Of a stretch of 64,000 nt of DNA, positions 1-64,000 are shown piece by piece. This DNA comes from Pratylenchus scribneri (lineage: Eukaryota > Nematoda > Chromadorea > Rhabditida > Pratylenchidae). Location of the stretch: assembly GCA_030063045.1 (NCBI GenBank), contig JAQSEB010000007.1, forward strand, positions 1,798,001 through 1,862,000, given 5' to 3'. Numbering within the stretch: position 1 is the stretch's first letter; each line of letters starts with the position of its first letter. Under the pieces are notes generated by a model. The model searched no databases. It saw only the letters and a list, made by a program, of their open reading frames with translations, and had not been told where the DNA came from. Position numbers and translations under genes: made by a program.

Positions 1-2372
1 TATGCAAGTAGAACTCATTCACAGGTAAATTTTTGCGCGAATTAATTAATTAATAACAAATTATTGAAAATTTAAAGTTGGAACAATTTGTGAAAGAATT
101 GGAAAAAACTCGATATCGTCCACGGATTCTCACATTGGGCTCAAGGCAAATTCTTTGTATTAATGAAGAAGTTAGAAAACTTGGACAAACATCCCTTATG
201 AATGACCGGTGTAATGAATTATTAATTGGAAATGGAAAAGCCGAATGCATTGGAAAACGACAAAAAACCGTAAAATGAATGATAATTTACAAATTAATTT
301 TGTCATTTAAGGAAAAAGTGGCCAAAAAGAAGAAGAAATGTGGCTGTGAATTTGCAAAATCCAATGCCATCGAAGATTTATCCGATGAAATTTTAATAGC
401 AAATGAAAATTCAAAGGATGTGAAAGGAATTTCGGAATTTATTGAGCTAGGCCATCAAAATAATGCCTGTCCATATTTTGCTTCGAAATCGGCACTCCCC
501 CTCAGCCAACTTGTCCTTATGCCTTATAATATTTTATTGCATGAAAACACACGGAAAGCATGGAATTTGGATTTAAAAGGGAATGTAATATTAATCGATG
601 AAGCACACAATTTACTCCAAACACTCGCCTCAATTCATTCGGTCAGTATAATATTTCAATTTCAAATAATAAATGTTTAATTTAAGGTTGAAATAAATGC
701 GAATCAATTGGATAATTGCCTTCAATCAATTCGCGATTATTTGGACAAATTTCGAATGCGACTAAATCCAAAGAATTTGCGAAATATTCGTCAAATCCAA
801 TCATTGACTTTGTCATTTAAACAATTATTAATTAATTTAAATTCAAATAAAATATTTACTTTGCCAGAATTTATGATTCAGGTGAATTTAAAAATATAAT
901 TAATTAATTAAATTAATTTTTAGTTGGGCGATTCATTGAGCATTGATCTATTCAGATTGTTGGCTTACATTGAGAATTCAAAATTATGCCAAAAATTGCG
1001 AAATTTCAATTTACGAAATCAAAATAATTTAAATGGAAAAGGTAAAAAAATAAATTTAAAAAATAATAATTATAAACAATAAAGAAAATGCTAATAAACC
1101 ATTGCCTTCATCCACTCCATTATATCAATTGCGTGATTTCATTCAGGTAATTTAATTTAGAAAATAATTTTATAATTGAATTGAAGGCAATAACAACCAA
1201 AGCTGAGGATGCCCGAATTGTAATTGAAATTGGAAATTTGAATGATTCAAAACTTCGTTTTATTTTATTGAATCCGGCCGAAAAACTTCGCGAAATTGTC
1301 AATGAATGTCATTCATTAATTCTTTTGGGTGGGACAATGCGACCAATTGATCAATTATTGGATGGATTCAAAAGGGTTTGCGGCATAAAAGACGAAAGAA
1401 TTTTGCAATTTTCCTGTGGACATGTCATTTGCCCGGAACAATTGATGGCAATATCAATTGGTTGGGATTTGATTAAATTCACATTTATTCAATAATAATT
1501 ATTATTATTATTAGGGAAAGGACCGGATCAAATGCAATTAAATTTTCAATACACCAAAAGGGATTCAAATACAATTTTACGCTCATTGGCCCAAACAATT
1601 TTAAATTTAATTCGTCATATTCCAAATGGAGTTGTAATATTCTTTCCAAGGTATAAATTAAATTAATCCATTTAATTTAATATATTTTAGCTATACATTT
1701 CTTGGCACTTTTTTACAATCAATTAATTCTTCCGGCCAATTTGCACAATTTGAGGTATTCTCGAAATGTTTTTGGCAATTATTTTCCTTTTAAAGAAATT
1801 AAAATCGATGTTTGTGGAATCGAAGGAAAATGATATTTGGCCATTTTATTGTGAGGCAGCATTAACCCAAAAGGGGGCTATTTTAATGGCAGTGGTTAAT
1901 GGGAAATTGAGTGAAGGTATTCAAATAATATTTGGCAATATTAATATCAATTTTAAAGGAATTAATTTTTCTGATGGACTTGGTCGATGCGTTTTGATGG
2001 TTGGAATGCCGTATCCAAATAAGAATTCCTCTGAATTACAAGAAAGAATGAAGGTAAAAATAATCATTTTTATATTTATTTTAATTATTTTTTTTTTAGT
2101 TTGTTGATGAAAAAATTGGCCGTGGGGCAGGCAATCGTTTTTATGAACAAATTTGCCTTCAATCATTGAATCAATCAATTGGACGAGTAATTCGCCACAA
2201 AAATGATTATGCCGCAATTCTCCTTTTGGATGAACGGTTCACAAGACCAAATTTCGAAAATGGACTTCCCGAATGGATTCGGCACAGATTTTTCCATACA
2301 AATTCATTTTCCCAGGCACTCTCAAAATTAATCAATTTTTACCGATTTCATCGGGAATCAAATAATCACTGA
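1..2372 (+). CDS. DDX11/CHL1-family ATP-dependent DNA helicase, 3' part (multi-exon)
   Basis: Iron-sulfur superfamily-2 DNA helicase of the CHL1/DDX11 branch, a nuclear enzyme that supports sister-chromatid cohesion and replication. The window opens inside motif Ia (YASRTHSQ, bases 1-24, then gtaaat). Next come [17 protein letters not shown] and NDRCNEL (102-220), cysteines of the Fe-S region (KKCGCEF near 340, ACPYFASK near 465), [11 protein letters not shown], the Walker-B box IDEAHNLL (594-617), and at the end motif [16 protein letters not shown] (2174-2215), before a TGA at 2370-2372. About eight short introns with (a)ttag acceptors break the frame. The family assignment rests on the order DEAH box, long middle region, [14 protein letters not shown], which fits DDX11 better than FANCJ or RTEL1. 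The 5' end, including the Walker A motif, lies outside the window. No inactivating lesion is seen, but the exon joins were made by eye. Confidence 0.88.
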
Positions 2373-2723
2373 CCAACAATTTTTGATCAATTTTGTTTGT
2401 ATGATTTTTAATTAATAAAGCGAAACAAAAATGATAAATTGGGGTGGATCGGGGTAGAACACCATTTACCTTTTCCGATTGGCAAAATAAATCTTCCAAA
2501 ATAAAATAAAATGACGGCGGCGGGAATTGAACCTGATTCATCCATTTTGGATGTTTTTAAGTAACCCCTTTTTGCGCACACCACGTTCCTCTCTCAATTC
2601 GATTCGCCGACGATCAAAACCATCATCCATTCGTCAAAAAAGGCGAATCAATCAACAACCCCGAATAAACTCATCTTCTCCCATTTTCAATTTGTTTTTT
2701 CCTCCTCAAAAATTAACCCAAAA
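2373..2723. other. intergenic region, DDX11 to metalloproteinase
   Basis: About 350 bp between two co-directional genes. It reads as AT-rich 3' UTR and promoter sequence; open frames here are short and without recognisable motifs. I see nothing specific. Confidence 0.5.
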
Positions 2724-4436
2724 ATGAATTTGGCCATTTTATTCATTTTCCTCTCATCAATTTATCTGGCCAATGCTGGAATATTAGATTCCATCCTTGG
2801 TTCGAATAAAAAAGAGGATTCAGAGGAACCAGTTACGGATGATAAAGCAACGGTTTGAATAATTATTTTATTCATTTTAATTAATATTTTAATTTAGAAA
2901 TATCTCCAAGAATTTGGTTATGTTGCCCCAGGCCAATTGAATTTGAGGGGAATGGCCGGCGATTTTGCGGAGTAAATTAATTTGTTGTAAAATAAATAAT
3001 TTGAAATTTAGTCCATTAAAAGAAGCAGTTCGGAAGTTCCAATCCTTCGCCCACTTGGTGAGTCTAAATCATAAAAATCTCCTTAGTTTTGTTAATTTTA
3101 TTTCTAGCCCGTCACTGGTGTTCTCGATGTTAAGTAAGTTAAATGGTGGAAAATTAACCCTGGGGATATTTTAAAAAAATAATATTTCACAATTTCACTT
3201 TATTCAAATTTGCCCTGGAATGATTCTTTTTAATTTTAGGACGAAGAAAAAGATGAGTAAACCACGCTGTGGAATGCAGGTGAATAAAATTTCAATAATA
3301 ATTATTAAAATTTAATTTTAGGACGTCGAAATGTTATCGGATGGATGTTTGTTTTGGATAGAAATTAGCAAATAATTAAAATTTATTAGCAAATCCGTAC
3401 AAATGGCAAAAATCATTGGTCACCTATGCAATTCATAATTTATCACCGGATATTTCTTCTTCCCGCCAAAGGTTCAAAAACTTGAAATGACATTTATTTT
3501 TGTTAATTTAATCTGTTTAAGGGATGCAATTCGACGGGCTTATCAAACTTGGGCAGCGGTGATTCCAATTCGATTTGAGGAAACAAATGGTTATGCTGAC
3601 ATTAATGTGGTAAGAAATTATTTTAAAAAGATTAATTAAAATGAATTTAAAAAAGATGTTTGCTTCTGGCAGTCACGGTGATCCATGGCCATTTGATGGA
3701 AGAGGCGGGGTTTTGGCACATGCTACAATGCCTACGGACGGAAAATTACATTTTGATGAGAGTGAAAATTGGGTATTGGGGCCGGAGGATGCGGACAAAA
3801 TAGCGACGTAAATAAATAGTGAATCCATTTTTAATTGTATTTATTTTCAGAAGCCGTTATACTGATTTATACCCGGTGGCAATTCATGAAATTGGTCACA
3901 CTTTGGGGCTTTCCCATTCAAAAGTTGAAGATTCAATTATGGCACCATTCTACCAAGAAACTGTTGATGAGAGCGGAAATTATATAATGCCAAGATTGAA
4001 AAGTGATGACATCCGTGCAATTCAGGCCATTTATGGTACATATTTTATATTTTGCATATCAATGTTAATTTAATTATTTTTAGGTAGTGGAAGAGGATCA
4101 TCATCTTCCAGCGGGGGAGGTTGGGGATCAACAGGAAGAGGGAGCGGCTCATCCGGAAGAGGAAGAACGAGACCATCGAGTGGGGGGAGGACCAGCAGTT
4201 GGGGCGGCAGCGGATTCGATTGGGATTGGCCACCATCGTTCGGTGGAAGTGGCCGAGGCGGGAGTTCTTTTGGAGGCTGGGGGAGCACTGGTGGGGGAAG
4301 AGGAAGAACAAGTTCGACGGATTGGGATTGGCCATCTTCATCCCATGGCTCTGGTGGTTCTACCGGACGTAGAAGTGGAGGAGGAGGATCTTTATTGGAC
4401 AGCCTATTCAACAAATGGCTTTCTGGACGACGATAA
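2724..4436 (+). CDS. secreted matrix metalloproteinase without hemopexin domain, Gly/Ser/Arg/Trp-rich tail
   Basis: Zinc endopeptidase of the matrixin (M10A) family. The ATG at 2724 opens a signal peptide ([18 protein letters not shown]). A propeptide follows with helix text typical of the family ([18 protein letters not shown]) and the cysteine switch PRCGMQDV (canonical PRCGVPDV), near 3265-3325. The catalytic domain has [17 protein letters not shown], a structural Ca/Zn stretch around [19 protein letters not shown], the active site [11 protein letters not shown] (about 3885-3920), and the Met-turn in SIMAPFY. After [13 protein letters not shown] a final exon (4084-4436) encodes about 117 residues of low complexity, rich in G, S, R and W, including two DWDWP motifs and ending LSGRR; there is no hemopexin repeat. 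The latent Cys and all three zinc histidines are present, so it is likely active. Extracellular matrix turnover is the family role; the tail's job is unknown. Confidence 0.9.
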
Positions 4437-4658
4437 ATTTAAATTACATTTTTATAATTCACATTTTAACATTTTCTGATAAAAGAATAAATTTTAATAA
4501 TGCATTATTTCATTTTTATTACATTTAAAATAGTTATTTAACTACCTATTAAGTATCTATTATTATTTTATTGGAATGGAATCAATTTTTGATATAATTT
4601 ATTGAACCAATAATGGCCAATAATTTAATTTAGAAAATAGTCAGAATTTTCATTCAAA

Positions 4659-6895
4659 ATGTTGATTCTACGTTGGGCAAATAAATGTGGAAGTTCATTG
4701 TTCTTTTTGCATTTAATCTTGATTACTATTTTTGTGGCATTGTCAGGTAGATTTTATATTTATTAAAAGAATCATAATTTTAAATTGCAGCGTACTTTTT
4801 CCAAGAAGTTCATCCAAAAGTGTATAAATTCAGTCCAAAAGATGTTAAGAATGTGAATATGAGTTATTGGAAGAAAAGTAAGTCACAATAGATTACCTAA
4901 TTTAATGTAACTTATTCAGAACTTTATGCAAAAACAATTGGCAAAATAAAAATTTCGAAGAAAATTGACATTCCACTTCCGAAAATTCCAAAAACAAAGC
5001 CAAAAAGAATAATCAAAAAAGTGGACACAAAGAAACATAATCCCTGCGCATCAATCAAAGAAGTTTGCCTTAATGAAGGCCAATGTCAACCCAATGGAAA
5101 TGAGTTTAAAATAATTCATTTATTTTATTAATTTAACATTATTTTTAGATGGTTTTGCAATTGCCCGCAAACACATTACGGCAAATCGTGTGAATTTGTT
5201 GCTGAACAGGAACATTGCTCTGGGAATTTATGCAAAAATAATTCAACTTGTTACAGGTAATACCTACTAATTCATAAATTAATTTACATATATTTAAGTG
5301 TGAAATTCCCTCGATCGGTGACGAATCCAGATGTGGCGGGAGTAAAAGAATGCATGAAGGGAATGATGAAGGGCAACCATCAACAATGCAATTACACTTT
5401 GAATTTGATGTACAAATGTTGGTGCCAATTTGGATTTGAAGGCGACTTTTGTGAATTCAGCGAAGGAATGCGTTGTTGCGCTGAGGACCACTGTAATAAT
5501 CATGGAATTATTGAGTTAATTTAACCCATTTTTTTATAAAATCATTTAATTATTAGATACAATAATCCATCGAAATATTCTGCAATTGGAGATGGTGGCG
5601 GACAAAAACAAATAAATTGTTCAAATGTGACTTGCACCTGTGAATGCGAACAATATTATCGAAAAGAGGATAATGTAATTTAATTATACTGTATACATTA
5701 TTTTAAACATCTATTTTAGTGCTTAACAATTCTCCCATGCCGAGATTTTGAATGTTATAATGGTGGAAAATGCGAAATAAGTATAGCAGGAGAGCCAAAA
5801 TGCAATTGCCCGAATTCAAAAGATTTCATTATTCCAAATTTAATAGAAAATATTTCTGGTTTGTATTTTTTTTTATTTATTATTAAATTTTAATTTTTTA
5901 CATTTTTAGGCGAACATTGTGAATCAATTGAAATATCCAACAATCCAGAAGCGAAGAATTGCATTCCATGCATTGATGGGAACAGCTTCGACAAATATCT
6001 TGAATGTTTAAATCAGAATGGCATCCATAATATGGAAAAATATTTTGCCAATGAATGCGTTGATGGGAGTGGCAACCATGGAGCATGCACAAATATATTG
6101 GGCAATCGATTTTGTTTGAATTGTGCCGATGATGAAAATGGAGCAAAATGTTGTCAAATTTCAGTCGCAAATTGTGAGTAATTATTTATTCCTATATTAA
6201 TTATTCTATATTTTAGTAAGCAATATTCAACAGGATTCCGTTAAAAATGGGAAGGAATTATTCCTCGTGCCAAAATGCGAATGCAAACCAAATTATGAAG
6301 GCGACTTTTGCGAAAATTATTCCCTGGATGAATGTGACCAAGAGGATTTGAAAAACCATCGAGATTATTTGGAAACAACAAAAGAACAAATTGATAAAAT
6401 TCAGAAGGCATTGGGAAATGAAAGTTTTTTTCAAACCTTGAAGAGCATTTTATACGGCGAATGGAATCCTCCAAAGGAATATAATACAAATGAATTGGAA
6501 AAGGCCCGAGGATTTGAGGCTGGACTTCGTGAGAAAGGTAAAAATTTGAACACAAATAAATTTTTGGATTTTTCTGTGATTTCAGGAATGAAAACTTTTT
6601 GCGGTCCGAATGGATATTGCAGGCCATTTAATGCTGAGGAGGGAATGAGTTGCAAGTTTGGGAATATTAATTTATTTTTATTATTTTATTTTGTCAGATG
6701 CGATTTTGGATATCGAGGGACGGAATGCGAAATTCGGCAAGTTTCCAGTCAAAACAAAAAAAAAACATTTTATTTTTTCAATTCAGGGATCCGTGCAAAC
6801 CAAATCCATGTCCGGAAGGGACTGTATGCGTTGATATCCCCATAATGGATGGAGATTATGCCGACGATGGAAAACTTACATTTGCCTGTGTTTAA
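4659..6895 (+). CDS. multi-EGF-like protein with N-terminal membrane segment
   Basis: The ATG at 4659 opens a basic start (MLILRWANKCGSS) followed by a hydrophobic stretch (LFFLHLILITIFVALSAYFF) that can serve as a signal anchor or signal peptide. A Lys/Pro-rich stalk comes next, then repeated EGF-like modules: CLNEGQCQPNG…WFCNCPQTHYGKSCE (5064-5195), CWCQFGFEGDFCE (about 5418-5457), CYNGGKCEI…CNCPNS (5755-5817), CECKPNYEGDFCE (6276-6314) and CDFGYRGTECE (6699-6731), ending PCKPNPCPEGTVC and a short tail to TAA at 6893-6895. Around ten exons with short introns. I recognise the EGF fold but no specific orthologue; there is no DSL or laminin signature. It is probably displayed on the cell surface or secreted. 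The C-terminus ends soon after the last half-module, without a second membrane segment. Confidence 0.8.
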
Positions 6896-7384
6896 TTGAT
6901 ATTATATTGTTTTATTTGTGAATTGTGATTTACCTTCTTTTACTCCTTTCTGTTATAAATAAATACAAATATTTAATTAAAATAAAAGACATTTTATTAG
7001 TTTTATTGTGAGCATTTTTATTAGAATGCAATGGAAATGAATAAGGCGACATTTGGGCTAAGGTGATGGACGATGGTGAATTTCCCCTTTCCTAATTAAT
7101 TGGATTACCCCATTTTTATGGCGATTATTTTCAATCATTCCGGATTCTGGTTTCATCAAGTTTGTTGATTTCATTTGTCAATTTATCTTCCAATTCCCCA
7201 TGGGGTTGTGACCATTCTTAAAAAATAAAGTGTTTATTCTAAAAAAAATGCGAATTGACTTTAACAGAGATGGATGAAAGAAAAGCGGAATTGGTTATTT
7301 TAAGGCATACGATATTCCAAAAATTGCCCTGCAAATTTTATGTATTTTCAATTTAAAATGTATTTTTGATTGTTATCCAGCAGA
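6896..7384. other. intergenic, 3' ends of EGF gene side
   Basis: AT-rich DNA following the EGF gene, with aataaa-type signals around 6957-6985. No gene is seen before the minisatellite begins. Confidence 0.5.
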
Positions 7385-7968
7385 TATGTTCGCCAAAATA
7401 AAATGTTCGCCAAAATGTGTTTTTCCTTTCCGGAAAAATGTTCGCCAAAATGTGTTTTCCTTTTCCGGAAAATGTTTGCCAAAATGTGTTTTCCCTTTCC
7501 GGAAAATGTTCGCCAAAATGTGTTCGCCAAAATGTGTTTTTCCGGAAAATGTTCGCCAAAATGTGTTTCCTCTTTCCGGAAAATGTTCGCCAAAATGTGT
7601 TTTCTCTTTCCGGAAAATGTTCGCCAAAATGTGTTTTCTCTTTCCGGAAAATGTTCGCCAAAATGTGTTTTCCCTTTCCGAAAATGTTCGCCAAAATGTG
7701 TTTTCCCTTTCCGGAAAATGTTCGCCAAAATGTGTTTTTCCGGAAAATGTTCGCCAAAATGTGTTTCCTCTTTCCGGAAAATGTTCGCCAAAATGTGTTT
7801 CCTCTTTCCGGAAAATGTTCGCCTTTCTTTCCGGAATGTTCGCCAAAATGTGTTTCCTCTTTCCGGAAAATGTTCGCCTTTCTTTCCGGAATGTTCGCCA
7901 AAATGTGTTTTCCCTTTCCGGAAAATGTTCGCCAAAATGTCTTTTCCCATTCCGGAAAATGTTTTTCA
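7385..7968. repeat. 34-bp tandem minisatellite, open in all six frames
   Basis: About 17-18 imperfect copies of a ~34-bp unit built from TTCGCCAAAATGTG, TTTTCCCTTTCCGG and AAAATG. Variants shorten or lengthen the pyrimidine part, and two late units carry CGCCTTTCTTTCCGGAATG. Each unit contains the palindrome TTCCGGAA. Because 34 is not a multiple of three and the unit lacks stop codons, every one of the six frames stays open for roughly 180-270 codons. These frames have no codon or domain signal and are not called as genes. It lies between the 3' ends of the EGF gene (+) and the FGF gene (-). Confidence 0.95.
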
Positions 7969-8046
7969 GAATATCAATTCTTTTTCTCATTATCAAACCA
8001 ATTCCCCTTTTCTTTTATCCATCTCTTTTTTGTATTTTTTTGAAAA

Positions 8047-9137
8047 TTAACACCTACCATCTGCTTCAATTTTGGCCAACAATGTTTGTCTCGCAATTTC
8101 CCTCAAATTCAACTGCTCCTGCTGTTCCATTTCCCTCTCTTTCGCCCTCCTTTGTCGTTCAAAACAATCTGCCCCATTCGAATCCACTAATTTTGTGAAT
8201 TGAAAACATCGAAGAAAATTATTGGACATTGGATGGGTCAAAGGACTACCAGAAGGTGAAAAGCCCAGGGGCCGAATTGATAAAAATTGGGAATGACCAG
8301 AAGGAGTCAGATGGTCGTGGAAACGGCAAAATTTGGAGCGTCCTGGATTGGCTTGAAATTGATGAATTTATTAAATGGAGGGAGTGGGCACTCATCTTGG
8401 CCATTATTCCTCGTCTTTTTCCCAGGCAAATATATTGCCCAGTTCGAATATGTTTGAGCAAAATTTGGCCTCGAAATGTCCAATCCCCCTGAGGAACTAA
8501 TTCGGCCACAAAATGAGCTGAATAAATAATATCCACTGAATTAAATTATTATGAATATTCACTATTGCATGTCAATTTGCTCCCTTGGCCCCTTTTTGCT
8601 TCAACTCGGTTTTGGCCGTTGATTGTCATGAATCCGCCGCTGCATCGACTGAATAATTGCCAAATTTCTGTGTCCATTTCCTTCTTCCCTGTTTCATTTC
8701 CCAACATCAGTCCCAGCCTCATTTCATTTATCAACAATTTTGTCCATTTTTCCTTCTCTTTTTCCTCCTTTTGTTTGGAAATGTTGGCCAATTGCCGAAC
8801 ATTTTTCACCAGATTGAATTCTTTTTGGTCACTTTCCCTTCGGATTAACCTGAATATAATTAAATTGGAATTTATCGATGATTTATTGGTTTCAATACTT
8901 AATTTGATTTCTCATTGTTGTGGCCAAAGTTGGCAATGGCAAATTTTGTATTGTGGTGAAAACAATGAATTCCATCTTGGGCGGCGAAAATGAAAGAATT
9001 GATGGTTGATTTTGCCTTCGAGGCGGCATTTTCAGGGGCATGGTGAAACGAATTGGGGGAAGGCGGGGAGGGCGAAGGGAATTTGAAGGAAAGGAAAAAA
9101 ATAAAAAGCCAAAAAGGACAAAGAAATTGTTGGCCAT
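8047..9137 (-). CDS. fibroblast growth factor, FGF8/17/18 (EGL-17-like) group
   Basis: Secreted FGF ligand for an EGL-15-type receptor tyrosine kinase. The preferred start at 9137 gives a signal peptide (MANNFFVLFGFLFFSFPSNS); an in-frame ATG at 9194 is possible. Inferred exons join as follows: 9137 to about 8900; then about 8850-8556 with EIWQLFSRCSGGFMTINGQN and RVEAKRGQGSKLTCN; then FVAELVPQGDWTFRGQILLK and HIRTGQYICLGKRRGIMAKM; and after a 45-nt intron, NPGRSKFCRFHDHLTPSGHS, LSIRPLGFSPSGSPLTHP and FLRCFQF, with a charged tail ending KIEADGRC. This follows the beta-trefoil pattern of FGF8 proteins: YQLYSRTSG at the start of the core, TGLYICMNKKGK in the middle and GWYMAFTRKGRP near the end. 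The usual Trp-Tyr before the last strand is replaced by PLG. The C-terminal basic/coiled tail (RQRRAKEREMEQQEQ) is unusual. C. elegans has two FGFs (egl-17, let-756); I do not decide between them. Confidence 0.8.
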
Positions 9138-9194
9138 TTTTAGATGGAATTGTTCAACCAAAAGAATGCAGAATGATTGTAGGATGGAGGGCAT

Positions 9195-10405
9195 TTAATG
9201 GAGGCCATCTGGCAGAGCTGAATTTGGCGACATCAAAAAATTATGCAACAATTCTGAATAGATGGATGGATGATATGGAAATATATTAAAAACAGGTGGA
9301 TGGCATTGAAAATTGGAAAAAGGCCAGCATAACAGACGGTTATTGTCCAGCCAAATGGCAACCGATGGCAAAAGGGCAAAACCTCGCCGAAAATGATTCG
9401 CCCATTCCCCCCACCCCCACCCCTCTCATCTGCACCAATCCATCAGCCATTTCCCCATCCACCGATGAAATACAACAATTAATCCCATTCCTTTGCCGAT
9501 CCGCGCAATACGGCTGCGCTCAAGGAATAAACCGTTATTTGGAGGAGGCAAAATTGGATTGGAAGAGGAGGGAATATGGGTGGAGGATGATTCCAATTAT
9601 TGCGGAAGGACAACGGAAACAACACAACGAGGAGGGAGGGGGAAGAGGGCAAATGCCCATGAAAATTGGGCATAAAATGGAAAATAACAAATGGTATGAA
9701 AAAAAATAAAACGGATCTTTATTAAATTACGAAATTGTCATTTGGCCCAAATATTATGTCCGTCCGCCAATGTGTTGCCCTTTTATTTACATTTTTGTTT
9801 TCATTTTTCCTCCCTCGGCTTTTCCTTAATCGAATTCTCGTCGGCCTCCCATTTAATTGAGTAAATTGCCTACTCCCTCAATTTCCAATCAAAAGTGCCT
9901 TCACATTCACATTTGCCCTCCAATTCCATCAAATGCTTCTCTGAATTAAACCCATTCATTTCCTTTTCCCCATTTTCTCATTCATTATTATCCTTTTTGC
10001 CCTTTTGGCACCGAATTCTTCCATTTTTAGTCTATTTTGACATGTTCCTCCAATCCACCTAAATCCTTGGCCATCTCCATTTCCGGCCAAATTTCTTTTC
10101 AATGTCTCTTGGGATTTCCCCTTTTTGGGTATATGATCCATCCATTTCCATTCATTCACCCAACTTTTTTTGCCATTTTCATTTTTCCATCAGCCAATTT
10201 AGTTTTGGCCCCAAAATTCTTTCCAAAATTGTCCACCAATTTTCCTGCAATTTCCATTCATCCATTTTTATCTTAATCATTTTTAATTGGCCATTTTATT
10301 TAATTATTTTCCATTCCCTTTAAATTGCCCTCCAAATTCATCCAATTTTATTCATTAATAATTCATCCATCCAAATTCAGTACCAAATTCCATTGTCCAT
10401 CCAAA
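9195..10405. other. divergent intergenic region between FGF and nlp-3-like genes
   Basis: About 1.2 kb separating two divergently transcribed signalling genes, presumably holding both promoters. A 137-codon plus-strand open frame (9296-9709) has low-complexity, non-conserved-looking text and no motif, so I leave it out. A pyrimidine-rich stretch (about 9780-10380) with repeated ccat/attt words precedes the nlp-3-like start. Confidence 0.5.
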
Positions 10406-10755
10406 ATGCTCTTCGCCCTCCTTTCCCTAATTTTCCTTTTGGCCCCAAATTTTGCCAATTCTGCGCTGATTGGCCGCCAATCCCGGCAAATTCCTTCGGT
10501 AAGCTTTCCTTTGCCCTTTCTCTCCTTTCAATTTTCACATTTCAGCGTTTTATCATTCCGGATTCAATGTTAGCCGGCAAATTACTTTTGGGCCCGCCTC
10601 CTCCGCCTCCATCCCTTTCATTCACCCAATTCTATCATCCATTGGATGGCCGTTTCAATCTTTTCAAAAGATATTTTGATTCCCTTGCCGGCCAATCTTT
10701 GGGCAAAAGAAGTGGCCAACAAGAACCAATTGAAGGAGATGGAAATGATGAATGA
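10406..10755 (+). CDS. nlp-3: neuropeptide precursor, NLP-3-like
   Basis: Two exons (10406-10498 and 10546-10755) joined across a 47-nt intron (gtaagc…ttcag). The product is about 100 residues: a signal peptide (MLFALLSLIFLLAPNFANSA), a spacer with a polyproline run, then FKR-YFDSLAGQSLG-KR-SG. The dibasic sites and the Gly before KR predict release of YFDSLAGQSL-amide by a proprotein convertase, a carboxypeptidase and amidating enzymes. The peptide matches one I recall from C. elegans NLP-3. That precursor also carries two ..NPFLDS(M/I)G peptides; those are absent here, where the upstream part reads RFIIPDSML and LLLGPPPPPP. The acidic tail (QQEPIEGDGNDE) is typical of such precursors. It is likely expressed in neurons and stored in dense-core vesicles. 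Orthology by peptide identity only. Confidence 0.87.
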
Positions 10756-11085
10756 AAAATGAAAATGGAAATTAAATTTGAATTAAATTGAAATTTTGAA
10801 TGATTTAAATGGAATTAATGATAAAATGATTGGGCCAAAATATGGGTTTATCAATTAAATTAAATTATATCTAAATTCCCTCAACAATATTCGTAAAAAA
10901 ACACAAATGCTCCATTCATTCATTCATTCATTCACTTTTTGTTAATTTGCAATTCAACAATAATATTCTCCCTCCATTTTCATTCCTATTGGCAACAGCC
11001 CCAAAAAAGTGCCAATGGACTATTTTGAGACTAAGACGATTGTTTAGGACATTTAAAAAAGTATATTTTGTCGGCGAACCAAAAA

Positions 11086-13459
11086 ATGGCTCTGATGAGG
11101 GACACGGTCAGGGACATTATCCAAGGGACAGAGTAAGCCAAGGGGGGAATTGGCCATTTTTGGGTTGGCCAATTTTGTTCATTTCCTTTCAAAAAATAGT
11201 CCCACTGCTGGCGGATTGGCAAAATTCGGTGGCGGAATGAATTTTGGGGAAAATGAAACCCAAAATGTTGGAATTGGTGGAAATAGTCGAAGAAGGCAAC
11301 CAGCCCCCTCCCTGGGGCATCATTCAAATCGTCGTTTGGTTCGTTCAATGAGTGGAGAGGTGGAAAAGGGGAGGGGGAATAAAAATTAACCAATAAAAGG
11401 AATTGGCCAATCATCGACGGGCATTCGGCCAAATTCAAAGCCAATTGGATTTGTTGAGAAGGCAACAGGATGAATTGGCCATAATGAATGAACAAACGAG
11501 AAGAAGATTGGAAACGGCCCAACAAATGTTGCACAGGTCAAAAATGAATGGAAATGAATAAAAATTGAGGGACATTATTTCCTTAGGCGTTTGGAAACAA
11601 CGGAGGGGGCGGCAGTAAGGTAAAATATTGGGCGGGGAAAATGAATAAAAAGGATTTGGATTAAAGTATTCGGGAATTGGGCGATGTTCGCAGATTGGTG
11701 GCCGGATTCGACAGTCGAGTGAGTTTTGGCATTGACGAAAATAAAATGATTGGAAAAGAATTGAAGATGAATGGTTTTGGCAGTGAAATGTTGGCATTGA
11801 GGGCAGCATTGGAAAGGCAGGCCACCGAAATTCGTTCCCTCGGTTCAGACCTTAGATCGAGACCAACAATTGATCCGGCGGTCTGAAAATATTGATGAAT
11901 ATTATTCATTTTTGCATTCACAGAGAATTGCCACTGCGACACAGGCAATCGAAAATAGAATTCGGGAATTGCAAATTCAAATGGCCCAAATGAAGCAAAA
12001 TTTGGACGTGGAAATGGGGGAAAGGGCAGCACAGGCAGAAATGTATTTTAGATGGAAATAATAAATACAAATTAGCCATGATTATAGAATTAGCAAAATG
12101 CAAGAATTGTTGAGAAGCAGGGAAATGGGCAAAACTGACCAATTAATGGCCATTGGGCGAAGAATGGAAGTGGAGAGGGAAAGAATGGGCCAAGAAATGC
12201 GAAGATTGGCCGAAAGGATACAAATTATGGGACAAGTAAAAAATAATTATTTTTGGTGGGGAATTGGCCACCGGATGAATTGCAGCAAAATTCGGCGGAA
12301 AGGCAAAAATACAAGGAAAGATTTCATCGGGTAAATGAGGCCCTTCAAACATTGGAAACACATTTGGAAAGTGGCCATCAAAAAATGGACAAATTGGTGG
12401 GGGCCGAATTGGAATCGAGGTGGGGGGAATGGGAAGAGAAAGGTGGTGAAGGAGGGGGGATGAACAATTCCAATTTGAGGAAATTGCACGAAAGGGCGCT
12501 GTTGACAAAATTGCAGGATGTGGAAGGGAGGCTGAATAATCATGTGAATGAATTGACAAAAACAATGGGCGAAATTCGGTCGGGATTGGCCGAAATTCGA
12601 ATTCCCGTTTTGGACACGGAGGCCCTTCGAAAGGATATGGAGGCGATTGCATCGGACCGGAATAAATTGAGTATGGAAGGATTATTACGGTTGGAGGAAA
12701 AGGTGACCCGAATGAGACATGGTGGGAATAATGAGGCCAAAAATGGGGGAAGATTATTTGATAATATTTGGACAGTTTTGCAAAAAGAACGAAGAGAATT
12801 GCACGCCGGATTGGAGGAGGCAGTAGACCGTGAGGTGAATGCCAAACTGAAAGTTCAATTGGAAAGATTGGACGATTTGGTGGCCGAAATTGAACGAACA
12901 CAAATTGTGATAAGGAATCGAGTTGAACATCAAATCCCAAAAGATGTATTGGGGAAAATGAAAATAAATTTATATTATTAATAAAAAAAAAAGTTGGAAG
13001 AAATGGAAGCAAAATTGGAGAATGTGAAGGCCCAATTGGTGCAAAGAATTGACCAAGAGGAAGAAGAACGTTTCCTGGCAATTAAAGAACTTCAAGATGC
13101 ATACGGTCGATTGGCAGCCGGAGGGCATTTTGGTGGAATTGGATTGACGAATGAGCCAGTTAGCTCGGTGAGTTTATATTTTATTGTAAGAGAGAAGAAA
13201 GATGATTTGAATTTGAAGGCTTCATTGCGAAGAGATGTTGATGAATGTAAAGTGGCAATCAAAAAATTGGCCGAATCGCTGACAACCGTGAAGAATGTGC
13301 TTGATAGGAAATTAATGGAAGAAATCCGAAGGGTAATTCCCCACTTCCAACATTGATTATGATTAAATTACATTTCCAATTTTATAGAGGGAACAAGATG
13401 TAGAAATTCTCAACTCAAGAATCGACACCGCAACAGTTCAAGCACTTCAAATACAATGA
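11086..13459 (+). CDS. long coiled-coil protein (tentatively FAM81-like)
   Basis: Begins MALMRDTVRDIIQGT at 11086; the second exon carries a Gly/Asn-rich stretch (KFGGGMNFGENETQNVGIGG) and SLGHHSNRRLVRSMSGE. From there on the protein is almost all heptad-like helix: NHRRAFGQIQSQLDLLRRQQ, SIRELGDVRRLVAGFDSRV, ALRAALERQATEIRSLGSDL, RIATATQAIENRIRELQIQM, HRVNEALQTLETHLESGH, KLQDVEGRLNNHVNELTKTM, VLQKERRELHAGLEEAVDRE, KLEEMEAKLENVKAQLVQRI, and a last exon ending TATVQALQIQ (TGA 13457-13459). About eleven short introns keep the frame. The SIRELGDVRRLVAGFDSRV text recalls animal FAM81 proteins, but I am not certain. No enzymatic domain. Part of the 12.3-13.0 kb exon is duplicated at 14581-14713. 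Confidence 0.72.
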
Positions 13460-15090
13460 AGAAAGGATGATAATGGATAAATGATAATCATTCCTACTAT
13501 TGCCCAATATACTGTATTATTTGAATTGACGCCAAAATATTTTGACATGAATATGTCAAATTTATTTTAATTTTTTTTATAACAAACACTAAATTTTTTC
13601 AACAAACACTTAAATTTTTCAAAAATCCCCAAAATTCATTGAGCGTTGAGTGGCATCCCAACGCTCGTATTATGTTATTTGTTAACATTGATATTTTATA
13701 AATCAAGATTTTGTTTAAATTTATACATTTTTTAGTCAGAGATAGCGCTTAGGAACGAAGCCCCGGATAAATATTTTATTATTTCTTCTGACCATACAAA
13801 CAACAAATCCGAATGTTACTTTTGATGCCAAATCAGCGGATGTAAACGCAAGGATGACATACATAACCAAAATATTCTGAATCATTTATTTGTACATCAT
13901 CGAAAAATATTCAAACAGTGCGAATCCGAAAATTTGATTAATCCATATCAAGATGCGTCTACGAAAACCCCCAGAAGAACAATCAGCAAATAAAAATTTC
14001 CAATATTCTCAATGCGAATATTGTCTTGATTGGTATCCAAATGTAATATTGTCATTGCATAGTAAGTTGTTTGATTTTATTCTAATTATAATAGATATTC
14101 TTATTTAGACATGAAAGTTTGTTGGCCATCTCTATGGATGCAGGGCGAAGAAATCATTTTACCACAACGGGATATTACTCGACTACTTTAAAGCTTTGGA
14201 TAAGAAAGAAATGATTGGATGCGAGGACTAAGTTCAGAAATTGAATGAAATGGCAATATCAACAGCACTTTTTGAAGCAGAAAGGGCTGACCATATGGCT
14301 AAACGTGAATTTAAAAAGGCCGAACGGGCTAGAACAACTGGATCAAAATTAGCTAATGAGAAACATTTGCAATAAGATTACGAGAAGAAATAAATCAAAC
14401 AGCCGGTGTCTATTTACGAATGTCGCAGGACTGGGATGGAAATTTGGAAACAGTGCTGGAAAATTGTAAATACATTGGCTTTGCAAAAAATCCGAAGAAA
14501 AGGCAGCAACAGCATTTTGAAATTTAAAAACATGCTTCTTAATTACGATCCGAGAGGGGAACGTGGATAATGAATGATGGATATTTGGACAGTTTTGCAA
14601 AAAGAACGAAGAGAATTGCACGCCGGATTGGAGGAGGCAGTGGACCGGGAGGTGAATGCCAAACTGAAAGTTCAATTGGAAAGATTGGACGATTTGGTGG
14701 CCGAAATTGAACGGTATTATTTGAATTGACGCCAAAATATTTTGACATTATGATTTTTTTGGATAAAATGTCTTACAGACAAAAATAAAATAAAAACAAA
14801 AAAAACAAATAATTTTTTTTTCAAAATCCCCAAAAAAATTGAATTAATCATTAAAAATAAATTTTAAATCTAATTTTTATTGCGGTTATCTTCCCGATAA
14901 ATTATTCTCATCTTTTTTCTAAACTTTTTTATTCCACTCAAAATTTGCAAATTAAATAAAAAGAATAAAATGATTACCTACCTATTCTTTGATTAATTTA
15001 TGCGGATTATCCAATTATATTGATCTAAATTTCATAAATAATATTAAAATGAATTTATACTATTTAGAATAAAATCAGCATCAACAGAAA
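13460..15090. other. intergenic region with decayed and duplicated sequence
   Basis: Between the coiled-coil gene and the next small gene. It holds a plus-strand fragment starting at ATG 13951, reading MRLRKPPEEQSANKNFQYSQ then CEYCLDWYP, followed by a possible 5' splice site and then stop-interrupted text (14110-14390); this looks like a remnant of an unidentified gene or element. The duplicated coiled-coil piece at 14581-14748 is listed separately. The rest (14750-15090) is AT-rich without features. Confidence 0.5.
14581..14748 (+). pseudogene. duplicated fragment of the coiled-coil gene
   Basis: Bases 14581-14713 repeat 12764-12896 with only two substitutions that I can see. They are joined directly to 14714-14748, which repeats 13514-13548 from the 3' flank of the same gene exactly. 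The 617 bp lying between those two segments in the parent are missing. The piece has no start, no splice context and hits a stop soon after the junction, so it is a gene fragment. The near identity points to a recent duplication. Confidence 0.9.
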
Positions 15091-15498
15091 ATGTCGTTGA
15101 CATCACAAGATTTAAAAGAAATCAAGGCAGCCCTATCCCAAATTCTTCAAAACCAAGCAGCAATGATGGCACAAATCGCATTATTGATGAACAACCTTCA
15201 ACAACCCAAAAGCACGCCCACTTCTCCAATCAATTCAGCAATGACTCAATCATTCCTTGAGGGTCTCAAATTGAAATTGAAGCTCTTGTCTCCATCATCA
15301 ACAAAGCCAACAACGGTTGGGCCACAGAAACGCAAAGCTGAATTGCCTTTGGACAATGTGATCAACGCCAAACATCGTCGGGCACATTCACAAAAACCGG
15401 AAGATGACAGAAAAAACAACGATGAGGAGAAGGAGAATGTTACTGCCGTAAATGATGAGAATACAACAGAATTCGCCTTCATGGTTGATTATTTTTAA
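15091..15498 (+). CDS. unknown protein with N-terminal coiled coil and basic tail
   Basis: The open frame starts at ATG 15091 (MSLTSQDLKEIKAALSQILQ), continuing as a Gln/Ala/Met-rich helix (NQAAMMAQIALLMNNLQQ), then a Ser/Thr/Pro linker, a basic cluster (AKHRRAHSQKPEDDRK) that could be a nuclear signal, and an acidic stretch (NNDEEKENVTAVNDENTTEF). Read straight through it stops at 15498. Alternatively a 46-nt intron (gttgat…ttcag, 15484-15528) would splice to a second exon ending at 15605. I do not recognise a family. Steady codon use over 130 codons supports a real gene; the neighbours give no functional hint. Confidence 0.5.
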   Translation: MSLTSQDLKEIKAALSQILQNQAAMMAQIALLMNNLQQPKSTPTSPINSAMTQSFLEGLKLKLKLLSPSSTKPTTVGPQKRKAELPLDNVINAKHRRAHSQKPEDDRKNNDEEKENVTAVNDENTTEFAFMVDYF

Positions 15499-15796
15499 TA
15501 TTTCATTGATGAGTTATTCTTTTTCAGACATTCGGTTGCGCATTGCTTACGGGATTGATTGAATTCGCAGAATTACCATCAACATTGGCATCATTTATGT
15601 GCTGAATCCATTTTTGAAATTATAAAACATAAATCATTTTGATAAATAAATTGTTTCACTTATTAATTTTGTTATTCAAATTTATTGCTTGGTTCCAGAA
15701 CCAAAATATTTATTTTTATGTAGTATTTATTCTGATTATGATTATCATTTTATTAGAATATACATCTACTTCTACTCTTTGTGCTCAATTGAAGCA

Positions 15797-16350
15797 ATGC
15801 CATCGATTGTCCAATTCCACTTCATTTTAATTCTGCTCATAATTTTGCCACAATTTGCTGCTACGACAACGATTGTCCAATACAAAGAGGATATCGAGCT
15901 CACGGAAGCAGAAAAGGAGCACCTGCTTAAAGTGAACAATTCAGCAAATAAGATGAATGAAAAGTGCGTAAATGGGCAAAAATTCAAAGATTTTCAGGTT
16001 AAATCCAAATATGTTTTTTATTTATTAAATAATTTCCAGCCTGGTAAACTTGGCGAGGAACATTACAAATTTCTGATGGACAAGCCCGATGAAGTAATCA
16101 AGTTGATGGAGGCACATCGAGACGAAGAGGAGAAAAGAGATGGCGGAGGAATGCCAATTGGTTGGTTTATATTTTTTGATAACAAATTATTTTAATTATA
16201 TCCAAAATTTTAGCTTTGTTTCTCATCATTCTCAGTTCCACTCCATTTGTTCTGATCTTAATTGGTGTTTCCACCATTCTATATGGAGCAATCAAGCACA
16301 CGGATCATACACTCATGCTGGACAAATATTACAAAGATAAGGAAGATTAA
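15797..16350 (+). CDS. small secreted or membrane protein of unknown function
   Basis: Three exons: 15797-15997, 16040-16160 and 16214-16350. The chosen ATG gives a signal peptide (MPSIVQFHFILILLIILPQF…AATT). It is followed by a charged helical region (DIELTEAEKEHLLKVNNSAN, LGEEHYKFLMDKPDEVIKLM, EAHRDEEEKRDGG) and a second hydrophobic segment (ALFLIILSSTPFVLILIGVS) near the C-terminus, then YKDKED and TAA. The topology would be an extracellular or lumenal helical domain tethered by a single C-terminal membrane span. Both introns are about 42-53 nt and preserve the frame. No domain is recognised. It lies 430 bp upstream of the aconitase gene on the same strand. Confidence 0.68.
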
Positions 16351-16777
16351 ATCAATGAATAAATTATAACTATGTTAATAATGACTATATTCCTTCCCTA
16401 TATTATGCAAATATGTGATAAATAATTGTACAGTGCAATTAATTATGTTTTTATTTAATTTTTGAATATTTTTCCGAAAGGAATACCTTTGTTTCTATTA
16501 TTTTATTTTATTTTACATTTATTTTGGGAGGCTTGGGCGGCGATAACCAAACTCTGAAAACCGATAAAAAATATCGATATTCCCCTTTATTTATGAATGA
16601 TGTTTATCTGATTGACTGGGGACGTCTATTGTGTACTTTGTTCTTTAATTGAATAATTATTTTGATAATTCACTGGGAATAATAAAATACAATCAAATTT
16701 AATTTTAGTTTATAGAACAAATTTTAATAAAATTACATCAAATTCAAATTATTTATTCTAGAAAACAAATAATTAAA
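16351..16777. other. intergenic, upstream of aconitase
   Basis: AT-rich promoter region for the aconitase gene. No open frame or repeat of note. Confidence 0.45.
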
Positions 16778-19602
<2,825 letters not shown>

Positions 19603-20056
19603 ATGAATAGAGAAGATGAATGAATGAATGGAATAGCCATAATTGAAAAAATAAGCCCGAAAAACGATGAATCCAATAATAAATTGATTGTAGGCAACAA
19701 ATATATTTACAAATACATATATAATTCTGTGTTAATTTTCCTTCCATATTTCCCGCCCCATCACAAATGAGACATATTATTTTTCGTTCGAGAATAAAAA
19801 AAATCCATATTTTCCATTTAAAATCAATTTACAATCATTTAAAGCATATTAGAGTATTCCTTTTGCATTGGCACTTCATATTCCATCAATGTTCGAAACA
19901 AAACAAATTCTATACAAATAATATTATTTGTTCCCTTTGCCCAATGAATTTCCCCGATAATTTTAAATTTTGATTTTTAATGCCAACTTCCCATTCCCAT
20001 GGATTTTCCCAATTTAAAAATAATTTTTTAAAATTTTGGTCCTGATGATTTTGCAA
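19603..20056. other. intergenic, aconitase 3' side to let-7
   Basis: 3' UTR of aconitase plus AT-rich DNA. I looked here for a lin-4/miR-125 seed (TCCCTGAGA or its complement), which in other animals can follow let-7, and found none. Confidence 0.5.
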
Positions 20057-20158
20057 GGGCGAGGCAAGTTTGTCGAGTGAGCAGGCTGCATTGTTATCTC
20101 CGACCGGGTACCTTTCGAACGATACAACCTACTACCTCAACTCGCACAAACCTCGCCC
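20057..20158 (-). ncRNA. let-7: let-7 microRNA precursor
   Basis: The minus strand of 20118-20139 reads TGAGGTAGTAGGTTGTATC followed by GTT. This is the let-7 mature sequence with a single change at position 19 (A to C). The surrounding 102 nt fold: GGGCGAGG (20151-20158) pairs with CCTCGCCC (minus strand of 20057-20064), GTTTGT.CGAGT pairs across the base, and the mature arm's AGGTTGTAT pairs with the opposite ATGCAGCCT with G-U wobbles. An asymmetric bulge lies near mature positions 4-6. let-7 is the conserved heterochronic microRNA that represses lin-41-type targets late in larval development. It lies about 350 nt downstream of a mir-100 hairpin on the same strand. Confidence 0.95.
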
Positions 20159-20408
20159 AAATTAGCCAATATTGTTTATTTGTATTGTTGTATTTCCCCG
20201 AGAATGTTCAACATTTCACATTCCTTCCATTCAATCCATATTATTAATATTTTCCATCATTCATTTCCACCCATTTTGTCATCATTTCATTAATCTTCTT
20301 CCATCAATTCCTCCGCATTTTGTTGGCTATTGGAATTTTTGTAGTCGTTGAATATTGGAATTTATTTTCGAATTTTGTTTTTGGAATCGATGATGGCCCT
20401 CTCGCCCG

Positions 20409-20513
20409 CCCAGTCCACCCGAAACGCCGAGCCAGTCTGCTCAATTTTGGTCCGATCCGGCCATTGCCAAGGATAGACTCGAGAGACTAGTTCGGATCTA
20501 CGGGTTGACCGGG
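20409..20513 (-). ncRNA. mir-100: mir-100/mir-10-family microRNA precursor
   Basis: The minus strand of 20485-20506 reads AACCCGTAGATCCGAACTAG then TC, which has the first 18 nt of animal miR-100. The C. elegans relatives mir-51 to mir-56 begin (T/A)ACCCGTAG. The opposite arm (minus strand of about 20411-20440) pairs with it: the plus-strand words GTCCACCCG, CCGA and CAGTCT line up with mature-arm GTCAACCCG, CCGA and TAGTCT, leaving a central mismatch bubble and a loop of about 45 nt. The precursor sits just 5' of let-7 on the same strand, the order seen in the ancestral mir-100/let-7/mir-125 cluster. Confidence 0.9.
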
Positions 20514-23500
20514 TCGAGGGAGCAATTTGGCCGATTTTTTGTTTTTGGTTTTGATGAGATTTTAGAATCTGATAAAAATAAAATGAAAGAATTTTTGATG
20601 AAAAAAAATAATGGAGAGGATAAAAAAAATCCAGGACGAATTATTGTGGATGAAGGTTGGATGGATGAGCGCATTTTGCAGAATGATGAGGAGAATGAGC
20701 AGGGAAGAACCCAAGCCAAGCCAAGTTGCGTCCTCATTTATTCCCCACCATTGTCTGTGAGGTTTTGCCCCCCCCCCCCCCCCCCCATTAGTTCCCCGGG
20801 CCCGTTGCGCGTCCTAATTGAAGCATTTTCCAGGTCAAACCCAGGGAGAAGAAGGTAAATTGGGAGGGAATAATGGTTGGTTTTGATGGACTCAAGTTGG
20901 GTGGTCTTCTAATAATTTTATTGAGGAATCTACACTAAAAGATGATTTTTAAGGCGTAAAATTTTCATTCTGATGCGCAAATATGGGAAAGGAACCGGAG
21001 GAAAAAGAACGGAGCTGGCACGGACCTGCACAGTTGAACGAATTGAGGACGGGCGCGATGGAGCGGTATAAAGGGGGATTGAGAGAGGAGGAAGAAGAAT
21101 GGAATTGGGGGAGGACAACAGCAGATGTTCAGGAGGGAAAAATGAACGGAGGATTGGATGGTTCAACGGGTTTGGGCCAAAATTGGCTGGGAAGTGGGAA
21201 CGAGGATCGGCTTGGGTCGGCGCAGGCAGGCACGGACATTGGGACGAGAACAGCAGGCAAATGAATGAGTAAATGAGCGACCGAACGAAGGAAGGGAAGG
21301 AGGATGGATGAATTGGGAAAGCGCAGGGAGGAGGTCACTGACCCGAAGCCAATATCCTCCTCCCCTCCCCTTTCCTCTGCCCAATGTCCACCCTTGCCAA
21401 ATCCCCGGCCTTCCATTCTATTTTGCCATTGGCCCAATGCCAAGTACCGCCTCGGGGAGGCAAGGTCATTCGCCCAAATTGTCGTCGTTCTGCCGTTGAT
21501 GAAATGGTGGAGGAGGGAAAGAGAACGGAAAATTGGAGGGAGGAGGCAATTGGGCCTTGAGGGATGAATAAAGAATGGATTGCCAGAGGCAATTTAAGCA
21601 GTCAGCTGACCATTTAGGATTTAGCCCAAAATGAATGGACATTGTCCAATAAATGTGCCGAAAGGGCCATTAATCAGATGGAAAAAGGGAAAGGCGAGAA
21701 TTGCACAATTGAAAACGAAAAGGGAATTGGGAGAGGTGAGAAGGGTTTAGGCTTTAGGGGAGAAATTGATGCCATATCAGGTAAAATTCATTTATACGTT
21801 TACATATTGAACTACATTTTGGACATTTTAATGAGTCAGAAAATTATGAAACAAAGAATGGGGATTGGGAAAGGAGGCTAAAACGAAATGAAATGGGGGA
21901 GAGGGGCTTAAAGGAAGTGGAATGACCACTGTGCGGTTGACCGAGGAGGCCGTTGGTCCATTCTGCCTCTGTATCTGTAGTGGTTGGTTGGGTGGTCACT
22001 TTGGTCACGGGATGGGGCGGGACAGAAAGGGAGGAAAAAGGAGGTTTTGGCAAGAAGCCAACGGACAAGAGAAGGACGAAAAGGCCGAAGAATAAAAAGG
22101 AGGTGGGGAGATTGGAAAAGAGGAATAAGAAGCGGCTGGATGGAATAAAAATGTGAGGAAGGATGAAATATTTGAAGAATGGAGGGGCAGTGAGGAGGAC
22201 ACGTCATCCATTTGGGATGACGCGAATGGGTCGAGAAGGGAGGGAGGGCGGGAATGGGGTCATTCATTTCGAAAGATGAATTTGGGCCAAATGATTGGGC
22301 AAAAGGAATGGAAGAGGACAAAAAAAAACATTCTTTGAAGGGTGAGAAGGCATATGGTGGCCAAAATCCAGAATGGAAACACATAAACAGACGAAAAGCA
22401 GCAGAAGGGGAGGGTTCGAGAGCGGAGGAAGAGGGGTCACGCGCCGAGAATAGAGATGAGGCCAAATGGAGGGAAGAAGGGTAATAAAGGTTGAATGAGC
22501 ACAGAATATAAAGGAGTAAAGGGGGAATAGGGAAGAAATCAGCTGATTCTGCCCGCTTTTTATTTGCCCGCCCAAAATGCCCCGAGGCTTGTCGCGCGGA
22601 AAAGCGGCTGCCAAAAAACAGGCGGCTGGCAGTAAGCCACCCTAAATAGTTTTGAAATATTCGGGCGCACAAACAACAGGGAAAAGGGGAGGCGAACTAT
22701 GGGCGGGCGATAAACCAAGAAAAAACAGAGAAGAAGAAATGGAAGGAATAAAGGGACAAAAGCCCCTTTGGATACAAAACATGGAGGAATCATGTGAGCC
22801 AAAAGGGAGTCGAGAATAGGCCTTGGTGAAGAAAGGACGAGAATAGGAGGAAAGAGTGGAAAGGGAAGAGAAAAAGACATTCACATTCGGAGAGGCCATT
22901 GTCCCCTTCCCCATAAAAGCCGAATGGAGGCAGCCGAGCCCGGAGGGGAGGGGGAAGTGGCAGCACTCGCCGATGCGAGCCCAGAGGCAGAGGCGATGCA
23001 CAAAACCCCCTGAAAATGCATTCTCCGAATGGCGGCCACTTTCCAAATCATTCTCCCTCACATTTTTTCTTCTCTTCATCCATCCAATGTGAATGGGCAG
23101 ATTCCGTTTTGAGGTGGGGAATGGACCACTCCATTTCATTCTATGGCGCCCCAGGCTCCATTCGACCTTCCTTTTTCCTTCCATTCTCATTCGAATGACC
23201 GCGAGAAGAGCCTTGAGGGTAAGGAGGGATGGCGAGCGACAGGGAACGGACCGGCACGGGCGATTGGGGAGCAAAATGGAGGAAGGAGTGTTTTCTCGTT
23301 GAGTGTTTTGTCGTTGCCATCGTCGAGAATTTTGGTGGGGGATTTGTGGGAGGGAAAGAGGCCACCAAAGAAGCATTGAATGGGGTTTGAGGGGGAGTGA
23401 CCAGTCGGGAGAAGAATGGGTGGTCGAGGGACCATCCCCGGGAATTGGGCGAGAATTATTCAATGAATGGGGAAATTGGTGCTAGAAATTGATAAATGAA

Positions 23501-26500
23501 AGAATATAATGATGAAGATATTTTTTTTTGTTTTGTAAAACCAATGGGAAGTTGGCATTTTCTTTTTTTGTTTTCAAATTTTTTCCTAATTATTTACCCC
23601 CCCCCCCCCCCCCATTTTTGACTAACGAAAGTGTCCGTCCATTTGAATGACTCACATTTATTCGGGCATAATCCTCATTTTGGATGGTCAAAGGGGCACC
23701 AAAAACATCTGCTGGAAGGAGGGAAAGGGGGATTAATTGGTCAAAATGGTGGATTGAAGGGAATTGAGGGGAATTGGCCAAAAACTTGCTGATGATTGGA
23801 TGGCCGATGAATCATTTGAATTGAAATGGGGGAAAGGAATTAGTCAGCCTTTTTTGAGGAGGGAATCAATGAGTTGAGGGGGCGGAATGAATTCTTTTTG
23901 AAGTGGTTTTTTATTATTGGAAAAAGGTGACGAATTTATGGGGAAAGGCAGCAATTTTGGTGGTCAAAAGAATTTTTCAATATTTAAGTTGAAAAAAGGA
24001 GATGAAAAATTTGGATTGACGGAGAATAATTTTTATTTGATCAGCCGAATTTAATTAATTTTTGGTCAATTTGGGGGAAATTATGCAGAAAAAACCTGAA
24101 AAATGTTGAAAATTAAAAATTGATTGAAAATTTGTGTAAAATCGACAAATTATTTGGGCCATTCAAGGGAAAATGAATTTAATGAGAGGAATTTATGGCC
24201 AATGAGGGGGGAATCAAGGCAATGGATGGAATCAATTTGTGGAAGAATTTTGTGCATTTTTGTTCCTTCAAGGCCATCGGCCCACCCGCCTTTCCACCTC
24301 ATTTTCAGTCTGCAATGATCGGCCATCACACGCCGTTCTTTTTTTTTGGCCATTTGTTGGCACTCAATGGCACCGTTGGGCAAAAAAGGGGGCAGACGGC
24401 GGCTACCAAAAAACGCCGAAAAAGGGGCAAAGCAAATTAATTTGTGGGGGCAAAGGGAAATGGACCCCTAAAATTCGGACGACGACCCGCCAACCCTCGA
24501 TCTTCGTTCCCAAAAGCAAAAAAGGGGTGAAGAATGGTGGAAGGGGAGAAGGCCGTGCTAGTCCCGTCCAAACCCGGCGGGGGCGAATGAGAGGAATTGG
24601 ATCGAAAATTCGCAACATTGTTGAGGGCAAAGAGTGCAGATTGGGGGGGGGGGGGCAAAATGAAGGCAACAAAAAAACGCCAAAACAAACAATCGACCCA
24701 AAAGTGGGGGAAAAAGCCGGGCAAACATTTGGGAGAAAGAAGGGAGAGATTTTATGGGCTAAAATTTAAATGGATATAAAAATAAATTGAAGGGTGGAAT
24801 TGACGTAAATTTGGAGGGGAATATGAGGAAAAACAGCTGGGCTAAACATTGAGGGAGAGAGGATTTTGTGTTTTGGTTGAAAATAATGCCATCTTTTGGG
24901 AATGGAATGGTGGATGATCCCTTGAGGGGGAATAGATGGAAAGCGAACGGATGGAAAGGAGAGGAGAAAAACGGCTGGACAGAGGCGGAGAATGGAAGTC
25001 GAGAATAGCTGGAAATTGGGCGAGAACGAGAATTGTGGGAAAAGGCAGAGAAGGGGAAGAGGATGGAGGACATTCAACGAAGACGAAAAATGCAAAAAAT
25101 GGCTTTAAAGGCGGCGAATGGAAGTGAAAAAGGGGAAGGACAAATGTTGGGGGCAAATAACAAAAATTGTAGTGGAAAGAATAATCGAAGAAAGTGGGGG
25201 AATGTTGCAAATTATTTGGGGGTTAACAAATTAATAATAATGGAGAATAATAATGGGATTGAGGGGAAAGAATGTTGCGAATTGACTTCAAAAAAGAAGG
25301 CAAATAAAAATGAAGTGGAGGGAAGGAAAATAATCCGTCCTGTGGATTTTGGGAGGGTAATAAAGGGGCAGGTGGGCTAAAAACTGGCTGGCAATATGAA
25401 AAGGGTCACGCCAGTCAGCTGATTTTGGGAGAAAACAACTGGCAAAAAAAGAGGGAAAGAGGTTTCGATTCATAAAAGAAAGTAAAAAAGAGATGAGGTC
25501 TATATTGTCCACAATAGTACATGCTAAACTAAACCAAATTGGGTTTTAAACTTTTATTTGGCTCGATTTCTTTGTGTAGATTAAAAATGGCTACAGTGAA
25601 CGGTTTTAGCAACAAAGAAAATGCGGGAAAGGGACATTGAGAAAAGAAGATCATTTTGAGTAGCCTTTAGGGAATATTGCTATTTGGAATTGGAATTGAT
25701 GTTCCTTCTATTTTACTATTTCCCTTATCCCTTCACACTGATTGGATTGTCAAAAAAAAAACAGTATCCATAAAATGGACGAATTGTTGGATTGGATTAG
25801 AGTGGCCACCGACCGATCATTGCTCTTTTATCCACACAAAATGATCAACTATCCTGCACTAGGCCCAAAAAAACTATAAGGTTTCCTTTTTTAAGATTTA
25901 TCGAAGAAATATCGAAAAAAAGAGTAGAATTTATTTATTTTTAATTTGAAAAATGAATATTTTGCATTGACCATTGAACGGCATTTGTTTTTTGCAAAAT
26001 TTTTATGGAATAAATTGATGCAAAATTGATTGAGTACAAAATTGTCGCGACAAATTAAAGTAAAAAAGATAAGAAGGAAAATAGGGGACAGAAGGGGAAT
26101 TTCGCTGAAAAAATCCGAAAATGGTCTTAAATGGTGGAGGAATTGCGCGAAAAAGGCCATAAAAAAAGAGGAATTTGAATGGAATAATGGGGGAACAAAG
26201 GAGGATTGGGGAAATGAAAACATCTTCCATAAAGATTAATGTCCTTCACATCGATGAATGGGCAAAATGCGGGCCGCCGGATTTGTGTTTTTTTGACTGC
26301 CAATTTTAAGAGGGAATTCGGGTGGAAAATTGGTTGAAATTTTCATTGAACCATTTTGTCATTTCCACCAACAAAAATAATCTCTGAACGAGGAATGATT
26401 GAATAAATACACTGGATTGGATTGAATGGCTCATTCATCAATAAAACCAAAAAACTTCGATCGCATTAGAAGACAATGTGGAGGAGGAAAAAGGTGGAAA

Positions 26501-27456
26501 TGGAAACGAGTTGAACAAAGGATTTTGGGGAATAATGGGGGATTTGGGGTGGGCATTCCAATGGACATTGGACAAATGAAAAAGGTGGGAAATGGATGGA
26601 GAAAAAAAATGGGGGAAAGGAGACACAAACTGCCGCCGCCGTGTGCAAAAGCAAATGTTGCGATTTTTGTGGGCCCTGGCCGGTTTGTTGACCGACGGTC
26701 GCGGCCGTCTGGCTGGCTGGGAAGGAGGCTTTTTCCCATTGCTGCAAATGGGGGAGAACGGTTGGAGGGAAAGAATAAGCCAATTCCCCCATTTCAGTGC
26801 CATTGGGTGCTTGGTGTGGCCAATAGGGAGGGAGGGAGGGAGGGAGGGAGGAGGACATGGATGGAATGGACAAGAGCCGGCGGCCAAATTAAAGAGCAAT
26901 GGATGTTCCATTTTCAGTGGTGGTCTCTTTTAAATGGTACCATCCGGGCAAATGACCCAAAATGGGCGGCACGGATGTGCGCACATTTTATTCCCAACCC
27001 ACCCATCCGATGCATATTCAAATTTGTAAATATTATTTAAAAATTCCTCTAAAAATATTTAATATATAATTTCATTTCCTTTTTTAAAGTCAATGAGAAC
27101 TCACGGATCCATTTGTTGGTTTTTGAATCCTTCCATTATTTAACGAATTTTTAAAACTTGGCCTTTTGATTTGAATCCAATTTTCGACATCTTATTAGGC
27201 TGCACTTTAGTGCATAAAAGAAAGGTCAAAGATCGATTTGGGGAATTCATTTCAAAGGAGCAAAAAAAAAATCGATTAATTTTATTTCAATATTATAAAA
27301 ATGAGAACTATCACATTAAATTGGGTGGAGATTGGGGGAATTGCCCGTTGTAAATTTGAATATTCTCATCAAAGAAAAGTGAGTTGAATGGACGGAAATG
27401 GCAAAAGGAAATGGGGAATATATTCTTCCATTCATTCATCAATTCAATTTATCGCA
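20514..27456. other. 7-kb GC-richer region upstream of mir-100/let-7 without a convincing gene
   Basis: This is the largest stretch without a supported gene. The plus strand is purine-rich (many gggagg, gaaagg and ggaatg words) and the GC content is visibly higher than in the coding DNA around it. Many overlapping open frames of 60-270 codons occur on both strands, but their translations are low-complexity (Pro/Ser/Phe on minus, Gly/Arg/Lys on plus), overlap each other, and show no domain. It contains C or G homopolymers at 20768-20786, 23597-23613 and 24643-24655, and a GGGA repeat at 26826-26853. Being directly upstream of two minus-strand miRNAs, it may be their primary transcript and control region. 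That is inference. Confidence 0.5.
26826..26853 (+). repeat. (GGGA)n tract, potential G-quadruplex
   Basis: Six consecutive GGG runs separated by single A residues, followed by GGAGG. This meets the usual pattern for a four-stranded G structure on the plus strand. Confidence 0.85.
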
Positions 27457-29822
27457 TCAAAAGTCTGAATCCGTGTCATCGAATAATCCTCGCTGTTTTT
27501 TCCCAATTGAATCTAAATAAATAATTGGAATATTTTTTTATACCAAAAAATATCCCCAAATTTACCTTTTTTAGCCGTAATAATTTGTGTTCTAATTTCT
27601 GTATTTTTGGTGGGCAAGGGTGGTTGTTGTTTCCTTTTTGGCAATTGTAAATCATTTTTGAGTTTGGCAAAATCATCTTCGCTGCTGGATGAGGAAAAAA
27701 TTGATCGGCCTTTTTGTTTGGGTGGAGGCGGAGGAGGCAATGTCACCGTTTTTTGTGGCTCAATTTGGGTGTTTGATTTTGCTATTTTTGTTGGTGCCCT
27801 TCTTGCTGGACCCCTCACTCGACTCTAAAAATATTATTATTCCATTAATTCAATTTATTCCCCCAATTTTTTACCTTCAATGCGTCTGTTTGTTCCGTCG
27901 GCATCGGTGCCTCTTTTTGTTCATTTTCAATATTTTTGCCCACTTTTTTGGATTCATTTTCCTCAACACCGCCGGCAGAGGAATGGGACATTGGAATTTT
28001 TGACCCAATTTGAGCAATTCTTGCCTTCACGGTCGCCGGTCCAAATTCTTCATTACTCGAAATTGATGATTCCGTTTTCCTCAATGTTCGTTGCATTCCT
28101 TCAATTTGTTCGTCTCCACTGCTTGGAATTGATTGGGCCGAAAGTGGTCGATGAACTGCCGCGGGCCGATCCTACAAAATAGAAGCGGAATTCAATAATA
28201 TTTTAGCCAATTTTATATTTAAAATACCGCAGATCTAAGTGAAATTGGTCCATGTTTCAATGCGGTGGCCAATCGATCGGAGAATGCCGAATCAAATGTT
28301 TTGAACACCGGTTTGGACATTTCCTCCTCAATTGCCTCCGGCGATTTTTTGCCGCTCAAAATTGTTGACTGAAAGTAAAATTATTTAGTTGGGCCAAGCG
28401 GAATAAATCCCCCCCCCCCCCCCCCCCATTTTGCCCTCCTTTATCCCTGTCCCTGGATTGGAAGCAGCTGTGCCCCCCCCCCCCGCCCCCTTCCCATTCT
28501 TTCACTTTGACATAATGACGCCTTTATCCCCCTTCCCCCCCCCCTCTCCTCCCTTTCGTCAACTAATTCTTAACATTGTGGCCTCTTTTCCTCCTTTTAT
28601 TTAGGCTCAACCTCCTCTCATCCCAATTTTCTCCCTTCCCCCGCAATCTTCGACGTCAAAAATTGAACTTGGCTCCTAATTTTCTTTTGTTGGATAAAAT
28701 TAAATTTGGAAAATTATAGACAATGGAAATTGGCCCCCCTTTGCCCTTTCCCATTCATTAATGCCAACCTCATCAATATCAATTTTTTGTTGTTGTATTT
28801 CGTCCTTTTCCCTTCTATTTTCTTGAATTGCATTATTTTTCATAAATTGTTCTTTCTCCAATTGTTTTGCCTCATTTTCCTCCATTTTGTCCACTTCTTC
28901 ACTAATGCTGCTTTTGAATAAATTCTTTTTGGTCATTTTCCCAACAATTTCTTCCAATAATGGATTTCCCGTTTTTTCCATCACAATTGGATCTTGTGGT
29001 GGAATTGATCGATTCGATGAAATTGATCCAACATCCCCTTCCTCATGCGATTTTGTTGGATTTAGCCTAAATTAAAATTTAATTTAAATTAAAAATTAGT
29101 AATTTTAACCTTTCAATGGATTTAATTTGCTGTTCTTTTAATTCGATTCTTTTCATTTTTTCCTTCAAAAATAAATTGAATTCATTGGTCCCAATAATTG
29201 GTGGAACATCAGACGATAATAATGAATTTGCAAATTGTTTTCGTTGAATCGAAGTTGATGAATTTGAACTACTCGTCGGATCTATTGGGTCTAATGTTTC
29301 CAATTCTTCTTGGCCAATCATTTTCAACATTTCAAAAGTTTTTAATATTGCATTTGAAATTGCCCGAACTGTTCGTTGTTCAAATTCTTTTTGCGGAATT
29401 TCCTAAATTTTACCAATGAATTAGGACAAAAATTTGAATGAACCTTTTTCTTCTTATCTGTCTGCTCCCTTTTCTGGGCTAAAATAATATTGCCAATATC
29501 ATCTACTTTCTTGAAAATAACAAAATAATTGAATTCGAATAAATTTAGGTAACCTCTTCAATAAATCGTTCTGTTTTTGTGCAATTTATTCGATTGTGAA
29601 CTTGTTGTATTCTTATTTGCATTTCGAAAAGTCTCTTATCCAAATTATTGTTAATCACTTCCATCTCATTCATATTTTTCATCATATTTTTGCCAAAATT
29701 CTGTAGAACATCCTTCAACTTTGTGTGAATTATTAAATTTAGTTTAAAATTCAAAAATTTACTTCAATATCATTCTTCAGTGTCCAATCGGTTTTGTCCA
29801 ATAATTTTGAAATATTTTCCAT
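27457..29822 (-). CDS. WASH complex subunit 2 (FAM21-like)
   Basis: Endosomal WASH-complex subunit that links the Arp2/3-activating complex to retromer. It starts MENISKLLDKTDWTLKNDIE at 29822. The N-terminal head follows FAM21 block by block: a W(S/T)L start, LFEMQIRIQQVHNRI / TERFIEEKV (FAM21: NDFLMLSNTQFIENRV), EFEQRTVRAISNAI (FAM21: VQEAVNYGLQVLDSAF) and DVPPIIGTNEF (FAM21: RPLPYLIGSKLF). A long charged, disordered tail follows, with GRSIFSSSSSEDDF near its end and a C-terminal GLFDDTDSDF, of the acidic LF-type motifs that bind retromer and capping protein. The final exon is joined at the ttatttag acceptor to keep LFDDTDSDF in frame. The tail is much shorter than the ~1,300-residue vertebrate protein. 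One intron (about 28380-28700) carries poly-C tracts. Confidence 0.8.
28409..28484 (+). repeat. poly-C tracts within a WASHC2-like intron
   Basis: A 19-base C run (28409-28427) and a 12-base C run (28473-28484) lie in an intron of the gene above. Shorter C-rich patches continue to about 28550. On the transcribed strand of the minus gene these are G runs. Confidence 0.85.
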
Positions 29823-30042
29823 AGTTCAGATTTCAGAAGATTAAAATTGTATATTAAAATATTCAATTCATATCTAGTATCTAAAATCAATTTTATACAT
29901 ATAAAAATTTGTGGAAAAGAAAAGCAGTTGTGAAAATTCGGATATTTTTAACTGCGGAATGAATGGCTGCGCAGAAGTTGGGATGGATGAGGGATAGTAG
30001 TCATTTTTGCGCTATGGTTTGGGTTCGGGTTCGGATTCGGAT
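29823..30042. other. intergenic, 5' of WASHC2-like gene
   Basis: Short upstream region ending in a ttcggattcgg-type repeat next to the transposon's target duplication. Confidence 0.45.
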
Positions 30043-30050
30043 TTTGGTTT
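30043..30050. repeat. left target site duplication TTTGGTTT of the MULE
   Basis: Identical to 34451-34458 directly beyond the right end. The simple sequence lowers its weight slightly, but it abuts both matching termini. Confidence 0.75.
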
Positions 30051-30231
30051 GGCGTACAGACACTTGGCCTAATGACTATTTCGCCTAACGCCATTTGGCC
30101 TAATGACCATTTGGCCTAATGGGGAAAAAATGTCATTTCGCCTAATGGGGAAAAAATGACTTTTTGGCCTAATGATATTTCGCCTAACAACCATTTAGCC
30201 TAATAGTTTAAAAAAAGTCATTTCGCCTAAT
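30051..30231 (+). repeat. left terminal inverted repeat of the MULE
   Basis: Nine (A/C/G)GCCTAA words spaced by CCATTT, TGACTATTT and GGGGAAAAAATG spacers. It contains about one extra sub-repeat (roughly 40 bp) compared with the right copy. Likely transposase binding array. Confidence 0.9.
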
Positions 30232-30417
30232 CTTTTATTAAAAATTTGGCAAAATGTATTTAATTAATTTAGAAATTTTTTATTGATTCATTCTTATGTT
30301 TTATTAATTTGTTTATTCTTATTTCTATTTGTAAAACTAAATTTTAACAAAAAAAATCAAATCTTAATTATATTCTCCATTTTAACAAAATTTATTGTTA
30401 GATTACTAAAAGAATTC

Positions 30418-30669
30418 ATGGCATTGCGAAAAATTCAACAAAATCATCCACAAAATAGCAAGCCGCCAGCCAACTATGTGCAGAACATCGGCAATGATCG
30501 ACAAAATCATCGACTGAAGCCGATGGCAAACGAAAATAAAACCATTCGAAACCAGCCGACGGCCAACGAAAACAAAATCATTCAAAACCAGCCGACGGCC
30601 AACGAAAACAAAATCATTCGAAACCAGCCGATGGCAAAGCAATTGTTTGTTATTTCTTATATTAGTTAA
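30418..30669 (+). CDS. small open frame in MULE leader with a 12-residue repeat
   Basis: The ATG at 30418 opens 83 codons (MALRKIQQNHPQNSKPPANY…). It includes three tandem copies of a NENK(T/I)I(R/Q)NQPTA-type 12-residue unit (36-bp repeats, 30526-30635). It stops at 30669 inside a 42-bp tandem duplication. It could be a short accessory protein, an upstream frame of the transposase transcript, or an N-terminal exon if a splice joins it to the main gene. No family recognised. Confidence 0.4.
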   Translation: MALRKIQQNHPQNSKPPANYVQNIGNDRQNHRLKPMANENKTIRNQPTANENKIIQNQPTANENKIIRNQPMAKQLFVISYIS

Positions 30670-30730
30670 AATATTGTGATTTTAAGTGTTGTTATTTCTT
30701 ATATTAGTTAAAATATTGTGATTTTAAGTG
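30647..30730 (+). repeat. 42-bp exact tandem duplication
   Basis: Bases 30647-30688 are repeated without change at 30689-30730, immediately 5' of the transposase start codon. It includes a stop for the upstream frame and an AT-rich possible promoter-like sequence. Confidence 0.9.
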
Positions 30731-30732
30731 AA

Positions 30733-33700
30733 ATGAATGCAAGGCAACTAATCCAAGGAGCAGACCGAAAAAAACGGCCTCGACCTGTTGTTGAATATTC
30801 TTCGTCGGAATCAGATCCTGGAATTGATAATCAAGTGGAAATTCCTCAACAAGATGACGACAAAGTACGTTTCGTTGTTCAAAAAACAACAAAAGGAAAA
30901 ATCGACTTATGGCACGATGGTGACTTTTTAAAAATTAAATTCAACAAATTCAATGGATTCAGGTTTTCGTTTTCTTTTGAACCGCAAGCATAAGGGAAAG
31001 GCCTATTGGCGATGCGAAGAGTTTCGTCCACCAAAACGATGCGGCGTCAGCGCAATTACCGACTCTGAAAACTACGAAGAAGGAACCATTAACGGGAAAG
31101 CGCACAAGCATTTGGCAAAAACTCATGGACAAGAGGTTTAAGAATTTTTTAATTATTTTAATAGGAGGAAAAAAATTTATTGAATATAATTTTTTTGAAT
31201 AACTAATATAAATCATACAATGAACCATTTTCTGAAAATTTTCATTGCAATGAACCATTTTCTGAAAATTTTCATTGCAATGAACCATATTTCAGATATT
31301 CGTGGTTCATTTTGACGGATTTCTAGTACATTAGAATGAATTAAAAATGATTCAATTTTGTCCAAAAATGGTTAATTATGAACATATAATTCAGATTGAG
31401 CGTCGCTTAAACAATTACACGGAACGTCTTCAAAATGATTTAGAAATCCCTACAGCAGCTTTGATCGATGAAGTAAAAGAAACAGAAGATGACGAAATGT
31501 TCACACAATTGCCAACTTATGCTGCTTTGCATAGTAAGGGTGCGCGAAAAAGGCGTCGTTTTGGCCACAAACTGAATGCTCCGAATGCGGCAAGCATTGT
31601 CATACCTGATGAATTTCAATTCAAAAATGGAAAGCCGTAAGAAATTAACAAAAATATAAATACATTTTTCATTAATTTTTAGTTTCCTTATCTATGATTC
31701 TGATGAAACAAGGCCACAAGCGGCCGATCGCGTATTGGTTTTTGGAAGTGCTAAGGTAATAATTCTTAGCATGATTTTGATAAATTTATTAGCAAAAAAA
31801 CAAATGGAGCCATTTCAACAATATTGGTTCCTATGCACCATTTCTCAGAAAATGGTTCATTTTTGATCGAAAAATGGTTCACTACTTTTGTAGTCATATT
31901 GAACCATTTTCTGAAGAGTCGATGGTCGCGCAAAAATGGTTCATTTCTGCTGACAATTTTATTAGTAAAATAAATTTTCATTTAATGATATGCTTATCAT
32001 AGCAATTTTAAAATTTAGGCAATTGAATTTCTTCGTGTGAACAAAAATTGGGCAGCAGACGCGACGTTCCAAACATGTCCCAGACAATTTTCTCAACAAT
32101 TTGTTCTCGGATTCATTCTGGAACACAAAGTATTCCCGGCTGTTTACGCATTGATGACAAATAAAAGTAAAGTGCAATATGTTGAGGTGTTAAATGGAAT
32201 AAAGAAAGTTCTGGGAAACGACATGCCCATTTCAGGTTTTATATTAATTTAATTTATATTATAATAAGAAAATTTAGTGATGACCGACTTCGAAAAATCC
32301 GAATATTCGGCTTTTGTTGATGTTTTCCCGCAAATAAACAACAAGGCATGTTTGTTTCACTTGGCGCAATCATTTATACGTCGAATCAAAAAATTGGGAT
32401 TTATTGGCCAATACAAAAATTTGGAACCATTTCGAAGGACAGTTCGTTGGTGTCAGGCCCTAGCTTTTTTGCCTCCCGAAATGGTTCGCCGTGGTTTTGC
32501 TTTGACCATTGAGCAATCGCCGCCGGAATTGAATGGTAGATAACGTGATATTTCCAAACAAAAATAAAAAATTTTTAGAATTTCTTTATTATGTCGGCAA
32601 AAATTATATTGGCCTCTCGGAATGGGAAGAAAGATCGAAGGCATTGGCATTTTTGCCTCGGGCAGATGAGGACAGAATGATGGCAGGCTTGGTCGGGCAT
32701 TCAACCCCCATAGGTTTAAATAAATTATTACTCAAAATTATTCATTCTTAAGCACCATTGATTGATTCTGCTATAGTCCGCTCATTGCTTACTCCAGACA
32801 GTCAAATCGAAAGAAGCCGTCGGCCAAATATTACAGAAGATTTTTCGAATACAGCCATCGGTAATATCACTCCAATGGCACCTCGATTTAATGAAAGCCA
32901 AAGTAATTATTGCTCAAAAACAATTTTATATTTCTAAAATTTAAGTTGCTCCTCGCTATGAATTGCCTTTGGCGAAACCACCAAAATTTGCGCTCGATTT
33001 TTGGAATGTGAGAGATCGAATTCAAGAAGATTTGCCACGCTGTCAAGCATCAGCAGAAGCAAATAATCTGGCTTTTCAGGTTGAGTTTTTAAATAAAAAA
33101 TAATTATAATTTCGAGTGAAAAAACCATTTTTTATTAATTTAGTTCATTTAATTATAAGAAAATGGTTCATTGTGGCGGACTTACAAGTTAATGAACCAT
33201 TTTTACAATATTTAGAGAAATGGTTCATTTGTGACGTACTTCTGTCATGAACCATTTTTACAATATTTAGAAAAATGGTTCATTGTGGTGGATTCAAAAG
33301 TTAATGAACCAAAAAATGATTCAAAATGAGTGTAACTGGTTCATAATGAATCATTTTTACTTTTCATACTTATAAATCTCTATTTATTCATTTTATTTAT
33401 AGAAGAGAAACTGCACTCATCCGAGGATGCACGAATTTCTCATCAATCTTCGCAAATATGATAGCCGAAAAATGAATGAAGTCCGCGAACTTAAATTACA
33501 ACCGGAACAAAATTACCGCAGAGTTTTATATCGAACGATGGATGCACGCTTGAAGGCTCTTATACAAGCTCCACTTCTCAATGACCAATGCATCCGTACT
33601 TTTATGGAAGCAGTTTCGTTGGCACTGCAAGGATTGGAGAATGATTTGATCTTGAGTGATGCCGAAGCTGAAGGCCAAAACAATGGAGATGGCGAAGAGA

Positions 33701-33897
33701 ACAATGAAGAAGTGATGGATGAGAATTATGGCCAAGATGATGAATTATTTTTTGAAGAAGATGATGAAAATACTGGTGCCACAACTCAATTTATAGATGA
33801 TATTAAAGCGCCAATTAACCGATCCTCTACTTCCACAATTAATATGGCCAGCACCTCCAATATTTCAACGGATTATTCTGCTCACGATTACTATTAA
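30733..33897 (+). CDS. MULE transposase with FLYWCH zinc finger
   Basis: DDE-type transposase; it starts MNARQLIQGADRKKRPRP at 30733. A FLYWCH finger is formed when a 44-nt intron (gtgact…ttcag, before 30962) is removed: KIDLWHDGFRFLLNRKHKGK, AYWRCEE…CGVSA, KAHKHLAKTH. The MULE domain follows: NKNWAADATFQTCPRQFSQ (first catalytic Asp), MTDFEKSEYSAF (second Asp), NKACLFHLAQSFIRRIKKLG (the CxxH motif), EPFRRTVRWCQALAFLPPEM, FALDFWNVRDRIQEDLPRC, and ASAEANNLAFQ, whose Glu fits the third catalytic position. The C-terminal tail is very acidic (NNGDGEENNEEVMDEN, FFEEDDEN) and ends SAHDYY. About eight introns; three of them are unusually long and carry a repeated TGAACCAT motif. No lesion is seen, so it may be functional. 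Confidence 0.88.
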
Positions 33898-34311
33898 TTG
33901 CATTATTTTCCATTTATTCCACTATTATTATTTTATTTTTCAATTCGGCAAAAACATTTTACTTTATTTTTGCATAAAATCTTTTAAATATTTGCTTAAA
34001 CTTTAATCAATTTCAAGAATGTCACAACACATTCATTAGTCGATGGGACACTTTTAAGTCGATGGCATAACTTATGCTTACTACGTCAATGACACTTTTT
34101 TATTTGTCAATGGCACAGCTATTTTTAAACCTATCTAATCCCACTCGCAATATATGGCACAATTTTTCAATTTATTAATTCAGCTGCCAAAAGTCTGTTC
34201 AGATTATAAAATTTCAATTAGATGATGTCATAATCGGATTCAGGAAGGTCGAAAACCCCTAAATAGATGAAATTAGGACTTATTTTACCATAAATAATTC
34301 AATTAGGCGAA

Positions 34312-34450
34312 ATGACTTTTTTAAACTATTAGGCTAAATGGTTGTTAGGCGAAATATCGTTAGGCCAAAAAGTCATTTTTTCCCCATTAGGCGAAATGAC
34401 ATTTTTTCCCCATTAGGCCAAATGGTCATTAGGCCAAGTGTCATGTAGCC
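34312..34450 (-). repeat. right terminal inverted repeat of the MULE
   Basis: Reverse complement of the left repeat, with seven TTAGGC-containing units. The outer end reads AGTGTCATGTAGCC. Confidence 0.9.
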
Positions 34451-34458
34451 TTTGGTTT

Positions 34459-34927
34459 TTTGTTCTTTTTCTTTTTGTTATCGCATTTTTTGGCAAGAAA
34501 AAAAATCATAACAAAATCAAAAAAAAAATCCAGAAAGGAAAGCAAAGGAAGGCTAGGCTAGGCACTGCGCTAGGAGGTTAGGTATAGGTAGGCTTCGGCT
34601 CCCGTTCCCTCGGTTCTAAAATAAAACATAATAATAAAATAATAGCATGCTAATGCTAAAAACAATAAAATGTACCGGACCGGATACCGGTTTTATTTTT
34701 ATTAATTCAAATAGCCCTCTGTCACAATCACAAGTCACAACAACACTATAATGCCGATAGAATGACTAGAACATAATCTAATCTTTCCTACCATCCTTTC
34801 TTTATTCCCTATTGCCAGTAATGGCCAAATAAATAAATAAATATTATATGATTTTTATTTACAAGTATATTCATTTTTTTCATAGATCGATATCTAAATC
34901 ATTATCAACAATTACTATTCAAAATCA
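34459..34927. other. intergenic, MULE to HMG-box-like gene
   Basis: AT-rich, with A-rich runs and a patch of ctagg/ttagg words (34545-34600). It includes GGTTAGGTATAGGT, which recurs at about 36991 just before the foldback element. Otherwise nothing seen. Confidence 0.45.
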
Positions 34928-36649
34928 ATGCCAAGGCAAAAGTTTAATTCTTCATCTTCTGAATCATCGGCGGCATCACTTCCAAAAGCGAACTTTATTG
35001 CCAGCGATAATAAGGTTCATAAATAAAAATGGAATTTTTAATGAAATGTTTGAAATTTTGATGAGTATAAATTATAATAAAAATAATTTTCATTTCAGAA
35101 ACCTGGGACTTCGCTAAAGCGTAAGCAACCGTCTTCTAGTTCGAGTGATGAATCGGATTCGGAAAATGAGCAACAAAATATTAAAGGAAAACCGCAACAA
35201 ATTCGTCTAAAGCAAACGAAAATAGAGTTAAAAACGCCAGTAAAACAATCGAAGAACATTTCGCACAAGGCACAGGAGCAACCGAATAAGAATTTAAAGC
35301 CGAAAGAAGAACCTAATAAGGTAAATTTGACTAACAAAAATATAAATGAACTACCATTAAAGAAAAAGCAAATGGAAAATAGCAAAATGATGCGCGTTGA
35401 AAATCACGCCGAAATTGAAGATCAACATGAACGCGCCAGTTCATCGAATTCAGTAAATGCGCAACATGAGGCATGGCCAAAACCAAAGGAAATTTACAAC
35501 TTATTTAAGGTATATGGATTGGAAGAAATTTAATGATAATCACAAATTTAAGTCGATTATTGATTTGGGCAATGACAACAAAATTCATTTGGCTGGGAAG
35601 AAAGCAAATGCCAATCTGGAGTCATTGTTAAAGGATCAACCTGATTTGGATCCAGCAATTGATTTGGCGTGAGTCAAATATCCAAAATTCATTTTAAAAA
35701 ACAATTTTTTCAGAGAAATGCACAATCTTTTCGGTAAAGTTTATCAGCAGGCAACAAAACCATCGGAGACTCCGCTGGTCTATGCCCTCAACCATGTCAT
35801 GGAATATGTCCAAAGCGAGTCAATTCTTAAACAATATTCGGATCGCCCAAAACCTCATAAAATGTGGAATATTTTCTTGGCAAACAACGGAAAAACGCCA
35901 TTCAATGCTGGGGAAGAATTAAGACAAAAATTCAAGAACAAAGAGGTTTGCACATTCACAAAAATATATAGATCATAAAATTAAAAAAATAAATGAATAT
36001 GGGTTCAGAAAATATCACTTATCAAAAACAGTGAAAAAAATGTTAGAATATTTTGGATTGGAATGTAAATTTCAGTGCCCGAACCTCGAATCAAATAAAT
36101 TGTTTTTATTCCGGAAAGGAAATTTTATTAATTAATGATATTTGTTTAGGATATCGATGTGAAACGCGCTGAAGAGGAGTACAATAAAGGCATGGAAACA
36201 TACATTGCCCAAATGCGCGAATACTTGAATCAAAACAAGGATAATCTGTTCGATTCACAAATTGACTATATCCAAAAGAAGATTAAAAAGGTGGAAAAAA
36301 GCTTTGGAAATCAGGTACATTTGTTTATTTAGGAAAATATAAATAATTATTTTAAAGAAGGAAAATGGAAAAGAAAAGGCAAAAGGGAAAGGGTCCAAAC
36401 GAACAAAGAATAAGGAAAAAGTGGAGAAGGCAACGCCATTCGAATTGTGGAAGATGACAAAGGAGGACAAGTTAGAAATTATTTATTTACGTAAAAGAAT
36501 AAATTTAACCAATTTCCAGGTACCCGGATTTACCCGAAGAGCAAAGGAATGCCAAATTGCTGAAAATGTTCAACAAATTGAATGAGGTGGAGAAAGGTGT
36601 TTTCGAGAAGTTGGCCGAGGGATTGAACAAAAAACAATCCAATGAATGA
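34928..36649 (+). CDS. HMG-box-like nuclear protein (UBF-like, tentative)
   Basis: Begins MPRQKFNSSSSESSAASLPK. A Ser/Lys/Glu-rich leader (QPSSSSSDESDSENEQQ, many KPKEE and KKK words) suggests a nuclear, probably phosphorylated protein. Then come helical segments and two HMG-like regions: DRPKPHKMWNIFLANNGKTP with a following basic helix (VKRAEEEYNKGMETYIAQM), and KATPFELWKMTKEDKYPDLP with EEQRNAKLLKMFNKLNEVEK and GVFEKLAEGL, ending NKKQSNE. A (T/K)PF.LW start, a Tyr-Pro turn and an LN.(V/L)EK..(F/Y) end are typical of HMG boxes in UBF-type factors. The first box is divergent, with an intron interrupting it. DNA binding in the nucleolus or chromatin is inference. Six or so short introns; flanked by two mobile elements but intact. 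Confidence 0.65.
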
Positions 36650-37005
36650 TCAATTAATTATTATGTTCCGAATAAACAACCTCGATCACATATATAATCT
36701 CACTTTCTGCATCACATTTGCTTGCTGATTGATCGAAAATTTCCATTTTAATAAATTTTATCCAAAAGTCTTGATAAAATAAAATATGATGAAAGATGAA
36801 TACAATTTGCAAATGATAACATTTATTTATATTATCGAAAATCAAGTCCTATTTGATTAGTGTAGAGAAGAAAGCCAAAATGGGATGATCAAAAATTAGA
36901 TAAAATAATGAAATATAGTCAGAAAATGAATAATTGTAAAGGATAGATGAATAAAATAAAACTAATCAATAAAATAACATTATAATAGGTAGGTTAGGTA
37001 TAGGT
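36650..37005. other. intergenic, HMG-box-like gene to foldback element
   Basis: AT-rich DNA with no supported gene. It ends with ggttaggtataggtgaattgtaa next to the element. Confidence 0.45.
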
Positions 37006-37014
37006 GAATTGTAA

Positions 37015-37682
37015 GGTGGATGGACAATTGGGCGCTGGACAATTGGGCGCCAGCTGATTTGGTCAATTGGGCGCGGACAATTGGGCGCCGTTGGACAATT
37101 GGGCGCCAGCTTGTTGCGCCCAATTGTCCGCCGGACAATTGGGCGCCATATTATCCGGACAATTGGGCGCTATCCGGACAATTGGGCGCCACAATAAAAA
37201 TCCTTTCTTCACATTTTTATAAGATTAAAGTACTTTTTAACCAATTTTAAATCAAATATAATCAAATTTATGGCCGTATTTTTTGTTTTGATTCCATCAG
37301 CAATTTATGTCTATTTTTAAATTCTTTTTATCACTTAATTTTTCGATTATTTTCGAATTTTATCATTATATTTGTGGACATTTTGTTTTTTAACTTATAC
37401 TGCAATAAAATTTTCATATATTTGATATATATAGTCATTTTTTCTACTTTTGCTAATTAATCATTATATTTTTGTGCAAAATTTAGCATTTTAATATTTT
37501 TATTGTGGCGCCCAATTGTCCGGATAGCGCCCAATTGTCCGGATAATATGGCGCCCAATTGTCCGCCGGACAATTGGGCGCAACAAGCTGGCGCCCAATT
37601 GTCCAACGGCGCCCAATTGTCCGCGCCCAATTGACCAAATCAGCTGGCGCCCAATTGTCCAGCGCCCAATTGTCCGGGACAC
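37015..37682. mobile_element. non-autonomous Mutator-type foldback element (MITE)
   Basis: A 668-bp element flanked by the 9-bp duplication GAATTGTAA (37006-37014 and 37683-37691). Inverted repeats of about 180 bp (37022-37200 and 37500-37675) are made of tandem GGACAATTGGGCGCC units (about nine per arm, one containing an inverted unit). The ~300-bp centre is AT-rich and noncoding. Because both arms carry the same units, both strands translate to the same NWAPADLVNWARTIGRR-like text, which is an artefact. The 9-bp duplication suggests mobilisation by a Mutator-type transposase; the TIR sequence differs from the MULE at 30-34 kb. It sits 21 bp past the stop codon of the gene at 37712-40591, inside or at the edge of its 3' UTR. 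Confidence 0.9.
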
Positions 37683-37711
37683 GAATTGTAATTGAGCCTG
37701 AGATTTTCCCT

Positions 37712-40591
37712 TCAAAAGAATCGACCAATATTTGGATTAGAATTTTGCACATGCCATGGAAGATTGCCTGGCACACGCGGAAATTGACTGGTGCTCGGAA
37801 TTGGCACTAAATTATTTTATTGTTTATTATGTAAAAATTCAATCGATAATATTACCTGATTGACGAATTGGTGGACGAGGAATGTTTTGGCGCACCGAAA
37901 TTTGTTGGAATGGTTGTTGCCTTTCGTACATTGGTGGAAGGGCGCTCCTAATGACATATTCTTCTCTATTCAACGGTTGATTACGGGTGACGCGTTCTAA
38001 AAATTAATTTTTATTTATTCATCATTCCCCAATCCCCTCACCAATCATTTGAGATCCATCCAATGTGTTTGAATGAGGGCCAGCAATAACACGGGAATGG
38101 GAACCTCGCCAGGAAGAACCACCAATGCCATGTTGGCCTTGGATATTGTCGAGGTTGGTAGCAGAAATTGACCCAATTTGGCTGCTGCTTTCCCGGGCAA
38201 AGAGTACACCCGAAATAAAAGCTTCCCTTTCCTTTCGAAGAACATCAGATTCGAATTCTTCCACGTCAACATCATTGTAAAAATCGTTAAGTGTTGCGCC
38301 AGAACATCGTCGATAAATATTTGCATTTGAGGACATTTGGGATGCCGGAATTTGGTAACTCATTGACGAGGTTGGCCTGGCATTTTGTTGTGGGTGATTT
38401 TGAACGATGTTTGGATATGGAGAAATTCGCCAAGGATCCGGAGATTGTTGAATTTTGGCAGTGCCAGTTTGTTTTGAATTTGATGCTCCGGATGAAGAGG
38501 ACTGGAAATTATCAATTTAATATATTCTTTTCATTTATAAATTTAAATATCCTATAATCAAAAAAAATTTGGTTTTTAAATTTTATTGAACTTTTTTATT
38601 TCCAATAACTTTTTTGTAAAAAAGAAAAATTTTAAGGTTATTATTTGATGAAAAATTAATTTGCTGTACCAATTTTAAATATAATTACCATTCTCAATGA
38701 TTGCTGGGATGATAATGCGCCCGGAAGTGGAGGACGATTTGCGCCAATTCGAGGAATATTCGGTTTTTGTTTCTTCGGTTTTGGTGAAGAATTCGAATGG
38801 ACACTTGCAATTGAAGGCGATGCGCTGCTCAATTCTCCTTCTTCCAACTGTTCTTCATTGTTGTTGTTTCCACCATTAGTATTCGGCCTTTCACTCTGAT
38901 TTTAATATAAAATTCATTTGGAATTAAAAAAAAACCTGATTGGTAATTTGTGTGGAAGAAGACATCATTGGAGTTTCTCTTCCCGCTGCCTGATTCTTTA
39001 AAATAATTTTATGATTTAAATGCAAATGACCGAAACCTTATTCGAATTCATCCCACTCATTTTGTTAGCATTGCCAATTCCCAAATAATTCTTATTATTT
39101 TGTTGATTTCCATTCTTCTGATTTATTCCTCCTTCAGCATTTAATGTTATTGCTCTTGGTCGCTTTTTCGCTGCCACATTTTGAGATTTTGTTGGAATTT
39201 GGGCATTATTTGGATTCGATGAATTCGTCGGTTGGCCTTTTCCATTATTTGAATTTGTTCGTTCATTATCTTAATTTTTATGCATAATTTTATTATTATT
39301 CAAAATTATCCAACCATCCGGCGGAGTCAGAATATTGACCAACGAATTTTCCTCTTCGGTTGGCGGTGTTTCGCCGGTCGAAGTTATGTGCGAATATTTT
39401 TTCTTCAACAAATTCAAATTTGCTTCGCTTTTTTGGAATTGTTGGCGGTAACTGTCCGCAGAATATTCAGCCTTCTTTTTCTCTTCCTCCGCATCCTTTT
39501 TCTCCTTTTCCAATTTATTCATTTTTCCCGTTAAAATGCCGATTATTTTGTCCTTCTCGATGATTTCGCCGTCTTTCTAAATATTTCCTATTTATTTTTA
39601 TTCAAAATTGTTCCTATTATTTTACCTTGTCCACATCCATTTTCAATGTTATCATTTCCGATGAAATTTGGTCCGTAATAAGTCCGCGTTTTTCTTCAAA
39701 TAATTTGCAATTTTTGCATCGCTCATTTTCAGCTTAAAATTGAAGGAATATTTTCTTTTTATTAAACTCTACCCAAATAAAGTCGATCATTCAAATTTTT
39801 GGTGGCCTCTTTCTCCTTTGCCGCAGAAATGAATGAATCTGACCGGGCCGCTTGCAAATTTCTTTGGCCAATTTCTAAGGCGGCAAAGGCTTTATCTTTT
39901 ATTTTTGATAGTTCTTTAATTTGATCCTTAAAACATTTTTTATTTAATATTTCTTTTTTTTAAGAAAACGTACTTTATATTTTCCAATTTGAATTTCCTT
40001 CTTTTCTAATTTATCCATAAAAATTTTCTGTTTCTTTTCGTAATATTCGGCCAACTAAATTTTTTGGATTTTAATCAAAATTATTTTATCATTAATTAAC
40101 CTCTTCCATCTTCTTGTGAACCTCTTTCTCTTGCTGTTTCATGCCAACCGCCGCTGCCTTCAATTCTGCTTGGATGAATGCAAACCCATTTGCAATATTC
40201 GTTCTATAAATTATTTTATTTATTTATAAAATAAATAAAAATAAACCTCATTTCGGTAAATTCACCCATCATTCCATTCAATCGACTGCTCTTGTTCTTC
40301 AATTTGGCCTTCAATTGTGAATTTTCTTCAGATAATTTTATGTTATGTTTTGCGAGGATTGATTGCCGTTTAATGAGCATTCCAATTTTTGCTTCTTTGC
40401 CAGTTTTTTGACTGCAATATAATTTATAAAGAATAAAAATTATTCTTAAACCTTAATGCTTCCAAATCAGCCAGATCTTGCCCAACTTGCGCTGATTCAT
40501 CATCCGTTTGCGTTGTTTTCTCATGTAGAATTGCTTTATGTTGTTCGCTGACTTTAATAGATTTTTTGGTGTTGTTATTGCTGTTACGCAT
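37712..40591 (-). CDS. long coiled-coil protein with Asn/Ser/Pro-rich C-terminal half
   Basis: Starts MRNSNNNTKKSIKVSEQHKA at 40591. The first half is coiled coil over about nine exons: SAQVGQDLADLEALRSQKTG, LSEENSQLKAKLKNKSSRLN, GMKQQEKEVHKKMEELAEYY, KIKDKAFAALEIGQRNLQAA, a C-x-x-C in NERCKNCKLFEEKRG, VDKKDGEIIEKDKIIGILTG and EKEKKDAEEEKKKAEYSADS. The second half is disordered: GQPTNSSNPNNAQIPTKSQN, a basic patch AAKKRPRAI, EEQLEEGELSSASPSIASVH, KPKKQKPNIPRIGANRPPLP, then FYNDVDVEEFESDVLRKERE, ending NSNPNIGRFF with TGA at 37712-37714. I do not recognise the family. Nuclear or cytoskeletal scaffold roles are both possible. A foldback transposon begins 21 bp after the stop and may supply the 3' end. 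Confidence 0.7.
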
Positions 40592-41785
40592 TTTTTCTAA
40601 ATATTTATTTTAGTTCGTTATTTTTAATCAAATATTAAAAAAAAGTTTTAATTTATACTATTTTCAAAATACAAATACGACTTTTACTTTTACCCAAACT
40701 GTCAAATATAAACGTACAAAATAAAATAAGAATAATAAAATTAAAAATGTATGAATAACGGAAAATTATGAGAATAAGGTGAGGCGGGCGAGGACCGAAA
40801 CGATTTCGATCCGTGACCGCGAGATGAGATGAGACGAGAAAAAAGTTGCAATATGCCAATTTTTATTTTTATTCCACAAATTTAAAAATCCAGATTTACA
40901 ATATTTTAAAAAATTCATTTGTTCTTTTTCTTCTTCATTCATTAACAAAACGACGAGAAGATCAAGAGTTCAGTTCAGACGAAGTTACAGATTGCAGGAT
41001 CAACATTCCGAATCAGATTATTTGTTGGGATGACTGCTTAGTTCAATTTTTGCAACAATCAACAATTCGAATTGGAATATTTGGATTTGGATTGCTTCAT
41101 TCCATTTTTTAGACATCTTTCAAATCCAATTTCCATTTTTCATAAAAAATGGTTCAATTTATACTCCATCTCTCTCTTTCTCTTCAATTTGGATTTTATA
41201 GAATTGCGCAAATTATTCCTTTTACAAATTAGTACTGTTGTGCTTTGGAAGAACCTGTTGCCAGCGATTTAGCTGAGACCTATTTTTGCGTAGTCCTCAC
41301 AAAACGACATTCCGCCTTGCTCACTTCATTCCTCTTCATCCAAAACCTAATCAGAAAACAAAGCAGGCTTTTCGACCCATTTTTGATGGACTGACGGTTA
41401 TGATCCAATTTCATCTCCTGACTGAAGTAGAATGCGCATCGGCTTATGAATGGAATGCGGTTAATTATCCTATCCTTACGGAACGCATTGCTGATGATTT
41501 TTCCCAATGATTTTCAAAATATTGTTTGCGTTATCCTTTTTAATATTTGCATTTACAAATTTGTTGATATCATTTTAATATATTTTTAAATTTATCAAAT
41601 CGCTCTAATCAATTAATCCAATCCAATTCTTATTAATAAGGGCGGTATTGAAAAGGTGAAGATGCGCTTTCTTTAAATTAGGTCATTGGGTCAGAAAATT
41701 TTGGTTGCGCGAAAAATGCATCCTACAAAAGTGCATTCAATCCTTTCACTATAAATACATATATAAAATTTCTAGAAATCAAAAA
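40592..41785. other. intergenic region, no supported gene
   Basis: Contains a 74-codon plus-strand frame (41286-41510) ending TEVECASAYEWNAVNYPILT-type text, and short frames at 40850-41270, none with a start, splice context or family I can recognise. Some may be remnants of a transposon or gene. The last 100 bp precede a small secreted-protein gene. Confidence 0.4.
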
Positions 41786-42255
41786 ATGTTCGGCCTTTTA
41801 CTATCATTTCTGATTTTTCACTCATTTTTTGAAATTTCTTCAACGAAGAGACATGCCTCCCAAAGGGACAAAGCAGAGATTGTTTATTTGTTATTGAAAG
41901 CGGAACTTCAGGAAATGAACCACGATTCAAAAAATGTAAGTATGACCCGTCATTTGATTCAAATGGAATTCCCAATTAATAGTTGCATAATCGACATCAT
42001 CATTTGAATCACAAGGAAAATGTCAAAACAATGGCGGAAAGCCCGCGTGATCATCAAATTCAACATAGAAGAAGTCACAAAAGGAGAAGTCTCTACAATT
42101 TCAATTTGGAAGAACCACATTATCCACAGGAAATACGAAATACCCAAAATTTTCACGAATTTAGAACAAACAGCGCCATTTTGAATGAAAATCAAATTCA
42201 TCAAAAATATAAAAAACATTTGCCACTTGTGAAACCTTTTTGGCCTTGGCCCTGA
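41786..42255 (+). CDS. small secreted basic protein of unknown function
   Basis: Two exons: 41786-41935 and 41983-42255, joined across a 47-nt intron (gtaagt…aatag) in phase. The ~141-residue product has a clear signal peptide (MFGLLLSFLIFHSFFEISST) and no later membrane segment. The mature part is rich in His, Arg, Asn and Gln (HNRHHHLNHKENVKTM, HRRSHKRRSLYNFNLEEPHY) and ends VKPFWPWP. Dibasic sites (KRR, RR) might allow processing, but there is no Gly-KR amidation site, so I do not call it a neuropeptide precursor. Cysteine-free. No family recognised; secretion is the only firm prediction. Confidence 0.62.
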
Positions 42256-42595
42256 TTTCGGCCTTGATTACCCTTCTCTCTCTCATCATATCCGACCATC
42301 TTATCTTCCTCTTAATAAAAATCCCAATCTTTGTTGCTGATCTCAATTCATTTATTTATATATTTCTATTATAAACTTTGATTATAAAAATATTATATTG
42401 TTTAAAAAATGAATAAAATTTTTATTTGCAATTTATTCATTTTATTCATTGCTATGATCAACTTAGATCGATGTTAAAATTGTTCAAATAATTTAACCAA
42501 AAAAAAAATCGAGTGGTGAATGCCACCTGATTAAAGAATCAAATTTAAAAAAAAAAATACTATAATTTAATATTAATAATTTATTTAAATATTAT

Positions 42596-42793
42596 CTAAC
42601 AAATAATGATGAAAAAGAAAGAATTTGGTATTTTGGCCGGGGTATTGATATTTATTTCCCATACGCACTTTGAATGGAAGCGGCATCTTGGTGCATTTGA
42701 AGAACCCTCATCCGATAATTTTTTATAGTATGCATTGAAAACATCGAAAAAACAAGCTGTGAATTTCCGCAGGGCAAATTGTGAATTATATTC
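42596..42793 (-). other. candidate last exon of importin-13-like gene, out of phase
   Basis: Behind a strong acceptor (tttttttcag) the frame EYNSQFALRKFTACFFDVFN… runs to TAG at 42596. Its ALRKFTACFF resembles the LRDFTRLF end of transportin-3/importin-13 proteins. The donor of the preceding exon (ACCAG|gtctga, about 42966) would however enter it in a different phase and stop after about 47 residues. Either the join is elsewhere, the exon is not used, or there is a base error. Confidence 0.4.
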
Positions 42794-42955
42794 CTGAAAA
42801 AAAACGAATATTTATCTTAAATATTTGAATGAATAAATGGGCCCGGGATCCTAATACTAGGAAAAATATTCAGAAACTATTTATTAAAGCATTAAATTCC
42901 AAAATGATGGCAAATCACAACTAATAAGTGGTCCGAAACCTAGTTGCCATATTAT

Positions 42956-45900
42956 TTAATCAGACCTGGTTTCAGCTGGATATTTCTCAGCCAAATTGTA
43001 AAGGGTGTCAGCGATCAAATTTAAACTTGTGATCAATGTAGATTCACTTTGGATACACATAAAAAGCACGGTAGTAATTCTTTCTGCCACAATTTTCAAA
43101 CTATTTGTAAACACTTCATTGTCTTCATTTTTAATATTTTTTAATGCCAAATTCAGAGTCCGGAGTGTCTCTTGGATTAATGAAGTGTCTTTGCTTTGTT
43201 CAATAACCTGCAATCCTCGATTATTTTTATACCAAAAATATCTATATAATTACTTACCGATGCGATTATGATGAAAAAACTTTGAATAAAATTTGCTACA
43301 TCATATGCGGATTGTTCCGAAAATTTTGTTGAAAATATAAGGCAATTCCAGAATTTCTTAATAATAAAATGTCCAAAATCGACCAATTTCTCATAACATT
43401 CATTTTGAGGACTGGAAAGAGCCATAGAATGAACGGAAAACCACCTTAAATATAGCGAAATATATAAAATTGGTGTAAATAAAAAATACTTGGCCAAATG
43501 ATTAACCAATTTTGGGGTCTCAATGGATGTTTCTTTGTGAAATGTCTATAAAATATTCTTTTTAAATGTAAAAATATGAAAAATTAACTAAATAAATTTT
43601 CTTTGCCAAATCGCAGGCTGCCTCAGGGAATAATTCAATAATTGCATCCAAAAAATTAAGATAATTATCTAGAAGAGGAGAAATGTCCGTATAAAGTGAT
43701 TGAATTCCAGCTTTGAGTACTTCGCATACCTTAAAATTAAAAAAAAAATAAATTAATTCTTTTAAATCTTACCCTTAAAACAAGTTCATTCGCTGGCTGA
43801 TGATTGGAAAGTAAATCATTGAAGAGTGGCAAAGTTTTATTTAATATCATTTTAACTGGCCCTTCCGAATTTGTTTGAATTCCATTGCCTGAATTAAGGA
43901 AATGGAAATTCGCTAAAAAAATAAATTTACTCTGTTTTGGAGTTTCCAAAGTTGCCAGAATTTGTGCCAAAACACTTAATTCGAAATTTATTTCTTCCAT
44001 TATTTGTTCATCAAAATTTGTTTTTTGTAAGGCAATAAAATTCTCAAGTTGAGCAAATCTGGGAACTAATATTTGGTTCAAACTCTTCTGAAAATAAAAT
44101 AATAGTCTCTTTACAAAAAAGTTGACTTTTTACGATGATCGTTTCGGATTCCTTGAAAGACAGTCCCATGCTTACACATCGAATTGCCAATAATCGAATT
44201 TCTTTAGGTTGATTGGAATTTATAAAATAATTATAGCTGCTTTGGATGATTTGATCAATGTTCAACTAAAATTGATAAAAAAAAAATAATTAATTTTAAT
44301 TATTTATAAATTACTTTGGCTATTGATTCTCGATTCTTCATAAATTTGATAAGAGATTCAAATGCTGATTTGGTCAATTCGGGTAATTGAAGGTACGAAA
44401 GAATAATTTGAACAATTAATGGGATCGCCTGTTGTGCTTTGTCGCTACTGACCATATGATGTTCAATGGAATTGATAAAGAGCAAAAATGTTCGAGCAAA
44501 TCGAATCAAAACAATTTGATTGATATTCGTCACCGCCCATTCTTCCAATGTGCCACATTTTATAATTGCCGGAAGCAAATAGTTCAATTGAGATTGTTTG
44601 ATAAAATCAGAAGATTCTTTAAAAATAGATTAATTAGTTTCCGTAAATTAGTTAAACCTTTAATAAGAAAAAGAATTGCTTCACTTCTAAATTTAATTTT
44701 TTTTTATAATATTAATTATTCCGGATAATACCTATTTGCATCAAAATTATTCAAAGCATTGTGCAAATTGTTTGAAAATAATGCCATTGTTTCATTTGGA
44801 GCAATTTGGATGGCATTTAACGAAACATTGCTTCGCTCTAATCGATATGATTCAAAACGTTCCAATTCATCTTTGTTCAGTAAATCCATCTCAGAATTGT
44901 GTGTAAATTTTGTGATGGCCACTTCCAATATTTGAATAAACCAAAGAATTGATTGCAATTTTAATTGCTTTTTTCCTTCATCGCCCGGCTCTATTTGTAG
45001 TAATTCCTCTGTCAATGAAATCCACCAAGGTTCTGGCAAATCTGATAAACATTCTTGTATTGGATAAATGCCAGGCAATGTAGAAATCCGAAGAAAAAAT
45101 TGGCAAAGTAGAGAATAAACTTCAATTATTGGTTGATGTTGGATATTTTTGGAAGCATTGTCAACAATAATTTTTGCAAATTCACGCGTAAATTCAACAA
45201 TTGTAGAAATGACTGGAACCAAATCCTCCATTCTTTCGTTATGTGCCCCTCTTTCCATAAATATTGTGTTCAATTCCGATTGAATGAGTGGACAAACATC
45301 CTTTATAATGACTTGTACTATTTGCCATATAATTTGTGGGTAATTTTGTAATTCATCATTGGATTTTAATGTTCCAATTATCCGGGCTAATGTTGCACTT
45401 AAAATATAAACGTATTTATTTATATTTAATATTAACTCACAAGTCATTGTTAATGTTGGCGAAAACTATGTTGAATATTGGAATAAAATCAAGCAATTTT
45501 GCATCTGGTAATTTAAGCCATGATTCAACACATTCAAAAGCAGCATTTCGAAGGGAACCGGTGGAATCAGTGTCTTCCAATGCATTATGGACTAATTGAA
45601 GTATTTCCTAAAAATATGAAAATATAATTTTATTTTAAAATTATTTACTTTTGTAGTATTTTGGAGATTTGTTTTCACTATATTCCGATGATCAATTGAC
45701 AGATTTAAACGTTTAAATTCCATAGGAATTTCAGAAAGAATCCTGAATTAATTATATAAAAATAATTGTTAATTTTTAATATTTACGTGAGAAGTAGTTC
45801 TAATTGGTTGGCCCAAATTATCATTAATTCTTTCAGTGGATCCGTCCAAATATCGGGCATTGATTTAAGAGCAAAAAGAGCCAGACTGGATATAAGTTTA

Positions 45901-46336
45901 TTCAACACTGAATGCGGCAATGAATGAGCACTATTTGAAATCTTTCGGATTAGAAAATCCTTTAGATAATTCACCTAAATAAAAATGTATTATAATTATA
46001 ATTTATATTTTAAAATTACATTTTCGAAGCTTTCAGAAATTGTATCAAATTTTTTTGAAATTGTGAAATAAAGGACCTCCGCTCCATAAAATTGGACATT
46101 CATCGAAGTATTTGATAAATCAATTAGCTCAACTTAATAAAATTTAATCAAAGAATTTTATCAAAAAACCTTACTTGCCACCTTCCACGCATTCACATCT
46201 TAACTTTTCATTTTGAATTTAATCATAAAATAATAATTTTACCTTGTCTAAAATCCTCTAAAGCTGTTGATAATTCTTTCGATCCAGTGGCATAAAATTC
46301 AGCAATTTTTCGGATCAGAGAATTTATATTATTCAT
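42956..46336 (-). CDS. importin-13-like nuclear transport receptor (karyopherin beta)
   Basis: HEAT-repeat transport receptor of the importin-13/transportin-3 branch, moving cargo through the nuclear pore under Ran control. It starts MNNINSLIRKIAEFYATGSK at 46336. Matching blocks in order: NAWKVASKVLLSNTSMNVQF-YGAEVLYFTISKKFD (family: AW…QYFGASALHIKISRYW), LISSLALFALKSMPDIWTDP (family: ALASLALSMMPDAW), ESWLKLPDAKL, TLPGIYPIQECLSDLPEPWW-ISLTEELL (family: IPGHYPVNE…FWYTLQDDIL), DELERFESYRLERSNVSLNA, then weaker C-terminal helices to SLNLIADTLYNLAEKYPAE. Roughly 17 exons. The direct reading ends at 42956, but a better C-terminus may lie at 42596-42793 (separate entry). It is the last gene of a tight co-directional group, starting 110 nt after the DSCC1 stop. 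Confidence 0.82.
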
Positions 46337-46446
46337 GATTGGTTGCTTAAAAATTAAATTAACAATGATAGCAGATAATGATGAGATATTATATTGTTTT
46401 AACAATTTATTTTAAAGTAATTTTACAAATTTTATGCTTTTTTATT

Positions 46447-47769
46447 TCAATAATTTAATTTTTTATAAACATAAGATCGATTTGAAGCATCTCCCATAAT
46501 TCGACAATGGCTCAATAAAAATGCATCTATTTTCGTTTGATTTGGACAATATTCCAGAATATAAGGTTGGATTTCTTCCTTCGTCCAGGAATTTTTTAAT
46601 GAAAATAGGATTGACAGTCTGAATTAAAATGGATGCAATATAAAATAAATTTGATGAACCTTTTATGTAAATCCACTGGAAGCTCACTAATCAGCAATTT
46701 GCGAATTGTTTTTCCATAAAATTGTGAATTATCGATTAATGCCAAACCATTTAGATGAATTTCGGCATTGAATGTAAAATTGTCGGGAAGCATTTTGTTC
46801 ACTCTTTCCTCAAATTCATTATAATTAAATTGTTCGTGGTCTGAACAAATTAATATTTGCTCTGCTCTCGCCCGTGAAAATTCGGATTCATTTAAATTAT
46901 AAAAACCGGCATCTAGAAATTATATAAATTAAATCTTTTAGTGATTTATACCATTTTTTACGCAAAATATTCGAATGAACCATGCAATTAAATTGTCCGG
47001 AATTTTTTTCAATAATTTTGCCCTCAAAATTTCATGATCCAGTCTATCCATTGCAATTTGTCCCTCACAACAAATTTCAGTTATAAAATCCAATAATTTC
47101 CAAATTGTTCTTTTATTAATTGAGTATAATTTGCCTAAATTATTTTAAGATTAAATTCGAAATAAATCATTTACCATTATTTTCAAAAACGGGAAATTTA
47201 TCCAATTCATTTTTAAGCTCATCTTCACTCATTTGTAATTGACTTAATAATGACGCCCAAGAAATGCTAAAATAATAATTATGTGATTACAAAATATAAA
47301 TTTATTATTTACCCTTTTATTTGCCCAGTTGAGGAATCTTCGAATATATCAATCTCCTGCTTTGAAAAAATTTGTTTTATCCGTGAAATCATATTTGGAG
47401 TTGTTCTGTTTATTTCATAAAACGAATTTGATAGAGCCAATACCTAAAATGTTTTTAAATATCAGTGATCTTTCATAAAAATATTACCTTTGTAAAATTA
47501 TTAACGCCATCCAACAACATTAATGAATTCATTATTGCTTTCTCTTTACAAATATTTGTAGTATTCTCAGTGCAAATAACCATTTCATCCGTTTTATAGC
47601 CGCGTACATAAAGACTTGCAAAATTATTATATTAAATATTTAATTAAAATTACCTTTCAGAAGAAATTAATTCATTTGCGATTTGTTCGTCTACTTCCAT
47701 TAAAATATAGTCATTTGATGAAAAATTACTGTCGAAGTCAATTTGAGACTCCAAAATTTCATAATCCAT
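46447..47769 (-). CDS. dscc1: DSCC1/DCC1, sister chromatid cohesion subunit of the CTF18 clamp loader
   Basis: Subunit of the alternative replication factor C (CTF18-DCC1-CTF8) that acts on PCNA at forks and aids cohesion. It starts MDYEILESQIDFDSNFSSND. Family blocks follow in order: SSERSLYVRGYKTDEMVICT (DCC1: LEDRAVLCTQTETF), a middle winged-helix part WASLLSQLQMSEDELKNELD / KFPVFENNGKLYSINKRTIW, then DRLDHEILRAKLLKKIPDNL-IAWFIRIFC, and the C-terminal helix set SWTKEEIQPYILEYCPNQTK / IDAFLLSHCRIMGDASNRSY, ending VYKKLNY with TGA at 46447-46449. About 8-9 exons. Length of roughly 350-390 residues matches the family. It lies between EMC8 (124 nt upstream) and importin-13 (110 nt downstream). 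Confidence 0.82.
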
Positions 47770-47893
47770 AATTCCTGAATATGAATAAGGATTTAAAAAA
47801 TGTTGGATAAATTAATAAATTTAAATAGATAATTTTCTGTTCAATTTACAATAAAAACATCAATAACAATAATGCATATTTATTGAAATTTAA

Positions 47894-50800
47894 TTAAACA
47901 TTGTTTATGATTGATCGAAATTTTTCATTAATTTCAACATTATAGAAATCAGCCAACAATGGCTCATCAAGATGATTTTCAAAATCCACCAAACATCTAT
48001 GCAATTTATTCTGTATTGCGAGACTTGTCAAAGCAACTGTATCATCAGAATCGGCCAATGAATATTCAACTTCCATCCATTTTGTTGTCCTTAATTTTTT
48101 CTTTAATTTATATAATATTATAATATTTTCTGTTTATCTTAATTCTTTTCAAGTTTGCAAAATCTAGCCGGCCGATTTTCGAGAGCTTTTTTTTAAAAGT
48201 TTCCCATAGTGGTGGGACATACCAGAAAAATCCGTTTTTCCCAAAATGTTTTTCCGGTTTCGAGATATTAGCCAAAAACCGGTTTAAAAAATTGAACTTT
48301 TTCCGTTTGCTCAGGTAAAACTTCTTTCCTTTTGATTTTACGGATTTAGTCCGGGAGACAGGAATCATCTACAGAATCTCAGCTTTCGAATGATATATGG
48401 TTTATGGGGTCTAAACTCAAAATGAAGGGTACTTTTCCTCGATACTTTGTGGCCAAGTCGGCACTTTTTCCTTCATGGCCGATTGGCGAAGATGGGGGGA
48501 TGGGGACGGAGGTTGCGGGTTCGAATCCCACCAAAGGCCAATATTTTTTTTTAGATGAACTAAAGTATGGAAAGGGTTTTTTGGTACGCGAAAACCATTT
48601 TTTGGGGTGCGCAAGGGCCAAAACTGCTGCACAAACCGGTTAGGTCTAATGGACAAAAATGGTTTAAATGGACAAAAATGTCTATGAATAGGTTTTCGAT
48701 ATCGGGGATCATGAATTTGAAGTTTATTTTGGGATTTGAGCCGATTCAAGGTCTTAAACCGTTTGTGCGCGAGTAGGGTTTAAGTGGTTTAAATTGTCAA
48801 AAATGTGAGGGAATGGGTTTTTGATGGCGTAGATTTCGAATTCGAAGTTTATTGCGAATTTCCATCCATTCCGAATCCAAAGCACCAAGCTAGCAGCTTC
48901 TGCTACTCTACTCATCAACACATTTTAAGGCCCAAAGAAAAGGTCGAGGGTCTATCTTAGATTTTGCTCTTTTCTCACTCCTTATTTGATGAAGAGGAAA
49001 GTCCAAAAAAAATCCCCAACCCTTCTTCATCGCCCACATCTGCTGCTCTATTATCTACTTTCTCGCAATCCTTAAAGCATTTTCACCTTTATTCATCCTA
49101 CCCATTGCCGAACTTATTTATATTTATAATATATAAAAAATTTGAGTTACGTTAATTTTTTCAAAAATACGGCTTTCTAGCCGGCCGTTTTCCGAGATCT
49201 TTTTTTAAAAGTTTCGTATTTAGATGGCGCATATCAAATAAATACCCTTTTCCCAAAAAACCCAACCGGTTTGGAGATATTAGCCAAAAACCGGTTTAAA
49301 AAATTGAACTTTTTCGGTTTGCCCGGGTAAAACTTTTTTCCTTTTGATTTTGGGGTTTTGGACCCTGAGAGTGGGGGGGGGGGGGGGTAAGTTAGAGTCT
49401 TAGCTACAAAATGATATATAGTTTGTGGGGTTTAAACTCAAAGCCCAGGCCTGTGGAGGTCGGCAAAAATTTGTACCTCGGCACTTTTTCCTTTATAGCC
49501 GATTTGGGAAGAATGGTGGAATTTCGACAGAGGTCGCGGGTTCGAATCCCACTAAGGGCTAATAATTTTTTTAGATGAACAAAGATGGCTAAAAGGTTTT
49601 TTGGGGTAGCGAAATCATTTTTGGGGTGCGCAAAGGCCAAAAAGAGTGTCGGATAAAAGGGGATTAAAGATAATATATGGGGATTAAGAGTCAAATGATG
49701 GGATTAAGGCGGGAAATGGGTCTGAAGTGAAGGGGAAGAGTGCCGAACGCACGTGGGCCAGGCCGGGGCCCGGTAAATGCTCGGGATTAATCCGGATATA
49801 AGGGGATTAAGGGTCAAGATGATAGGATTAAGGTGCGAAATGGGTCGGAAGTGAAGGGGAAGCGTGACAAAGGCACGTGGGCCACAGGCCGATGGCCGGC
49901 TATGTGCGCAGGATTAAGCCGGATATAGTGGGATTAAGAGGGATTAAGCCGGATTAAATCCTGAAATAGATGGGAAATGCCCCGGAAGGCCAATGGAAGA
50001 TCGGGAAGTGAGCTGAAGGCACAGGAGTGCGCGAGATGAAGCCGGATATAGGGGGATTAAATGGGATTAAGCCGGATTAAGCCTCGAAATAGATTGGAAA
50101 TTGCCCGGAGGGCCAATGGAATGTCGGGGAAGTGGGTCGAAGGCAAAGGAGTGCGTGGGATTAAGCCGGATAAAGGGGGATTAAGAGGGATTAAACCGGA
50201 TTAAGTCCTAATTAATCCATGAATATATAAACCTACTAGGGGACTTTTAAAGCGCGAGAGCGCTTTCCTCCTACCTTTCCTTCTTTTCAACAATCCCAAG
50301 TATTCCTTCCGTCCATAATATCCAGTGCCCTCCAAATTTTTAACCAGCGGGCTTGCCCCGCTGGTTAAATTCCAATTCATAAAATTATTAACAAAATTAC
50401 ATTTCCTGTTCAAATGCACGAATGCAAGGGGATACGGCATTCAATGAAATCTTCGAATTGTCAATTTGCAGTAAAACCGGATTTTGGATTTTGTCGGTTG
50501 CTATTCGCATCCAATTCCAATTCTCATCTAGGCTTAAATATAATTGAATTATTGAAAAGTAAATATTGGAATGAATTACCTTGTATTAGAAAGAAGCTGA
50601 TTGCAAAAATATAGACCAATAATTTCGAGCTTATTTTCTTGACAAAATGAATCCAAATGGATGAAAAGCATTTCAATGGACGGAGCCAAAAATGTCGAAT
50701 GGGATGCTGGTATTGAGTCGGTGATTTCCACACAGTCCAAATGACGAGTGCCAAGAAGAACACCTCTTAAAATCGGGCTTATTAAAATAAAATTACAACA

Positions 50801-50897
50801 AAACTAACTTGATTGGACAATGAGGAAACTTTATAGCATGCAGAACCATTTTAAAGTAACTTAATGGCATAATTTTGATATTCGTTTCCGCCGCCAT
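47894..50897 (-). CDS. emc8: EMC8/EMC9-like ER membrane protein complex subunit, with a 2.3-kb repeat-filled intron
   Basis: Cytosolic-side subunit of the ER membrane complex, which inserts tail-anchored and multipass proteins. Exon 1 (from 50897): MAAETNIKIMPLSYFKMVLH-AIKFPHCPI (EMC8: [20 protein letters not shown]). Exon 2: RGVLLGTRHLDCVEITDSIP, IEMLFIHLDSFCQENKLEII-GLYFCNQLL (EMC8: [23 protein letters not shown]). Exon 3 (50401 to about 50533): RIATDKIQNPVLLQIDNSKI-SLNAVSPCIRAFEQE (EMC8: [24 protein letters not shown]). Exon 4 (47894-48089): MEVEYSLADSDD…LVDFENHLDEPLL, YNVEINEKF (EMC8: TLVDFDNHLDDI…NPEINKAV). Exons 3 and 4 join in phase (AAT|gtaatt … attaag|G) across 48090-50400, giving TTKWMEVEY after FEQEM. 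Without this join neither half makes a complete EMC8. Confidence 0.85.
48164..48624 (+). repeat. tRNA-like (SINE-type) repeat, copy 1
   Basis: A 461-bp unit also found at 49177-49642. It contains a pol III A-box-like TGGCCAAGTCGG (48450-48461) and a B box GGTTCGAATCC (48518-48528), with about 57 nt between them, consistent with a tRNA-derived SINE or a tRNA with a long variable arm. The acceptor arms do not pair well, so it is not a functional tRNA. Minus-strand translation of the B box gives GFEPATS, a known artefact of such repeats. Confidence 0.72.
49177..49642 (+). repeat. tRNA-like (SINE-type) repeat, copy 2
   Basis: Direct-orientation second copy, about 75-80% similar by eye. The B box GGTTCGAATCC (49539-49549) is kept but the A box is degraded (…tgtacctcggc…). 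It includes a 15-base G run (49373-49387). Minus-strand text reads GIRTRDL, the sister artefact. Confidence 0.7.
49649..50215 (+). repeat. tandem repeat of about 125 bp, GGATTAAGCCGGATATA type
   Basis: Units start at about 49649, 49794, 49921, 50044 and 50168 (last one partial). Each begins GGATA(T/A)A.GGGGATTAA and contains GGGATTAAGCCGGATTAA, a GAAATAGAT(G/T)GGAAAT-type middle and a GAAGGCA(C/A)A/GTGCG end. The array is GC-richer than its surroundings and lies in the EMC8 intron next to SINE copy 2. Confidence 0.88.
50339..50369. other. perfect 13-bp hairpin in the EMC8 intron
   Basis: TTTAACCAGCGGG (50339-50351), a 5-nt loop CTTGC, then CCCGCTGGTTAAA (50357-50369). All 13 pairs are perfect. 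It lies 31 bp from the EMC8 exon 3 donor. No known motif (it is not the histone 3' stem-loop). Confidence 0.9.
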
Positions 50898-51045
50898 CTC
50901 TTTAAATGAAATAATTATATTGGAAAAAAAATTAATTAAATATTGCTTGATTTAAAACATTATTTTTAAAATTTTTAAAATAATTCATGAGATCTTTATC
51001 GAAGATAAATAAATAAATAAATAATGATGATACAAAAAAATAATA

Positions 51046-52688
51046 TTATTCAGTTCCGGCGTGATTCACAAAGTGAAGTGCTTTAAATTGACCAATCCTC
51101 TGGCCATTATGATCATAATTGAATTTACTAAAGCAATTCACGCACAAAAATGCTGGACACGTTGGAATTCGGTCACTCTCGGTTATGACATAGCTGAATA
51201 AAGAATTTTTATGCAAAAAAAAAGATTTGAGATTTTGAAATTTAATTTTTAAAAGTAAATTAAAAAATTACCCGGCAACATCGGAATTGCAAACAGAACA
51301 TAATTTTGGTGAAATATTGTTAAAAAGCCGTATGGGGTAATTTTCAATATTCTGAACATCCCCTGCATTTAAAAGGCGCAAATCCGTAAAAATAAACCTT
51401 AAAATTAGGATTTTAATAAATATTAAATTTATATATACAAATGCTCGCAACATCCTTGATGCATATAAACATACGGTTGTCCAAGCCGAATTTTTAGATC
51501 AATTACTCTTATATTGGCCATATCTTTTGTGTAGAAATTCCCAAAATCTTTTTGTTTCCTTTTCATGAATTCACAGATTGACCTATAAATTAATAATTAT
51601 TTTGAGAATTTTAATTTTAAATAAAATGAATACTCGGAAATATTGATGGAATTCGGCTCTCGAAGATCCAAATAAAATGTATCATGAATAAATAGGAAAT
51701 TTGATGGAAATTTTGTCTTAAAATGAATAATATTATTTATTAATAAATATTTTAATCACATTGAAAAAGCAATCAGTGTCAGTGTCCCTTGACAGCACTT
51801 CAAAATCCTGTTTATTTGTCCAAAAATCTGCCGCGCAGAAAATTTTTTGACGAAATTTGACGAGGGACATGTCTCCACGGATTTGCATTTTAACTTCACA
51901 CCGATGCTTAATTTTATTCATTTTTTGTACTTATTTATTACAAACCTTAAAATCTAGATTTTCTGTTGATTCTGGTGTTCGATTCATTGGTTTTATCAAA
52001 TGAACAGTTAAAACGATATCTCTTTCAGAATTCACACCTTGCACTGAATAATACTTTTTCAATTCCTAAATTATTTTATTTTAGGTCAAAAAATGTTGAT
52101 ATTTCATATTTAACCTGTTCACGGTATTTGAAGTATTTTGCGCGGCCTACAATGCCATTTTTTATTGCAGAAGTTTTGTAGCGCTCTCGAATATTATGAA
52201 GCACTCTAAATGTTTAAAATTTGTTGAAGTAATATAAATTACAAACTTATGAACCATCAAATTGCTGTCTTTTGGCGGAAAAGTAATTTCATATTCTCCG
52301 ATTGGAAAATCCCCAAGCATTTTGGCCAATACTTCGCTGTAATTATTTCAAATTATTCATAAATTGATCAACCAATCCAATAATCTAGTCTATCCTCTAT
52401 ATTTATGTAAAAAACCTACTCTCCATTATTAATTGTCTCATTTGCTTCTTCGATGGTTTGGGCTCGTTGTACCAAGAAATGACGGAACACATCACGTGAA
52501 TCTTGTATAATTTGTGGAATAGAACCGCCAGGATCAGCATCTTGATTATTGTTTTCCGGTAATTGAACTTGAAAAAAATTCTGAAGAGAATTTTCCCGTG
52601 ATGCAGCTTCGATTAAAAATTTATTTAAGTCAATGACAGGTGAAATAGTTGATCGTTGATCACTTTTGAAAAGCCGATCCAATGACAT
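51046..52688 (-). CDS. SNAPC3-like subunit of the snRNA-activating protein complex
   Basis: Largest conserved DNA-contact subunit (SNAP50) of the SNAP complex, which binds the proximal element of snRNA promoters in the nucleus. It starts MSLDRLFKSDQRSTISPVID. Conserved parts: QIRGDMSLVKFRQKIFCAAD, FLFIHDTFYLDLREPNSINI, RVIDLKIRLGQPYVYMHQGC-CEHLY (SNAPC3: LKIKLGAPYVFCHQGNCEH), IFTDLRLLNAGD, and the C-terminal zinc region PKLCSVCNSDVA / PTCPAFLCVNCFSKFNYDHN (SNAPC3: CLVCSGFTA … FFCDVCFRMLHYD), ending KALHFVNHAGTE with TAA at 51046-51048. The C-x2-C and C-x2-C zinc ligands and HQG.CEH are intact. About eight exons. First gene of a co-directional group; EMC8 begins 148 nt after its stop. Confidence 0.88.
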
Positions 52689-52800
52689 TAAATTTTGAAA
52701 AAATCTATTAGAATTGAATTGGAATTTTTTTAATTTATAAAAAAAAATTAGTGCAACGTGTTTAAAATTATTAAATTCACTTCACGATTATTATGATGAT

Positions 52801-54042
52801 TAGGGCTGGCAAATATAGTTATTTAACTATTTTATGCGGAGCATTATTTATGCATAAAAACGCAATAAAAAACATATCTAACTTGGTTTGAGCCCAAAAT
52901 ATTGAACTTTTTTTCAACTTTTTTCACTATTTTTAACTATTTTGCTACCTTTGCAACTATTTAACTATTTGATCACTATTTCAGCCCAAAACAACTATTT
53001 TATATAACTTTTTTTGGAAATTTCTTAAAAATGCCACCAAATAATACAAAATATGCATTGTTTCGCCAGTGGATTGATCGATTAAATGGAAATTCAGTTT
53101 ATACAATCAATACTACCAAAGAGGGTAAAGGGATTTATTGTGAAGCGTGTCAACAACAGGTTTATATAAAATTTACAACGACCAATAGACAACGGGAATT
53201 TGTTCAACAAAAGGTTATTCAACAAAATTGTTCTACAATAATATTTGGTCATTTAAAACAACACAATGAAACATTGAAGCATAGACGTGCCCTTCTTCGA
53301 GTTTCAGAAAAGGAAAAACGACAAAAACAACTTAAAAATGATTTTTTGTAAAATATCAATTTAGGTTTTGAATACTTTAGACCCGAACGATGCCGTCGCA
53401 ATTGAGGAAAGTTTGGCCTGTTATACAAATGCTGTTTGGCAGGACCTCGCCTATATCCAATCTAATTTTGCCAAATTGGCCGAATCGATCACAAAATTGG
53501 AAAAACAAGGCCTATCCATTTATGAACAATTGCAAATCTTTGGCGAAGTACAAGATGAAATGGAAATGGCAATCGGAGAAAGTGCAGACAAATTCAAGAG
53601 AAATTCAAGTTTATTGTTTCCAATAATCCCGGAATCGAAATCATGTCCCAAATCTGCAATATTCTTTCTGGCCAAAACAATAATTGTGATGTTTCGCCAA
53701 ATCTAATTCCATTTTACAAATATTCACCACTCACATCTTGTGATGTTGAGCGTTCTTTCTCTATGTATAAGTCTATTTTGGCTGATAATCGAATGAGTTT
53801 CAAATTAATAATCTCGAAATGTATCTGATTTGCAATTATAACCAAGAACGATCTGATCAATGAATTTTTTAAATCTCTTTTCTATTTTTAACCTTTTATT
53901 TCGATAAAAAATTGTAACTTTTTTTGAAATTTTTGTCACTATTTTGGGTTTTTGCAACTATTTATGTAACTATTTTGCGATTTTTGGCAACTATTCTAGT
54001 TAACTATTTTGCGATTTTTGGCAACTATTTTTGCCAGCCCTA
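52801..54042 (+). mobile_element. hAT-type DNA transposon, short and decayed
   Basis: A 1,242-bp element with ends TAGGGCTGGCAAA … TTTGCCAGCCCTA and ATGATGAT on each side (52793-52800, 54043-54050), an 8-bp duplication as made by hAT transposases. That duplication lies in a simple gat repeat, so it is weaker evidence than the ends. Both sub-terminal regions carry many AACTATTT words. The internal gene encodes an N-terminal zinc-finger part and a C-terminal hAT dimerisation part, with no room for the usual catalytic core. Confidence 0.87.
53031..53862 (+). pseudogene. hAT-derived gene, core-less (CGGBP1-like layout), frameshifted
   Basis: Starts MPPNNTKYALFRQWIDRLNG. A BED-like finger follows (YCEACQQQV … GHLKQHNETLKHRRALLR). 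After a short intron comes AIEESLACYTNAVWQDLAYI and later the hAT C-terminal signature PLTSCDVERSFSMYKSILAD. The DDE catalytic region is absent, a layout also seen in hAT-derived CGGBP1-type proteins. Two lesions break the frame: an 11-bp tandem duplication near 53590-53609 (AAATTCAAGAG followed by AAATTCAAG), and an apparent one-base loss near 53805-53810 before LEMYLICNYN. It is probably a dead copy. Confidence 0.78.
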
Positions 54043-54147
54043 ATGATGATGATGAATGGAGATTGGACATTGGAGAATAGGAGTTAGAAAAATGGTGATT
54101 GTATTGTATTGTCTGTCTATTGTTAAGATAAGAGTACACAGTACACT

Positions 54148-54633
54148 CAGGGTGACCGTTTTACCACATAAATGTGGCTTTTGCCACATTTTCGACCATT
54201 CTCCCACATTTTTTCCACATTTTTGACTTTCCCCACATTTTTCCACATTTTTGAGATTTAGAAAATTTTTATTGAAAATCATTAAAATTCCGTAAATACC
54301 CTCTAAAAAAGCTAAAATTTTTCGCTGCGCGGCCATTTTTGACAAAAATTTTCCCCTATTGGGGCCATTTTTGTGGATAAAATTTTTCCTCTATTGTGTC
54401 ATTTTTTGGCTAATAAGATTGCGAGAAAATTTCTGGCAATCAAGAATTTCTAAATAGAATAAAAACATTAGAAAAATAAAAAGAATAAATGGTTTAAATA
54501 AATTTTAACGAGTTTTAAAGCTTTTTAAAAAAATGCCACATTTTTTGCCACATTTTCGGAAAATTTTGCCACATTTTTCCTACATTTTTTATAGCAAAAG
54601 CCACATTTTTGGTCAAGTCAAACGGTCACCCTG
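54148..54633. mobile_element. hAT-type MITE (486 bp)
   Basis: Ends CAGGGTGACCGTTT … AAACGGTCACCCTG with AGTACACT directly repeated outside both (54140-54147 and 54634-54641), an 8-bp target duplication. Inside, CCACATTTTT-type words are repeated near both ends in opposite orientation, and the centre is AT-rich without coding potential. Its termini differ from the neighbouring hAT element, so it belongs to another family. Confidence 0.92.
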
Positions 54634-54848
54634 AGTACACTTATATCTTGTACAATTTTTATTATATATTAACTAAAAATTACACTTATTACAATTTATA
54701 TTATATTATTCACTAAAAAATAAAAATAATACAATTTTTATTTCACAAAAAATCTCATTTTATAGTTTATATAATAATAATAATAAAATTTTCCTATTTC
54801 TAGGTTCTAGATTAGATTGTTAAAATTTATTTATTGTATTTGTGCATA

Positions 54849-56462
54849 ATGCTTTGGAATATATTACCAATAATAATTGCTAATATTGTAATGAGTTTTA
54901 TTGCTGGTTGTGCTAGCTACTATCAAATGTCACAATTTATGCCGATATTTATTCAACGAAAATTATATGGATATGATCAATGCAAGGTAAAAATAAATTA
55001 TTAAGATAAAATTTGGAAATTATTTTAATTTAAGATTGAAAAAATAAAGATCCCTGAGCCTATTGGAGTCATTGCCGCCGCTATCTATCTTATTTGTATG
55101 TTTGCATTCATACCTTTGCCGTTGTTTTATGATCTAATATATGAACGTTTTACTGGGTTAAAAGCTTTGCCTGATATTGAATAGTCTGTTGTTTTTTTAC
55201 AATTTAATTTTTAAAATAAAATTTAGTCAAAGTTCAATGTATTCAAATTTGTTATCTATTTTGGCTGGAATTGTCAGTATTTGTACTGCAATTTTATTGG
55301 GATTTGCTGATGATATTTTGGACTTAAGGTAATTTTTTTTGCTGATATGAGAACACAATAAATATTTTTAAATTTAATTTTACTAAATCCTTTTTTTAGA
55401 TGGCGGCATAAATTAATTTTTCCAATGCTTTCATCTCTGCCATTTCTATTAGTCTATCTTATTTCAAGTAACTTTTCAAAAAAAAATAAAATAAAAAATA
55501 TTTTTTAGGAAATCCGACTGCTGTCTTATTACCAAAATTTTTGTATCACTTTTTTGGAGAATCGACCTATTTTGATATTGGTCCATTTTTTTATGTATAC
55601 ATGATCGCCTTAGTAATATTTTGCACAAATGCAATCAACATAATTGCTGGCATTAATGGAGTTGAAGTTGGACAATCTTTAGTCATTGCAACCAGTATAG
55701 CAGTTTTCAATTTCATCCAAGTAAAATACAATTTTTATTTATTTAAAAATAAACCATTTTGAGGTTTTTCGAGCAATTGATTCCACTCAAATATGGCATC
55801 ATGTTCTTTCAATTTCTTTCATACTGCCTTTCATCGGCTCTTCACTGGCTCTATTTTTACTAAATAAATACCCTGCGAAAGTATTTGTTGGCGATACGTA
55901 TTGTTATTGGGCAGGAATGACCATTGCAGTTTGCGCTCTTACCGGTGGCTTCTCAAAAACACTTATGCTTTTTTTGCTGCCTCAGGTAAACCTGTTTTTC
56001 AATCCAACAATATTAAACAAATTTAAAGGTGTTCAATTTCATCTATTCTTGTCCACAATTATTTCATTTGATTCCATGCCCAAGGCACAGATTGCCATTA
56101 CTTAATAAGGACACAGGCCGACTGGAATTAAGTGTCGTCGAATTCCAACCAGAAAGACTTTCAATTCCCGGAAAATTATGCTATCATTTGTTAATCAAAA
56201 TGCGTTTAGTGGAAATAGAGGAAATTTTAAGAGAAGATGAAAGGTAAATTTAATTAAAAAAAAATCACAAATATATTCATTTTTTTTCAGTTGGGTTAAA
56301 ATGAACAATTTGACAATTTTGAACTTTATTCTGAGGTTCAGCGGCCCAATATTCGAATGGGAATTGACCAATCGATTCATGTCTATACAAATTTTATCTT
56401 CAATCTTCGCTTTCGTCTGCCGTTTTTATTTGGCAAAATTACTATATGAAGAAGTAAATTGA
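54849..56462 (+). CDS. algn-7: UDP-GlcNAc:dolichyl-phosphate GlcNAc-1-phosphotransferase (DPAGT1/ALG7)
   Basis: ER membrane enzyme making GlcNAc-PP-dolichol, the first step of N-glycan assembly and the tunicamycin target. It starts [20 protein letters not shown], an N-terminal membrane span. Family blocks follow: [11 protein letters not shown] … [40 protein letters not shown] (family LGFADDVLNLRWRHKLLLP, with the catalytic Asp pair), [51 protein letters not shown] (Mg/diphosphate site), [20 protein letters not shown], and a C-terminal [16 protein letters not shown], ending LLYEEVN. About ten membrane segments are expected. Eight or so exons with 40-60-nt introns. No missing key residue. Confidence 0.94.
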
Positions 56463-56745
56463 TATTTGATTTTATCGCTTTATTGTCAAATTATCGTTAA
56501 TAAATAAATTGGAGAATAAAATGAATATAAATGAAATTATAAAATGCAAGTCAAACAATATACTATTGTCCATAATAAATCCAACTTATGCATTGGTACA
56601 ATCAAACTGCTTATATAGTGTCATAATACGATAATTCGAAGAGGTTAAGATTAAGAATTACAATATAAAAATGGGAAAATGGAGATTATAAAGAGAGCAG
56701 AGGAATTAGGAGTTAAATTATAATCATGATTGTTTTGTCTTTCCT
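56463..56745. other. short convergent intergenic region, ALG7 to RAD21
   Basis: The two 3' ends meet here. AT-rich with AATAAA-like words on both strands. Confidence 0.45.
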
Positions 56746-58740
56746 TCAAACTTGGAGTTTCATTGTCTCTTGCATCCGAGGTCCAGGCATAATCTCGATT
56801 GGCCCATACGGTTCGTCCTGTTCCACTTCAATGGCTTGCCATTTCTTTAATTCCAACAAAGCATAAAATTTCTGTGCTGCGGTACGCCGAGTTGAACCTT
56901 TTGTGAGAAGATCATCGAAATTAATCTGAAAAAAACACAAATGTAAAGGAAAATCAAAACAAAAATTAAATACCTTATTTTCTTCATTTGATCGTATTTT
57001 GGTTGAAATTGCCTGCAATACATTCTTCGTTCGGCGTGTAAACAATTCCCCTTCTTCTTCTTCGCCATCCTCTTTATCATGAATTCGGGAGCGTCTCGCT
57101 GTTGATCTTTTTTCGGTTGGTGAAATATTGACCTCAGGCACCGGAGTTTCGGGGACTGCCTCCGGAATCAAATTCTCATTAACTTCATTTACGCTTGGAG
57201 GACGCATTTCCTATGAATATTATTTTATTAATTTTTTTTATAAATAAATACATCTTTGCCATAATCATCATCGATTGTGTCCGTTAACTCAATGTCACGG
57301 TGAAGTTCATCCGTATCAATTTCATTTATGTCCAATGCGTGCAATTCCAAATGAGATTGGTAAAACTGAAAAAAACAATATATTTGTTTTAATCTTTTAC
57401 AAACCTTGAGAATTTGTGGATCCATAATCCATTCCATACAACTTGGCATGGAAAGAATCTTCTCAAGTTGACTATTTTCCCGAAGTTTCATCAATTGTTT
57501 TGTTGGTGGCGCAAGATCAAGCGGTTGGATGGTGTCACTGTAAATAAATATTTTAAATTTTTAATATTTATTAACCTATAATCGGCCATATTCGCTTTCA
57601 TTTCTTCTCCGCTGATATTCTTTTGTTCATCAATAATAAGTTTTCGCTTTCGCTTATGGCGAATTTTTTCATGGTGCGGTTGTTGTTCGAGAGGTTCAAG
57701 TTGAAAGCTAAGTTCATTGTTAGGGATATTCTGTTTTTCTTCATCAATTTCCATTGGTTGTCCGTTATTTTCATTTGTTCCTGATGCCAATGGCTGTCCA
57801 TCAAGGCCAAATTCACTTTATTATTATTTTTGTAAATTTAAGCACAAATAATTAATTACCGGTTTATTTCTGAAGAATTAAAGAGTAAATCCAAATCATC
57901 CGCATTCCCAAAATCATTGAAATCATTGTTGAAAAGTTCAAATCCTTCTTTGTCTTTTTGGAGTCCATTATTTTGCATGCTTGAATTTCGTGGAGTTTCA
58001 GAACCGCGTCGCTGTTGTTCCAGTTCCTCTTCCATTTCTTCAAAAATACTCCTTGATCGTGCTCTTCTCAAATGGTCGCGTTCACCAAAATCATCAAGCT
58101 AAAATAAGTTTATTTGCGAATATTAAAAAAATGCTCTTACCTCTTCGCCATTTGGATTGGCAACAAAGTCCAATGCATGGCCATAGCTGTCTTGTCGACG
58201 CTCTTCATGCAAAGTAATATCGTCAATTCTGCTTTGATTAGCTTGGAATTCTCTTATTGGTCCGAGGTCGAAGTCATTCAATTCCGGAAGATTATCGTAG
58301 AAATCGGTGATAACCTGAATATTATTTTTGTTAATTTTATTTTTAATATGAAAATTTTCGACCTCGGGAATTTCGCTGCTGGATTTTTCTCGATCACGAA
58401 GTGCATTATCATTTGTGCCACCATGCTTGAAAGCCATCTTCAATTTTAGAAATGCATCATTGCAATCCGCCAGCACATATTTTGCTTTGCGTGAATAAAT
58501 TCGAACAATTCCAAGCAATAAATGGCCAGTGGTGCGCAATGAAAGTTTGACCTCAAATTGCATCAACATTACTTAATGTAAATGAATATAATAAACCTTT
58601 GGTTGAATTATTTCTGAAACAGCATCTTGCACATTTGTCTCATAAATTTGTGCCTTGGAGAGCTTTTTCTCCCAGTGAGCTGCCAGCCATATTTTAGCAA
58701 GTGGTCCCTTTTTTGAGAGAACAAATTGTGCATAAAACAT
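56746..58740 (-). CDS. rad-21: cohesin kleisin subunit RAD21/SCC1
   Basis: Kleisin that closes the SMC1-SMC3 cohesin ring. It starts [36 protein letters not shown], the highly conserved SMC3-binding N-terminus of RAD21 (REC8 differs at several of these sites). Next come [40 protein letters not shown] and a long acidic middle ([55 protein letters not shown]). A basic region ([20 protein letters not shown]) precedes the C-terminal winged helix [40 protein letters not shown]. It ends [10 protein letters not shown]. The middle contains possible separase-type ExxR sites that I did not map. Around nine exons. Mitotic RAD21 or a paralogue such as COH-3/4 cannot be separated here. Confidence 0.9.
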
Positions 58741-59454
58741 AAATGTTTTATACTTTTATGATTGAACGAATTAATATAAAAAAATTAATCTGGAAAATTA
58801 TTAATTAATCCTTAATAATTATAAAAAAAAATAACGGGTTACACGAATGACATGGAACGAGGTGGAAAATTGGAATTTATGGATTTCCAATGCAAATGAA
58901 TAATGCTACTACCTAAATTTATGCTTTAAAAATAGTCGACGAACGGGTATCGGGCCCCACCGCGTCACGCAAAATACCAAGCCTAAGCCGCCTACCTAGT
59001 ATTTGAAATGCACATTACGCCAAATTAGCGAATCGCGTCATAATATTATGATGGTTTTCTTTTTTCTTATTATATTAAACCAATAGTATTCACTCTCAGA
59101 TGCTTTTTTTTTATTTATCATCCATTCTAATTTTGGTAAAATTTTTTTCGCAGAATTTGTCTGTTTCAGTTATGACAGATGTCATGCGTAATAAACTAAT
59201 AAGTAACCTGTCAGATACATAAGTTTGTATTCGAAATGCATTGGATTGGATTATTATGGAAGTGCGATAGAAATGACCCAGATTTAAGTGGTTTTAGTTC
59301 TTCCAGTGATGAAGACATTTAAAATAATTTGGTTTCTCGAAAACGTCATCTGCATGCCGGAAGTTTCTGCTGAATATATAAATTGAAATGAATTAAGGCT
59401 TTATCTTATATATGCAAATACTCATTCCTTTTTATTAAATTATCTCTTCCCTAA
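58741..59454. other. divergent promoter region, RAD21 and nlp-22-like gene
   Basis: About 710 bp. A GC-richer block (58930-59040) with cgacgaac…gggcccc words may be promoter sequence. A short frame (59236-59320), ending DLSGFSSSSDEDI, has no recognisable family. Nothing else seen. Confidence 0.45.
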
Positions 59455-59890
59455 ATGATTTATTGGGTCCTTTTTTGGGCCTTTCTCATGCTTACAAGGA
59501 ATGCTTTTGGCTATCCACCAAGTTTATTGTGGAGGCCTGACCAAATTGAACGGCAGAAAATCGGTGCTAAAAGTCAAATGTCTAAATCATTGGAACCATA
59601 TCTGAGAATGGAGGAACTTTTCAAGGTACCCGTGACCGTGAGTAGGAGTAGGAATGATCAAATCATGCATGTAAAATATATTGTCGTGATTATACGGTGC
59701 CAGATTTAATGAATTTTTATTTTTATTACCATTTTGTAAAAAATGATTCAAATAGGTCAAAATCAAACCTTGAGCTGCTGTACTTAATCATTCTTCACTT
59801 TTCTAGATTATGGACTCACGTTATGAGAACATTGACATACCGAAACGAAACATTGCGATTGGCCGAGGCGATGGATTCAGACCCGGTTAA
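59455..59890 (+). CDS. nlp-22: neuropeptide precursor, NLP-22/23-like RPamide
   Basis: Two exons (59455-59625 and 59807-59890) joined in phase (AAG|gtaccc … ctag|ATT). The ~84-residue product starts with a signal peptide (MIYWVLFWAFLMLTRNAFGY). A spacer with SKSLEPYLRMEELF follows, then a dibasic KR and the terminal peptide NIAIGRGDGFRPG directly before TAA. The last Gly would become the amide of …GFRP-NH2. C. elegans NLP-22 ends SIAIGRAGFRPG, so the family is clear. The difference is GD in place of A and one extra residue. Related RPamides act like neuromedin on neuromedin-U-type receptors; nlp-22 promotes developmentally timed sleep. Whether this gene is nlp-22 or nlp-23 cannot be decided from one peptide. 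Confidence 0.87.
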
Positions 59891-60166
59891 GGGTTAATAA
59901 CCAAAGAAATATTTAAATGAAATTGTTCGACTTATACAAGCATAAATATTTCTAACTTGAAAAAATAGTTGAATTTGAATTTATTCAATTCGATTCAATC
60001 AATCATCAAACTTGATATTTCTTTAATATTTATTTATTCACCCGACTTCTAAAAGTAACGAAATAAGGCAAATTTTTGAAATAATAATATTATTCGTGGA
60101 AAATTAAAGGAGATATGGCATATGAATATAAATATAATGTTTTGGGAATATTTTGCAAAAGTCAAG
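59891..60166. other. intergenic, nlp-22-like gene to SOS 3' end
   Basis: AT-rich convergent 3' region; no further gene. Confidence 0.4.
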
Positions 60167-63100
60167 TCACATTTGTAATGTTTTTGGTTTGGGTGGCAAA
60201 GGTGGAGCTTGGGCTTCTTCACCCCTCGCGGCCAATTGCACAGGTGGTGTCGTCTCTTGTTGGATTTCAGATTTAGGACTTGAACCAGCAAGCGTATTCT
60301 TTTTTGGTGGTCTTGGTGGGGCGACTGCTTCCATATTTACATTGACATTATTTGATAAATTGATTCTCGAAGGTAACTTGGGTGGTATCTAAATCATTGA
60401 ATTTATATTCCTCCTTCCAAAGTTGTAACTTGTAAACATACTGCAGGTGCAGGTGCTTCCAAATCGTTCTTTCGATCAATTGAAGGTAATTTTTTGCGCA
60501 TTGTTGGCGGTTTTGCCAATGCAAATGTTGGTAAAGGCGGTAAAAATGATGGGCTGGAATTGGAACTTTGCTCATCATTTGTTTGCTGAGGTGGAGGCGC
60601 TGGAGGTTTACGGTGTTGTTGAAGAGGAGATGGAAAAACAAAATGTGTTTCGCCAATTCCGTGTGTGGGCCGCCTTGTTATATGATTTATCATATTAGGT
60701 GAAGGCGAATTAGGAGATTCGTTTGAATTATTTGGTAATAATCCCAATGTTGGAACATATTCAGAAATAAAAGCAGGATTCACTCGACCATTGACTATAG
60801 TATCGCCTAACCATCGAGGAAATTGTCCTTAAGATAATAAAATGATGTATTATTTATTTGCAATAAATACCTGGATTTATGTCAACAATTGCAAAATTTT
60901 GGTCCTCGTTGGTAAGAAGAGATGCAGGTGAATTTGTTGAAGAGCCAGATGGTGGACTACTCCAAGAAGGTACATTGACATGTGAAGGAGAAAGTAGATT
61001 CCCACTGCTTGAACCGAAATAATTTGGAGAACGTGGAGATGAAATGGAAGATTTTGCTCCTGAATTCTTCGCTGTTCTATGAGAAAGAACATTTGCACTG
61101 GTTGGCGTTTTCTGTTGCTTTATTCCGGGTGATTTTATTGCTTCTGGCGCATGTTTTGGTTTCTTTAAAATTAGAAAATTATGTTAACTTTATTATATTC
61201 AAATTATACCGGATTTGGAACTTCACCATTTTTCGGTTCAATTTTATTTGATTGATTATAAAGATATTCCTCAAATTCGTCCTTATCCTTGAATCCATTC
61301 AACGGGTTCAATGATTCGAAGAAATGCTAAAAAATATTTTAATTAATTACTTCGCTTTTAATATCAAAGTCATCTTCTCATTTTAATAAAAAAAATTTAA
61401 AAAATAACCATTAAACGTCCAAAGCCATTAAATTTGGTCTCTGGACTTTTCAAAACATTTTTTTGTTTGCTGCTTGTATTTAAAGTTTGATGAATTGAAT
61501 TAGTGCTGTGAAAAGAATTTGCATGCCGTCGGGAAAGAAATTTCTTGTTCTTATTAATAGAACAAGTTTCGATTGGCGGTTCAGAAGAAGCTTTGTTAGA
61601 TTCCCTTTTGGATTGAGAGATATATGATTGATGTAATATTCAATTCAATACCTGTTACTATTTGGTACTGAGTAGGTCCTGAAGAGTTTATTAAATTCTC
61701 TGTGATGTTGGCGGTGAAGGAAAGCAGTGCCTCTTTTACTTCTATTTTCATTGGTAACATAATAAAATGCATCCAATGAAGGATTCTGGTTATGTGGAGA
61801 TGAAGAGAACAATAGATAATCATATCCACCATTAGGTGGTGGGAAACAATTGTTGAAAAGTGGTTCGGTCGCACCATAAAAGAAAGAAGACAACATTGAA
61901 ACCATCAGTCAGATGATGTAGTCAAATTTACAATTGTTGGAATGAATTGATGTTTTTCGGAATTTTTGATTTTATAAATATTAAATTATTAGGAAGGGAA
62001 AGGATGGATGGTTGTTGATCCAGCAAAATTGATAAAAGATGGGATTATGCATTATTGACTGCATAAAATTGGATTGATTGAGTGGGGAATGAAAATAGGA
62101 AGGCGGATGTTTATGAGGATTGTTATACATTCCCCGGAAGCGGCTGCTAAACCGGTGGCAAATATGCCTTCCGATCTAAAGCGCTAAAGATGCAAAAGAT
62201 GACAATTGATTGAGCAGATGTCTGATACATATAATAGAGCTAAGGAAATGAGTGCCAAAGGCGTCAGCTGTTTAACAGCGCTCATTTTCCCTTTAAAATA
62301 AGAAGATAAATCGGCAATCTTTAGAAAAGAATTTAGATCAGAGAATATATACTGCAAACATCGATGCGAGAGAATATGACAGAATTTTTTATTTAATCTG
62401 ACCTAATAAAAATAAATAACTTACTCTAATTGTTGATTCCATTTTTAGTGGATATGGCTGATTCTGATACATTTGGATCTCACGAATAATAGCAGCAATT
62501 TTTCTGCATTTTACAAATGATATCATCTTGATTGGATTGTCTGCTTTGTCATTTTGTTTTTGAATTAATTGATTTGTTTCGATGTCCGAATCTTTCTTTT
62601 GCTCTTTCTAAAAATAAATTTTATTTAAATTTAATATTTTCGGAACGAACTAATTCCTTTGATTCTTTGTTCTGTTTTTCTGCCTTCCTTTCTAAATGTT
62701 TTAAACTTTCCAATCGAAGCACAATTTGGGTCAAATATGTACCTTAATTATAATTTATTATAAACATTTTTGTTGATTGTGAATGTACCGGCAAATGGCA
62801 CACATGGGGGATTTATAGACCGTAATCTATGCAATAATTCAGTCAAATGTCCATCTCCACAAAGATGAACGAAATGATCATACCAAATCCTTTTTTCTTT
62901 GTCCAATCTCTAAAAAAAAAAAATATTTATAATGTGATAGTGCATACAGATTTTGTTTCTTCCAATCTATATACTGGTTGGCAATTAAGAGCGGAAAAGA
63001 AGGCAATGAGGCCGTTGAAATTGTTTAACTCTTCGAAAACGCACATAATTTCCAAAATTCTTGAAAATACTTCCACCCTTTCATCCAATGATTCCGTCTC

Positions 63101-64000
63101 AACAATTGATCGAGCAATCCAATAGGTTAACTAAAGAATGAAAATAAAAAATATTGATTGGAATATAATTCATACATTTGTACTATGATCAATAAATTTT
63201 AATAATTGAGGACTTCTTTTGTATTTGTCTTGCTTTGTCCATGCAGCATCGACCAATTCTGTAAAATTATTTTTAATGATTATTAAATAAATTATTTTAT
63301 TAAAAACCGAATGGTTTAATAGAGCGATACATATGGAAATGCAATAATGTAATTTGACGGGCAATTTCCAACGGATGGAGTGTCAGAATATCGTAACTAT
63401 CAATTTCACCTTGTTTTGCGTGATGCCAAACGGGCTAATTTATTTAGAAATAATACTTAATAATAAATTATCATTGACAAAACCTCTGTAAACGATTCAT
63501 GTCCGAATTGAACATCGAAAGTTGAAATGTTTGGTTTCAGAGATCCATCACCAGAATTTGAATCCTGAATATTTCTTTGCTTCCGTTTTATCACATCCTA
63601 TAAAAGAAGATGAATTTTAAATTTAGAAAATTAAAGTTTACTTGAATTTTTGAACACCATTTTTTGTGATTAGTGGTCAATTTTATTTTGATATCTTTTC
63701 CATTTAGAAAATCAGTGAGTTTTTGAAGAAGTTCCTGGTCATTTTCAAAATCGTAGAAATGGTTGCTGACCCAATGATTAATCACGCTCAACACTTTTAA
63801 TTGAATTGGTTTTTGATATTCTTGTCGGAATCTATGAAAAGCCTGCTCCAATTCAGCTGGCGTCAAATTTTGATAAAGTGAATTAGAGCAAGGAACGGAC
63901 CTAAATTTTTTAGAATATTAAATTCTTCACAATTACTTGGTATTCTGGTGATGTGAAATTGACATGTGAGGGTCGAGAGCGGCAAAAGGATGTGGTATTG
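60167..64000 (-). CDS. sos-1: Son of sevenless (SOS) Ras guanine nucleotide exchange factor, C-terminal part
   Basis: Ras activator downstream of receptor tyrosine kinases; the window ends inside it, so the histone-like, DH and PH domains are missing. Visible parts, 5' to 3': the end of the REM domain ([39 protein letters not shown]), the CDC25 catalytic domain with [108 protein letters not shown] and [19 protein letters not shown], then [21 protein letters not shown] proline-rich tail for Grb2/SEM-5 SH3 binding follows ([38 protein letters not shown] 60167-60169). Catalytic-domain landmarks match SOS closely. A ~1.1-kb intron after the catalytic domain holds a possible nested gene. Confidence 0.93.
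61397..61905 (-). CDS. possible nested gene or alternative start inside a SOS intron
   Basis: Two joined frames on the same strand as SOS: exon 1 at 61652-61905 ([20 protein letters not shown]…, [20 protein letters not shown]) and exon 2 at 61397-61604 ([40 protein letters not shown]). They are linked by a 47-nt intron (AG|gtattg … aaaag) in phase and stop at 61397. It lies wholly inside the SOS intron between …MESTIR and HFFESLNP. At 61410 the frame passes LM|gttatt in phase with the HFFESLNP exon, so it could instead be an alternative N-terminal exon pair of a short SOS form. No domain is recognised; the start region is hydrophobic but weak as a signal peptide. Confidence 0.45.

Follow-up and report, generated by a model that had tools for sequence, protein, structure and literature searches.

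In the Drosophila let-7-Complex, miR-100 and let-7 are clustered and the members are listed in the order miR-100, let-7, miR-125 (PMC4979967). Among nematodes, the let-7/miR-100 cluster of Meloidogyne incognita (MiV1ctg1924) carries both microRNAs on the same strand about 350 bp apart (PMC4524723). The pair is also linked in Brugia, where mir-125 was not identified in the account of PMC3282659 and where more miR-100 paralogs are found elsewhere (PMC4524723, PMC3282659). By contrast, C. elegans has let-7 and the mir-51 family as orthologous families, miR-51 being an ortholog of miR-100 (PMC12407057), and the two are described as unlinked (PMC3282659).

Here we describe a mir-100/let-7 pair of the root-lesion nematode Pratylenchus scribneri, located in a stretch of 64,000 nucleotides that was analysed as a whole (hereafter the window). 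The stretch belongs to a draft assembly of 227,248,964 bases in 276 contigs (published as 227.24 Mb in 276 contigs, from PacBio HiFi reads; PMC10138993). The features discussed below are the following.

18282 to 18641, plus strand: open frame with an aconitase domain (Pfam PF00330, E 2e-28), a neighbouring gene on the opposite strand
20057 to 20158, minus strand: let-7 precursor hairpin, limits taken from the predicted stem (folding energy −51.5 kcal/mol, z −4.8; Rfam let-7 38.2 bits)
20093 to 20101, minus strand: GGAGAUAAC, candidate site for the LIN-28 zinc knuckles, on the 3′ side of the let-7 loop (from the Rfam consensus alignment)
20118 to 20139, minus strand: mature let-7, 5′ arm, UGAGGUAGUAGGUUGUAUCGUU, with C at position 19 (1 mismatch to canonical)
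20159 to 20400, minus strand: A+T-rich spacer between the hairpins (GC 0.336 over 20170–20410)
20401 to 20522, minus strand: mir-100 precursor hairpin, limits taken from the predicted stem (folding energy −65.7 kcal/mol, z −5.7)
20484 to 20506, minus strand: mature miR-100, 5′ arm, AACCCGUAGAUCCGAACUAGUCU (identical to M. incognita miR-100b in PMC4524723)
20569 to 20583, minus strand: TTTTATTTTTATCAG, possible 3′ splice (or trans-splice) acceptor upstream of mir-100 (pattern only)

Identity and arrangement of the pair

A sequence-only reading had placed miR-100 and let-7 on the minus strand at this locus, and both sequences are indeed read there (AACCCGTAGATCCGAACTAGTCT at 20506–20484 and TGAGGTAGTAGGTTGTATCGTT at 20139–20118). 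Canonical let-7 matches a single place in the window at up to three mismatches (1 mismatch in 22 nt), as does canonical miR-100 (1 mismatch in 21 nt). Neither match is due to chance, since none of 100 shuffles contained a match to either at that threshold. The let-7 sequence has the seed GAGGUAG, is identical to the canonical form at 21 of 22 nt and lies on the 5′ arm of its hairpin. miR-100, also on the 5′ arm, has the seed ACCCGUA and shares 20 of 21 nt with the canonical form and 23 of 23 with M. incognita miR-100b, the 23-nt aacccguagauccgaacuagucu, to which it is identical letter for letter (PMC4524723). In Bursaphelenchus xylophilus, miR-100 ends in UUGUGU (PMC2953492), whereas the AGUCU end is common to Meloidogyne and Pratylenchus.

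Folding bears out both precursors, each being more stable than all of 200 dinucleotide shuffles; the opposite strands fold worse (z −3.3 for miR-100 and −2.7 for let-7). The hairpins have a GC content of 0.559 and 0.525, against 0.336 in the spacer. An Rfam scan of the whole window returned no family at its gathering score. The let-7 model (RF00027) aligns to the let-7 hairpin over its full length (1–84) and, in a 2-kb search, gives 38.2 bits (E 1.2e-5) against a gathering score of 53.5, which is a curators' cut-off and not a biological feature. The let-7 family name thus rests on the mature sequence and the hairpin, without the Rfam threshold. The mir-10 model (RF00104) missed the miR-100 hairpin both in a 2-kb scan (E up to 1) and in a genome search (E up to 10); the hairpin spans about 122 nt and the model 74 positions.

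miR-100 lies upstream of let-7 on the same strand; their 5′ ends are separated by 367 nt and the predicted stems (approximately 20522–20401 and 20158–20057) by about 240 nt. Strand, order and close spacing support the view that the bilaterian mir-100/let-7 arrangement is kept here, and the locus is almost certainly the P. scribneri ortholog of that pair. The reported lack of linkage in C. elegans (PMC3282659) agrees with the sequence-only reading. Its surprise value, as that reading put it, is much lower, because nematodes with the pair, namely M. incognita and Brugia, have already been published. The pair is ordinary for these nematodes, an expected example of a known arrangement, and the retained cluster is not new; what is new is small and twofold, a C at position 19 of let-7 (hereafter C19) and a GGAG in the let-7 loop.

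The nearest described cluster, that of M. incognita, has A at let-7 position 19 and three miR-100 paralogs, whereas in P. scribneri that position is C and a single miR-100 is found below two mismatches. The table in PMC4524723 gives M. incognita let-7 before miR-100 on the plus strand, which would be the reverse of the P. scribneri order if the listing, which may not be genomic, followed the genome. Brugia, as described in print, resembles P. scribneri in its linked pair and in that no mir-125 was identified, and differs in its additional miR-100 paralogs. The Drosophila complex has miR-125, and no miR-125/lin-4 was found in P. scribneri.

The window has further features. The plus strand carries a run of 19 C (G on the minus strand) at 20768–20786, which places it some 250 bases upstream of the hairpin of mir-100, and three further runs of at least 12 lie at 23597, 28409 and 28473. 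Tandem arrays with a 34-bp unit occupy 7400–7963 (12.4 copies at 7400–7823, 88% matches) and lack stop codons in several frames of either strand, giving repetitive long open reading frames. A minus-strand open frame at 58123–58572 has the N-terminal domain of Rad21/Rec8, a cohesin subunit.

Copy number and the let-7 position 19 variant

No second copy of the locus was found in a DNA search of the assembly with 721 bases of the cluster, nor one of the cluster plus aconitase with 2,961 bases; in both searches the window itself was the sole match. Several other genes and regions are present in three copies, whereas the mir-100/let-7 locus was found once. One such region occurs on three contigs at 90–91% identity, several NHL genes likewise come in threes, and the published ploidy estimate is diploid (PMC10138993).

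A miR-100 17-mer matched the assembly once with no mismatch, never with one and 63 times with two or three, that is, 64 places as compared with 208 for the reversed control. Twenty of these places were listed and ten, including the true one, were folded. The true locus alone was convincing among those ten; a divergent paralog may exist. One of the other loci (C50:3012500, 2 mismatches) is predicted to form a hairpin (−39.2 kcal/mol) with the match in its 5′ arm and was set aside as CCGA-rich and repeat-like in appearance; similar miR-100-like seed matches are present on other contigs. Another was rejected as it sits within a self-complementary repeat.

mir-125/lin-4, which the sequence-only reading did not find within 450 bp downstream, is absent from the window (TCCCTGAGA occurs 0 times), and no convincing one was seen in the genome. 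A genome-wide pattern search, made with the C. elegans form of lin-4 at up to three mismatches, gave a single match, at three mismatches and without a microRNA-like hairpin. The lin-4 Rfam search of the genome gave no match, which is weak evidence because the Rfam search also missed the true miR-100. These absences are to be weighed against the roughly one-third of BUSCOs missing from the assembly (65.4% complete, 32.8% missing; PMC10138993). For M. incognita, lin-4 is listed in PMC5085782 and is absent from the rows covered of Table 1 in PMC4524723.

No other let-7 was found in the 227-Mb assembly at up to three mismatches, and no second let-7 was recognized by the Rfam model among the 57 candidates scored out of 13,127 first-look candidates. 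The single let-7 has C and not A at position 19; the position is A in M. incognita (PMC4524723, PMC13148671, PMC5085782) and in B. xylophilus (PMC2953492). In the Rfam alignment the base opposite C19 also departs from the consensus, producing a C–A mismatch, and a C-to-A exchange leaves the predicted fold and energy unchanged. The C19 sequence, in RNA or DNA letters, appears in none of 5.39 million full texts, supplements and figures lying outside that search; two of these texts carry the miR-100 form.

It is very improbable that this let-7 is a decaying copy, with C19 and the weak Rfam score marking a pseudogene and the working let-7 missing from the assembly. The sub-threshold score and the share of missing BUSCOs (PMC10138993) would fit such a copy, but the seed and the first 18 nt are intact, the hairpin has a z of −4.8 and the search at up to three mismatches found no other let-7 in the assembly. 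We also think it unlikely that C19 reflects the assembly or an allele, with the usual A19 on another haplotype that was purged. Substitution errors are rare in PacBio HiFi reads. Haplotigs were purged from this assembly, as that explanation needs, but it was made from HiFi reads (PMC10138993), and the base opposite C19 departs from the Rfam consensus too.

Compensation for C19 was sought in the lin-41 target. The pattern TACAACC..CTNCCTC occurs at 16 places in the genome, against 166 for its reversed control; among the 16 are the complement of let-7 itself and three copies, about 90% alike, of one region. The candidate lin-41, L042, is a TRIM71/Thin-like NHL gene whose best PDB match is Thin, with TRIM71 next. 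In one copy of three, no good let-7 site was present in the approximately 3.6 kb past its last NHL exon, and the best let-7 C19 duplex there reached −15.5 kcal/mol, as compared with a median of −18.8 kcal/mol for the best duplexes of 30 shuffled microRNAs. No compensation was therefore found at L042, which may not be lin-41.

Transcription and the GGAG motif of the let-7 loop

We consider it likely that miR-100 and let-7 come from one minus-strand primary transcript. In the model that we propose, a single primary RNA would be made with miR-100 first, and Drosha and Dicer would cut the two hairpins from it. Early in development, LIN-28 would bind the GGAG of the let-7 loop and block the let-7 half alone; miR-100 would therefore accumulate first and let-7 later. 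That LIN-28 does control let-7 through the loop, holding back one half of one transcript, is a tentative guess and rather less than an even prospect.

In four Caenorhabditis species, the let-7 loop is without GGAG and a GGAG-bearing LIN-28 site is found instead (PMC4408804, 2015), in C. elegans about 170 nt downstream of let-7. P. scribneri shows the reverse: its loop contains GGAG, and the 400 nt that follow contain none. PMC4408804 reports no loop motif for its flatworm, mollusc, annelid and fly either, in contrast to the P. scribneri loop. GGAGAUAAC, whose GGAG is at 20101, stands opposite GGagaUAAC in the alignment with the Rfam let-7 consensus and is a possible LIN-28 docking motif as judged from its sequence. 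When the 24-nt loop is shuffled by mono-nucleotides, GGAG by itself turns up in 21% of cases, and in 17% for the 19-nt apical stretch, which ends one base short of the motif. The spacer has a further GGAG at 20314. The longer GGAGATAA, which was chosen after the fact and includes bases of an arm-side conserved segment, appears in 0.08% of 24-nt loop shuffles. Folding of the precursor predicts partial pairing of the GGAG bases (unpaired probabilities 0.01, 0.22, 0.47 and 0.68).

The assembly contains a predicted LIN-28-like gene. Contig C50 has two cold-shock domain matches of equal score, separated by about 40 kb (L072 at 219779 and L073 at 260015). L072, the one that was read through, has two zinc knuckles in the same frame past a stop and so presumably encoded by the following exon; the second has standard CCHC spacing and the first is one residue longer. 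Compared with solved structures, the knuckles have 16 matches; the best 7 are LIN-28, and the rest, which score less well, are nucleocapsid proteins and others that contain knuckles.

Stage profiles from M. incognita bear on the proposed order. From egg through J2, J3 and J4 to female, the values are 19.26, 15.31, 13.21, 12.83 and 13.64 for miR-100 and 12.43, 10.67, 15.71, 17.97 and 19.02 for let-7 (PMC5085782; normalised, given as DESeq2 values on a scale that is apparently log2). The miR-100 profiled there is the P. scribneri sequence plus one base, but the values may not represent the cluster, because M. incognita has three miR-100 paralogs. Opposite profiles would follow from one transcript and LIN-28, and also from separate promoters or from paralogs.

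It is improbable, in our estimate, that the two are independent adjacent microRNA genes with their own promoters and that the opposite M. incognita profiles arise from separate transcription. Those profiles (PMC5085782) are what such genes would give, and the spacer holds minus-strand AATAAA at 20366 and 20180 that could end a miR-100-only transcript. However, AATAAA/ATTAAA is common here (7 in 3.4 kb), the stems are only about 240 nt apart, and in Drosophila the clustered microRNAs are transcribed together and diverge through processing and turnover (PMC4979967). Other signals around the pair comprise the acceptor-like TTTTATTTTTATCAG, one of four such matches in 22800–19400; a sigma-70 promoter scan was set aside as made for bacteria.

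The single primary transcript remains our preferred reading. In M. incognita, HBL1 mRNA is pulled down by a let-7 mimic (PMC13148671), which makes a developmental-timing role in P. scribneri plausible. It would be more speculative, and rather doubtful, to see here a deuterostome-like arrangement, with LIN-28 on the loop GGAG in place of the downstream site of Caenorhabditis, one transcript and miR-100 early and let-7 late, that together with C19 would amount to lineage-specific rewiring.

With this locus, a root-lesion nematode joins those in which the ancient pair is known to persist. Because a single let-7 and a single close miR-100 were found in the assembly, the question of opposite developmental levels within one short cluster becomes testable. 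The locus also bears on whether control of let-7 by LIN-28 through the loop arose with the deuterostomes: if the arrangement proposed here is true, loop docking would either be older than deuterostomes or have evolved twice.
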